DNA from: a virus
Length of the DNA stretch: 31,505 nucleotides
Strand: one strand, 5' to 3'
Virus record (IMG/VR): IMGVR_UViG_3300022562_000360
Coordinates: 1-31,505 of that record
In this document: piece after piece, positions 1-31,505 of the stretch
Numbering within the stretch: position 1 is the stretch's first letter
How the letters are laid out: every line of letters starts with the position of its first letter
Made by a program: the position numbers and the translations under genes
The notes under the pieces: generated by a model
The model's database searches: none
What the model was told of the DNA's origin: nothing
The model's input: only the letters and a program-made list of their open reading frames with translations

Positions 1-27
1 GCACGCAAGGGGGTGAGCGATGAGTGA
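1..27 (+). CDS. 3' end of an upstream small gene (partial)
   Basis: The first 27 bases read, in the frame of codons starting at position 1, as the C-terminus ARKGVSDE followed by TGA at 25-27. The same 27 bases recur exactly at 719-745, where they end a real small gene. I infer that the window opens at the end of a similar gene whose body lies outside. It overlaps the start codon of the next gene (ATG at 20). Nothing can be said about its function. Confidence 0.55.
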   Translation, partial: ARKGVSDE

Positions 28-337
28 TAGAGCAGAAATAGATGCGCTGCGTGGGTCTGCGCTGGATTGGGCGCACGTATTCGAACTGCCACACAGAGAT
101 AGTCTGCCTGGTGGCTTTTTATTTGGCGGGGGCAAACCAGCGCAGGCGCTGTTTGTGGATTGGTTCAACCCGTTTCATGTGCCCCCAGAAATACAAACAT
201 GGGACGAATGGGAATCTTGTCTGCGCGAGTTCATGGCGCAGAAGCGGTATGTCAAACCCGGATTCGACTACTGCCTCATAACTGGAACAGGGCGTGGATT
301 CGTGTTCAGAGCACAACGCAAGGGGGGTGAGCGATGA
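20..337 (+). CDS. hypothetical phage protein, 105 aa
   Basis: I do not recognise this protein. It is 105 residues, rich in aromatic residues and glycine, with no membrane segment or signal peptide; the middle contains a run of Trp/Phe/Pro (about residues 46-65) suggesting a small folded globular protein. The ATG at 20 follows a strong AAGGGGG Shine-Dalgarno about 6 bases upstream, which lies inside the junction repeat at 4-27. Its own 3' end carries another copy of that repeat, with six instead of five G, which changes the C-terminus to QRKGGER and makes the stop overlap the next ATG by four bases (ATGA). It is the first complete gene in a string of four short genes that are probably translated together. 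Confidence 0.7.
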   Translation: MSDRAEIDALRGSALDWAHVFELPHRDSLPGGFLFGGGKPAQALFVDWFNPFHVPPEIQTWDEWESCLREFMAQKRYVKPGFDYCLITGTGRGFVFRAQRKGGER

Positions 338-486
338 GTAGCCTACCGATCATGCACACGCCACAGTCGATCCGAGAGCGTATGCATAACGTCTCTTGCC
401 TGCACTGCTGTCGCAAGGTGAACGGCTGTTTTCGCCCATATGCGTGCCATTTGCGTATGCAGCGCAAGGGGGTGAGTGATGGCTGA
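334..486 (+). CDS. small cysteine-rich protein, 50 aa
   Basis: This very short gene (50 aa) starts at ATG 334, which overlaps the preceding stop as ATGA and has the repeat-borne AAGGGGGG Shine-Dalgarno. The protein has a CxxCC cluster (residues about 21-25) followed by further Cys residues and a His (…NGC…YACH…), an arrangement that could bind zinc; this is inference from spacing only. It ends in QRKGVSDG, nearly the same C-terminus as its neighbours because the last codons are the shared junction repeat. The next gene starts eight bases before its stop. No family is recognised. Confidence 0.6.
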   Translation: MSSLPIMHTPQSIRERMHNVSCLHCCRKVNGCFRPYACHLRMQRKGVSDG

Positions 487-745
487 TAGCGCCGTGATCG
501 AGACGTTCGAGCAAGCCGTAGCGTGGCTGCGACAGGAAGGCATGTATCACCACGATCTTGTCGTCAAAAACGGATGTACCCAGATTCTCGCAGTCCTCGA
601 ACGCGAGCACGAGGAGGCGGAGCGGCTTAGGGAAGCACTTGTGTCGATCACAGGGCTTTACAGCGACGGCGCGGGGGCGAAATCATTGAAAAACATCGCA
701 TCTGACGCACTCAGCGCAGCACGCAAGGGGGTGAGCGATGAGTGA
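479..745 (+). CDS. hypothetical phage protein, 88 aa
   Basis: Not recognised. It is 88 residues, largely helical by composition (…FEQAVAWLRQEG…, …EREHEEAERLREAL…), acidic in the middle, with no membrane segment. Charged heptad-like spacing at about residues 38-55 suggests a short coiled coil. I chose ATG 479 rather than the in-frame GTG at 476 because the Shine-Dalgarno AAGGGGG (from 465) is spaced properly to it and the other three repeats place the ATG at the same distance. It ends in ARKGVSDE, encoded by the junction repeat at 719-745 that is identical to bases 1-27. Its stop lies eight bases inside the next gene. Confidence 0.65.
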   Translation: MADSAVIETFEQAVAWLRQEGMYHHDLVVKNGCTQILAVLEREHEEAERLREALVSITGLYSDGAGAKSLKNIASDALSAARKGVSDE

Positions 746-872
746 CAAGAGAACCAGACGCAGCTGGGTTGACGTACTCGATGAATCGGTGAAGGCCAGG
801 ACAGTGCTGGTCATCATCTTGGCACTGCTTGGAGCGGGAATTCCATTCCTCCTCGAGCACCTACTGCGATAG
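738..872 (+). CDS. single-pass membrane microprotein, 44 aa
   Basis: This 44-residue protein starts at ATG 738, eight bases before the stop of the preceding gene, using the Shine-Dalgarno of the junction repeat. A charged N-terminus (Lys/Arg at 4-8) is followed by a hydrophobic stretch at about residues 22-40 rich in Val, Ile, Leu, Gly, then a short LLR tail. It should therefore insert as a single transmembrane helix. It is the only member of the string without a copy of the repeat at its 3' end, so it closes the series. A holin-like, superinfection or envelope role is possible, but nothing in the sequence decides this. Confidence 0.6.
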   Translation: MSDKRTRRSWVDVLDESVKARTVLVIILALLGAGIPFLLEHLLR

Positions 873-891
873 ATTCGATAACTGGATCGCT

Positions 892-950
892 TGCAGGGGG
901 ATGGTTACCGGCGAGTGGTGGCGTCGGGGAGGGTCAAGGGTGCCCCTGCA
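892..950 (+). other. inverted repeat in leader before the DUF2800 gene
   Basis: The 144-base spacer 873-1016 has no gene. TGCAGGGG at 892-899 is perfectly complementary to CCCCTGCA at 943-950, leaving a 43-base loop that is itself G-rich on one side. It could fold the mRNA leader or be an operator half-site pair. There is no U-run after it, so it is not a standard terminator, and no convincing -35/-10 pair is seen in the spacer. Confidence 0.3.
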
Positions 951-1016
951 GGATCGGTCCTTCCTTACCCTTGGCTCAACCACCACATCTTAACCTATCA
1001 GTCTGGAGGACTTCCC

Positions 1017-2198
1017 GTGAAGCATGCCCCGCTGTCTCCGTCGCAGGCGCACCGCTGGTTCAAGTGCCCTGCTTCCATCACCATGACCAAGGACATCGTT
1101 GAGGAGGAATCGGAGTACGCCAAGCTTGGCACTGATGCTCACTTGGTTGCAGCTGCTCGACTCCAGTACGAGATCTTCAGGAAGAAGATGCCGAAGAAGC
1201 TGCCTGTCCTTCCAGACGAGCACGCTGAAGCGGTCAAGGTTTACCTGGACTTTGCTGAGAAGTGCTTGAAGCGCCTGCAGAGTCACGACCCCACTGTCCT
1301 GATTGAGGAGCGGCTGGAAACGCCTGCAGTCATGAAGGAGATCTGGGGAACTGCCGACCTGGTTATCTTCACACCAAGCACCCTGGTGGTGATTGACCTG
1401 AAGACAGGCGTGGTGCCGGTTGAGGTGGTGGATAACCTCCAGCTGTCGATCTACGCTGCGCTAGCTCGAGCGCGCTACGGAATCCAGCCCGATACGATCG
1501 AGCTGCACCTGGTGCAACCTCGAGCGTACCACCCAGATGGACCAATCCGCAAGACCTTGCTGACAGGTGACGAGCTGGATGCTGTGTGGCAGGAGGTTCT
1601 CGTCATGGGACGCCTGGCGCTGTCCGATCACGGAGCGAAGATGTTCGCCTCTGGAAAGCACTGCCAGTTCTGCCCTGTCGGAGGGAGCTGCCGCACCAGG
1701 GCGCAGCAGTCGCTGATCGAGGACTTCACCGAGGCTGATCGCCAGGTTGAAGCCAACCTGATGTCTGACCGCGAGATGGGAGAGATGCTGAATCGAATCC
1801 ACCTGGTGGAGGAGATCATGGATCCCATCAAGAAGGAGGCCGAGAAGCGAGCCCTGTCAGGCAGGAAGATCTTCGACCACAAGCTGATCATGCGCGGCGG
1901 CAAGCGGTACTACGACAACCCTGAGGGGCTGATCAAGAAGCTTCGGAGGGCGAACATTGACGAGGACATCTGGCTGGAGAAGTCGCTGGTATCGTTCACC
2001 AAGCTGGAGAAGCTGCCCCAAGTGGCGAAATACATCCGGAAACATGTGAAGACGCCACCTGGCAAGCTGACCCTGGTGCCGGTCTCCGATCCTCATCCCG
2101 AGGCAGACCCGCAGTCCCGTGCCAAGCGAGACTTCGAGAACATCCCCCTTCCTGAGGCCCCACAGGTGGCCCCGAAGCGCTCGAGGAAGAAGAAGTGA
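1017..2198 (+). CDS. DUF2800-type PD-(D/E)XK nuclease with Cas4/AddB-like Fe-S cysteines
   Basis: A 393-residue protein of the DUF2800 family, phage relatives of the RecB/Cas4/AddB nucleases. Visible motifs: GTDAH at about 38-42 (the His of motif I), Glu at about 97-98, Asp114 in GTADLVIF, the DLK core (Asp127, Lys129), and the later QL..YA helix (Gln143). Cys17 plus Cys216-x2-Cys219-x5-Cys225 reproduce the four-cysteine layout that holds a 4Fe-4S cluster in AddB and Cas4. It probably processes DNA ends during replication or recombination. I chose GTG 1017 because CTGGAGGA sits six bases before it and the family homology begins there (KHAPLSPSQAHRWFKCPAS); an upstream in-frame start at 891 has no Shine-Dalgarno. 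It lies next to DUF2815 and polymerase genes, the usual company of this family. Confidence 0.85.
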   Translation: MKHAPLSPSQAHRWFKCPASITMTKDIVEEESEYAKLGTDAHLVAAARLQYEIFRKKMPKKLPVLPDEHAEAVKVYLDFAEKCLKRLQSHDPTVLIEERLETPAVMKEIWGTADLVIFTPSTLVVIDLKTGVVPVEVVDNLQLSIYAALARARYGIQPDTIELHLVQPRAYHPDGPIRKTLLTGDELDAVWQEVLVMGRLALSDHGAKMFASGKHCQFCPVGGSCRTRAQQSLIEDFTEADRQVEANLMSDREMGEMLNRIHLVEEIMDPIKKEAEKRALSGRKIFDHKLIMRGGKRYYDNPEGLIKKLRRANIDEDIWLEKSLVSFTKLEKLPQVAKYIRKHVKTPPGKLTLVPVSDPHPEADPQSRAKRDFENIPLPEAPQVAPKRSRKKK

Positions 2199-2446
2199 TT
2201 CTTATCTTGGCTGGAACCTATCGGGAGTACCTGGAGTTTCTCAGAGTCCACGGGGTGGGTGAGAGCTTTGCCCTCTATGTCCACCACCACAAGCAGGTGC
2301 ATGGGTACGGCCCCAACACCGTGATGATCTGCTGTGGCACCTGGTGGCTTCGCCCCAGCGTGTTTCTGAAGCAGGTGGAGCTGAGGGCTAAGTCGCAAGG
2401 CATGTGGATCCTTGCCGAAACTGTTTACCCCAGAGCAGTTGCTTAG
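2195..2446 (+). CDS. hypothetical phage protein, 83 aa
   Basis: Starts at GTG 2195, overlapping the nuclease stop as GTGA, with GAGGAAGAAG just upstream, so it is translationally coupled to that gene. The 83-residue product has a hydrophobic beta-like N-terminus (ILILAGTYREYLEFLR), a His-rich centre (YVHHHKQVHGYG) and a second hydrophobic strand with two Cys and two Trp (MICCGTWWLRP). The pattern of two hydrophobic strands with loops suggests a small alpha/beta domain, perhaps Rossmann-like. I do not recognise a family. Its stop codon is inside a perfect 9-bp hairpin (2438-2466). Confidence 0.6.
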   Translation: MILILAGTYREYLEFLRVHGVGESFALYVHHHKQVHGYGPNTVMICCGTWWLRPSVFLKQVELRAKSQGMWILAETVYPRAVA

Positions 2447-2466
2447 GAAAACTGAGTCTAAGCAAC
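2438..2466 (+). terminator. hairpin over stop codon, no U-tract
   Basis: GTTGCTTAG (2438-2446) pairs perfectly with CTAAGCAAC (2458-2466) across an 11-base loop, and the left arm includes the stop codon of the 83-aa gene. It is followed by CTAGCAAAAATTG rather than a T-run, so it may be a weak terminator, an mRNA 3'-end stabiliser or an operator. The remaining spacer to 2550 shows nothing else except a Shine-Dalgarno for the next gene. Confidence 0.4.
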
Positions 2467-2550
2467 CTAGCAAAAATTGTTTACGGACAGAGGGCCACAG
2501 ACCAGGATGCAAATCGTGCCTAGTGCACTTGATCACCAACCAAGAGGAAC

Positions 2551-3030
2551 ATGAACATGGCCAAGAATCAGCACTCCAAAGCGGCTCTCGACGCGATGTC
2601 GTCCAAGGAACTCGTCGAGATCTACAACGTCTATGCCCCCCGCCCCCTCAAGGGCTGGGACAAGGCGAAGAGCATCCTGGTCGAGCGGATCATCCAGCTC
2701 CAGATGCAATCCCCGGAAGATCCGGTTGCCCCGGCTCCGGAAGCTCCGAAGCGGACCCGCAAGGAGAAGGCTCCGAAAGAGCCGAGCGGTCCGTCCAAGT
2801 GGGAGCAGATGCTGGAAGCCCTGGACAAGCGTGGTCCGCTCACGGTTCAGGAACTGGCGGAAGCGATCGACTCGTCGGTCGGCTCTGTCGGGTGTTACCT
2901 GAACTACTTCCGGACTGGCAAGCGGGGCATCCCGGTAGCAGCGATCAGCAAGCAGAAGGTCGAGGATCGCGGGTACGTCTACAAGCTGGACGAGAAGCTC
3001 TCGACTGTGATGGCTCGCGTAGCCGACTGA
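2551..3030 (+). CDS. basic winged-helix-like DNA-binding protein, 159 aa
   Basis: 159 residues in three parts. The N-terminus (about 15-52, SSKELVEIYNVYAP… to ERIIQLQ) resembles the short 'ELV-YN' helical module found at the start of some DUF3489-type proteins. The middle (about 55-85) is a Pro/Ala/Lys/Arg-rich linker. The C-terminal part (about 86-150, WEQMLEAL…GPLTVQELAEAIDSSVGSV) looks like a winged helix-turn-helix. It may be a regulator or DNA-organising protein of the replication region; this is inference. AGAGG lies just before two possible starts, ATG 2551 and ATG 2557; the second has the better spacing, so the true protein may be two residues shorter. A strong terminator follows directly. 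Confidence 0.6.
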   Translation: MNMAKNQHSKAALDAMSSKELVEIYNVYAPRPLKGWDKAKSILVERIIQLQMQSPEDPVAPAPEAPKRTRKEKAPKEPSGPSKWEQMLEALDKRGPLTVQELAEAIDSSVGSVGCYLNYFRTGKRGIPVAAISKQKVEDRGYVYKLDEKLSTVMARVAD

Positions 3031-3046
3031 ACCTTCGGGGGAAGGT
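3031..3046 (+). other. short GGGG-loop hairpin
   Basis: ACCTTC (3031-3036) and GAAGGT (3041-3046) form a perfect six-pair stem with a GGGG loop, directly after the stop codon at 3030 and three bases before the terminator stem. It probably helps hold the 3' end of the transcript. Confidence 0.45.
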
Positions 3047-3048
3047 TT

Positions 3049-3089
3049 GAGGGGGGATGCACCTGGTGGTCGTCCCCCCTCTTTTTTTT
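3049..3089 (+). terminator. strong intrinsic terminator
   Basis: GAGGGGGGA (3049-3057) pairs perfectly with TCCCCCCTC (3073-3081) and is followed by eight T (3082-3089). This is a classic Rho-independent terminator and ends the transcript carrying the nuclease to winged-helix genes. The next gene therefore needs its own promoter in 3090-3170 or read-through; only a poor candidate (TTGTTC at 3112 with GCGATA at 3135) is seen. Confidence 0.85.
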
Positions 3090-3182
3090 CTTCTACTTCG
3101 GCAATCTTTTCTTGTTCGCAGGCATAAACAAATTGCGATAGGTTGCTCTGCGTCTACTTCAGACATCACTTGGAGGTTCTTG

Positions 3183-3464
3183 ATGGCGAAGCCCATCCGC
3201 ATGTTCGAATTCAAGGCTGGCAAAAAGCCCGCTGGAAAGTTCGCCGCACGCAGCTACTGCGAGACCTACGAGGTCGCCAAGAAGCTGGGTGGGTGGATTC
3301 CCGGTGAGAAGCTCGCTGCCGAAGCCGAGCGCCACTACGAGAAGCTGGAGATCAACCCGGTCTGCGTTCGGGCGAACGCGATCTCGGGGCTGGTCAAGTC
3401 CGGCGCTCTCGTCCGACGGGAGGTGAAAGCGGAAAAGCAATCCGCTCGCAAGAAAGCCGCCTAA
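3183..3464 (+). CDS. small basic DNA-binding-like protein, 93 aa
   Basis: 93 residues, Lys/Arg rich, with a conserved-looking core (YEVAKKLGGWIPGEKLAAEAERHYEKLEINPVCVRANAISGLVKSGALVRRE) that reads as a compact winged-helix: helices at about 25-50 and 57-72 followed by a 'SGALVRRE' wing. It resembles the C-terminal half of the 159-aa neighbour in layout, and both may be small replication-region regulators. ATG 3183 is chosen over the longer frame because TGGAGG lies six bases before it. It is flanked by terminators on both sides (3049-3089 and 3452-3483), so it appears to be a monocistronic unit, which suits an abundant or separately controlled protein. Confidence 0.6.
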   Translation: MAKPIRMFEFKAGKKPAGKFAARSYCETYEVAKKLGGWIPGEKLAAEAERHYEKLEINPVCVRANAISGLVKSGALVRREVKAEKQSARKKAA

Positions 3465-3483
3465 CCAGCGGCTTTCCCTTTTC
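3452..3483 (+). terminator. intrinsic terminator overlapping the stop codon
   Basis: GAAAGCCGC (3452-3460) pairs perfectly with GCGGCTTTC (3468-3476) over a seven-base loop that contains the TAA stop (3462-3464). CCTTTTCT follows. The stem uses the last codons of the 93-aa gene. Confidence 0.7.
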
Positions 3484-3525
3484 TGAGACCTGAAACCTGA
3501 AACCTGAAACCTGAGACATGAGAAC
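3484..3525 (+). repeat. six-unit 7-bp tandem repeat (TGAAACC-type)
   Basis: Units of seven bases run without interruption: TGAGACC, TGAAACC three times, TGAGACA, TGAGAAC. They fill the space between the terminator at 3452-3483 and the Shine-Dalgarno (ACGGAGA) of the DUF2815 gene. The function is unknown. The period of seven does not match the DNA helical turn. Confidence 0.8.
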
Positions 3526-3538
3526 GGAGAATTGAGCT

Positions 3539-4084
3539 ATGTCGAATCCCTCTGAAAAGATCATCACTGGGCCTTTCCTCGCCAGCTACGCGTGGGTCAT
3601 CCGCCCCCGCAAGGCAATGAACTCGGACGAGATGAAGTACCAGCTGACGATGATCTTCAGCAAGAAGAACAAGGCAACCATCGAAGCGATCGAGGCCGCC
3701 ATCCAGCGGGTGATCAAGGCGAAGTGGGGAACCAAGCCCCCGAAAGGCCTGAAGATCCCGCTTCGCGACGGGGACAAGGAGCGCGACGAGCCGTACTTCC
3801 AGAAGAGCATGTTCATGAACGCCACTGCTTCTCTGGAGTACAAGCCCGGTGTGGTCGACGCGGACATGACCCCGATCATCTCCACCGACCAGTTCTACTC
3901 TGGCTGCATCGCCAGGGCGACCGTCTCGCTTTTCGCCTTCGAGCAAGACCTCAGCAAGGGGGTTGGTTGTGGTCTCCACAACATTCAGAAGCTCGCAGAC
4001 GGAGAGCGCCTCGATGGCAACTCCTCCCCTGAGCAGGACTTCGAAGCCTTCGAGGGTGAAGTCGATCTGGATCAGCTGCGGTAA
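3539..4084 (+). CDS. DUF2815 family single-stranded DNA-binding protein
   Basis: A 181-residue protein matching the DUF2815 family from end to end: KIITGPFLASYAWVIRP at the start, then KYQLTMIF, the WGTKPPKGLKIPLRDGDKERDEPYF segment (about 62-88), YSGCIARATVSLFAF (about 122-136) and the C-terminal GVGCGLHNIQKLADGERLDG. Members are phage ssDNA-binding proteins with an OB-like fold. Here it would coat ssDNA at the replication fork. The acidic tail (SPEQDFEAFEGEVDLDQLR) is typical of SSBs that recruit partners. ATG 3539 has GGAGA about nine bases upstream. It lies between the DUF2800 nuclease and DNA polymerase genes, a conserved grouping in phages with this replication type. Confidence 0.88.
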   Translation: MSNPSEKIITGPFLASYAWVIRPRKAMNSDEMKYQLTMIFSKKNKATIEAIEAAIQRVIKAKWGTKPPKGLKIPLRDGDKERDEPYFQKSMFMNATASLEYKPGVVDADMTPIISTDQFYSGCIARATVSLFAFEQDLSKGVGCGLHNIQKLADGERLDGNSSPEQDFEAFEGEVDLDQLR

Positions 4085-4124
4085 CTAGTCCTGACTGGGT
4101 CGACTAGATCGAACTAGATCGACT
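4082..4124 (+). repeat. 10-bp tandem repeat, AACTAGATCG type, sense orientation
   Basis: Four to five degenerate 10-base units run from the DUF2815 stop to the next hairpin: AACTAGTCCT, GACTGGGTCG, ACTAGATCGA, ACTAGATCGA. The core CTAG recurs every ten bases. The same unit (AACTAGATCC) is found on the minus strand in the spacer at 24941-25060, again on the transcribed strand. Confidence 0.7.
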
Positions 4125-4172
4125 AGAAGGGAAGGGGCTGCCTGTGGTACCCTTCCCTTCTGTTTCCTTCTC
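4125..4172 (+). terminator. intrinsic terminator with 12-bp perfect stem
   Basis: AGAAGGGAAGGG (4125-4136) pairs perfectly with CCCTTCCCTTCT (4150-4161) across a 13-base loop, followed by GTTTCCTTCTCTT. The stem is strong and the T-rich tail moderate, so it should end or attenuate the ssb transcript before the polymerase gene. Confidence 0.7.
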
Positions 4173-4202
4173 TTGGCTACCTGTTTCTGGAGGACCCTGC
4201 CT

Positions 4203-6116
4203 GTGAGATCCTCTCGGCTTCACGTCGACATCGAAACCTTCTCGGAAGCTGATCTGGAATCTGTCGGGGCGTATGTCTACGCCAATCACCCCAGCACTGA
4301 GCTGCTGTGCGCCTGCTGGGCGATCGACGACGGACCGATCAAGACCATCCGCTATGGAGAGAGCATTGCTCCCTTGGTGCGAGACCTGAAGAAGGTCAGG
4401 GTGGTGGCGGCTCACAACGCCAGCTTCGAGCGGATTCTGCTGACTACCCTGTTCACCCAGATCGCGAAGCTGGAGCTGACGTGGGTCTGCACGGCCGCGA
4501 AAGCCGCCATGCACGCCCTTCCACGAAAGCTGGAGAAAGCAGCAGAGGAGCTGGCAACTGTCGAGCAGAAGGACATGGAGGGGCACAGGGTGATGCTCAA
4601 GCTGAGCAGTCCAAAGAAGCCCACGAAGAAGGACCCGCTCACGAGATACCTGCCAGCCACCCACCCTGCGGAATTCGATCGGCTGTACTCCTACTGCGGC
4701 CAGGACGTCAAGACAGAGCGAGCGATCGACGACGAGCTGCCGGACCTGCCCCAGCTCGAGCGAGAGATCTACTGGCTCGATCAGATCATCAATGACAGGG
4801 GAATCCGGTGCGACAGGGACCTGGTCAACCTGGTGCTGCAGGCGTGGGACCAGCACCTCAAGGTCATCAACGTCAAGTGTCAGAAGCTCTGCGGTCTCAA
4901 CGCCACTCAGGTAGGGGAGCTGACGAAGTACCTGGGGCTGACTGAGCTGACCAAGGCCTCGATCGAGGAGGCCCTCAGCCGCGAGGACTTGCCAAAGAAG
5001 CACCGCCGGATTCTTGAGCTGCGACAGGAAGCCAACAAGACGTCTGTTCGCAAGTTCGCTGCCATGAAGGCAGCCATGGGGTCTGCTGACCACCGACTCC
5101 GCGGGATGTTCCTCTACTTCGCGTCTATCACTGGGCGCTGGGGTGGCCGGATCGTGCAGCTCCACAACCTCCCGCGCAACACCGCCAAGGACTTCGACGA
5201 GGTAGTAGAGAAGATCGAGAGCGGGGAGATCAGCGGCGACCTGGCGCAGCAGCTGATCCGCCCGTCTCTGATCGCTGCCAAGAATCGTGAGCTGCTGGTT
5301 GGTGACTTCTCAGGGATTGAGTATCGAATCACCATGTGGCTAGTCAACTGCCTGAGAGCGCTGGAGGTCATCCGCTCTGGGAAGGATCTCTACGTCGTGA
5401 CCGCCATGGCAATCTACAAGGTCTCATACGAGAAGGTCGACGATGACAAGCGATTCACTGGCAAGCAAGCCGTCCTGGGGCTGGGATTCGGAATGGGGAT
5501 AGATCGCTTCATCGGGCAGTGCGCCTCGTACGGGGTCGAGATGGAGTATGAGCTAGCCAGCAGGACGGTGAAGGTGTACCGTGAGACCTACAAGGAAGTG
5601 GTCGATGGCTGGTATGAGCTGGAGCGTGCAGCGATCAACGCCATGCAGGGGAAGATGGATGGCAGGTACCACACCGCGTTCAACGGGAGAATCCGGTACT
5701 TCCGCCGCGGCAAGTTCCTGTACTGCCGCCTGCCCTCTGGCAGATTCATCGCATATCCCTTCCCCAAGCTGATCGACGACGAGACTCCCTGGGGCTCACC
5801 GATCAAGAAGCTGACCTACATCGGAATGGACAACATCACTCGCCAGCGGGGGAGAATCAGCACCTACGGCGGAAAGCTGTTCGAGAACGTGGTGCAGGGC
5901 ATTGCCCGCGATTTGCTTGCGCTCGCGATGCTTCGATCCGAGAAGAAGGGAATCCCAGTAGTCGCCCACGTGCATGACGAGATAGTTGCAGAAATTTTTC
6001 ACAAACAATTTACTGTGGGGGAGTTCGAGGACACAATGACAGAGGTCCCCGACTGGGCTGATGGCTTACCGGTAGGGGTCAAGGCCTTTTCCACACAGAG
6101 GTACACAAAGAGATGA
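4203..6116 (+). CDS. family A DNA polymerase with 3'-5' exonuclease
   Basis: The phage replicase, 637 residues. The N-terminal proofreading exonuclease shows DIET (Asp9, Glu11), AHNASFE (about 75-82) and YCGQD (about 168-172). The polymerase domain has motif A GDFSGIEYRI (about 367-376), motif B RFTGKQAVLGLGFG (about 417-430) and motif C HVHDE (about 588-592). There is no 5'-3' exonuclease domain, as usual for phage PolA. GTG 4203 is preceded by CTGGAGGA eight bases away, the same start signal as the DUF2800 gene; an upstream TTG at 4173 lies within the terminator tail and lacks a Shine-Dalgarno. Its stop overlaps the next gene as ATGA. If cytosine is modified in this phage, this enzyme must accept the altered dNTP. 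Confidence 0.95.
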   Translation: MRSSRLHVDIETFSEADLESVGAYVYANHPSTELLCACWAIDDGPIKTIRYGESIAPLVRDLKKVRVVAAHNASFERILLTTLFTQIAKLELTWVCTAAKAAMHALPRKLEKAAEELATVEQKDMEGHRVMLKLSSPKKPTKKDPLTRYLPATHPAEFDRLYSYCGQDVKTERAIDDELPDLPQLEREIYWLDQIINDRGIRCDRDLVNLVLQAWDQHLKVINVKCQKLCGLNATQVGELTKYLGLTELTKASIEEALSREDLPKKHRRILELRQEANKTSVRKFAAMKAAMGSADHRLRGMFLYFASITGRWGGRIVQLHNLPRNTAKDFDEVVEKIESGEISGDLAQQLIRPSLIAAKNRELLVGDFSGIEYRITMWLVNCLRALEVIRSGKDLYVVTAMAIYKVSYEKVDDDKRFTGKQAVLGLGFGMGIDRFIGQCASYGVEMEYELASRTVKVYRETYKEVVDGWYELERAAINAMQGKMDGRYHTAFNGRIRYFRRGKFLYCRLPSGRFIAYPFPKLIDDETPWGSPIKKLTYIGMDNITRQRGRISTYGGKLFENVVQGIARDLLALAMLRSEKKGIPVVAHVHDEIVAEIFHKQFTVGEFEDTMTEVPDWADGLPVGVKAFSTQRYTKR

Positions 6117-6388
6117 TGTCAATCCTGGATGCAATCAAGAAGATCAAGCTGCCTCCACAGGTAGAGGTGCTCGAGGGGTACACCCGAACTTGGATGATGC
6201 TCAACACCTACCTCCCGAAGCTGTCTGAGGAGCAGGTCCTTCAGCTCATGAAGGTGGAGCAGGTCAGAGACACTGGACCAAGGAAGCACATCCTGGTTCG
6301 GCTCCACCAGCGCTACAGTGCTCTTCGGTCCCAACGGGAAAAGAGCGAGCTGGGCATTGCCAAGGAGAGACCCAAGAAAAAGGCTTGA
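6113..6388 (+). CDS. hypothetical phage protein, 91 aa
   Basis: A 91-residue basic, helical protein coupled to the polymerase gene through an ATGA overlap at 6113. It contains a likely helical pair at about residues 36-75 (LSEEQVLQLMKVEQVRD… and HILVRLHQRYSALRSQREKSEL) and a Lys-rich tail (RPKKKA). The middle part resembles the small alpha-helical modules found next to phage polymerases, but I cannot assign a family. Its 3' end overlaps the frame of the VRR-NUC gene by up to 71 bases. Confidence 0.65.
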   Translation: MMSILDAIKKIKLPPQVEVLEGYTRTWMMLNTYLPKLSEEQVLQLMKVEQVRDTGPRKHILVRLHQRYSALRSQREKSELGIAKERPKKKA

Positions 6389-6698
6389 GGCTTCCATCGA
6401 GGACAGCTTCGTAGGCTGGTGTGATTCAGAGGGGTTCGCGACTGCCAAGCTCTTCATCAAGGACTGGCCTGATCGGCTGGTCATGCTGCCGAGCGGGGTG
6501 ACTACTCTGGTCGAGCTGAAGAAGATCGACGGCAAGTTGAGCCCAGGCCAGAAGCTCTTGCACGCTCAGCTGCGGAAGCTGGGTCACGATGTCCTCGTCC
6601 CCAAGTCGCTTGAAGAAGCAAAGTCTGGGATTCTGAGGAGACTCACTAACCATGAGAAAGCCTGCCCCATTCGAGGACGAGCTAGAAGTAGCGTATGA
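6318..6698 (+). CDS. VRR-NUC domain nuclease
   Basis: A small nuclease of the VRR-NUC family (PD-(D/E)XK fold). Counted from GTG 6318 the motifs are Glu28 (EASIEDSF), Asp52 in WPDRLVMLPSG, the E-L-K core (Glu66, Lys68) and Gln78 in LSPGQKLLHAQL, ending with GHDVLVP. Stand-alone phage VRR-NUC proteins are structure-specific endonucleases, probably resolving replication or recombination intermediates. The start is unclear: GTG 6318 and TTG 6357 are both possible, neither has a strong Shine-Dalgarno, and homology begins only at about codon 23, so TTG 6357 may be the real start. It is encoded between the polymerase and helicase genes. Confidence 0.8.
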   Translation: MLFGPNGKRASWALPRRDPRKRLEASIEDSFVGWCDSEGFATAKLFIKDWPDRLVMLPSGVTTLVELKKIDGKLSPGQKLLHAQLRKLGHDVLVPKSLEEAKSGILRRLTNHEKACPIRGRARSSV

Positions 6699-6831
6699 GA
6701 TCTACACCAGGCTGAAGCCATTCGAACCGCAGGTGCGGGACAGGCTGATGCGCCTGGTGAATGACAAGCTCAATCGCGACCGCGCGGAAGAGCGCTTGAA
6801 GTTCCAATCCAAGAGATCGTCTCGTGGCTAA
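6652..6831 (+). CDS. hypothetical small helical protein, 59 aa
   Basis: A 59-residue ORF from ATG 6652 to TAA 6831, filling the space between the nuclease and helicase genes. It overlaps the nuclease by 47 bases and the helicase start by eight. The sequence is charged and helical (EDELEVAYEIYTRLKPFEPQVRDRLMRLVNDKL then RDRAEERLKF), with the look of a small two-helix protein. GAGGAG lies 11-12 bases upstream, a slightly long spacing. No family recognised. It is too short for many gene finders but its position in a tightly packed operon supports it. Confidence 0.55.
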   Translation: MRKPAPFEDELEVAYEIYTRLKPFEPQVRDRLMRLVNDKLNRDRAEERLKFQSKRSSRG

Positions 6832-8155
6832 GGCTAAGAAGCCTCCGATGGACCCTGCGCAGAAGGCAGGCCTGAAGTTCATGCTAGCCAACCCTTTCTC
6901 AGGGCTGTTTCACAAACCCGGCCTCGGAAAAACCAGGACCACCCTGGAACTGTTTGAGAAGATCCCCGAGGAACTTCCTGCCCTGGTCCTGGCGCCAAAG
7001 GCCTGCGTGGAATTCGTCTGGCCAACTGAAGTCCAGCGATGGACACCGCATCGAAAGGTCATCCAGGTGATCGGCTCTCCCGAGGAGAGGGAGCACCGGC
7101 TGTACGGCGAGAAGGCAGACTACTACGTCGTTGGCTATGACAATCTCGACTGGTTGGTCGAGGTCATGATCAAGCACCGGAAGCTGCCTGCCAGGTCGCT
7201 GATCTTCGATGAAGCGTCGAAGATGAAGACCCACAATTCGGTGAGGTTCAAGCAGGCGCAGCGGATCGTCCACAACTTCAAGCGGCGCCACCTGCTCACA
7301 GGAACACCTGCGCCGAATGGCTACCTGCAGCTGTGGAGTCTGACCTGGTTGCTCGATCGCGGCAAAGCCTTCGGGGATAACTGGTACGCCTTCCGCGCCA
7401 GGTACTTTCACCCGATCGACTACAAGGCTTTCCGGTGGGTGCCGTTCGACCGGAAGGTGATCGAGGAGAAGATCTCCCACCTGTTCCACGTCCGAGAGAC
7501 CTACGACCTTCCTGACCTGGTGGAGCTGATCATCGAGTGCAAGCTTGGCACACCAGACCTGTACCATGAGATGCGCAAGAAGGGGGTGCTCACCAAGCAG
7601 GAGCTGCGAACCAAGAACGCTGCCATCAAGCAGTCCAAGCTCAGGCAGCTTTCCAATGGGTTCTACTACGACGCAGCTGGCGTAGGCCACCGGGTTCACA
7701 CGCAGAAGTTCGACAGGCTGGCCGCGCTTATGGAGGAGCTGGAGGACTCCCCGGTCATGATCCTGTACGAATTCAAGGAAGACCTGGCGGTGCTCAGGAA
7801 GTATTTCCCGAAAGCAGTGGTGTTCTCAGAAGACAAGAGCCTAAAGGTGGTGAGCGACTGGAACAGCGGCAAGATCAAGATCCTCCTGCTGCAGCCCCAG
7901 TCCGCAGGCCACGGGCTGAACCTTCAAGGAGCAAGCAACACCATGGTGTGGGTCGGCCCCCCGTTCGACCTGGAGATCTACCAGCAGACAGTGGGCAGGC
8001 TGCATCGTCGCGGGCAGAAAGCAGACCAGGTGTTCGTCTATTTCATTTGTTCCGTCGGCTCGATCGACACCTATGTCTTCGAGGTTCTTCGAGACAAGGA
8101 TTCTACTCAGGATTCCTTGATGAAAGCGCTCAGACGTCACGAGGAAGAGCGCTGA
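6824..8155 (+). CDS. SNF2-type DEAD/H-box helicase (SF2)
   Basis: A 443-residue superfamily 2 ATPase of the SNF2-like phage helicase group. Motifs: HKPGLGKTRTTLELF (Walker A, about 30-44), LVLAPKACVEFVWPTEVQRW (motif Ia, about 54-73), LIFDEASKMK (motif II, about 126-135), HLLTGTPAPNG (motif III, about 156-166), and near the C-terminus QSAGHGLNLQGAS (motif V) and QQTVGRLHRRGQ (motif VI). It probably moves along or remodels DNA during replication or recombination, next to the polymerase and nucleases. The start is GTG 6824, overlapping the small 59-aa gene. The length is near the minimum for the family, containing only the two RecA-like lobes. Confidence 0.92.
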   Translation: MAKAKKPPMDPAQKAGLKFMLANPFSGLFHKPGLGKTRTTLELFEKIPEELPALVLAPKACVEFVWPTEVQRWTPHRKVIQVIGSPEEREHRLYGEKADYYVVGYDNLDWLVEVMIKHRKLPARSLIFDEASKMKTHNSVRFKQAQRIVHNFKRRHLLTGTPAPNGYLQLWSLTWLLDRGKAFGDNWYAFRARYFHPIDYKAFRWVPFDRKVIEEKISHLFHVRETYDLPDLVELIIECKLGTPDLYHEMRKKGVLTKQELRTKNAAIKQSKLRQLSNGFYYDAAGVGHRVHTQKFDRLAALMEELEDSPVMILYEFKEDLAVLRKYFPKAVVFSEDKSLKVVSDWNSGKIKILLLQPQSAGHGLNLQGASNTMVWVGPPFDLEIYQQTVGRLHRRGQKADQVFVYFICSVGSIDTYVFEVLRDKDSTQDSLMKALRRHEEER

Positions 8156-8158
8156 GGG

Positions 8159-8186
8159 TTTTCTTACAAAAACTGTGTGCTACTAT
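8159..8186 (+). promoter_or_regulatory. possible weak promoter before the nucleotide island
   Basis: The 59-base gap between helicase and kinase genes is AT-rich compared with its surroundings. TACTAT at 8181-8186 is a fair -10 element, with TTTTCT at 8159-8164 sixteen bases upstream as a poor -35. It would let the nucleotide genes be expressed separately. There is no other sign of a promoter, so the confidence is low. Confidence 0.25.
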
Positions 8187-8214
8187 CCGCTCACTAACTT
8201 AAGGAGCATTTCGG

Positions 8215-9084
8215 ATGATCATTCTCGAGGGACCTGACTGCGGCGGCAAGTCCACCCTGGCAGAGCTGTGGCCACTTCCAGAATCTAACAAGATTCACTT
8301 CAGCCACCAGGAAGACAAGCTGACGGCGTACAAGAAGTTCCTCAGCGAGCACCGCGGCAGGGACATGCTCCTCGATCGCTTCCACATCTCCGAGCAGGTG
8401 TACGGCCCGATTCTGAGGAACAGCAACGAGCTGCTCTACACCGGGCGGTTCCTCGAGCGAGAACTGCTGGCTGATGCTTCTTGCGTGGTGCTTTGCCTGC
8501 CTCCCTGGCCAATTGTCAGGTACCAGTGGCAGAAGCGAATCGACTCAGAGATGGTGAAGGACGTCGAGGTTATGAGAGCCATCTACGAGGCGTATCACGA
8601 GATCGAGACTGACCTGAAGGTGTTCCTGTTCGATTACACCAAGGATCCTCTGCCGCGCCTGGTAGACAAGGTCAACCGGTTCATGCACTGCGACAACAAG
8701 ATGCCCCACGGCTTTTTTGGGAGTCCCTTCGCCACTGTTCTCCTGGTAGGCGACGAGGTCAGCTCCCAGGAGCAGCACGGAGTTCCTTTCACCCGAGACC
8801 GGGTGGGCTGCTCTACCTGGCTGGCTAAGCAGCTTCACGATGCAGGCATTTCCGAGGGACACCTTGCTTGGGTGAACTCCACTCCGGATCTGACGAAGAA
8901 GCAGGTCGATTTCATCCAGGACCGGTTCCCCAACAAGATCGCCCTGGGCGTCACGGCAGAGTACAAGCTCCGCCAGCTAGGCTTCTCCATGTTCGAGACC
9001 GTCCAGCACCCACAGTACTGGAAGCGCTTCCTCTCGAAGGAACCGTACCCCTTGATCGCTAAACTGAAGAGGATGATCGGATGA
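8215..9084 (+). CDS. thymidylate kinase-like dNMP kinase fused to a UDG-like domain
   Basis: 289 residues in two parts. The N-terminal part (1-155) is a P-loop nucleotide kinase: GPDCGGKST (6-14), the DR-x-S-VYG motif (LLDRFHISEQVYG, 52-64) as in thymidylate and phage dNMP kinases, and a helical lid region. The C-terminal part (about 170-289) is not kinase. It has VGDE (178-181), GVPF (189-192), a helix GCSTWLAKQLHDAGI, VN (220-221), IALG (242-245) and HPQYWKRF (265-272), the order of landmarks of the uracil-DNA-glycosylase superfamily, but the classical catalytic motif is not obvious. The kinase probably phosphorylates a dNMP, perhaps a modified one; the second domain's role is unknown. ATG 8215 has AAGGAG eight bases upstream. 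Confidence 0.8.
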   Translation: MIILEGPDCGGKSTLAELWPLPESNKIHFSHQEDKLTAYKKFLSEHRGRDMLLDRFHISEQVYGPILRNSNELLYTGRFLERELLADASCVVLCLPPWPIVRYQWQKRIDSEMVKDVEVMRAIYEAYHEIETDLKVFLFDYTKDPLPRLVDKVNRFMHCDNKMPHGFFGSPFATVLLVGDEVSSQEQHGVPFTRDRVGCSTWLAKQLHDAGISEGHLAWVNSTPDLTKKQVDFIQDRFPNKIALGVTAEYKLRQLGFSMFETVQHPQYWKRFLSKEPYPLIAKLKRMIG

Positions 9085-9899
9085 TGACGCCAGAGAGATT
9101 GGTCGAGCTGATGAACCTGGCTGCTGCGGTGGTGGCTGGCGTGAGAGTGAATCTCCACACCAGCTTCGACGCGCAGAAGGAATACCCGCACCTGGCGAAG
9201 ATCTGGGAAACTAATCACCTGCTGTTCAATGGCGAGCTAACTGCTTCTGGCCGCATGTACGTGGACATGGAGCCCACTCTGAGCTACGAGCTTTCCACTC
9301 TCGCCAAGCAGGCGCACAGCGACAAGATTCTCTCGTCACCAGAAGAGTACCAGCGACTTCGCCAGGGGCTTAGCTTGATTGCTAAGAACATGGCTTACTA
9401 CATCTACAAGGGCTTGTACATCGACGACAGAGTACCTGGCGTGGTGATCGACGTCGGTGGTGGAAGCGGCGAGTGGATGAAGCAGTTCTGCCGGTATCAC
9501 CCGCGCTTTTCTGGCGTGCTGATCGACAGTCGCCCAACGACGCCGACCACGCGCATCTACGATGTCTTCGCCAACAACCAGTGGGTTTTCGACTTCCCGA
9601 ACCCTGGCGTTATCCTGCTGAACGAGGTGCTGCACCTGCGAGGCAAGATCGACAGGGTCAGGCTGTTCAAGGAGTGCTACCAGAACCTCAGCCCAGGTGG
9701 GTGGCTGCTCATTGGAGAGCGAAAACCAACGCCAGAGTTTGCTTGGCGCATGGCTGCGGCCACCAGCCAGGGGGAAGCCCTGTATGTAGAGCAGCTGATT
9801 GATGAGATCGAGGCAGAGCCTACTGACTTCGTCATTCAGTCAGGCTGGTCGCATTATTTCCTGATGTATCTCAAACCAACGATGGAGAAGGCCCGATGA
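9081..9899 (+). CDS. SAM-dependent methyltransferase, O-methyltransferase-like
   Basis: A 272-residue class I methyltransferase. After a helical N-terminal region (1-115), which resembles the lid/dimerisation part of small-molecule O-methyltransferases, comes motif I VVIDVGGGSGEW (121-132), a conserved acidic residue after strand 2 (LIDS, 147-150), a motif-IV-like VILLNEVLHL (177-186), and NLSPGGWLLIGE (203-214). The motif IV is not the NPPY/DPPY of DNA base N-methylases, so a small molecule, nucleotide or side-chain oxygen is a better guess than a base nitrogen. It starts with an ATGA overlap with the kinase and ends with one to the TS-like gene, so it is embedded in the nucleotide operon. 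A link to base hypermodification is inference. Confidence 0.75.
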   Translation: MMTPERLVELMNLAAAVVAGVRVNLHTSFDAQKEYPHLAKIWETNHLLFNGELTASGRMYVDMEPTLSYELSTLAKQAHSDKILSSPEEYQRLRQGLSLIAKNMAYYIYKGLYIDDRVPGVVIDVGGGSGEWMKQFCRYHPRFSGVLIDSRPTTPTTRIYDVFANNQWVFDFPNPGVILLNEVLHLRGKIDRVRLFKECYQNLSPGGWLLIGERKPTPEFAWRMAAATSQGEALYVEQLIDEIEAEPTDFVIQSGWSHYFLMYLKPTMEKAR

Positions 9900-10609
9900 T
9901 CAAGTCCCATGATTTTGATTACCTGTATCACAGCCACCTCGAGCACTTGCTGTATGCTCCTGGCATGGAGCAGTTCAACTACAGCTTCGAGCTGGAGAGA
10001 ATCGACCCCACCAAGCTGCCAGTGGTCAAGTCGAAGGCCCGCAAGTTCAACCTCGAGTATGCCAAGGCTTTCGCTGACTTCACTGTCGGTGGCGGCCCTG
10101 TCCCTGAGGCAGTGCTGAAGCACCGACCCGACGCCAAGGATTTCATCGAGGAGGTCGAGGGCAGGAATCCGGCGTACGGCCCCAGGATCACAAAGCAGTT
10201 CTGGGGCGTGGTGAACGAGCTGCAGGCGATTCCAGAATCTCGCCGAGCAACGATCATGATCCTGGATGAGGAGGATCAGAAGATCAGGCAGTGGAAGCGA
10301 GCAAGGCCAGCATCGAAGGTGGAGTACCCCTGCACCATGGCGCTGACTTTCTTCATCCGCCAGAGGCGGTTGAACCTTCACGCCTCCATGCGGTCGTCCA
10401 ACGCCTGCACCACCATCTGCTATGACGTCTTCAACTTCGCTGTCCTGCTGTGCGAGATGTCAGACCAGCTTGGGGAGATGCCTGGCTCCTTGTTCTGGAA
10501 CGCGGTGAACTCTCACATCGTTCCGAGAGAGGTGCAGCTGGCGCACAGCATCATGGCTGAGTATCGAGAGCGCCGGGCAAGCAAGTCTGCAGGGAGCATC
10601 ACCCTGTGA
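9896..10609 (+). CDS. thymidylate synthase/dCMP hydroxymethylase family protein
   Basis: 237 residues of the thymidylate synthase fold. From residue 90 it aligns without gaps to E. coli ThyA, even in numbering: Tyr94-Gly95, the nucleophile Cys146 (YPCTMALTF), Arg166-Ser167 and His207. The paired Arg of PESRR is at 116-117. Asp177 stands where thymidylate synthase has Asn177; T4 dCMP hydroxymethylase also has Asp there, and this residue selects cytosine over uracil. I infer a dCMP substrate. However, ThyA Glu58, Trp80, Asp169 and Tyr209 appear to be replaced (Ala, Ala, Asn, Val), so the later chemistry may differ from both known enzymes. It lies between a methyltransferase and a MazG-like gene with ATGA/GTGA overlaps. 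Confidence 0.8.
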   Translation: MIKSHDFDYLYHSHLEHLLYAPGMEQFNYSFELERIDPTKLPVVKSKARKFNLEYAKAFADFTVGGGPVPEAVLKHRPDAKDFIEEVEGRNPAYGPRITKQFWGVVNELQAIPESRRATIMILDEEDQKIRQWKRARPASKVEYPCTMALTFFIRQRRLNLHASMRSSNACTTICYDVFNFAVLLCEMSDQLGEMPGSLFWNAVNSHIVPREVQLAHSIMAEYRERRASKSAGSITL

Positions 10610-10992
10610 GAACCCTGATTCGCGACATCGAGGAGTTCAATCGGAAGTTCGGCTTGCCGGTGAACAGCCGAGAGCTGTTTGCGCACGCCTCCTGGCTCGA
10701 CTATCGGATGAAGTTCCTGCTCGAAGAGCTGGCTGAAACGATGCAGGCCGTGGAGGACAAGGACCTTCACGAGGTGCTCGATGGCCTGGTCGACATCATG
10801 TACGTCGCCGTCGGAACAGCGGTGAGCCTGGGTCTGCCGATCGAGGAGGCGTGGAACCGAGTCCACAAGGCCAATCTTGAGAAGGTTCGCGTGGAGGCCC
10901 CTGAGCAGTCCAAGCGGAAAAGCTCCTTCGACTTGGTCAAACCTCCAGGCTGGAAGCGGCCTGTGTTCGACGATCTCCTGGGGGAACCATGA
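10606..10992 (+). CDS. MazG-like nucleotide pyrophosphohydrolase
   Basis: 128 residues of the all-alpha NTP pyrophosphatase superfamily (MazG/PRA-PH type). The metal-binding signature is EELAE (Glu40, Glu41, Glu44) followed by Glu56, Asp59 and Asp63 in HEVLDGLVDIMY, and then the WNRVHKANLEK segment (83-93) typical of the family. Such phage enzymes cleave dNTPs to dNMP and pyrophosphate; the T4 enzyme with this role, gp56, destroys dCTP and belongs to the same superfamily. In this operon it could supply dCMP to the TS-like enzyme and keep normal dCTP out of DNA. The start is GTG 10606, overlapping the previous stop as GTGA; the Lys/Pro-rich tail after about residue 100 is outside the domain. 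Confidence 0.85.
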   Translation: MRTLIRDIEEFNRKFGLPVNSRELFAHASWLDYRMKFLLEELAETMQAVEDKDLHEVLDGLVDIMYVAVGTAVSLGLPIEEAWNRVHKANLEKVRVEAPEQSKRKSSFDLVKPPGWKRPVFDDLLGEP

Positions 10993-11462
10993 GGCCCGAC
11001 CGCCACAGCTACTTCTTGGACATCGCTCACGTGGTGTCGAAGCGATCCACCTGCGTTCGAAGAGCGGTGGGCTGCGTGCTGGTGGATGTCAACGGGAACA
11101 TCTCCGCGACTGGCTACAACGGGGTGCCCCGAGGTCAGGCTCACTGCAACGAGGGAAACCCCTGCCCAGGATCTGAGGCGCCAGCTGGATCAGGTCTGGA
11201 CGAGTGCTACGCCATTCACGCCGAGCAGAATGCTCTGCTCCAGTGCCGGGATGTCAACAGTCTCCTTGCCATCTATTGCACCGCCAGCCCCTGCATCCAC
11301 TGCATGAAGATGCTGCTGAACACTTCAGCCAGGCTGGTGGTGTACCGAGAACCCTATGCCCACCAGGGGGCTCTGGAGCTGTGGGTGAGAAGCGGGAGAC
11401 AGTCTCTGCTCATCCCGCAGGGGATGTCTGTGACCACACTGAGAGGAGGAGTAAGCGCATGA
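10989..11462 (+). CDS. deoxycytidylate (dCMP) deaminase
   Basis: 157 residues of the zinc-dependent cytidine/dCMP deaminase family. Zinc ligands and catalytic Glu are clear: His77-Ala-Glu79 in IHAEQNALLQC and Cys102-x2-Cys105 in SPCIHCMKMLLN. The TGYNGVPRG segment (41-49) and the Cys-rich insert around 53-73 are typical of dCMP deaminases, where the insert holds a second zinc or allosteric site. It converts dCMP to dUMP and so feeds thymidine synthesis. T4 also carries this gene beside a dCMP-hydroxymethylase, so its presence does not exclude a modified-cytosine pathway. It overlaps the MazG gene as ATGA and the next gene the same way. Confidence 0.93.
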   Translation: MRPDRHSYFLDIAHVVSKRSTCVRRAVGCVLVDVNGNISATGYNGVPRGQAHCNEGNPCPGSEAPAGSGLDECYAIHAEQNALLQCRDVNSLLAIYCTASPCIHCMKMLLNTSARLVVYREPYAHQGALELWVRSGRQSLLIPQGMSVTTLRGGVSA

Positions 11463-12031
11463 CCTGCATTGTAGGCGTTTGTGATGGAAACACGGTTCAC
11501 TTTGGAGCAGACAGCGCCGGTGTCGATGGCTGGCATGCACTAATGATTCGCAGCGATTCAAAAGTGTTCATCATCGGCGAGTTCATTTTCGGGTTCACGA
11601 CATCTTTCCGAATGGGGCAGCTGCTGCGCTACCACTTCACCCCGCCCGAAATTCCTGAGAACGCCAACAATTTGATGGCTTACATGGTAACAGAGTTCTC
11701 GCGCCAGGTCAGAGCAGTATTCAATGCCGGCGGATTCGCCACAGTAAAGGACTCGGTTGAAACTGGTGGGGAGTTCCTGGTAGGTATTCGAGGCCGGCTT
11801 TTTCGGATATGCCAAGACTATCAAGTGGCAGAATCTGTTGAGGGGTTCGATGCGATCGGAAGCGGCGGGCACTTCGCGCTCGGTGCGTTGCACGCTACTG
11901 CAGGCAAACCCGCCCCTGCTCGCATCGAAGCTGCGCTAGAAGCAGCGCAGGCATTATGCTCGACCGTGCGCGGGCCGTTTCTTCATCTGTCGAAAGCTTA
12001 TGAGGTCCCCTCTGCCCACCCGCTGAAGTGA
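11459..12031 (+). CDS. Ntn-hydrolase, proteasome/HslV-like peptidase homologue
   Basis: 190 residues beginning Met-Thr-Cys-Ile-Val-Gly. If the Met is removed, Thr becomes the N-terminal nucleophile as in proteasome beta subunits and HslV. With that Thr as residue 1, Asp17 (GADSAG) is at the catalytic Asp position of the proteasome and Lys34 (SDSKVF) is one off the catalytic Lys. The FGFTTSFRMGQLL segment and EGFDAIGSGGHFALGAL (about 128-144) match the shape of the family's second half. ATG 11459 is chosen because AGGAGGAG lies just upstream and the reading frame before it has no support. It overlaps the deaminase stop as ATGA. Substrate and purpose in the phage are unknown. Confidence 0.8.
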   Translation: MTCIVGVCDGNTVHFGADSAGVDGWHALMIRSDSKVFIIGEFIFGFTTSFRMGQLLRYHFTPPEIPENANNLMAYMVTEFSRQVRAVFNAGGFATVKDSVETGGEFLVGIRGRLFRICQDYQVAESVEGFDAIGSGGHFALGALHATAGKPAPARIEAALEAAQALCSTVRGPFLHLSKAYEVPSAHPLK

Positions 12032-12046
12032 GGGGGAGGTTACCCC

Positions 12047-12095
12047 CCACCCTCCCTCGCGAAATCCCGCAGGGGACCACCGAGGGAGCGGGTGG
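12047..12095. terminator. hairpin in the convergent intergenic gap
   Basis: CCACCC plus TCCCTCG (12047-12059) pairs with CGAGGGA plus GGGTGG (12081-12095), giving a 13-pair stem with a two-base bulge, in the 70-base gap between the rightward and leftward operons. The structure would form in either transcript. No T-run lies on either side, so it is at best a Rho-assisted or blocking structure. Confidence 0.4.
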
Positions 12096-12101
12096 GTGGC
12101 G

Positions 12102-12533
12102 TCAAGAGGCGATGTCAGCGCAGGTGGGAACCACAGGCTCTCTTCCGGTCTCTTGCTGGTACTGCGCCTTCAGCTCGTTCAGCCTCTTGGCGTACTCCAG
12201 CCGAAGCTCGCTCCCGCGAGGGGCAGAGCACATGGCTATCGCAATGCGGAAGATTTCAGCATCAAGCCACTTCTGGCTGAGCGCTGTCACCTTGGACTCG
12301 ACATTGGTCGCGATGCGGGTGTTGTTGTTGATCTTGCCGTCCTGGTCAATCACCTGCTTCTGGATCCTGTCCAGCTCCCCTTTCAGCGCGTAGCGTCCCT
12401 CTGGCGCTAGCCCAGGAATCACGTCGTAGCCGAACCCACCCACGAGAATTCCTAACACCATGATTGCTACCGACACGATCATCCCTCCGAATTTCGAGTC
12501 GAGAACAGCCTTGACAAAGTCAACCGAAACCAC
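12102..12533 (-). CDS. single-pass membrane protein, 143 aa
   Basis: The last gene of the late operon. A short N-terminus is followed by a transmembrane helix at about residues 16-36 (GMIVSVAIMVLGILVGGFGY), then about 105 hydrophilic residues with a likely coiled coil (KGELDRIQKQVIDQDGKINNN…). The soluble part has two Cys (about 102 and 138). The start is GTG 12533 with GAGGAGG six bases upstream. The layout of one N-terminal anchor and a coiled-coil body, next to tail tip genes, would suit an inner-membrane spanin or holin-associated protein, but there is no family match I can name and no endolysin gene beside it. Treat the lysis idea as a guess. Confidence 0.65.
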   Translation of the reverse strand: MVSVDFVKAVLDSKFGGMIVSVAIMVLGILVGGFGYDVIPGLAPEGRYALKGELDRIQKQVIDQDGKINNNTRIATNVESKVTALSQKWLDAEIFRIAIAMCSAPRGSELRLEYAKRLNELKAQYQQETGREPVVPTCADIAS

Positions 12534-12547
12534 TTAGCCTCCTCGCA

Positions 12548-15250
12548 TCAACCCACTGGGGTAAGTTCGATCCAGGATCCACGCCAGTTCGTAGCTGCAT
12601 CCGCGTGCGACGAGACTTGAGCCCACTGAAAATCCAGCGTGCCATCAAGCGTAGCATGACCAAGGATGTACGCATTGATCTGGACGTAGAAGTTCTTGTT
12701 CGCGCTGAACGCATAGGTATACGCGGCAGTGAGATCGTTCACGGAGGTGATCGTCTCGATGTTCCCGTTGCTGATGTCGCCTTCAACCACCCAGCCACCA
12801 TCATCCTGCGGCGTCTGTGAGTATTGGAACGCCCACTGGATGTCACCGTTGGCCGATGCCGTGCTCAGCCGCAGGAATGCTTTCAGCACATACGCCGTGT
12901 TCGCCTTGATCGTGAACCCCGACAGATCGGAGTCGTCGGTCAGCGTGTTGCCAGTGTTTGCGCTCGAGCGCGACTCGGTGGCGGTCTTGACCTTGCACTG
13001 AGGAGCGCCAATCGTCGCGAGCGCGCTACCAACGTCGGCTGGAGACATAGCGACGTTGGTAGCTGTGAGGCCAGACGACTCGCTCGTCGAGGCCATTCTA
13101 ACTTGGCCCTGGAAAGTGCTCGACGCATAGGGAGTGAGCGAGCCGGTGGCTGGCAAGAAACCTCGGATGTACTCGTACCAGTTTGCGGTGGTGATGAAGG
13201 GTGTGTCGGTCACATCGAACATCATCAGCGCGTCGACCCAGTAGATGGGTGTGCCAAGGGCGAGACCCGGATTGGTCGTGTGAATGATCGGGCTGAACCA
13301 CGTGGCGTTGTTGCTCGTCAGATCGATCTCAAACGCCAGCTGCTCCCAGGTATCATCCGCGCTTGGAATGCCCGTGGCGCTGTAGTTGTTGGTCCCGTCG
13401 AACTCCTGCAGGTTCATCTTGATCGAGGCTACATACTGATTCACGCGGAACCAGCCGACAAACAGCCAGCGGCGATTGGCGCGCAAGAACATAGTTGGGT
13501 CAGCAGAAGCTTTCTCAAGCGCCACGCCCCACGTGCTGCCGTTGCCGGTAACGCCTGTCACCTTGAGCGACTGCTGACCGATCACGAAGTAGGTCGTGTC
13601 GTACGCAACCGAGCCGAGCGCTGCAGTGTAGAAGTTGATCGGCAGCGTCTCGAAATCGCTGTAGCCCGCAGGCATGACGTTGATCAATGGAACGCGCAAC
13701 ACTGGCAGCGCTGAGGTGTCGGGCACCACCACCACACCAGCGGCTGTCACGGTGGTGTAGTCTGCCACGCCAGGGTCAGACCACGCAGAGGAGTTGTCTT
13801 CCTTGAGCACCAGCTCGAGAGGAGCGTCCCCGCCGCCCAGCTTCCAGCCGATGCAGCGGAATACCTTGTTGGTCCAGCCGAACTTGGACAAGGTAAGCTG
13901 GACCCCTGATCCGACAGCCACCTTCAACCCGGTCCACCTAACCGGCAAGGTGATGACTGTTTGCTGGTTACCCTGCAGCAGGATCTTGTACGCGATCCGC
14001 TGCGCCATGTACTCGCTCGTGGTCATGGGCAGCGAAAGTGAGCGGACGATGGTTTCCCCGTTGTCCCTGGCCACCAGCGAGGCAGAGGTTACCTGGCGGA
14101 ATTCCATCTCACGGTGGCGGTTGCTTGGATCCTCGCCGTACAGCCCCCGGACGGTGTTGAATCTCTCTGTCCTCGAAAGACTGGTGGACATCACCGCTGT
14201 GCCCACCAGGTCATCGTCAGTCAGCGTGATGGTAGGAGTCTCGTAAGCGCCTGCGGTGATTCTCCACTTGCCATTGACCTTCGACAGCCTTCCCATGCAC
14301 GACGACAGAATGGTCTGGATGTTGTTCCCGTGAGTCTCACCTAGGGAGAGCGCCCCGTTGCAGGTGTAGCGCTTCTCGTAGTTGGTTGGTGAGGCTGCCG
14401 GCGGAATTGGGACTAACACGTCGCACACGTCGGCCTGGTCAGCGATCCAGCTCCAGTCGAAGCGAGCGGCGTCGATATTCATGAACGACCGCATGTAGTC
14501 AGCCGCGCACAGAACCGAGTTGTCGCTCCAAGCGATGTAGCTGGGGTTGGTGGGATTCGCACCAGGGGAGGTGTCCAAGCGAGGGTCGTAGACCTTCTTT
14601 CCCTTGACCTTGATCCTGATGGACTGCGGTGGGCCCCCTGCCCACAGCTTCTCGCTCTTGGTGGTAAGCTTGAACCGGAACACCACGTAAGCCAGGCCGC
14701 GCAGCCGGTGAGAGCTGGGGGAGGTTGTCTCCCAGTCTCCAGGGTAGTGCTCAATCAGCTCAGCTGCAGCCGCCTGCGTGGAGGTTCCAAGGTACTTCCA
14801 GACCTTCACTGCCTCCTTGTCGGTTCTGCTATCAGGATCATAATCGCCAGCTACTACTGCGTTGCTCGACCAATCCAGATCACCTCCCGCGTCGAGCAAG
14901 GTGTCGTCCAGGTAAATGTCAGTTATGTCCTCGACCTCGTGACCAGCGACCACGACGAGCATGTGCAGCTCGTGGCCTTGGTCGGTTCCAGGATGGTTGG
15001 TGTTGATGTAGCCAATCAGCCCACCCACAAAGCAGTGGCCGTAGACGAGGACTTGCGGCTGGGTGGTGTCTCGGGCGATTACCTCCAGTGGCGCCCGCTT
15101 CTGGTTGTCTTTCAGCTGTCCCTGCTCGTACTTGGAAACTCCGTAGGAAATGGCCGCTGCGACAATCGCGTTCGCGATCGCCGTAGCAACTGCCTGGGTG
15201 ACGAAGGCCGGGGTGTAGGCCCAGATGATGTAGGCTATAGTCTGTGGCAC
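12548..15250 (-). CDS. tail tip / host specificity protein (J-like)
   Basis: About 900 residues, the large tail tip protein. The N-terminus is hydrophobic (about 5-38), followed by the conserved beta-rich segment of phage tail tip proteins (PLEVIARDTTQPQVLVYGHCFVGG…LHMLVVVAGHEVEDI, then SIRIKVKGKKVYDPR and SWIADQADVCD, NGALSLGETHGNNIQTILSSCMGRL). The region at about 520-700 looks like a carbohydrate-binding beta-sandwich (FETLPINFYTA…FVGWFRVNQ…WVDALMMFDV), which is the likely receptor-contact part, and the C-terminus is another beta-rich domain. I chose GTG 15250 because AAGGGG lies eight bases upstream; a TTG at 15256 is too close to it. It overlaps the NlpC-like gene by 16 bases. Confidence 0.85.
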   Translation of the reverse strand: MPQTIAYIIWAYTPAFVTQAVATAIANAIVAAAISYGVSKYEQGQLKDNQKRAPLEVIARDTTQPQVLVYGHCFVGGLIGYINTNHPGTDQGHELHMLVVVAGHEVEDITDIYLDDTLLDAGGDLDWSSNAVVAGDYDPDSRTDKEAVKVWKYLGTSTQAAAAELIEHYPGDWETTSPSSHRLRGLAYVVFRFKLTTKSEKLWAGGPPQSIRIKVKGKKVYDPRLDTSPGANPTNPSYIAWSDNSVLCAADYMRSFMNIDAARFDWSWIADQADVCDVLVPIPPAASPTNYEKRYTCNGALSLGETHGNNIQTILSSCMGRLSKVNGKWRITAGAYETPTITLTDDDLVGTAVMSTSLSRTERFNTVRGLYGEDPSNRHREMEFRQVTSASLVARDNGETIVRSLSLPMTTSEYMAQRIAYKILLQGNQQTVITLPVRWTGLKVAVGSGVQLTLSKFGWTNKVFRCIGWKLGGGDAPLELVLKEDNSSAWSDPGVADYTTVTAAGVVVVPDTSALPVLRVPLINVMPAGYSDFETLPINFYTAALGSVAYDTTYFVIGQQSLKVTGVTGNGSTWGVALEKASADPTMFLRANRRWLFVGWFRVNQYVASIKMNLQEFDGTNNYSATGIPSADDTWEQLAFEIDLTSNNATWFSPIIHTTNPGLALGTPIYWVDALMMFDVTDTPFITTANWYEYIRGFLPATGSLTPYASSTFQGQVRMASTSESSGLTATNVAMSPADVGSALATIGAPQCKVKTATESRSSANTGNTLTDDSDLSGFTIKANTAYVLKAFLRLSTASANGDIQWAFQYSQTPQDDGGWVVEGDISNGNIETITSVNDLTAAYTYAFSANKNFYVQINAYILGHATLDGTLDFQWAQVSSHADAATNWRGSWIELTPVG

Positions 15251-15621
15251 GGCCAAGCCCCTTCGATTTTCTGCGCTCTGAAGCGAACCACCCCATCCGT
15301 TGTGTGGACTCCGATCACGTAGGAGCCCTGCCAGATTCCTGCGACCAGGCCTGCAGGAACCCTTGCAACCACCACCGCGCCGGGGGACAGCTCACCAGGT
15401 TCACCGAGAATTCCAGTGATCAAGCTGACCAGGTCTCCGCTGTCGTCAAGTATTGACATCGCCTCGAATTCGCTGGAGTACTGGAACTGCGAGCCGTAAT
15501 CCTTGCCGGTTAGGTTTTTCACGTACTCCCGAACGAACTGGCAGCAATCCAAGGCACCCCACTCCGTCTTCTCGTCGAGGTGATCTGACCAGGTTTTTCT
15601 GACTGCCTCGTGCCACTCCAT
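15235..15621 (-). CDS. NlpC/P60-like (DUF6950-type) tail tip protein
   Basis: 128 residues. The core motif WGALDCCQFVREY (21-33) is that of the small NlpC/P60-fold proteins found just before the tip protein in lambda-like phages and gene transfer agents. Cys26 or Cys27 is the presumed nucleophile, and VIGVHTTDGVVRF (about 102-114) gives the candidate His. The fold cleaves peptidoglycan stem peptides, so it may help the tail pass the cell wall. The start is ATG 15621, which shares one base with the upstream stop (TGATG); the longer in-frame extension to 15723 lies inside the DUF2163-like gene and is not supported. Confidence 0.75.
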   Translation of the reverse strand: MEWHEAVRKTWSDHLDEKTEWGALDCCQFVREYVKNLTGKDYGSQFQYSSEFEAMSILDDSGDLVSLITGILGEPGELSPGAVVVARVPAGLVAGIWQGSYVIGVHTTDGVVRFRAQKIEGAWPCHRL

Positions 15622-16283
15622 CACTTCACCACCGTGAGTGGGTACTTCCGATTCTGGAATGGTGTCTGCCTGCCCACCGTCCCGCCCTTGGCGTAGTTCA
15701 GGGTTGCGTTGTTCAAGCCCCACAGAACCTTCGCGTCGACCAGCTGCGAGAGATACTGTAGTCCCAAGTCGCCAGAGTAATCACGCTGGAGCTGGGAGTC
15801 GGTGTAGTGCTTCATTGAGGCGCGGTCGAAGTCCGCCATTTCCGACTCCAGGAGCACCTCGATGGCGCTCTGCTCCACGCTGTACATCACCCTGAGAGAA
15901 TCCATCTTCCCGTAGAAAATCTCGTGGATGGTGGACACGAGGAGCCCCGTGACGGTGTCTCTCATGCCGATCAGGATTCGCCCGGGTCGCTCGTAGTAGT
16001 TCTCCGCCACTGCCTCGTTGAGGATGGTGCTGTCGATGCCTGAGAGCCGAAGCTTCACCGCGAAGGGGCTGATCTCCTCACTCTCCTCGATGGGGTCAAT
16101 CGACCCAAGACCTGCCGCGCCTGTCCAAGTAAGGTTCGGAGAGGTGTCAGTGGTGACGATGTCGCCGAGATCGGTGTGCAGTCTCACCGCACCATCGTCG
16201 AACAGCAGCTCGACGAACATCACTGGAATGACGTACGGGTCAGACGTAGCGCTGGAGAGCGCTGCTGGAAGATCTCTGCTCAT
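15621..16283 (-). CDS. DUF2163-like minor tail protein
   Basis: 220 residues beginning MSRDLPAALSSATSDPYVIPVMFVELLFDDGAVRLHTDLGDI, the typical start of the tail tip proteins grouped under DUF2163 and lambda gpL-like minor tail proteins. The body is beta-rich (ISPFAVKLRLSGID, LIGMRDTVTGLLV, IEVLLESEMADFDRASMKHYTDSQLQRDYSGD). The 'ER…TDSQLQRDYPGD' feature near the C-terminus is common in this group. It follows the minor tail protein (ATGA overlap at 16283) and precedes the NlpC/P60-like gene, the same order as in gene transfer agents and lambda-type tips. Two Cys-less halves mean there is no sign here of the gpL iron-sulphur cysteines. Confidence 0.7.
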   Translation of the reverse strand: MSRDLPAALSSATSDPYVIPVMFVELLFDDGAVRLHTDLGDIVTTDTSPNLTWTGAAGLGSIDPIEESEEISPFAVKLRLSGIDSTILNEAVAENYYERPGRILIGMRDTVTGLLVSTIHEIFYGKMDSLRVMYSVEQSAIEVLLESEMADFDRASMKHYTDSQLQRDYSGDLGLQYLSQLVDAKVLWGLNNATLNYAKGGTVGRQTPFQNRKYPLTVVK

Positions 16284-16897
16284 GCTAGCACGTCCTGAGT
16301 GAGGTCGAGCGACAGAGTGCCGATTCCCTTGTGGTCCATGCTTTGCCCGCTGTCGCCAGTCCAGATGAACAGCCCTGCAGGCGTCGTGTAGTTGATTGAC
16401 TGACCGTCAGAGTAGTTCTTGTGAAGCTCGGGGAAGATGGTGCACGACGACACTGTCGAGGTCTGCGGTGAAACGCTGGTGTCGGGAGTCGACAGGATGG
16501 TGACCACCATGCACAGCTGGTTGCCGATCTGAAGAAAGTCACCAGGTTGAAGGATGCCTGTCGTGGTCGTGGGCAGACCCTTGATGCTGAGCTGAGTGGC
16601 ACCTGCGGAGTGAGCGCCATTGAGCAGCGGGGTTCCACCACCAGCGCCAACTCGAGAGTAGCCTAGCTTCGACATCGGAACCGACAGCCGGTGCCTCATG
16701 CCGTGGAGCTGATTCACTTGCGCCATCAGAGTCATGTAGTCGGCTCTCGAACGGAGAAACTCCATGGAGAGCCTGAACCGGTTGCCCACTCGACCTTGCG
16801 TCTGCAGCCCACCAGCGATTGAGGTGAACGCCTCGTCGTTGATCAGCTTCGAGAGGTTGTAGCTGATTGGTGCGTAGGCAAGGGTGTAGGTCGTCAT
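16280..16897 (-). CDS. minor tail protein (lambda gpM position)
   Basis: 205 residues, beta-rich, located directly after the tape measure gene and before the DUF2163-like gene. The sequence opens with TLAYAPISYNLSKLINDEAFTSIAGGLQTQGRVGNRFRLSMEFLRSRADYMTLMAQVNQLHG, a pattern seen in distal tail/minor tail proteins that form the ring at the tail tip, followed by a Gly/Ser/Thr-rich insertion (about 82-150) that looks like an added beta-domain, and a C-terminal SLDLTQDVLA. The family name is not certain from sequence; position and composition support a tail tip structural role. ATGA overlaps on both sides show coupled translation. Confidence 0.65.
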   Translation of the reverse strand: MTTYTLAYAPISYNLSKLINDEAFTSIAGGLQTQGRVGNRFRLSMEFLRSRADYMTLMAQVNQLHGMRHRLSVPMSKLGYSRVGAGGGTPLLNGAHSAGATQLSIKGLPTTTTGILQPGDFLQIGNQLCMVVTILSTPDTSVSPQTSTVSSCTIFPELHKNYSDGQSINYTTPAGLFIWTGDSGQSMDHKGIGTLSLDLTQDVLA

Positions 16898-18765
16898 GTC
16901 AGTCTTCCTCGGCGGATCAGATCTGCCACCTCAGCCTTGGTCTGATCCTTGTTCTGCTTCAGGAGTCGCATCACCTCGGAGGGTGACATCGTCCCGTTGA
17001 ACGTGTTGTTCTGAGTGATCATCACCCCGCCACTGCCTGATCCACCTGGTACGATTCGACCTGCTATCGAGGGGGTGAAAATTTCAGGTCCGCGCTCACC
17101 CACGAGATACGACAGGCCTGGATTCACTGGGCCACCTTGCGCTCGCTCGCCACCGAACGCAGCCCCGATGCCTGCGAGAACGGAATTCCCGGATCCGACC
17201 AGCCCGCCGCCAATTGCCTTGAAGATGCCGGAAGCTGCTGCCTCTGCAGCCATCCGTCGCAGGGTCTGAAGGAAGTTGGTGAGCATGCCTTGAAGCCCAT
17301 CTTCAAAGGGGTTGAACAAGAACTCAGCAAAGGAGTCCTGCATGTTGCGAGCTGCTTGCTTCACTACCTCAGAGGCCTCAATCGTTTTCTCGTTCAGCTT
17401 GTTCATCGCCTCCGCCGTCTGCTCACCAAGGCGCTTGAGCAGCTCCTCCTGAATGGCGGAGTTGGCCTCGGTGTTGTCCAGGATCATCTGCAGCCTTCGC
17501 TGATACGAGATGATGATCTTCTCTTCCTCAGTTCCTAGCTGATCCACGAGCTGCTCGAGGGACTCCTGGCGGGCAGCTCTTGCAGCCTCCTCGCTTCCCT
17601 CCACTGCCTGGCGATACGCGTAGACCATCCCGACTCTTTCTTCGAACGCCTTCTGCTCGTCCTTCTGAGTCTTGGTCTGCGCAGGAGGCGGGGCTTTTCC
17701 AGCAGCAGACTGAACCCCGTTGAGGAAGTCCAGCAGGTCCTGTCCCTTCTGCTTGGCCTTGTCGTCACCGAACATCTTGTCGATGGCGGCAGTAGTCTTC
17801 TCAGCGATGTCGTTGAAGTCCTCTTGAAACTGGCGCCAGATGTCCACCGCCAAGCTTGGTGAGGTCGCAGCTGCTGCCAGCGCAGCAATAGCTTTTCCGA
17901 GAATCTGCACGGAAGCCGACGCGCCGATCGCTGCTGAGGCGATGGCCTTGATGACATAGCCCACGGTGGTGCCAATCACGCTGGTCTCCTTCCCTGTCGT
18001 CGCGAAGGAGAGGAAGGCGCTCGTCACCTCGTTCAGAGCAGGCAGCATGTCCCTGGCGATGTCAGCAGCCACGCCCTGGAAAACGGCCTGAATCAAGGTC
18101 AGGCGATCGTTGAATTCTTCTGCAGCCGCAGCTCCTTCCTTGGTCCACACCAGGCCGAGCTTGCGGGAAACATCGATCATGCTGTCGAGGCCAGCTCTTC
18201 CCTTGTTCAGCATTGGGATGAGAAGCGAGCCAGACCTGCCAAACAGCTCCTGGGCTCTTGCCACTTTCCTGGCGCCATCCTCCATGCCAGCAAAGCGGTC
18301 AGCTACGTCGCGGAGCACGTCGTCGACTGATCGCAGGGTTCCATCGCTGTTCTTGTACTCAACCTGCAGGTCTTCAAATGCGCGGATCTGCGACGACATT
18401 CCTTCGTTCGCATCCGACATCGCTCGACCAAGCCTGCGAAGGCCAGTCTCCACGTCGCGCATGGTGACACCAGCAAGCTTGGCGCCCAGCTCGAGACCGG
18501 TGATCGTTTCCGTCGCCACGCCTACCTGCTGCGAGAACTTGTTGGCCCGGTCTGCCGCGTCCAGCGCTTCCTTCACGAAGTTGGACATCTCTCTCACGAC
18601 CAGGGCACCACCCAGCGCCGCGAACGCCGTGCGGACCTGGTTGACCATGCGAGTGGCGCCCTTGCCGAAGAACTCCAGCTTCTTGTTGGCCTGCTCCATT
18701 CCTTTCTGGAATTGAGCGGTCTCAGCCTGAAGCTTGACTACCAGCTCTGAGAGGTTAGTTGCCAT
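16894..18765 (-). CDS. tail tape measure protein
   Basis: 623 residues. The N-terminus (LSELVVKLQAETAQFQKGMEQANKKLEFFGKGATRMVNQVRTAFAALGGAL) is a canonical tape measure opening, the middle is helical with two hydrophobic stretches (about 255-300), then a long coiled coil (about 360-470). The C-terminus has VGERGPEIFTPSIAGRIVPGG and a QNNTFNGTMSP…R end, common to lambda-type tape measures. By the usual rule of about 0.15 nm per residue, the tail should be near 90-95 nm, a short-to-medium siphovirus tail. The start ATG overlaps the end of the frameshifted tail chaperone. Its position between chaperone and minor tail genes is standard. Confidence 0.93.
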   Translation of the reverse strand: MATNLSELVVKLQAETAQFQKGMEQANKKLEFFGKGATRMVNQVRTAFAALGGALVVREMSNFVKEALDAADRANKFSQQVGVATETITGLELGAKLAGVTMRDVETGLRRLGRAMSDANEGMSSQIRAFEDLQVEYKNSDGTLRSVDDVLRDVADRFAGMEDGARKVARAQELFGRSGSLLIPMLNKGRAGLDSMIDVSRKLGLVWTKEGAAAAEEFNDRLTLIQAVFQGVAADIARDMLPALNEVTSAFLSFATTGKETSVIGTTVGYVIKAIASAAIGASASVQILGKAIAALAAAATSPSLAVDIWRQFQEDFNDIAEKTTAAIDKMFGDDKAKQKGQDLLDFLNGVQSAAGKAPPPAQTKTQKDEQKAFEERVGMVYAYRQAVEGSEEAARAARQESLEQLVDQLGTEEEKIIISYQRRLQMILDNTEANSAIQEELLKRLGEQTAEAMNKLNEKTIEASEVVKQAARNMQDSFAEFLFNPFEDGLQGMLTNFLQTLRRMAAEAAASGIFKAIGGGLVGSGNSVLAGIGAAFGGERAQGGPVNPGLSYLVGERGPEIFTPSIAGRIVPGGSGSGGVMITQNNTFNGTMSPSEVMRLLKQNKDQTKAEVADLIRRGRLT

Positions 18766-19356
18766 CGCGGACCTTGGCCTCCATGAACATGATCATCAGG
18801 TCGTCAGCCTTTCGCTGCTCCTCGACCTGATCTCGGAACATGAACTGCGAGAATTCTATCGGCGGCGAATTTGGCGCCCGGTGAGCGTTCGCAAGCAAGT
18901 GCGCAATCATGGCTGCGTGGTAGTTGTCGCGAAAAGCGCCAAACGGTTCCATGCCCCAGTACTCCGCCCACTCAAGCAACTCCGATGCCGGCAAGCCCTG
19001 CTCAAGCTCTCTGACAGACCGACCAAGCTGCGCAGCTAGGAGGAAGAGGAACCTTCTGCCTGGCCGGTCTCGGAGTTTTTTGAGCTGGGTTCCAGGGCGT
19101 CACCAGTGTCATTCAGACCGGAGAGCTGGAAAATCTCCGCTGCGATCAGCGTTGCCTGCTGCATCGTCATCATGTTCTTCAGCTCTTCGACTGTCTTATC
19201 CTGGAACGCCCCGTACTTGCACACGATGAACAGACTAGCGTTCGGGTCGTCCTTAGCTTCGATGATCGCAAGCTGGGCGGCGGCCGGAAGCTCTCGGATA
19301 GTCAGCTCACCGATGCCCTCGAGCGTGACAGTTTTCGTTTTCAGAAAACTGATCAT
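18755..19356 (-). CDS. tail assembly chaperone, -1 frameshift product (GT-like, 200 aa)
   Basis: Lambda-like phages make a long chaperone by slipping back one base near the end of the first reading frame. Here the first frame starts at ATG 19356 and contains the slippery heptamer A AAA AAC (positions 19081 down to 19075), in the correct phase (tcA AAA AAC). After a -1 shift the reading continues without a stop through LRDRPGRRFLFLLAAQLG into the 18755-18994 frame. This second part contains SELLEWAEYWGMEPFGAFRDNYHAAMIAHLLANAHR, the DUF4035-type gpT motif. Total length 200 residues. It recruits the tape measure protein during tail assembly. I count the frames and find the shift of the right sign. 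Confidence 0.85.
19036..19356 (-). CDS. tail assembly chaperone, short form (G-like)
   Basis: The unshifted product, 106 residues from ATG 19356 to the stop at 19038-19036: MISFLKTKTVTLEGIGELTIRELPAAAQLAII…, a small acidic protein ending in Glu/Ser-rich NSETGQAEGSSSS. The sequence resembles the N-terminal domain of tail chaperones. The upstream in-frame extension to 19461 lies within the tail tube gene and has no Shine-Dalgarno. The start codon overlaps the tube gene stop as ATGA. Relative amounts of short and long forms should follow the frameshift frequency. Confidence 0.8.
   Translation of the reverse strand: MISFLKTKTVTLEGIGELTIRELPAAAQLAIIEAKDDPNASLFIVCKYGAFQDKTVEELKNMMTMQQATLIAAEIFQLSGLNDTGDALEPSSKNSETGQAEGSSSS
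19075..19081 (-). promoter_or_regulatory. programmed -1 ribosomal frameshift site A AAA AAC
   Basis: On the minus strand the six A followed by C fit the X XXY YYZ pattern in the zero frame of the short chaperone. The zero frame stops 40 bases later and the -1 frame is open into the gpT-like part, the exact arrangement known for lambda G/GT. Confidence 0.85.
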
Positions 19357-19778
19357 GCGCGAGTCACAGACCCAGTGATCTTGAACGTGAACCGGATCGT
19401 GTTGCGCTCGGTCGGCGACGGCTGAACCCCGTACGACATGCAGACCGCGTCGAACGACCACGTCTTATTCGGCGAGCTGCCGGTGTACGTGAGCCGAGCT
19501 TTCCGCGTTGCTCCGCTGTCGACTGCCGTCATCGCGGCCGTCTGCATGGTGGCACCAGGGATGAAGTTCGCCTCGACCGTGATTTCGTCGCCTTCTGCCA
19601 AGCCTGCGATGAACTCTTTCGTGCCAGCAGGCGAGTCGAAGTTGGTCACATCGACCAGCTGGTTGGATTTCCCAACCGGCGAAACCGAGTAGACTTCCTC
19701 GATCGCAGTCAGCACCTGCGGGCTTGCCGCCGTGCCGAGCAGAAACTGCCAGCGAGAGATGTTTGCGAGAGTCGTCAT
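19353..19778 (-). CDS. major tail tube protein
   Basis: 141 residues. The segments QLVDVTNFDSPAGTKEFIAGLAEGDEITVEANFIPG (about 40-75) and RLTYTGSSPNKTWSFDAVCMSY (about 95-116) match the tail tube family of siphoviruses (lambda gpV N-domain type). It forms the stacked hexameric rings of the tail. There is no extra C-terminal Ig-like domain, so it is close to the minimal length. ATG 19778 has AGAGGAG nine bases upstream, the strongest start signal in this part, fitting a protein needed in large amounts. It lies between tail terminator and tail chaperone genes, as expected. Confidence 0.9.
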   Translation of the reverse strand: MTTLANISRWQFLLGTAASPQVLTAIEEVYSVSPVGKSNQLVDVTNFDSPAGTKEFIAGLAEGDEITVEANFIPGATMQTAAMTAVDSGATRKARLTYTGSSPNKTWSFDAVCMSYGVQPSPTERNTIRFTFKITGSVTRA

Positions 19779-19789
19779 TCCAATCTCCT

Positions 19790-20176
19790 CTAGGAGTAAG
19801 CTACAAAGAACTGCATGGACACCCGAAACAGCTCGGGATCATTCTCGTACTGATCAATCTTCCTCTCTCTCCGGATCTGGTCAACGGTGTTGGTGCCGAA
19901 CGTGCCGGTGAATCCCACCAGCTCGCCCGACACCGCTTCCGCTACCTGGATCGCTTCGAGGTAGGACTTCGACCAGACGTCTACGGAAATCAAAGCTTCC
20001 TTCAGGCTGGAAACGCTGCCATCAAGCAGAGGCTGCTGCTCATCGCTGTCCATGGTGTAGCTGATAGCAGGAAACCCCTGGTGCTGAAGAGGTAACCACT
20101 GCGGATACACTGAGCTGCAGAGCGCAGCGATGGTTGCGTTGCCGGTCAGGAAAGTGTAGAACGACTGCTGAATCAC
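19790..20176 (-). CDS. tail completion/terminator protein (DUF3168-type)
   Basis: 128 residues of the DUF3168 type: start MIQQSFYTFLTGNATIAAL…VYPQWLPLQHQGFPAISYTMDSDEQQPLLDG, then EALISVDVWSKSYLEAIQVAEAV (about 62-84) and RRERKIDQYENDPELFRVSMQFFVAYS. Members cap the tail tube at the head-proximal end and join it to the head connector. The gene follows the gp10-like gene with an ATGA overlap and precedes the tail tube gene, which is the canonical order. Confidence 0.85.
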   Translation of the reverse strand: MIQQSFYTFLTGNATIAALCSSVYPQWLPLQHQGFPAISYTMDSDEQQPLLDGSVSSLKEALISVDVWSKSYLEAIQVAEAVSGELVGFTGTFGTNTVDQIRRERKIDQYENDPELFRVSMQFFVAYS

Positions 20177-20679
20177 TTTCCCTCCTTAGCGATTTTCTCG
20201 ATCTGCTTCCGCAAGGTGTCAGCCAGTCGCTGCTGCATGGCATCGATCTGGGATTCGAAAGCCGGTTCCAGCCAGGGCTTCTTGGGATATGTAGACTTCC
20301 CGAACTCTGTCCACCTGCTATAAAACCCGTCGAGCGTGGGGCCGATCAGAACGACCACGGTGTTGCCGCTTCTCGACACCATTGCCTTCCTTCGAAGGCT
20401 GCTCTTCAAGAACCCAGGAGCACGGTAGCGCCCCTTCCAGCCTCTGACAGGGTACGGATCAACCATCCGCCTGGTGCCGTTGTCAGACCTGGTCTCTGAA
20501 TACTGGAAAGAACCCACTGGAGCAGCGGCTTGAACAGCTCGAAGGGCTGGCAGCGCAGCGGACATGGCAGAAGATCGAAGGATCTTTCCCCCGACAGCGC
20601 GACCCAGCTTCGAGAGCTTGGCGGAAAGCTCCGCTACTCCCTTCAGCTGGTCAGTTATCTGCGCGCCAGTGTCGATCAT
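20173..20679 (-). CDS. HK97 gp10-like head-tail joining protein
   Basis: 168 residues: QITDQLKGVAELSAKLSKLGRAVGGKILRSSAMSAALPALRAVQAAAPVGS at the start and FYSRWTEFGKSTYPKKPWLEPAFESQIDAMQQRLADTLRKQIEKIAKEG at the end, both typical of the HK97-gp10 family (family name known from similar sequences). These proteins act in joining the tail to the head, a neck/tail completion role. The start is ATG 20679, which overlaps the head closure stop as ATGA; the longer frame to 20715 is not supported. Confidence 0.85.
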   Translation of the reverse strand: MIDTGAQITDQLKGVAELSAKLSKLGRAVGGKILRSSAMSAALPALRAVQAAAPVGSFQYSETRSDNGTRRMVDPYPVRGWKGRYRAPGFLKSSLRRKAMVSRSGNTVVVLIGPTLDGFYSRWTEFGKSTYPKKPWLEPAFESQIDAMQQRLADTLRKQIEKIAKEGK

Positions 20680-21008
20680 TGCGTCTGCAGTTCCTCGATG
20701 CACATCAGGAGCCACTCCTTGCCGCGCTCCTCGACATTGATCACAGACCGGATGGAGAAGTACCGATCGCCATACTTCACCCGATCTCTCGGGCCCAAGG
20801 TGACGTCCTTCTTCGCTCGCATTCCGATCTCGTGAGTGATGTTCGCCTTCTCCCCGGAAGCAGTGAAGTACCGTTGTCCTCTGATCGGCTCAATCGACGC
20901 CCAGGCTGGTGCGATGTCTTCCCAGCTGTTGGTAACCTGTCCAACACCATCTTGGGTTGTCACCTGCCTCTGCAGCACGATCGACTTGGTCAGCTTCCAG
21001 GCTTTCAT
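20676..21008 (-). CDS. head closure (head-tail adaptor) protein
   Basis: 110 residues: KSIVLQRQVTTQDGVGQVTNSWEDIAPAWASIEPIRGQRYFTASGEKANITHEIGMRAKKDVTLGPRDRVKYGDRYFSIRSVINVEERGKEWLLMCIE. This is the head-tail adaptor/HCP family (SPP1 gp16, HK97 gp7 type), a small beta-barrel with the 'R...E....' pattern around residues 55-80. It seals the portal after packaging. It is separated from the connector gene (24645-24938) by six non-structural genes, although these two are normally adjacent. Confidence 0.88.
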   Translation of the reverse strand: MKAWKLTKSIVLQRQVTTQDGVGQVTNSWEDIAPAWASIEPIRGQRYFTASGEKANITHEIGMRAKKDVTLGPRDRVKYGDRYFSIRSVINVEERGKEWLLMCIEELQTQ

Positions 21009-21739
21009 AGTGCCTCAAACAGGTGGGCTATTGGCTCTCCCGCCTCGATTTCCTCGTGATGCCACTGGGTCCACGCCAGCCAGTGAGCCCAGCTCTCTCG
21101 GCTATCAGCATCGACCCCGTATGCCATGGCGCCCTCGTCGTGAACCTCGGTCGGTCGACCCTCGATCAGACATTGAACGCCAAATGACGAGTTGAGGACA
21201 TAGAAGGCCGAGTCTTCCATGGTCCGCTTCTCGGGCAACCCTGTGGGATTGTGCCCCGCCGGGTGTGGCCTGAAGTGGGTAGGGGCGAGTTTATTCCCGA
21301 GAACGTAGGCATACCAGTCCTCAATGGTTCTCCAGTGGGGGCTGTATGGTTCCGTCTGGCCACACAGGACCACGCTGGAGAAGTTTAGCTGTTGAGGCCA
21401 CAGTTCGATCCCCATCGCCTGCCAGCGGGCGTCGTCGGACCACGGGGGGACCCTGTGGTCACCTCGTCGGCCGTGCCCATTCCACACGAGAGAAACCCAC
21501 TGGTTGGTGTCCCCGACCGAGCACCTGTCGACCAGGAGGTACTCCCCCGTGGCCTCGATGCCGCGCCACAGCGATGTGCCGAGCAGGATCGGGAACCCCT
21601 CATCTAACCGAGCTGGGTGGGAGGTCAGAAGCGATGAGATGCCGAGAGACTTAAGCCCCATAGACATCTTGGCAGCAAATGGCAAGTGCCAGCCAATATC
21701 GGAAGAGCAGTGGATTACCGCCAGTGGTCTTGAACCCAT
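21005..21739 (-). CDS. GT-B-like protein resembling KpsC/KpsS-type transferases
   Basis: 244 residues. The C-terminal half has the landmark order of capsule Kdo-transferase-like GT-B proteins: FRPHP (about 157-161), VLNSSFGVQCLIEGRPTEV (about 181-199), DEGAMAY and then WAHWLAWTQWHHEEIEAGEPIAHL near the end. The N-terminal half (AVIHCSSDIGWHLPFAAKMSMGLKSLGI) is also like the first domain of a glycosyltransferase, and the middle WNGHGRRG stretch is distinctive. I infer a transferase using a nucleotide-activated sugar; donor and acceptor are unknown. It is the last gene of the six-gene cassette and ends with an ATGA overlap with the head closure gene. Confidence 0.55.
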   Translation of the reverse strand: MGSRPLAVIHCSSDIGWHLPFAAKMSMGLKSLGISSLLTSHPARLDEGFPILLGTSLWRGIEATGEYLLVDRCSVGDTNQWVSLVWNGHGRRGDHRVPPWSDDARWQAMGIELWPQQLNFSSVVLCGQTEPYSPHWRTIEDWYAYVLGNKLAPTHFRPHPAGHNPTGLPEKRTMEDSAFYVLNSSFGVQCLIEGRPTEVHDEGAMAYGVDADSRESWAHWLAWTQWHHEEIEAGEPIAHLFEAL

Positions 21740-22347
21740 GAGTCTTTCACCTGATGTGGTTTTGGCTCGCCGTGGAACACGCAGATCGCACCACGGTCCT
21801 TTCCCTCGAGAACGTGGTACTTGTACGAGGTGATCAGATCAGCTGGAAGCAGACCGATCCTGTGAGGCCAGAGGAGGTGGGACAGCACGTTCTGATCGCC
21901 ATGCATGGTGGTCAGCATGCTCTCGTCTAAGCCACTTAGATCTACGGTGTCATAGAAGATCATCACCGAGCTGTTGCAGCAGCCGTCGCCACCCAGGTAG
22001 CGCTTGAACTGCTCGTCAAGTCCCTTCTTGGGGTTCACGATCGAGTAGCTGAAATCGTCCCGCATCCACAGCCGGCCAGGATCGAGAAAAGCAGCTCTGA
22101 CCACGGCGTCGATGTTGCGGGTGATGACCACGTCCAGGTCGAGGTACATGGTCCAGCCCCTGAATGACTTCTGCACCAGGTCAAGCTTTGCCCACCAGCC
22201 CTCTCGCTCGGGCAAGTCCTGCTCAGTGAGACAGATGAACTTGTGCGGAATGGTGAGATTGCGGTCAACCATGTTCCGAAGCCGGCTCACGTACAGCTCG
22301 CCCTGCTTCAGGTAGTTACGGTGATTGAGGCAGACGACGTTCAGCAT
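21715..22347 (-). CDS. GT-A glycosyltransferase, family 8-like
   Basis: 210 residues. The strand-loop MYLDLDVVITRNID (67-80) carries the metal-binding DxD (Asp70, Asp72) of GT-A enzymes, preceded by GWWAKLDLVQKSF, as in GT8-type transferases. Later NSSVMIFYDTVDLSGLDES and GDQNVLSHLL (about 150-159) match the acceptor-side and Gln-Asn motifs of that group, and VFHGEPKPHQV (about 190-200) resembles the HxxG/KPW end motif. It should transfer a sugar from a nucleotide sugar. It starts two bases after the preceding stop and overlaps the GT-B-like gene by 25 bases. Confidence 0.75.
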   Translation of the reverse strand: MLNVVCLNHRNYLKQGELYVSRLRNMVDRNLTIPHKFICLTEQDLPEREGWWAKLDLVQKSFRGWTMYLDLDVVITRNIDAVVRAAFLDPGRLWMRDDFSYSIVNPKKGLDEQFKRYLGGDGCCNSSVMIFYDTVDLSGLDESMLTTMHGDQNVLSHLLWPHRIGLLPADLITSYKYHVLEGKDRGAICVFHGEPKPHQVKDSWVQDHWR

Positions 22348-22349
22348 GA

Positions 22350-22901
22350 TCAGCGTCTGTTGAAGTGAATGGCAGCGGTGGGCATGTCAAACTCGTAGGA
22401 AGCGACCCTCCGCAGGCGGGCGAACCACATTCTCCGCGGGGCTTCCCCGTGCAGGTACAGCCGCTCGACGATGAATCCATTCTTCTCTGCCAGCTCGACG
22501 TAGAACTCCCTCGAGGGATACCACTCGCCATGCCAGGTCCAGTCACCGAACATGGGCGTGGTGCTCACCAGCACTGAGCCAGTGTGGCAGGCATTCACCA
22601 TGTTCTCCCACACTTCCTTCTGCCCGTTCACGTGCTCAGAAGTCCCGATGTTGGAAACCATGTCGAAGGTGCCCAGATCAAGAGGCTTCCGCAGGTCTAG
22701 CTTCAGCGCTCCGTCCTCGCCATTCCAGTCGACTGAGATGTGAGAGTATCCCAGTGAGGTGAAGAACTTCTTGTACGTGTGCGTCCCGTTCTTCTTGTTG
22801 CCAAGCTCCAGCATGGTCGTACCAATCAGAGGCTGGTACAGGTCCCACTCGCCAGAGCGATTGTGGAAAGGTCCTAGATCTCCCAAAAGGCTAGCTTGCA
22901 T
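22350..22901 (-). CDS. class I SAM-dependent methyltransferase-like protein
   Basis: 183 residues. Motif I is altered: LIGTTMLELGNKKNG (about 25-39) instead of a glycine-rich loop. It is followed by HISVDWNGEDGALKLDLRKPLDLGTFDMVSNIGTSEHVNG (about 53-92), which has the motif II acidic residue, the motif III Asp-Leu and the IGTSEHV motif IV of small class I methyltransferases. The C-terminal part (GFIVERLYLHGEAPRRMWF) fits the last strand. SAM binding is probable but not certain because of the loop. It overlaps the next methyltransferase-like gene by 28 bases. Confidence 0.6.
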   Translation of the reverse strand: MQASLLGDLGPFHNRSGEWDLYQPLIGTTMLELGNKKNGTHTYKKFFTSLGYSHISVDWNGEDGALKLDLRKPLDLGTFDMVSNIGTSEHVNGQKEVWENMVNACHTGSVLVSTTPMFGDWTWHGEWYPSREFYVELAEKNGFIVERLYLHGEAPRRMWFARLRRVASYEFDMPTAAIHFNRR

Positions 22902-23389
22902 CCTAGTGCTCCACCATCATCGATCGCTTCCTTATATGGTCCAAGGTACTTTCGAAGGTCAAGCCGAGCGAATTCCCGGTGATCCCTCTCCTCGTTCGCG
23001 TCGAACTGCGTGGCAATCAGATACCACGCACTTCGGCGAAACAAGTCCAGTGCCATTCCGATGCGGGTGTCATCGAGATGGTTCAAGGTGTGCCTGCACA
23101 GAATCGCGCAGGCCTGCGGCATTGCCTGGGTCGTGATGTCGAGCTTGGTTACTGACGGATCTCGGGGAATCAGGTCGAAAGCGTTGTACTGGATCTCCTT
23201 CTTCCACTGAATCTTCCTTATCCACACCAGGTCGCCAGCACCTGCGTCGTTCAAGCTGGTGATGTCGTGGCGCTTCACGAGGTGAGGGAGCCACTCCCTT
23301 ACCTTGGAAGTGTTCTCGAGAGTGGAGCCGATGCCACAGACTGTGAAAGGCTTGCCACCTCTCCAGCCGTTCTTCATCCGCTCCATCAT
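22874..23389 (-). CDS. methyltransferase-like protein (putative class I)
   Basis: About 171 residues. TSLNDAGAGDLVWIRKI gives a DAGAGD loop like motif I (DxGxGx), then YNAFDLIPRDPSVTKLDITTQ gives motif II/III with an Asp-x-x-x-Asp arrangement, and CAILCRHTLNHLDD the motif IV position. The last part, WYLIATQFDANEERDH, may be motif V/VI. The start is taken at 23389 because TGAGGAAGAG lies directly before it; ATG 23407 is an alternative without a Shine-Dalgarno. With 22350-22901 it forms a pair of adjacent, divergent methyltransferase-like genes in the cassette. Substrate unknown. Confidence 0.6.
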   Translation of the reverse strand: MMERMKNGWRGGKPFTVCGIGSTLENTSKVREWLPHLVKRHDITSLNDAGAGDLVWIRKIQWKKEIQYNAFDLIPRDPSVTKLDITTQAMPQACAILCRHTLNHLDDTRIGMALDLFRRSAWYLIATQFDANEERDHREFARLDLRKYLGPYKEAIDDGGALGCKLAFWEI

Positions 23390-23396
23390 CTCTTCC

Positions 23397-24032
23397 TCAG
23401 AGAGCATCGATTGGGACGTATCCAAGGACCGGCTCCAGAGCACTCCCGGGAGTGCAGTTGATCAGCTCGACTAGACCTTGCTGCTGCACCAGATCGTACA
23501 GCTTCACGAGGTGATGGTGCACCCCGTCCTTTACCGCCACGCTCGGCCAGTGCTGCAGCTCCTTGGGGTACTCTCCTGTCGGGAGCAGCAGGGTCGAGTG
23601 GCGTGGCGTGGATCCTGGGTAGCGGGCCCTGCCGTTATAGTCTGTCGAGTAGTGCAAGTCGTAACCTAAAAGCACAATCCGACTAGCACCCTTCTTGTGG
23701 GCCATGCTGACCAGGGAGAATCCACTGCCGTGGCCGTGGTGGATGACGTTCGACTCCTCGCACAGGCCTAAGCCATCCCGCTCTGCGATCCAGTTCAAGC
23801 GATAGGTATTGGCCGCTTCTGCATTGGTAGTCCACTTCTCGAATGGCAGCTTGCTGACTTCTGCCCAATAGGTTTCCCACCAGTTCAGGTTGCAGGCGTA
23901 CAGCAGTTCCAGGTCAGGAGCTACCCGGTAGACGTTGTTGCAACCGAAGAGCCTGAAGCCCTTATTCCTAGCTGACTGGATCTGTTCCAGTGAGAGCGAG
24001 GGCCCGGTCGCTATGCAAGCGATGGTGCTCAA
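23397..24032 (-). CDS. GPSL-motif (MptE/DUF115-like) Rossmann protein, copy 2
   Basis: 211 residues. It begins MSTIACIATGPSLS, a strand followed by the GPSLS loop found in the MptE-like (DUF115) group and in some sialyltransferase-like proteins. Later SNVIHHGHGSGFSLVSMAHKKGASRIVLLGYDLH (about 94-127) and VELINCTPGSAL (about 187-198) match the conserved positions of the same group. In phages such proteins are common in structural regions but their activity has not been settled; a nucleotide-binding transferase is the usual guess. It is about the same length as its neighbour 23968-24648 and shares the same landmarks, so the two are tandem paralogues. The start is TTG with GAGGAGG directly upstream. 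Confidence 0.7.
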   Translation of the reverse strand: MSTIACIATGPSLSLEQIQSARNKGFRLFGCNNVYRVAPDLELLYACNLNWWETYWAEVSKLPFEKWTTNAEAANTYRLNWIAERDGLGLCEESNVIHHGHGSGFSLVSMAHKKGASRIVLLGYDLHYSTDYNGRARYPGSTPRHSTLLLPTGEYPKELQHWPSVAVKDGVHHHLVKLYDLVQQQGLVELINCTPGSALEPVLGYVPIDAL

Positions 24033-24648
24033 GCGCCTCCTCGAATGTCATGACTGGCCAGCAAGTAAGCAGCGAGCCAGGAGTGGCATTAATGATCTGG
24101 ATGTGAGGGGACAGCAACTGAGCCGCCCGATTGAAGTGCTTTAGGAAAGCCTCGTAGTTGCTGCGATTCTCAAGCGGTGCAGGGTGATCTCCGAAGAAGT
24201 GCACCTTTCCACCTACGGGCTGCATGTCGAATCCAACCAGGATGATCTGAGTGCAGCCAAGCAGGATAGCCATGTTGACTGCCTGAAATCCGGAATTGTC
24301 CCCGTAGTGAATCAGCGAGGGATTGGTGCTGAAACCGATCCGAGCATCGCCCGACACCAGGTGCAGCCCGTACTCCTCCGCCAGCTTCAGCTTGTTGTTG
24401 TCCCCCTCGTCGTGAGTAGACCAGCGCTCCCCCTTGAACTGCGGGACTCCCTTGTGGTACTTCCACCAGGTATCATTGCAGCCGTAAAGGACATCAGCAT
24501 CAGGGAGCAGCTTGTAGGAATCCTGGACCGCCAGCACTGGCCAGTCACTAGTCTTGACCAGATCAACTACCTTTGACAGGGAGGGACCAGGAGCCGCTAC
24601 GATGCACTTAGCCCACCTGAAGGACAGGGTTTCTAAGTGCGGGGTCAT
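23968..24648 (-). CDS. GPSL-motif (MptE/DUF115-like) Rossmann protein, copy 1
   Basis: 226 residues, paralogue of the next gene. Shared landmarks: IVAAPGPSLSKVV (16-28), DADVLYGCNDTWW (50-62), NPSLIHYGDNSGFQAVNMAILLGCTQIILVGFDMQ (about 109-143), HFFGDHP (about 149-155) and IQIINATPGSLL (about 183-194). The Trp-Trp, Gly-Phe-Asp-Met-Gln and FFGDHP features are the same as in phage proteins of this family from other hosts, which I know only as unassigned. It starts with an ATGA overlap to the connector gene, so it was added directly behind the structural gene. Its last 65 bases overlap the TTG start of copy 2. Confidence 0.75.
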   Translation of the reverse strand: MTPHLETLSFRWAKCIVAAPGPSLSKVVDLVKTSDWPVLAVQDSYKLLPDADVLYGCNDTWWKYHKGVPQFKGERWSTHDEGDNNKLKLAEEYGLHLVSGDARIGFSTNPSLIHYGDNSGFQAVNMAILLGCTQIILVGFDMQPVGGKVHFFGDHPAPLENRSNYEAFLKHFNRAAQLLSPHIQIINATPGSLLTCWPVMTFEEALEHHRLHSDRALALTGTDPVS

Positions 24649-24938
24649 GCAAGCGCTGGGTCTCGGTGCCGCATCAGCAGACTTCTCACCGCCTCCGAGA
24701 AGGGGTCCTGGTCTGCTCGGTCGTACATGTTCTCCGCTACGAGAAGGATCGCGGCCTCGATGTCGGCAGGCAGCGTGAGCGGACTTCCAGTCTTGAGCCC
24801 ATCTTCGTTAACCGCCTTGCAGTAGCTCACCACCGCAGCGATCGCGGCCCCACCGATCCGCTCGACTCTCACGTCGTCGGTGCTGTCGTCGACCCGGAGG
24901 TGATCCTTAAAGGTAGCGAGCGGTATCAGCACTGCCAT
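24645..24938 (-). CDS. head-tail connector protein (gp6/gp15-like)
   Basis: 97 residues: AVLIPLATFKDHLRVDDSTDDVRVERIGGAAIAAVVSYC… and LPADIEAAILLVAENMYDRADQDPFSEAVRSLLMRHRDPALA. This is the small all-helical connector family (HK97 gp6, SPP1 gp15) that forms the ring between portal and head closure protein; the 'L..HLRVD...DD' start and the 'AILLLVA..Y..R' helix are diagnostic. ATG 24938 has AGAGGG close upstream, and that Shine-Dalgarno is the last unit of the 10-bp repeat array (24941-25060). Confidence 0.9.
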   Translation of the reverse strand: MAVLIPLATFKDHLRVDDSTDDVRVERIGGAAIAAVVSYCKAVNEDGLKTGSPLTLPADIEAAILLVAENMYDRADQDPFSEAVRSLLMRHRDPALA

Positions 24939-24940
24939 TT

Positions 24941-25060
24941 CCCTCTATTTGGTCCTAGTTCGCTCTAGTTGGTCCTAGTTGGCTCTAGTCTGACCTATTC
25001 GACTCTGCTTGGTTCTAGTTGGATCTAGTTGACTCTATTTGACACCTAAAACTCTATTTG
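24941..25060 (-). repeat. 10-bp tandem repeat array, AACTAGATCC type
   Basis: The 152-base spacer between the collagen and connector genes is mostly an array of about 12 degenerate 10-base units. On the minus strand the units include AACTAGATCC, AACTAGAACC, AACTAGGACC and AACTAGAGCG, with edge units such as AAATAGAGTC. The final unit AAATAGAGGG supplies the Shine-Dalgarno of the connector gene. The period is strict over 120 bases even where the letters vary. It is the same repeat as at 4082-4124. Confidence 0.85.
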
Positions 25061-25067
25061 GGCCGAA

Positions 25068-25107
25068 ATGGCAGGAAGCAGACCCAGTGGCTACCATTTC
25101 CTGCCAT
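25068..25107 (-). terminator. hairpin at the end of the collagen gene
   Basis: ATGGCAGGAA (25068-25077) pairs perfectly with TTCCTGCCAT (25098-25107) and encloses the stop codon of the collagen-like gene (25093-25091). There is no U-run, so it may stabilise the mRNA 3' end or slow transcription rather than end it. Downstream genes of the operon are still needed. Confidence 0.4.
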
Positions 25108-26080
25108 CAGGTCCCATTTGCGTCAGGTCTCTGCCATTTCGTCCTGCTGCACCTGCAGGGCCAGCCTTGCCCCGCTCGCCGTCCTTACCGTCTCGACCCT
25201 TCTTCACACTCAACCGCCACTGATCAGTGGAACCTGGAAGCACGCTGCTGCTTGCGTCCATGTCCTGCTGAGCAATCCAGAACGAGCCACCGTAGGTGAC
25301 CCCGTCTCCCTTCTGGTAGGATCTGGATGCCTTGAACACCCCGCAGTCGAGCACTGAGGGAACCGAAAACTCGGCTTCCTTGGTGAAGCCACTCGACATG
25401 GTGACGATCATGCTGAAATTGCGGTCAGTCAGCTGCTTGAATTCGATTGACTGGAGGCCATCCACCAGGCACTCCCAGCCATCAAGGCCGCTGGTTTTCC
25501 GGATCGACCGCCACAGCCCACCGTTGTGAGAGGCGAACGTCCCTCGAGGGTAGCTCTTCTCTGGGTCGATCGCCGACAGGACGTCAATAGACAGAGCGTC
25601 CTTCCCGTCTAACCCATCCCTGCCATCGCGACCATCCCGGCCTGTTTCTCCCTTCTCGCCAGGAGGACCCTGCTCTCCTTGCTTGCCGGTAGCACCTGCA
25701 ACGCCTGCAACACCTGCAACACCAGGTTCGCCTTTCTCGCCGCGGTCCCCTTTCTCGCCGCGGTCCCCTTTCTCGCCAGGAATACCTTGCTGGCCAGGTG
25801 GGCCCTGCTCACCAGGAATACCTTGCTGGCCGGGTTCTCCCTTTTCACCAGGTTCGCCAGCAGCACCAGCAGGACCGACAGGACCTTCAGGTCCAGGGAC
25901 ACCCTGCTCACCAGGTGCTCCCTTCTCACCAGGAATACCTTGCTGGCCAGGTGGACCGCAAGGAACTTCAGCAAATCTCTGGTCCAGCCGGAGTTCCAGC
26001 TGCGAGATCGCGCTTCCTACGTATCCCTTGACAGCTTCGATGACCTGGTCAGCGAGCAGCTTAAGCGTTTGCGACTTCAT
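25091..26080 (-). CDS. collagen-like fibre protein with carbohydrate-binding-like domain
   Basis: 329 residues. Residues 1-41 form a helical/coiled-coil N-terminus. From Gly42 to about 161 there are 40 uninterrupted Gly-X-Y triplets, rich in GPPGQQ, GEK and GDR, which should make a stable triple helix. Residues about 165-290 are a beta-rich domain; the part around [28 protein letters not shown] and STDQWRL resembles small chitin/cellulose-binding modules (CBM5/12 type). A second run of eight Gly-X-Y triplets ends the protein. It lies between portal and connector genes, where phages place head fibres or decoration proteins. It may bind host surface glycans or particles. ATG 26080 overlaps the portal end by 20 bases. 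Confidence 0.85.
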
Positions 26081-27473
26081 CCATCAACCCTCGAATGATG
26101 TAATCCGCCAGGAGCTTCGCTTCCTCGTCGGCTGCGTCCTCTGCGTTGACGTCCCCTTCTCCATCCGCTCCATCCGCTCCGTCAGCTGCTGGAGCGGGGA
26201 GAGCAGGAGGTTCAGGCTTCGCGAAAGGATCGTCGCTGTCACGCTTAGCGAGCGCTGCAAGTGAGTAGTTCTGCTGCTGCATGTATGGGGTTTCCCCACC
26301 AGCGACAGGCCGCAGGTCTTCTTTCTTGCGAGCTTCGTTCGGAGCGAGCCAGCCGCCACCGATCGCGTCGGTGTGGGCTTTGTACCTGGCTGCCGTGTCC
26401 ATTCGAAGGAGATTTTCCAGATCGAACTCGACGCCGTATCCTGCCTGCACCAGGCCAAGCCCCTCGTCAATCAGCAGCTCAGCTGCCTCGATGGGTGCTT
26501 GAAGAGCCTGCGAGTAGTATTGCTGGTTCAGCGCTTCAATGTTGTTGTAGGAAGGAAGAGCACCGACCCCGATCATGTAGGGAGGAACGTGGAAGGTGGA
26601 GCACACCACCTCAGCCGACATCTTCAGCTGCTCTACCAGCTGCGCATCTTCTGGTGTAATCGTCATGGCCTGGTACGCGAGGCCGTCACCGAGGACTGCC
26701 GTCTTTCCGACGTTGTCACCGGAGAAGTTCGTCTCCCAGTCGGCTTTCAGCCTGGCAGCTGTTTCGTCGGAGATGGCGCCAGGGGCAGTGAGGATGCCGC
26801 TAGGGCGGCTCATGTTCGTGAACAGGTTCGTCGAGTTATTCTGAATCTTCAAGCCCTGCGTAGCAGCCACCCCGCAGGCGTACACAGGGGAAACCCCCAC
26901 TAGCGGGTGGAAGATGCAGATTCCAGTGTCGTGGATGATCTCTCTCGCGGGGATCACCACGTCGCCGACTTCCACCAGGCCTGACAGGGTGTCAGTTCTC
27001 ACCTGGTAGAAAACCTCGCCCGACTCAGAGATGAGCGGGGTAACCCGCATCGGGTCGAGGACGTACATCGCCTCGACGTTCCCGCGGTTGTTGCGCTGCT
27101 TCAGGATGTAGGCATTCCCGTGCACCAGCTTGCTGGTGATCCAGTACTCAATGAATTTGATGCGGGTCTGAAAGTGGTTAGGCTTTCTGAGCACTGGAGA
27201 AAAGGCAGGGGAGTCTGTTTCTTCCCAGATACCGTCAGACGTCTTCTGCACCAGCTTCAAGCGCATCTTCGAGATGTCTTGAGCGATGAGCGAGATGCAG
27301 GAGTACACCGCGAAGTACGCAAGAATCTCATCTCTGGACACCGTGACGTTGGTTTGCCACGCGCCAGCGAAAGACTCACGGACAAATCCCCAGAAGGTGT
27401 TCCTGGGGTAGACTGGAGCGAGCGACTTCTGCTCTGCTCTTGCTCGGGTTATCTCAAACCCCAGCAGTTTCAT
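26061..27473 (-). CDS. HK97-type portal protein
   Basis: 470 residues of the HK97 gp3 portal family: [23 protein letters not shown] (about 52-74), [29 protein letters not shown] (about 95-123), [23 protein letters not shown] (about 210-232), and [34 protein letters not shown] (about 290-323). It forms the dodecameric ring through which DNA is packaged. The C-terminus has a long Ala/Asp/Glu/Gly-rich low-complexity tail (about 415-450) of unknown role. It overlaps the upstream small gene as ATGA. Confidence 0.95.
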
Positions 27474-27754
27474 CGCGCTCGAAGATCCCGGCGGTTGTAC
27501 CGGCCGCGAGCAGCCTGCTTGTCAACAGCTGTTTTGCGCTTCGGCTTTTCCTGCTCTTGATGATCGGCTGCTTCCAGATTTGCTGTTTCCAGCTCGACTG
27601 TTCCCAGCTCTTCGACGTCGCCATCCTTGCGAGGAACCGCGAACTTGCGGTAGAGGTCTGCGAGAGCGCTTGCTCCCGAAGACACGTAGACTGTGCCCTC
27701 CTCGAAAGTGGGGTGCTTGGAAGTTGCCTGGAGAGCGATGCTTTTCTTTCCCAT
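27470..27754 (-). CDS. hypothetical small protein between capsid and portal genes
   Basis: 94 residues, with a Glu-rich middle and a basic C-terminus ([25 protein letters not shown]). No family recognised; small genes of this kind often sit next to the portal gene. ATG 27754 has no Shine-Dalgarno and lies only two bases after the T-run of a strong terminator. An alternative start is GTG 27682, which has GAGGAGGG ten bases upstream and gives a 70-residue protein. The ATGA overlap with the portal gene supports its being real. Confidence 0.55.
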   Translation of the reverse strand: MGKKSIALQATSKHPTFEEGTVYVSSGASALADLYRKFAVPRKDGDVEELGTVELETANLEAADHQEQEKPKRKTAVDKQAARGRYNRRDLRAR

Positions 27755-27756
27755 AG

Positions 27757-27785
27757 AAAAAATCCCGGCCCCTTTCAGGGCCGGG
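27757..27785 (-). terminator. strong intrinsic terminator after the capsid gene
   Basis: On the minus strand CCCGGCCC pairs perfectly with GGGCCGGG (arms at 27778-27785 and 27764-27771) with a six-base loop, followed by ATTTTTTC. It lies just after the capsid stop (27793). It should keep most transcripts to terminase plus capsid and reduce portal and tail expression, which fits the much larger need for capsid subunits. Confidence 0.85.
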
Positions 27786-27792
27786 TTCCGGT

Positions 27793-29214
27793 TCAGACCG
27801 TGTACTTGATGCCCGTGAGATACTGAGCTGCCGCAGACCGGCGCTTCGCCCAGTGGATGTACCGCTCGGCGCGGATCGCGATCGAGTTCGTCTGGAACAT
27901 GCTGACCACCGCGCTTTCCACGCTGGTCTGCGGCGAACCCGAACCTGCCGAGTACATCGACGGAGCCGTGTCCATCTCGAGGGATGCCTCACGGCTGATG
28001 TCGATCGACACGCCACCGTCATCCGCAAGCCAGACGTCCGAGGCGTTCACCAGGATCAGGATATCCCGGGCAATCGTCGGCGAACCAGCTGCCACGTCGG
28101 GGACGTGCTCCGACACGATCACTGGCAAGCCGATGAATCGGCCACCCGTCATCGAGATTTCGGGGAACTCTTGCTGACCGAGCGCGTTCCGCATCAGCGA
28201 AAGCGTCAGAGCCAGAGTCGCAGGCATGATCCACACGCCGGTGCTGAGGGAGATGTTGGCGCTGATGAAGTTCGTCATCAGAGCTTTCACGTCCGTCCGC
28301 ACTGCGTCTGCGTCGGTGCCTCCCGTCGAGGAAACCGGCGAAGCGGTGTTCGTGATCGACGCCGGCGAAACGCCCGACACAGCCGCCTTCGTCGGGGAAA
28401 CGAAGTCGATGTCCATGCGCTCGATCAGCGCCGCTGCGAGCGAATCCCGCACCAGAGCTTCTGCCGACGGGTTCGAGAAGCGGAGCAGCTCTTCCGTGAT
28501 CACCGCGATGTTCGCCACCTTGGTGTACGGGAACGTGGTCCGCTCGTAGCCGAACTTCGTCAGCGGCTTGGCAGCGCCTTCACCGACCCAGTAGCCCGAC
28601 CCGCCGACCGTTTGGCCAGGAATCGTGACGTTGAATGGCACCGACCGCAGGGCAGGAATCCCGTTCTGGCCGAACTTGCCGACGATCGTCGCTGGGCGGA
28701 GGTACTCCACGAAATCGCCGACGAACTGGTTGTCCGCCTGCGCCAGGGGAGCTGCCCACGTGACATGCTGGGCGGTGCCTGCGGCGACCTGCGCCTTGAT
28801 GTAGTTCTGGATCCGGTGCTCTTCCGGATACACGTTCTTGGCGATCTCGTGCGCCTGCATCAGGTTCCCCTTCGCAGCCGCCAGACACATGGCGTAGCGA
28901 GCGAACTCGATGCCAGGCGGGAGGTTGCGGCGAACCGTGATCGGGGCAGCGGTCGGAACCACTCGGCCATTGCCGTCTTCCGCGCGAGCGATGACTGGCG
29001 TGGCCTTCGTGGCTTGGAACCGCTCGAGGCTGCGAAGTCGCACCAGGTGGGCATCCACCTCCTTGACTTCGGATTCGAGGGTATCGTACTCCTCGGTTTC
29101 CTCTGCGTCCAGGGTCCTGCCCTCTTCTGCCGCTTTGGCCATGAGGGCTTCCATTCGCTCCGAGGAAGCCAGGCGCTTCGCTTCGAAAGCTGCAATCTGA
29201 TCTGCGATCTTCAT
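27793..29214 (-). CDS. possible internally initiated major capsid protein, 473 aa
   Basis: Within the fusion gene, Met190 is encoded by ATG at 29214-29212. CGGAG (from about 29225 to 29221) lies six bases before it, a good Shine-Dalgarno. Translation here would give MKIADQIAAFEAKRL…, the usual start of an HK97 scaffold-capsid protein (delta domain coiled coil, then capsid fold), without the protease. Known HK97-type phages need many capsids per protease, so such an internal start would solve the ratio problem. Whether it is used cannot be seen from sequence. Confidence 0.5.
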   Translation of the reverse strand: MKIADQIAAFEAKRLASSERMEALMAKAAEEGRTLDAEETEEYDTLESEVKEVDAHLVRLRSLERFQATKATPVIARAEDGNGRVVPTAAPITVRRNLPPGIEFARYAMCLAAAKGNLMQAHEIAKNVYPEEHRIQNYIKAQVAAGTAQHVTWAAPLAQADNQFVGDFVEYLRPATIVGKFGQNGIPALRSVPFNVTIPGQTVGGSGYWVGEGAAKPLTKFGYERTTFPYTKVANIAVITEELLRFSNPSAEALVRDSLAAALIERMDIDFVSPTKAAVSGVSPASITNTASPVSSTGGTDADAVRTDVKALMTNFISANISLSTGVWIMPATLALTLSLMRNALGQQEFPEISMTGGRFIGLPVIVSEHVPDVAAGSPTIARDILILVNASDVWLADDGGVSIDISREASLEMDTAPSMYSAGSGSPQTSVESAVVSMFQTNSIAIRAERYIHWAKRRSAAAQYLTGIKYTV

Positions 29215-29781
29215 GTCTTTCTCCGTAACTTTGGGTTTGATTGCCGAAGCGCCGGCTAGGTGAACGACTCGCTTGCGCACCAGACCAGACGCGGCCAGCG
29301 CTTGCTCGTCGAAGTTCTTGATGGATTGGATCGTTGCCTCCGCATTCGCGGGGATGGTGACTGCTGACAGCTCGTGCCAGGCCCACTTCAGAAAGTGGAT
29401 GCCACCTTTCGAATTCTCGATGAAGTTGTACTCGAGGGCTTGAAACCCGATCGACAGGCCTTTCACCAGGCCAGACTTCAGGCTCTGCCAAGCTTCGTCG
29501 AGCCTGTCCTTCAGCTTGCCAGGTTCGTCGATCTTCACCAGCCTGGCTTTCACCTCGATGCCCTCGCTGGTGACCTTTGCAGAGTACACCTCGCCGATGG
29601 GTTCTGCCGATCGATGCTGCCACAGCAGCGGAATCGGCAGCTTGAACTGGGCGCCCTTCGGCTCTACCACGTCCCCCATGCGATCGGTGGTCGGGGTGGT
29701 GGCAATCCCGGTGAGTTCCCGCTTGTCGGCATCGAAAGACTTGACTGACAGGATGCTGTAGGCACGCTGAATCTTTTTCAT
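27793..29781 (-). CDS. prohead protease-major capsid fusion protein
   Basis: 662 residues joining two normally separate HK97-type proteins. The N-terminal 165 residues are the prohead protease: LLWQHRSAEPIGEV (His56), GLVKGLSIGFQALE (Ser110) and AWHELSAVTIPANAEA (Glu137), the expected triad. After a linker comes a scaffold-like coiled coil (about 190-265, EAKRLASSERMEALMAKAAEEGRTLDAEE…), then the HK97-fold capsid (about 290-662; LRPATIVGKFGQNGIPALRSVPFNVTIPG, KLVANIAVITEELLRFS-like segment, RSAAAQYLTGIKYTV end). The protease may cut itself and the scaffold out after assembly. ATG 29781 has AGGAGG upstream. An internal start at ATG 29214 (next entry) could make capsid without protease. Confidence 0.9.
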   Translation of the reverse strand: MKKIQRAYSILSVKSFDADKRELTGIATTPTTDRMGDVVEPKGAQFKLPIPLLWQHRSAEPIGEVYSAKVTSEGIEVKARLVKIDEPGKLKDRLDEAWQSLKSGLVKGLSIGFQALEYNFIENSKGGIHFLKWAWHELSAVTIPANAEATIQSIKNFDEQALAASGLVRKRVVHLAGASAIKPKVTEKDMKIADQIAAFEAKRLASSERMEALMAKAAEEGRTLDAEETEEYDTLESEVKEVDAHLVRLRSLERFQATKATPVIARAEDGNGRVVPTAAPITVRRNLPPGIEFARYAMCLAAAKGNLMQAHEIAKNVYPEEHRIQNYIKAQVAAGTAQHVTWAAPLAQADNQFVGDFVEYLRPATIVGKFGQNGIPALRSVPFNVTIPGQTVGGSGYWVGEGAAKPLTKFGYERTTFPYTKVANIAVITEELLRFSNPSAEALVRDSLAAALIERMDIDFVSPTKAAVSGVSPASITNTASPVSSTGGTDADAVRTDVKALMTNFISANISLSTGVWIMPATLALTLSLMRNALGQQEFPEISMTGGRFIGLPVIVSEHVPDVAAGSPTIARDILILVNASDVWLADDGGVSIDISREASLEMDTAPSMYSAGSGSPQTSVESAVVSMFQTNSIAIRAERYIHWAKRRSAAAQYLTGIKYTV

Positions 29782-29782
29782 G

Positions 29783-31423
29783 TCATCTGCCTCCTAGGAA
29801 GAATGCCTGATACTTGGGCTTGACTGGTGCTTCTTTCGACATCAGGCCGACTGCCATGGCCAGGGTTACTGCCCCGTCGATTCTGACTGCCCCCTCAGGG
29901 GTTTTTGACTTGTCGATTTTCACGTTACCTGCCGGATCCCTGACTACCCTGGCATTGGCGATGCAGGATCTCAGAACTGGGTGGCCCCCGTGGAACAGCT
30001 TTCCCGCCAAGGCCAGTTCCTGCGTTTTCTCGATTGCTGGACTCATGTCCTTGAACCCCTGTCCCCACGGAATCAGCGGGAGATCCAGATCCAGCTCCTT
30101 CAGCTCAAGCTTCAGGTCCTCTATGCGCCAGCGATCGTACGCTATACCTTGGACGTCGTAAAGGGAACATATTTCGCCCAGTCTCATGGCGACGTGGCTG
30201 TATCGGATCACTGGCCCCGGGATGGCCTCGAGGTACCCCTGCCGGATCCACAGCCGGAAAAGGTCCTCTTCCGCAGGTCTTCGACCCTCAAGCGCACCTT
30301 CTGGGGTCCAGAAGTACTGGAGGATCCCGTAGGTCTGGTCTGTCCCGCCCGAGGGGAACACCAGGGTGAATGAGGTGAGGTCCAGCCTGCCGGACAGGTC
30401 TAGCCCCCCATACGCAATCGCCCCCCGCCGGATAAGGGGAGCCGCATCCCCCGAGTTCCACACCGAGGCGGTGAGCATTACGTCGTTCGAGGAAGCGTAG
30501 ACTCGCTGGTTCAACCTGAGATTGCGGAACCCTGGCTCTTCTGACGGGATCCGCTTGGCGCGCTTCGCCTTGCTCATGAGGTCCTCGATGTCGAGGAACT
30601 TGCCCCACGCAGGGTTGCAGGCCTTTAAGGTCTCCTCGGAGAAGGGGTCAGCGTCAGAAGGAGCGCAGATCAGCTGCACGTAGACAGTAGGATCGACGCC
30701 ACTCAAGCCATCATCGATGAGGACTGACAGGGGGTGCTCATCGTTGGGAGCTTGGGTTGAAAGCACCACGCCGAGCGACTCGTTGCGCTTCGACATGCCC
30801 TGCATGAGGTTGTCAAGCAGCCTGCGGTCCTTCGCCTGAGCTAGCTCGTCGTACACCCAGAAGCTGGGGGCTCGACCGTGAGCACCTCGAGCATCACTCG
30901 ACAAGCTCTCGAACTTGGAACCCTTCGCAGGGCCTACCAGCACCTCTATCCGCTTGGTGAAGCGCTGGATGTTGGTGATGATGGCGAACTCGGGAACCTC
31001 GAGGATGATAGCTTCCATCTCCGAGAACATGATGCCTGCTTGCTCGCGGTCGATTGCCGCAGAGTACACCTCACCTCGAGGTTCTGACTCTGGGCCGAAC
31101 AGGTGACACAGGCACAGGCCTGCGGTCATGCCCGTCTTGCCGTTGCCCTTGGGTTCGCTTTGAATCGCCAGCTTGATCAGCCTGAGCCCGTTTTTCTGGG
31201 TCGGGCCGTACACATTCTCGATGAAGGTTTTCTGCTCTGGCAGCAGCTTCATCTTCTTGCCCTGGAGTTTTCCCTTCGTTACTGGTAGCCACTCCAGGAA
31301 AGCGATTACGCGCTGCGCCCTTGATAGCTTAGCAGAAAGCCACGGGAATTTCCTAAGCCTTTTAGATGGCTCAATGCTCGAAGCTTTCTTTTGGCGGCCA
31401 GCACCGGGCCCGCGCAATCCCAT
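29783..31423 (-). CDS. terminase large subunit
   Basis: 546 residues of the Terminase_1 family. Walker A is SEPKGNGKTG (89-98), Walker B WVYDELAQ (189-196, with Asp192-Glu193), the coupling motif region VLSTQAPND (about 216-224), and the RNase-H-like nuclease starts at GGLDLSGRLDLTSFTLVFPSGG (about 342-363) with IAYDRW (about 432-437) and later IDGAVTLAMAVGLMSKE. It packages DNA into the prohead using ATP and cuts the concatemer. The gene ends just before the capsid gene (two bases between stop and start), and begins nine bases after a partial upstream ORF. The N-terminus MGLRGPGAGRQKK is basic, as usual. Confidence 0.93.
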   Translation of the reverse strand: MGLRGPGAGRQKKASSIEPSKRLRKFPWLSAKLSRAQRVIAFLEWLPVTKGKLQGKKMKLLPEQKTFIENVYGPTQKNGLRLIKLAIQSEPKGNGKTGMTAGLCLCHLFGPESEPRGEVYSAAIDREQAGIMFSEMEAIILEVPEFAIITNIQRFTKRIEVLVGPAKGSKFESLSSDARGAHGRAPSFWVYDELAQAKDRRLLDNLMQGMSKRNESLGVVLSTQAPNDEHPLSVLIDDGLSGVDPTVYVQLICAPSDADPFSEETLKACNPAWGKFLDIEDLMSKAKRAKRIPSEEPGFRNLRLNQRVYASSNDVMLTASVWNSGDAAPLIRRGAIAYGGLDLSGRLDLTSFTLVFPSGGTDQTYGILQYFWTPEGALEGRRPAEEDLFRLWIRQGYLEAIPGPVIRYSHVAMRLGEICSLYDVQGIAYDRWRIEDLKLELKELDLDLPLIPWGQGFKDMSPAIEKTQELALAGKLFHGGHPVLRSCIANARVVRDPAGNVKIDKSKTPEGAVRIDGAVTLAMAVGLMSKEAPVKPKYQAFFLGGR

Positions 31424-31432
31424 CTTCCAATC

Positions 31433-31505
31433 CTACTTACAGAAACGGTTTACACCGGAGGAAAAGTTGCTTGCTGCTTCAGCCCTTGCAAACTCCTTCT
31501 GCAGA
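31433..31505 (-). CDS. possible C-terminus of terminase small subunit (partial)
   Basis: On the minus strand one frame is open from the window edge to TAG at 31435-31433, reading LQKEFARAEAASNFSSGVNRFCK. The other two frames close sooner. It ends nine bases before the terL start, with TTGGAAG in the gap. Position suggests the small terminase subunit, but 23 residues are too few to identify it. Confidence 0.4.
   Translation of the reverse strand, partial: LQKEFARAEAASNFSSGVNRFCK

Follow-up and report, generated by a model that had tools for sequence, protein, structure and literature searches.

Do five overlapping genes of a bacterial virus replace the cytosine of its DNA, and if so with which base? 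The genes lie in a stretch of 31,505 nucleotides that was analyzed whole (hereafter the window). The source record is a 31.5 kb fragment of a virus of bacteria, so more modification genes may be missing from it. The features on which the argument rests are the following:

4173..6116, + strand, Family A DNA polymerase (PF00476, 5.5e-20; phrog_17, 2.2e-93)
8215..9084, + strand, kinase-UDG fusion gene, ORF, first of five coupled genes
9081..9899, + strand, SAM methyltransferase gene, ORF, second of five, between the kinase and the TS-like gene
9896..10609, + strand, TS-fold (thymidylate-synthase) enzyme gene, ORF, third of five
10606..10992, + strand, MazG-type pyrophosphohydrolase gene, ORF, fourth of five
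10989..11462, + strand, dCMP deaminase gene, ORF, fifth of five

Each of the four junctions of the five-gene cassette is a 4-base overlap (ATGA, ATGA, GTGA and ATGA). The polymerase gene belongs to the same early (+) block, and its product would be the polymerase that needs to use a modified dNTP. A sequence-only reading of this DNA had described five overlapping genes, and this was borne out by the ORFs, the overlaps, the domain matches and the synteny in relatives. The identities that it gave them (kinase fusion, methyltransferase, TS-fold enzyme with the cytosine-type Asp, MazG-like enzyme and dCMP deaminase) agree with the domain and profile matches.

The N-terminal half of the fusion (approximately residues 1-157) has a thymidylate-kinase/YorR fold (structure match to YorR, 7.6e-7) and the C-terminal half (approximately residues 165-289) is UDG family-4/UdgX-like, with matches to UdgX (2.4e-4) and Thermus UDG (3.9e-4). 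The protein matched the PHROG thymidylate kinase phrog_761 in a profile search (8e-10), its AlphaFold model has a pLDDT of 94.7, and Gly11-Lys12 of the P-loop and Asp54-Arg55 in the kinase half are invariant in 54 relatives. We propose that it is a kinase of modified dCMP. More than 360 relatives of the fusion were found in IMG/VR. A scan of genome contigs with a few patterns returned relatives neither of the fusion nor of the window methyltransferase, an absence that, with so few patterns, might hint at virulent phages. The MazG-type protein is an all-alpha NTP pyrophosphohydrolase of the MazG/PRA-PH type (PRA-PH PF01503, 4.3e-15; phrog_671, 3.5e-27; match to DR2231) with an intact metal-site motif, EELAE...EVLDGLVD, and is a candidate dCTPase. 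The deaminase matched PF00383 (6.5e-20), phrog_174 (1.1e-41) and solved dCMP deaminases (4e-17), and its zinc motifs HAE and PCIHC (PCxxC) are intact.

All members of the kinase-UDG cassette, namely the fusion, an adjoining TS with Asp177, MazG and dCMP deaminase, are present in the window. The Stenotrophomonas phage AXL3 and the Pseudoxanthomonas phage PW916 likewise carry in one operon a kinase-UDG fusion (approximately 31-35% identical), a MazG-type enzyme, a TS with Asp177, a dCMP deaminase and a methyltransferase. They differ from the window in gene order, in a hydroxymethylase-like TS (E58/D169) and in an unrelated methyltransferase family. The synteny kept in AXL3, PW916 and MW202621 rules out a chance grouping of these genes. 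It had been claimed that no known phage has this set; this does not hold for the set as such, which these three phages carry with a methyltransferase of their own, but it stands for the methyltransferase family of the window. Asp177 and an altered residue 147 are the marks of a cytosine-specific TS (PMC8670742; PMC5175136), and Asp177 was present in 82 of the 82 readable TS genes of other loci, nearly all of them with the kinase-UDG fusion. Of 37 restriction enzymes tried on AXL3 DNA, 35 left it intact, and AATT and TTAA were the sole sites of cleavage (PMC7504290). Cytosine replacement is well supported by the constancy of Asp177 together with this restriction pattern, and the five coupled genes very probably replace DNA cytosine with an altered cytosine at the nucleotide level. 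The order first proposed for the pathway (dCTP to dCMP, change at C5, kinase) is supported as that of a nucleotide-level cassette.

Which altered cytosine is made depends on the TS-like enzyme. This protein matched the Thymidylat_synt Pfam profile (3.8e-10), its Cys146 and Asp177 align with Cys146 and Asn177 of E. coli TS, and it has Thr147, as in T4 gp42. Glu58 is replaced by Phe (window residue 59) and Asp169 by Asn. Methylene-THF is activated by Glu58/60, a residue described as conserved in all TS and in the CMP- and dCMP-hydroxymethylases, and the C-terminal tail of TS is needed for the reductive TS step (PMC6400193). The tail of the window enzyme extends 31 residues beyond His207, versus 58 in E. 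coli TS. Since it lacks the folate-side residues Glu58 and Asp169, the enzyme would add no carbon.

In a tree that took in the T4 gp42 and RB69 enzymes, the window enzyme grouped with those of RB69 and Serratia 92A1 (support 100/99), and T4 gp42 fell outside the RB69 clade, though on a long branch. Against the placement stands the low identity of the window enzyme to clade members, only 26-39%. The pattern F58/N169/D177, with C146, is common to the window, RB69, Serratia 92A1 and Thanatos, and position 58 is Phe in the window enzyme as in each of the 13 clade members looked at (Thanatos among them). E58/D169 is kept in T4 gp42, AXL3, Xp15, M6, Det7 and E. coli TS. The 82 other loci have E58/D169/D177, and the window is the sole kinase-UDG locus seen with a hydroxy-type TS enzyme. 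It also weighs against this reading that the 5-hydroxy activity of the clade comes from only a few phages and, for the enzyme itself, reportedly from a preprint. The DNA of Mosigvirus is built on 5-hydroxy-dCMP, the product of a TS-superfamily enzyme (PMC13390438), and Thanatos DNA carries a pentose O-linked directly to C5 of cytosine (PMC12838424). Besides clade and signature, the RB69/Mosigvirus synthase (RB69 ORF048c; PDB 9iqc/9iqu) shares with the window enzyme a short C-terminal tail, and RB69 has a thymidylate-kinase-like gene in the same region; it differs in the U32 and sugar genes alongside, where the window has a methyltransferase and the kinase-UDG fusion. A U32-family gene lies near the synthase in RB69 and Serratia 92A1 but is absent from the window. 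There is no Acinetobacter phage among the U32 matches listed, and this gene is therefore perhaps not defining for an RB69-type synthase. As judged from these residues and the tree, the TS-like protein is probably a 5-hydroxy-dCMP synthase, which would leave a bare hydroxyl and not the T4-type hydroxymethyl.

It had been suggested that the product is hydroxymethylcytosine, the TS-like protein being a dCMP hydroxymethylase and the DNA containing 5-hydroxymethylcytosine or a derivative such as 5-methoxymethylcytosine. The T4 gp42 pathway does resemble the window in its cytosine specificity through Asp177 (T4 Asp179) and in its dCTPase-like, dNMP kinase and dCMP deaminase functions. Thr147 as in gp42, the profile match of the window enzyme to the CMP 5-hydroxymethylase MilA (3e-27, versus 6.5e-11 to T4 gp42), the hydroxymethylase-type TS (E58/D169) of AXL3 and other kinase-UDG loci, and the lack of a U32 gene within the 31.5 kb window all speak for it. 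The Xp15-type (MetaGPA) 5-carbamoyloxymethylcytosine cassette is also alike in bringing together TS-Asp177, PRA-PH/MazG, a kinase and dCMP deaminase, but its TS has E58/D169 and the window has no carbamoyltransferase. Against the hydroxymethylase reading, T4 gp42, on another branch, retains Glu60 and the counterpart of Asp169, whereas the window and its whole clade, which holds the 5-hydroxycytosine phages, have Phe for Glu58, with Asn for Asp169 in the window. As a further difference from T4, no glucosyltransferase adjoins the window cassette. We consider this reading unlikely, and T4-type chemistry is probably wrong for the window cassette.

If the product is 5-hydroxy-dCMP, the methyltransferase encoded next to the synthase becomes a candidate for a capping enzyme. 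It matched the profiles Methyltransf_23 (4.5e-8) and Methyltransf_2 (2.6e-4), the PF00891 score of 20.9 being under the cut-off of 22.3. Its best PDB matches are the O-methyltransferases CalO1, DnrK and MfnG (9e-6 to 2e-7), homology being weak outside the SAM core, and the pLDDT of its AlphaFold model is 42. It appears to resemble SAM-dependent O-methyltransferases of the small-molecule/aryl type. Orthology to the AXL3 methyltransferase was rejected (BLAST E 0.007, partial). The only other member found of its family, in contig L011, adjoins a U32 gene like that beside the RB69 synthase. We considered whether U32 stands in for the synthase there; the contig stops 244 bases past the deaminase, so a TS gene may lie beyond. 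We suggest that the window protein could be a 5-O-methyltransferase of 5-hydroxy-dCMP. The methoxy step is the least certain, and the product could differ. A genome with 5-methoxycytosine for cytosine is possible rather than likely: the synthase would make 5-hydroxy-dCMP, the O-methyltransferase would methylate this to 5-methoxy-dCMP, and the fusion protein would commit the product to DNA, its UDG-like domain perhaps detecting or clearing away incorrect pyrimidine nucleotides, whether unmodified or deaminated. No report of 5-methoxycytosine as a small non-sugar cap in DNA was found in the literature searched.

The 5-hydroxycytosine could instead be glycosylated as in RB69, by late-operon or unsequenced glycosyltransferases, with the methyltransferase acting elsewhere, for example on the sugar or another metabolite. 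The synthase belongs to the clade of arabinosylated phages, and glycosyltransferase-like genes occur in the window at 21005-24648. However, no sugar-nucleotide genes adjoin the window cassette, unlike those of RB69 and PAU. Moreover, a homologue of one late-operon glycosyltransferase adjoins head-tail connector genes in two Pseudomonas phages, phi1 and D14C, an arrangement indicative of virion glycosylation. We therefore rejected these genes as part of the cassette; they look like virion genes, not the possible finishers of the base that had been suggested, and glycosylation of the base is distinctly improbable. A dUMP-directed pathway, for thymidylate supply or for thymidine hypermodification through dTMP or 5-hydroxymethyl-dUMP as in SPO1 or M6, was rejected as very improbable because the window enzyme has Asp177 and not Asn: the dCMP deaminase does yield dUMP and the authors of AXL3 (PMC7504290) and PW916 interpret the same genes in this way, but M6 and Det7 have Asn177 and Asn147, none of 11 M6-type loci (Asn177 in M6) has the kinase-UDG fusion, the C-terminal tail is short, and the AXL3 restriction pattern follows G/C, not T.

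We thus favor, with reasonable though not strong confidence, a nucleotide-pool cassette that passes through 5-hydroxy-dCMP and perhaps a methoxy cap to the kinase and into DNA. The MazG-type enzyme would convert dCTP to dCMP, and the deaminase, from its family function, would turn surplus dCMP into dUMP. The TS-like enzyme would bind and activate cytosine through Cys146 and Asp177 and yield 5-hydroxy-dCMP, as its clade and signature suggest. The O-methyltransferase would then most likely give 5-methoxy-dCMP, the least certain step, the fusion would phosphorylate the modified dCMP en route to the dNTP, and the phage DNA would end up with a 5-oxygenated cytosine.

The signature at residues 58, 169 and 177 seems to tell 5-hydroxy-dCMP synthases and dCMP hydroxymethylases apart. 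Consequently, many phage genes labelled thymidylate synthase or dCMP hydroxymethylase can be re-predicted, with candidates in Pootjesviridae, in Acinetobacter and Klebsiella T4-likes and in PAU. With such a synthase coupled to an O-methyltransferase, as in this cassette, the expected base would be 5-methoxycytosine, whose cap is small and not a sugar. Hundreds of uncultured phages carry the kinase-UDG fusion, accompanied by an Asp177 TS wherever this is readable; it is a marker, as yet unstudied, of phages with modified cytosine.

The window is a siphovirus fragment and takes up an entire linear IMG/VR virus entry of 31,505 bases. The early block, on the plus strand, encodes an exonuclease, a ssDNA-binding protein, a family A DNA polymerase, a VRR nuclease and an SNF2-type helicase, and the late block, on the minus strand, encodes the terminase large subunit (37-38% relatedness to HK97-type phages), the tape measure and other proteins. 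An ORF of 662 aa (27793-29781) reads as an apparent fusion of prohead protease and major capsid protein. Close to the end of the early block we found five reading frames, with a 4-base stop/start overlap at every junction:

8215-9084, plus strand, nucleoside-monophosphate kinase fused to a uracil-DNA-glycosylase (UDG)-like domain (kinase-UDG)
9081-9899, plus strand, methyltransferase
9896-10609, plus strand, thymidylate synthase (TS)-like enzyme
10606-10992, plus strand, MazG-type protein
10989-11462, plus strand, dCMP deaminase

Family searches agreed with the labels given to these genes by the sequence-only reading. The first gene is a true fusion, both parts being matched by an AlphaFold model (54 relatives as input, mean pLDDT 94.7). 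In structure searches this model matched the thymidylate kinases YorR and vaccinia TMPK and, over its second half, UdgX and family-4 UDG structures. Pro191-Phe192, Asn221 and His265-Pro266 are nearly invariant in the UDG-like half but the first UDG motif is variable, so that the pocket seems to be kept, with no claim to glycosylase activity. The similarly sized gp315 of the giant Bacillus phage G (UniProt G3MA56) aligned full-length with the model.

MetaGPA associated Asp177 (E. coli TS numbering) and a changed residue 147 with the TS of cytosine-modified contigs, with which PRA-PH and dCMP deaminase co-travel (PMC8670742). Asp177 alone cannot separate hydroxymethylation from hydroxylation. 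In the Mosigvirus phages RB69 and NP arabinose is reportedly joined directly to C5 via oxygen; the modification starts from 5-hydroxy-dCMP, which is produced by a member of the TS superfamily other than the hydroxymethylase (PMC13390438). Shewanella phage Thanatos is likewise reported to carry a pentose O-linked directly to cytosine (PMC12838424). Serratia phage 92A1, isolated from washed-rind cheese, is, we infer, the arabinosylated cheese phage cited in PMC13216743. A tree built from 30 TS-fold proteins places the window enzyme in a clade with RB69, 92A1, Acj9, PAU and Pootjesviridae (support 100/99), outside which lie T4 gp42, AXL3, Xp15 and the uracil-type enzymes; the long branches of both PAU and the window enzyme make PAU uncertain as its exact neighbour. 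All members of this clade have Phe58/Asn169/Asp177, as does Thanatos by alignment. The remaining proteins examined, among them T4 gp42, all have Glu58 and Asp169. According to PMC6400193, Glu58/60 activates methylene-THF and is conserved throughout TS, CMP-hydroxymethylases and dCMP-hydroxymethylases. The substrate-side residues (Cys146, the phosphate-site arginines, Arg166, Ser167, Asp177 and His207) are kept. The simplest reading of these residues is that the enzyme would still bind and activate dCMP but no longer take a carbon from folate. The T4-type hydroxymethylation first proposed for this cassette is therefore disfavored, the window enzyme being placed apart from gp42 by both clade and residues. 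Its best solved relative is 9iqc/9iqu, nearly identical to RB69 ORF048c, and its identity to characterised members is 26-39%. In all, the cassette very probably modifies cytosine at the nucleotide level, and 5-hydroxy rather than 5-hydroxymethyl chemistry is likely. Gene arrangement, clade and residues are observations here, and each catalytic step is a prediction from them.

In Sphingomonas phage PAU (L002:4671-10977) a Phe58/Asn169/Asp177 TS is part of a row of genes that also encodes dTDP-sugar enzymes (4,6-dehydratase, 3,5-epimerase, glucose-1-phosphate thymidylyltransferase). A deoxysugar attached to 5-hydroxycytosine would be in keeping with this arrangement.

Relatives of the kinase fusion are encoded in at least 363 IMG/VR stretches, 80 of which were kept for analysis. 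A TS gene nearly always adjoins the kinase, MazG and dCMP deaminase accompany the pair in about 50 loci, and all readable TS neighbours have Asp177. Asp177 is not confined to fusion loci, since phages whose kinase is unfused can also carry it. The negative control, 11 loci of the thymidine-hypermodification type known from Pseudomonas phage M6, gave no kinase-UDG and no MazG match; the M6 TS itself has Asn177. Nearly the same gene set forms one operon in Stenotrophomonas phage AXL3, Pseudoxanthomonas phage PW916 and uncultured MW202621, and DSL-LC01 has kinase-UDG, TS and deaminase. Near the cassette in 16 kinase-UDG loci (L049:4681-5847 and 15 others) is a C5-cytosine DNA-methylase-like protein (PF00145 2e-13). 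A conserved protein of ~298 aa without any Pfam match, found in 33 kinase-UDG loci (L072:1330-2226, directly upstream of the kinase, and 32 others), may be a transferase on the modified base.

AXL3 DNA was cut by only 2 of 37 enzymes, TasI and Tru1I, both with A/T-only sites, and its authors took the cassette genes as thymidylate synthesis (PMC7504290). For comparison, complete substitution by 5-hydroxymethyluracil protects DNA from no more than about 8% of enzymes, against 82-94% for 5hmC, glucosyl-hmC and 5mC DNA (PMC7653180). The AXL3 pattern fits a cassette-made cytosine change; as evidence it concerns AXL3 itself rather than the phage of the window.

It had also been suggested that glycosyltransferases of the late operon might finish the base. 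These genes are located among head-tail genes:

20676-24938, six-gene glycosyltransferase/methyltransferase/MptE-like insert within the head-tail connector genes
21005-24648, glycosyltransferase-like, methyltransferase-like and two MptE/sialyltransferase-like genes, after the collagen-like protein
25091-26080, collagen-like protein with a carbohydrate-binding module, adjoining the insert

In the Pseudomonas phages phi1 and D14C, a homologue of one of the genes at 21005-24648 lies at the head-tail connectors. We infer that these late genes more likely decorate the virion than the DNA.

Among the kinase-UDG loci only the window has the Phe58/Asn169/Asp177 enzyme, 82 others having Glu58/Asp169/Asp177. 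Its methyltransferase differs from that of AXL3-type cassettes, and the one other known copy lies between the kinase-UDG and dCMP deaminase genes of IMG/VR contig L011, where a U32-family gene (4898-6004; PF01136 7e-14) is directly upstream of kinase-UDG. Related U32 genes, found in 218 phage records, adjoin the synthase in RB69 (ORF050c, L121:8493-9662), the 5-hydroxy-dCMP-synthase-type TS in 92A1 and a Phe58/Asn169/Asp177 synthase in an uncultured phage (L112/L113; L112:6724-7794). U32-family proteins are annotated 'peptidase', and include TrhP, a prephenate-dependent tRNA hydroxylase, and RlhA, which makes 5-hydroxycytidine in rRNA. Because its relatives are RNA/quinone hydroxylases, the U32 gene beside a synthase-type TS may take part in 5-hydroxylation. 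Both known sites of this methyltransferase family, the window with its synthase and L011 with its U32 gene, thus carry a 5-hydroxylation marker. By sequence, the nearest solved relatives of the methyltransferase are O-methyltransferases of small aromatic molecules, e.g. CalO1, DnrK and MfnG. Together with the markers, this similarity suggests that the enzyme may O-methylate the 5-hydroxyl, and we propose the resulting methoxy cap tentatively, as the less probable outcome.

What the first reader, a model, noticed from the sequence alone, without database searches (positions are those of the whole stretch)
21005..24648. Six-gene glycosyltransferase/methyltransferase cassette inside the head-tail operon
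Connector (24645-24938) and head closure (20676-21008) genes, normally neighbours, are split by six leftward genes: two GPSL-motif MptE-like paralogues, two methyltransferase-like proteins, a GT-A enzyme with DLD motif and a KpsC/KpsS-like GT-B protein. All are joined by overlaps to the structural genes, so they are expressed late, when virions are built. A late, virion-linked decoration pathway is the simplest reading: glycans, perhaps methylated, on the collagen-like fibre, tail tip or capsid. A second reading is completion of a modified base made by the early genes. I know of no characterised system with this combination.
Basis: partly seen in the sequence, partly recalled or inferred. Interest (0 to 1): 0.72.

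Follow-up and report, generated by a model that had tools for sequence, protein, structure and literature searches.

The report
Phage virion-glycosylation gene island
This bacterial virus carries a conserved block of sugar-attaching and methylating enzymes among its head-and-neck genes, probably to decorate its own particle with a glycan; the same core enzymes occur in many other phages, including the laboratory phage P1, where they have no known function.

Summary
The six genes are there, at the stated places, between the head-tail connector and head-closure genes. They are not a one-off. The same block, with two MptE-like paralogues first and a GT8-like plus a KpsC-like enzyme last, lies inside the capsid-connector module of 39 other non-redundant metagenomic phage contigs. 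All its gene families are under purifying selection. The middle of the block is swappable: the two methyltransferases are replaced or joined by GT8, GT25, nucleotide-sugar epimerase, acyltransferase, FkbM methyltransferase or 2OG-oxygenase genes, the pattern of a variable glycan locus. The paralogues fold like Maf (flagellin glycosyltransferase) and CstI/II sialyltransferases. Homologues of g1, g2 and g5 form P1 pmgO-pmgP-pmgQ, which are dispensable. A g3 homologue sits beside the orthologue of Che8 gp110, a proven capsid glycosyltransferase. The modified-base genes are not found in cassette-bearing relatives and the collagen-like fibre in few, which argues against the DNA and collagen readings. 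Best reading: cytoplasmic, late glycosylation of a virion protein, capsid or neck first. Acceptor and sugar are unproven. New variant of a known kind (phage-encoded virion glycosylation).

The parts
23968..24648 (-). g1: MptE/DUF115-like glycosyltransferase paralogue 1 (P1 PmgO-like; Maf/GT42 fold)
   Evidence: PF01973 E 1.6e-7; phrog_4603 E 3e-36; AlphaFold model pLDDT 85.9 matches Maf 5mu5 Z 15.4, CstI/CstII Z 12; family profile to P1 PmgO E 1e-48
23397..24032 (-). g2: MptE/DUF115-like glycosyltransferase paralogue 2; overlaps g1 by 65 nt
   Evidence: phrog_4603 E 6e-23; 32% identical to g1 over about 143 residues, E 5e-18; shares the invariant residues of alignment A2
22874..23407 (-). g3: class I SAM methyltransferase-like (listed ORF starts at GTG 23443; the conserved start is ATG 23407)
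   Evidence: phrog_3382 methyltransferase E 6e-18; homologue prophiGD91-2 gp76 E 1e-23; alignment A6
22350..22901 (-). g4: methyltransferase-like protein without database hit; 57-62% identical in relatives
   Evidence: alignment A5, 72% mean column identity; class I-like pattern by inspection; no Pfam or PHROG match and no credible PDB match
21715..22347 (-). g5: GT8-like GT-A glycosyltransferase with invariant D-L-D (P1 PmgQ-like)
   Evidence: phrog_1962 glycosyltransferase E 3e-12; wide profile to Gat1 E 5e-5, glycogenin E 2e-3; P1 PmgQ E 2e-19
21005..21739 (-). g6: putative GT-B glycosyltransferase, KpsC/WbbB-like (R-x-H-P and S-S-...-G patterns)
   Evidence: alignment A10; best profile matches KpsC E 0.12, WbbB E 0.17, not significant; own model poor, pLDDT 53
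24645..24938 (-). Ad1 head-tail connector, upstream flank
   Evidence: PF05135 E 7e-7, phrog_40 E 1e-9
20676..21008 (-). Hc1 head closure protein, downstream flank
   Evidence: PF05521 E 4e-25, phrog_25 E 3e-20
27793..29781 (-). protease-fused major capsid protein, possible acceptor
   Evidence: phrog_617 E 5e-170; the capsid gene is the usual 5' neighbour of the cassette in relatives

Best explanation
A conserved late-operon island that builds a short, strain-variable glycan on a virion protein inside the infected cell. Proposed steps: (1) g1 and g2, single-domain relatives of the catalytic core of Maf and of GT42 sialyltransferases, transfer a first sugar from a nucleotide sugar (by fold, most likely a CMP-sugar supplied by the host) onto an amino-acid side chain of an assembling head or neck protein [fold shown; protein acceptor and CMP donor inferred]. 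(2) g5, a GT8-like GT-A enzyme, and g6, a KpsC-like GT-B enzyme, extend it [family shown for g5, weak for g6; order inferred]. (3) g3 and g4 methylate the sugar(s) [inferred]; in relatives other tailoring enzymes do this job instead. The glycan is not needed for plaque formation in the laboratory, by analogy with P1 pmgO/P/Q. It probably alters what binds the particle: host surface, debris, antibodies [inferred].
For: Same island in 39 non-redundant IMG/VR contigs, always in the capsid-connector module. Three-prime flank: Ad1 in 30, Hc1 in 2, neck gene in 3. Five-prime flank where visible: capsid gene in 20, Ad1 in 2. Two g1/g2 copies in 17 of 18 contigs with both flanks visible; g5 and g6 adjacent or one gene apart in 34 of 34. 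Purifying selection, dN/dS 0.04-0.26 in every family. Variable middle made of sugar and tailoring enzymes: GT8 (E 6e-15), NAD epimerase (E 2e-38), hexapeptide acyltransferase (E 6e-23), GT25 (E 2e-12), FkbM and type-24 methyltransferases, radical SAM, weak 2OG-oxygenase. g1 model nearest to Maf, a protein O-glycosyltransferase, then CstI/CstII; family profile to CstII E 2e-4. Core trio also in P1 (pmgO, pmgP, pmgQ), Cronobacter JK004 and XacN1; a two-paralogue version with GT and methyltransferase genes in phage S20 between capsid and Hc1. The g3 homologue in prophiGD91-2 lies in a GT/methyltransferase cluster with a 48%-identical orthologue of Che8 gp110, which is required for capsid glycosylation (PMC12363180). 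P1 pmgO, pmgP, pmgQ are non-essential by CRISPRi and deletion (PMC10695390; PMC9024508). No long hydrophobic stretch in any of the six, against a membrane-anchored O-antigen modifier.
Against: No chemistry: no glycan has been seen on any phage carrying these genes, as far as the searches here show. Position in the late operon shows timing, not target. g4 and g6 have no significant family match. No sugar-nucleotide synthesis genes are in the window, so the donor must come from the host. Giant Caulobacter and Brevundimonas phages and XacN1 keep their versions beside tail or fibre-like genes, not the capsid, so the acceptor may differ between phages. Capsid and tail-tube C-termini of cassette phages show no obvious tail extension (inspection only).
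Confidence: 0.66

Rival explanations
1. The cassette completes a hypermodified DNA base started by the early genes (TS-like, thymidylate-kinase-like, methyltransferase, dCMP deaminase at 8215-11462).
For: The window does have a TS-like, kinase-like, methyltransferase and MazG/dCMP-deaminase cluster, and phage glycosyltransferases can glycosylate DNA bases (Pyle 2024, cited in PMC12619734).
Against: Neither the TS-like nor the kinase-like protein has a match in ten cassette or cassette-like records, among them complete S20 and D3 and contigs of 38 and 44 kb. The window's modification genes are early and rightward; the cassette is in the late leftward operon. The search had no positive control among those records, and several are fragments.
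Confidence: 0.08
2. The enzymes modify the host surface (O-antigen, capsule or LPS core) to exclude superinfecting phages or to stop progeny sticking to debris.
For: g6 resembles KpsC/WbbB Kdo transferases, and one variant carries GT25, a family of LPS enzymes; D3 is a serotype-converting phage (my knowledge).
Against: No long hydrophobic segment in the six proteins, whereas known phage serotype converters of the Gtr type are membrane-bound (my knowledge). The island is fixed inside the capsid-connector genes in all 39 contigs rather than in the usual moron positions. Late expression leaves little time to remodel the surface.
Confidence: 0.15
3. The cassette glycosylates the collagen-like protein encoded at 25091-26080, as collagen is glycosylated elsewhere.
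For: The gene lies just upstream of Ad1 in the same operon, and L011 has both.
Against: Of ten cassette or cassette-like records only L011 and EBPR siphovirus 3 have a homologue; no long G-x-y run was found in the L014-L019 loci nor in the whole 38 and 44 kb records.
Confidence: 0.06
4. g1 and g2 are not glycosyltransferases but MptE-like pyrophosphokinases, or have lost catalysis and serve as scaffold or morphogenesis proteins (as the P1 name 'putative morphogenetic' suggests).
For: MptE (8sd5) has the same fold at Z 11.8; PAJU2 and Eowyn records call the homologue a structural protein.
Against: Maf and CstI/CstII score as high or higher (Z 15.4 and 12.2); constant company of glycosyltransferases, epimerases and methyltransferases; P1 pmgO and pmgP knockouts plate normally.
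Confidence: 0.05

Closest known systems
Phage P1 pmgO-pmgP-ppp-pmgQ
   Same: Homologues of g1/g2 (PmgO E 1e-48, PmgP E 9e-15) and of g5 (PmgQ E 2e-19), same order, with overlapping pmgO/pmgP genes as in the window
   Different: No methyltransferases or g6 found; interrupted by a protein phosphatase gene; not beside capsid or connector genes; function never assigned; dispensable
Mycobacteriophage virion glycosylation (Che8, Corndog, Myrna)
   Same: Phage-encoded glycosyltransferases, and in prophiGD91-2 methyltransferases, clustered together; capsid and tail tube shown to be glycosylated; a g3 homologue is in such a cluster
   Different: The glycosyltransferases are of other families: Che8 gp108-110 do not match g1, g2, g5 or g6; actinobacterial hosts; cluster beside the terminase or at the genome end, not in the connector module
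Maf flagellin glycosyltransferases
   Same: Same catalytic-core fold (5mu5, Z 15.4 over 189 residues); Maf acts in the cytoplasm on protein (PMC4065374) with a CMP-sugar donor (my knowledge)
   Different: Phage proteins are the core domain alone, 211-226 residues against 632; no flagellar genes nearby
GT42 sialyltransferases CstI/CstII
   Same: Fold (Z 12), GPSL and SG...LG...I-x-L-x-G-x-D motifs
   Different: CstII's Tyr156/Tyr162 pair (my knowledge) is not conserved in the family alignment; so the public label 'alpha-2,3-sialyltransferase' is too specific
Pseudomonas phages D3 and PAJU2, Tetraselmis viridis virus S20
   Same: g1-like gene with methyltransferase and other genes in the same connector module; S20 has a nearly full-size block ending at Hc1
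   Different: D3 and PAJU2 have one g1-like gene and an unrelated partner gene instead of g5/g6; no functional study found

Membership tests
Maf (MAF_flag10) protein glycosyltransferases | central Maf catalytic-core fold | tested here: met
   g1 model, mean pLDDT 85.9; 5mu5 first at Z 15.4, rmsd 3.9, 189 aligned
Maf (MAF_flag10) protein glycosyltransferases | additional N- and C-terminal domains around the core | tested here: not met
   g1 226 and g2 211 residues; the match covers only residues 258-520 of the 632-residue chain
Maf (MAF_flag10) protein glycosyltransferases | transfers a nonulosonic acid to Ser/Thr of a protein | not testable with these tools
   needs enzymology
GT42 sialyltransferases | fold and nucleotide-binding GPSL and SGxxxxxxAxxLGxxxIxLxGxD motifs | tested here: met
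   CstII profile match E 2e-4; CstI/CstII Z 12.2; G21, S119, G139, D141 conserved
GT42 sialyltransferases | catalytic Tyr pair and general-base His of CstII | tested here: inconclusive
   Tyr156/162 not conserved in the alignment; an invariant His150 lies near the expected place but was not superposed on His188
GT8 glycosyltransferases (g5) | GT-A DxD and sequence relation to GT8 | tested here: met
   D70-L71-D72 conserved in the close family; wide profile to Gat1 E 5e-5, glycogenin E 2e-3
GT8 glycosyltransferases (g5) | Pfam PF01501 gathering score | tested here: not met
   window g5 no hit; 2 of 32 family members weak, best E 0.009
KpsC/KpsS/WbbB Kdo transferases (g6) | significant sequence or fold similarity | tested here: inconclusive
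   KpsC E 0.12, WbbB E 0.17 as the top matches; own model pLDDT 53, not searched; no Pfam Capsule_synth hit
Phage-encoded virion glycosylation (mycobacteriophage type) | cluster of phage glycosyl- and methyltransferases near virion genes | tested here: met
   window and 39 contigs; prophiGD91-2 gp73-80
Phage-encoded virion glycosylation (mycobacteriophage type) | homology of the glycosyltransferases to Che8 gp108-110 | tested here: not met
   best E 0.37 (g1/g2 profile to gp108) with filters off; only g3 has a mycobacteriophage homologue
Phage-encoded virion glycosylation (mycobacteriophage type) | glycan demonstrated on capsid or tail tube | not testable with these tools
   needs mass spectrometry
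DNA-base glycosyltransferase systems | co-occurrence of the cassette with the base-modifying genes | tested here: not met
   TS-like and kinase-like proteins without match in ten cassette or cassette-like records; no positive control, some fragments

The most novel reading that the evidence does not exclude
Many unrelated tailed phages of Gram-negative hosts, P1 among them, glycosylate their own particles in the cytoplasm with a Maf-like protein glycosyltransferase fed by a host CMP-sugar such as CMP-Kdo or a CMP-nonulosonate, and vary the glycan by swapping tailoring genes in a hot spot inside the head-connector operon, much as bacteria vary O-antigens.
Probability: 0.35. Interest if true: 0.8.

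Novelty: new variant of a known kind. Interest (0 to 1): 0.62.

Why it matters
In what could be searched here, virion glycosylation by phage enzymes has been shown in mycobacteriophages, where it shields particles from antibodies. This island suggests the same trait, built from different enzymes, in other phages including P. aeruginosa phages and the laboratory phage P1. It turns the long-unassigned P1 genes pmgO, pmgP and pmgQ into a testable hypothesis with existing knockouts, and it bears on phage therapy (immune recognition), adsorption and phage evolution. It also warns that the automatic label 'alpha-2,3-sialyltransferase' on this family in public phage records is over-specific.

Tried and rejected
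Collagen-fibre target: tested by co-occurrence, not supported. Modified-base completion: tested by co-occurrence, not supported. Search for C-terminal acceptor tails on capsid and tail-tube proteins by eye: nothing clear. First alignment A1 was too diverse to search with. Single-protein scans found few relatives (1 to 9 each); family alignments gave 16, 80 and 29 loci. g4 against bacterial genomes found nothing; g5 against bacterial genomes found only distant relatives without the rest of the cassette, apart from weak g1/g2, g4 or epimerase matches. The g6 structure model was too poor to search with. HIV-protease rows for g4 and PtxB for g5 are chance. Foldseek hits of g1 to CO dehydrogenase and TIM barrels are background. 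The two key papers (Freeman 2023; Pyle 2024) are not held and are cited only through other papers. No paper linking pmgO-like genes to virion glycans was found, but the library is partial.
Full report
What was checked. The six leftward ORFs at 21005-24648 are present and sit between Ad1 (24645-24938) and Hc1 (20676-21008), both confirmed by Pfam and PHROGs. Six of seven junctions overlap; g4/g5 has a 2-nt gap. The conserved start of g3 is the ATG at 23407, not the GTG at 23443, judged from the relatives' start M-L-[ST]-[ED]. GC and third-position GC of the six match the neighbouring structural genes, so there is no sign of recent import. The window is a 31.5 kb linear IMG/VR record with a typical siphophage late operon: terminase, protease-fused capsid, portal, collagen-like protein, Ad1, cassette, Hc1, neck, tail genes. 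Phage PAJU2 has the same order of terminase, fused capsid, portal, one further gene, Ad1, Hc1, with Ad1 and Hc1 adjacent; this supports the statement that the window's pair is split.

The enzymes. g1 and g2 are paralogues (32% identical over about 143 residues, E 5e-18) of the MptE-like/DUF115 superfamily. A model of g1 (mean pLDDT 85.9) is closest to the Maf flagellin glycosyltransferase 5mu5 (Z 15.4), then CstI and CstII sialyltransferases (Z 12.2), MptE (Z 11.8) and animal sialyltransferases (Z 8-9). The family profile finds CstII by sequence (E 2e-4) with the G-P-S-L and S-G...L-G...I-x-L-x-G-x-D motifs aligned. CstII's tyrosine pair is not conserved, so 'sialyltransferase' is not a safe label. 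g5 is GT8-like: its wide profile finds Gat1 (E 5e-5), glycogenin (E 2e-3) and, weakly, LgtC (E 0.28), with a conserved D-L-D. g3 is a class I methyltransferase (phrog_3382, E 6e-18). g4 has no credible match anywhere but is 57-62% identical to the window protein in relatives, with a class I-like pattern. g6 carries the R-x-H-P and S-S-...-G pattern of KpsC-like GT-B enzymes; KpsC and WbbB take 7 of the 8 rows but at E 0.12-0.43. I treat its family as suggested, not shown.

The island is conserved. Scans with g4, g5 and g6 family alignments, added to the earlier loci, gave 39 non-redundant contigs. In 18 of them both flanks are visible: 17 have two g1/g2 copies. Over all 39, the last cassette gene is followed by Ad1 in 30, Hc1 in 2, the neck gene in 3; the first is preceded by the capsid gene in 20 and Ad1 in 2; the remainder run off a contig end. 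g5 and g6 are adjacent or one gene apart in 34 of 34. Two contigs (L172, L062) are split, one g1/g2 gene before Ad1 and the rest after Hc1; D3 shows a similar split. The contigs were found through cassette genes, so they cannot say how common the island is. Six loci found through Hc1 instead (some of them near-identical) carry none of g1-g6, so it is accessory. Pairwise dN/dS is 0.04-0.26 in all five families: the proteins are maintained.

The middle is variable. Between g2 and g6, relatives carry, in place of or beside g3 and g4: a GT8 (E 6e-15) and an NAD-dependent epimerase (E 2e-38) in L018; a hexapeptide acyltransferase (E 6e-23) in L007; a GT25 (E 2e-12) in L063; FkbM (E 2e-9) and type-24 (E 1e-17) methyltransferases; a radical SAM protein (E 4e-20) and a weak sulfotransferase match (E 0.008) in L050; and a weak 2OG-Fe(II) oxygenase match (E 2e-5) in L014 with homologues in four other contigs. 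Nucleotide-sugar, acyl- and methyl-tailoring genes exchanging around a fixed glycosyltransferase core are what glycan loci look like. This is the strongest argument that the product is a glycan.

Wider relatives. The core trio is in phage P1: pmgO (E 1e-48), pmgP (E 9e-15) and pmgQ (E 2e-19, to g5). Cronobacter phage JK004 and Xanthomonas phage XacN1 have the same trio. Tetraselmis viridis virus S20 has two g1-like genes, a methyltransferase, a g5 homologue (E 2e-61) and other genes between capsid and Hc1. D3-like Pseudomonas phages have a g1-like gene between capsid and Ad1; PAJU2 has one after Hc1 with a methyltransferase; Klebsiella jumbo phage Eowyn has the PAJU2-type trio. Giant Caulobacter and Brevundimonas phages carry theirs beside tail and lysis genes. 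In P1, pmgO, pmgP and pmgQ are non-essential by CRISPRi and by deletion (PMC10695390); the deletion study reports no plaquing defect for 24 of 29 knockouts, the five exceptions not including these (PMC9024508).

Link to proven virion glycosylation. The g3 homologue gp76 of mycobacteriophage prophiGD91-2 (E 1e-23) lies in a cluster of four glycosyltransferases and two methyltransferases next to the terminase gene. gp80 of that cluster is 48% identical to Che8 gp110, one of the glycosyltransferases essential for capsid glycosylation (PMC12363180). The glycans are reported on the C-termini of capsid and tail-tube subunits (PMC12619734). The other cassette enzymes are not related to Che8 gp108-110. 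So it works like that system, on the evidence of composition, but is not the same enzyme set.

Rivals. The TS-like and kinase-like modified-base proteins have no match in the cassette-bearing records, and the collagen-like protein has one only in L011 and EBPR siphovirus 3; the records without either include the complete phage S20 and contigs of 38 and 44 kb, so neither is a needed partner. That negative rests on searches without a positive control for the base-modification proteins, and some records are fragments. Host-surface modification is not excluded; it is less likely because the proteins have no long hydrophobic stretch and the island is fixed in the capsid-connector genes.

Mechanism. 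Shown: gene content, order, conservation, fold of g1, families of g3 and g5. Inferred: that g1/g2 put the first sugar on a protein, that the donor is a host CMP-sugar, that g5 and g6 extend it and g3 and g4 methylate it, and that the acceptor is a head or neck protein. The usual neighbour of the island is the major capsid gene, which makes it the first candidate, but position is weak evidence. The verdict is a new variant of a known kind, with a direct test available in P1.

Noticed in passing
window 8215-11462 (+): Early cluster of a thymidylate-kinase-like protein (phrog_761), a methyltransferase (PF13489), a partial thymidylate-synthase-like protein, a MazG-like protein and a dCMP deaminase: looks like a thymidine hypermodification pathway.
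   Followed up: partly
window 25091-26080 (-): Collagen-like protein between portal and Ad1; its C-terminal part (residues 154-301) matches the end of portal-family PHROGs (phrog_1289, phrog_2271), so this domain appears fused to portals in other phages; also a weak CBM5/12 match. EBPR siphovirus 3 gp5 shares the domain.
   Followed up: partly
L010 (EBPR siphovirus 3) 596-1534: A g5-like glycosyltransferase directly upstream of the portal gene, in the nearest named relative by DNA; no other cassette gene found in that 13.6 kb record.
   Followed up: no
window 23968-24032; L037 8153-8255: The two paralogues g1 and g2 overlap by 65-100 nt in the window, in most relatives and in P1 (pmgO/pmgP); a conserved overlap suggests translational coupling and perhaps a heterodimer.
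   Followed up: no
L014 8186-8773 and L015 8679-9257: A 2OG-Fe(II) oxygenase-like protein between g5 and g6 in five contigs; together with GT8-like g5, whose nearest solved relative acts on the Skp1 glycan, it raises the possibility of hydroxylation before glycosylation.
   Followed up: no
L065-L132: Many metagenomic phage contigs carry distant g5 relatives, often with g6-like genes nearby but mostly without g1/g2 or connector genes: a related glycosyltransferase pair in another setting.
   Followed up: partly
window 11204-12031 (+): HslV-family peptidase-like protein (phrog_1040, E 2e-23).
   Followed up: no
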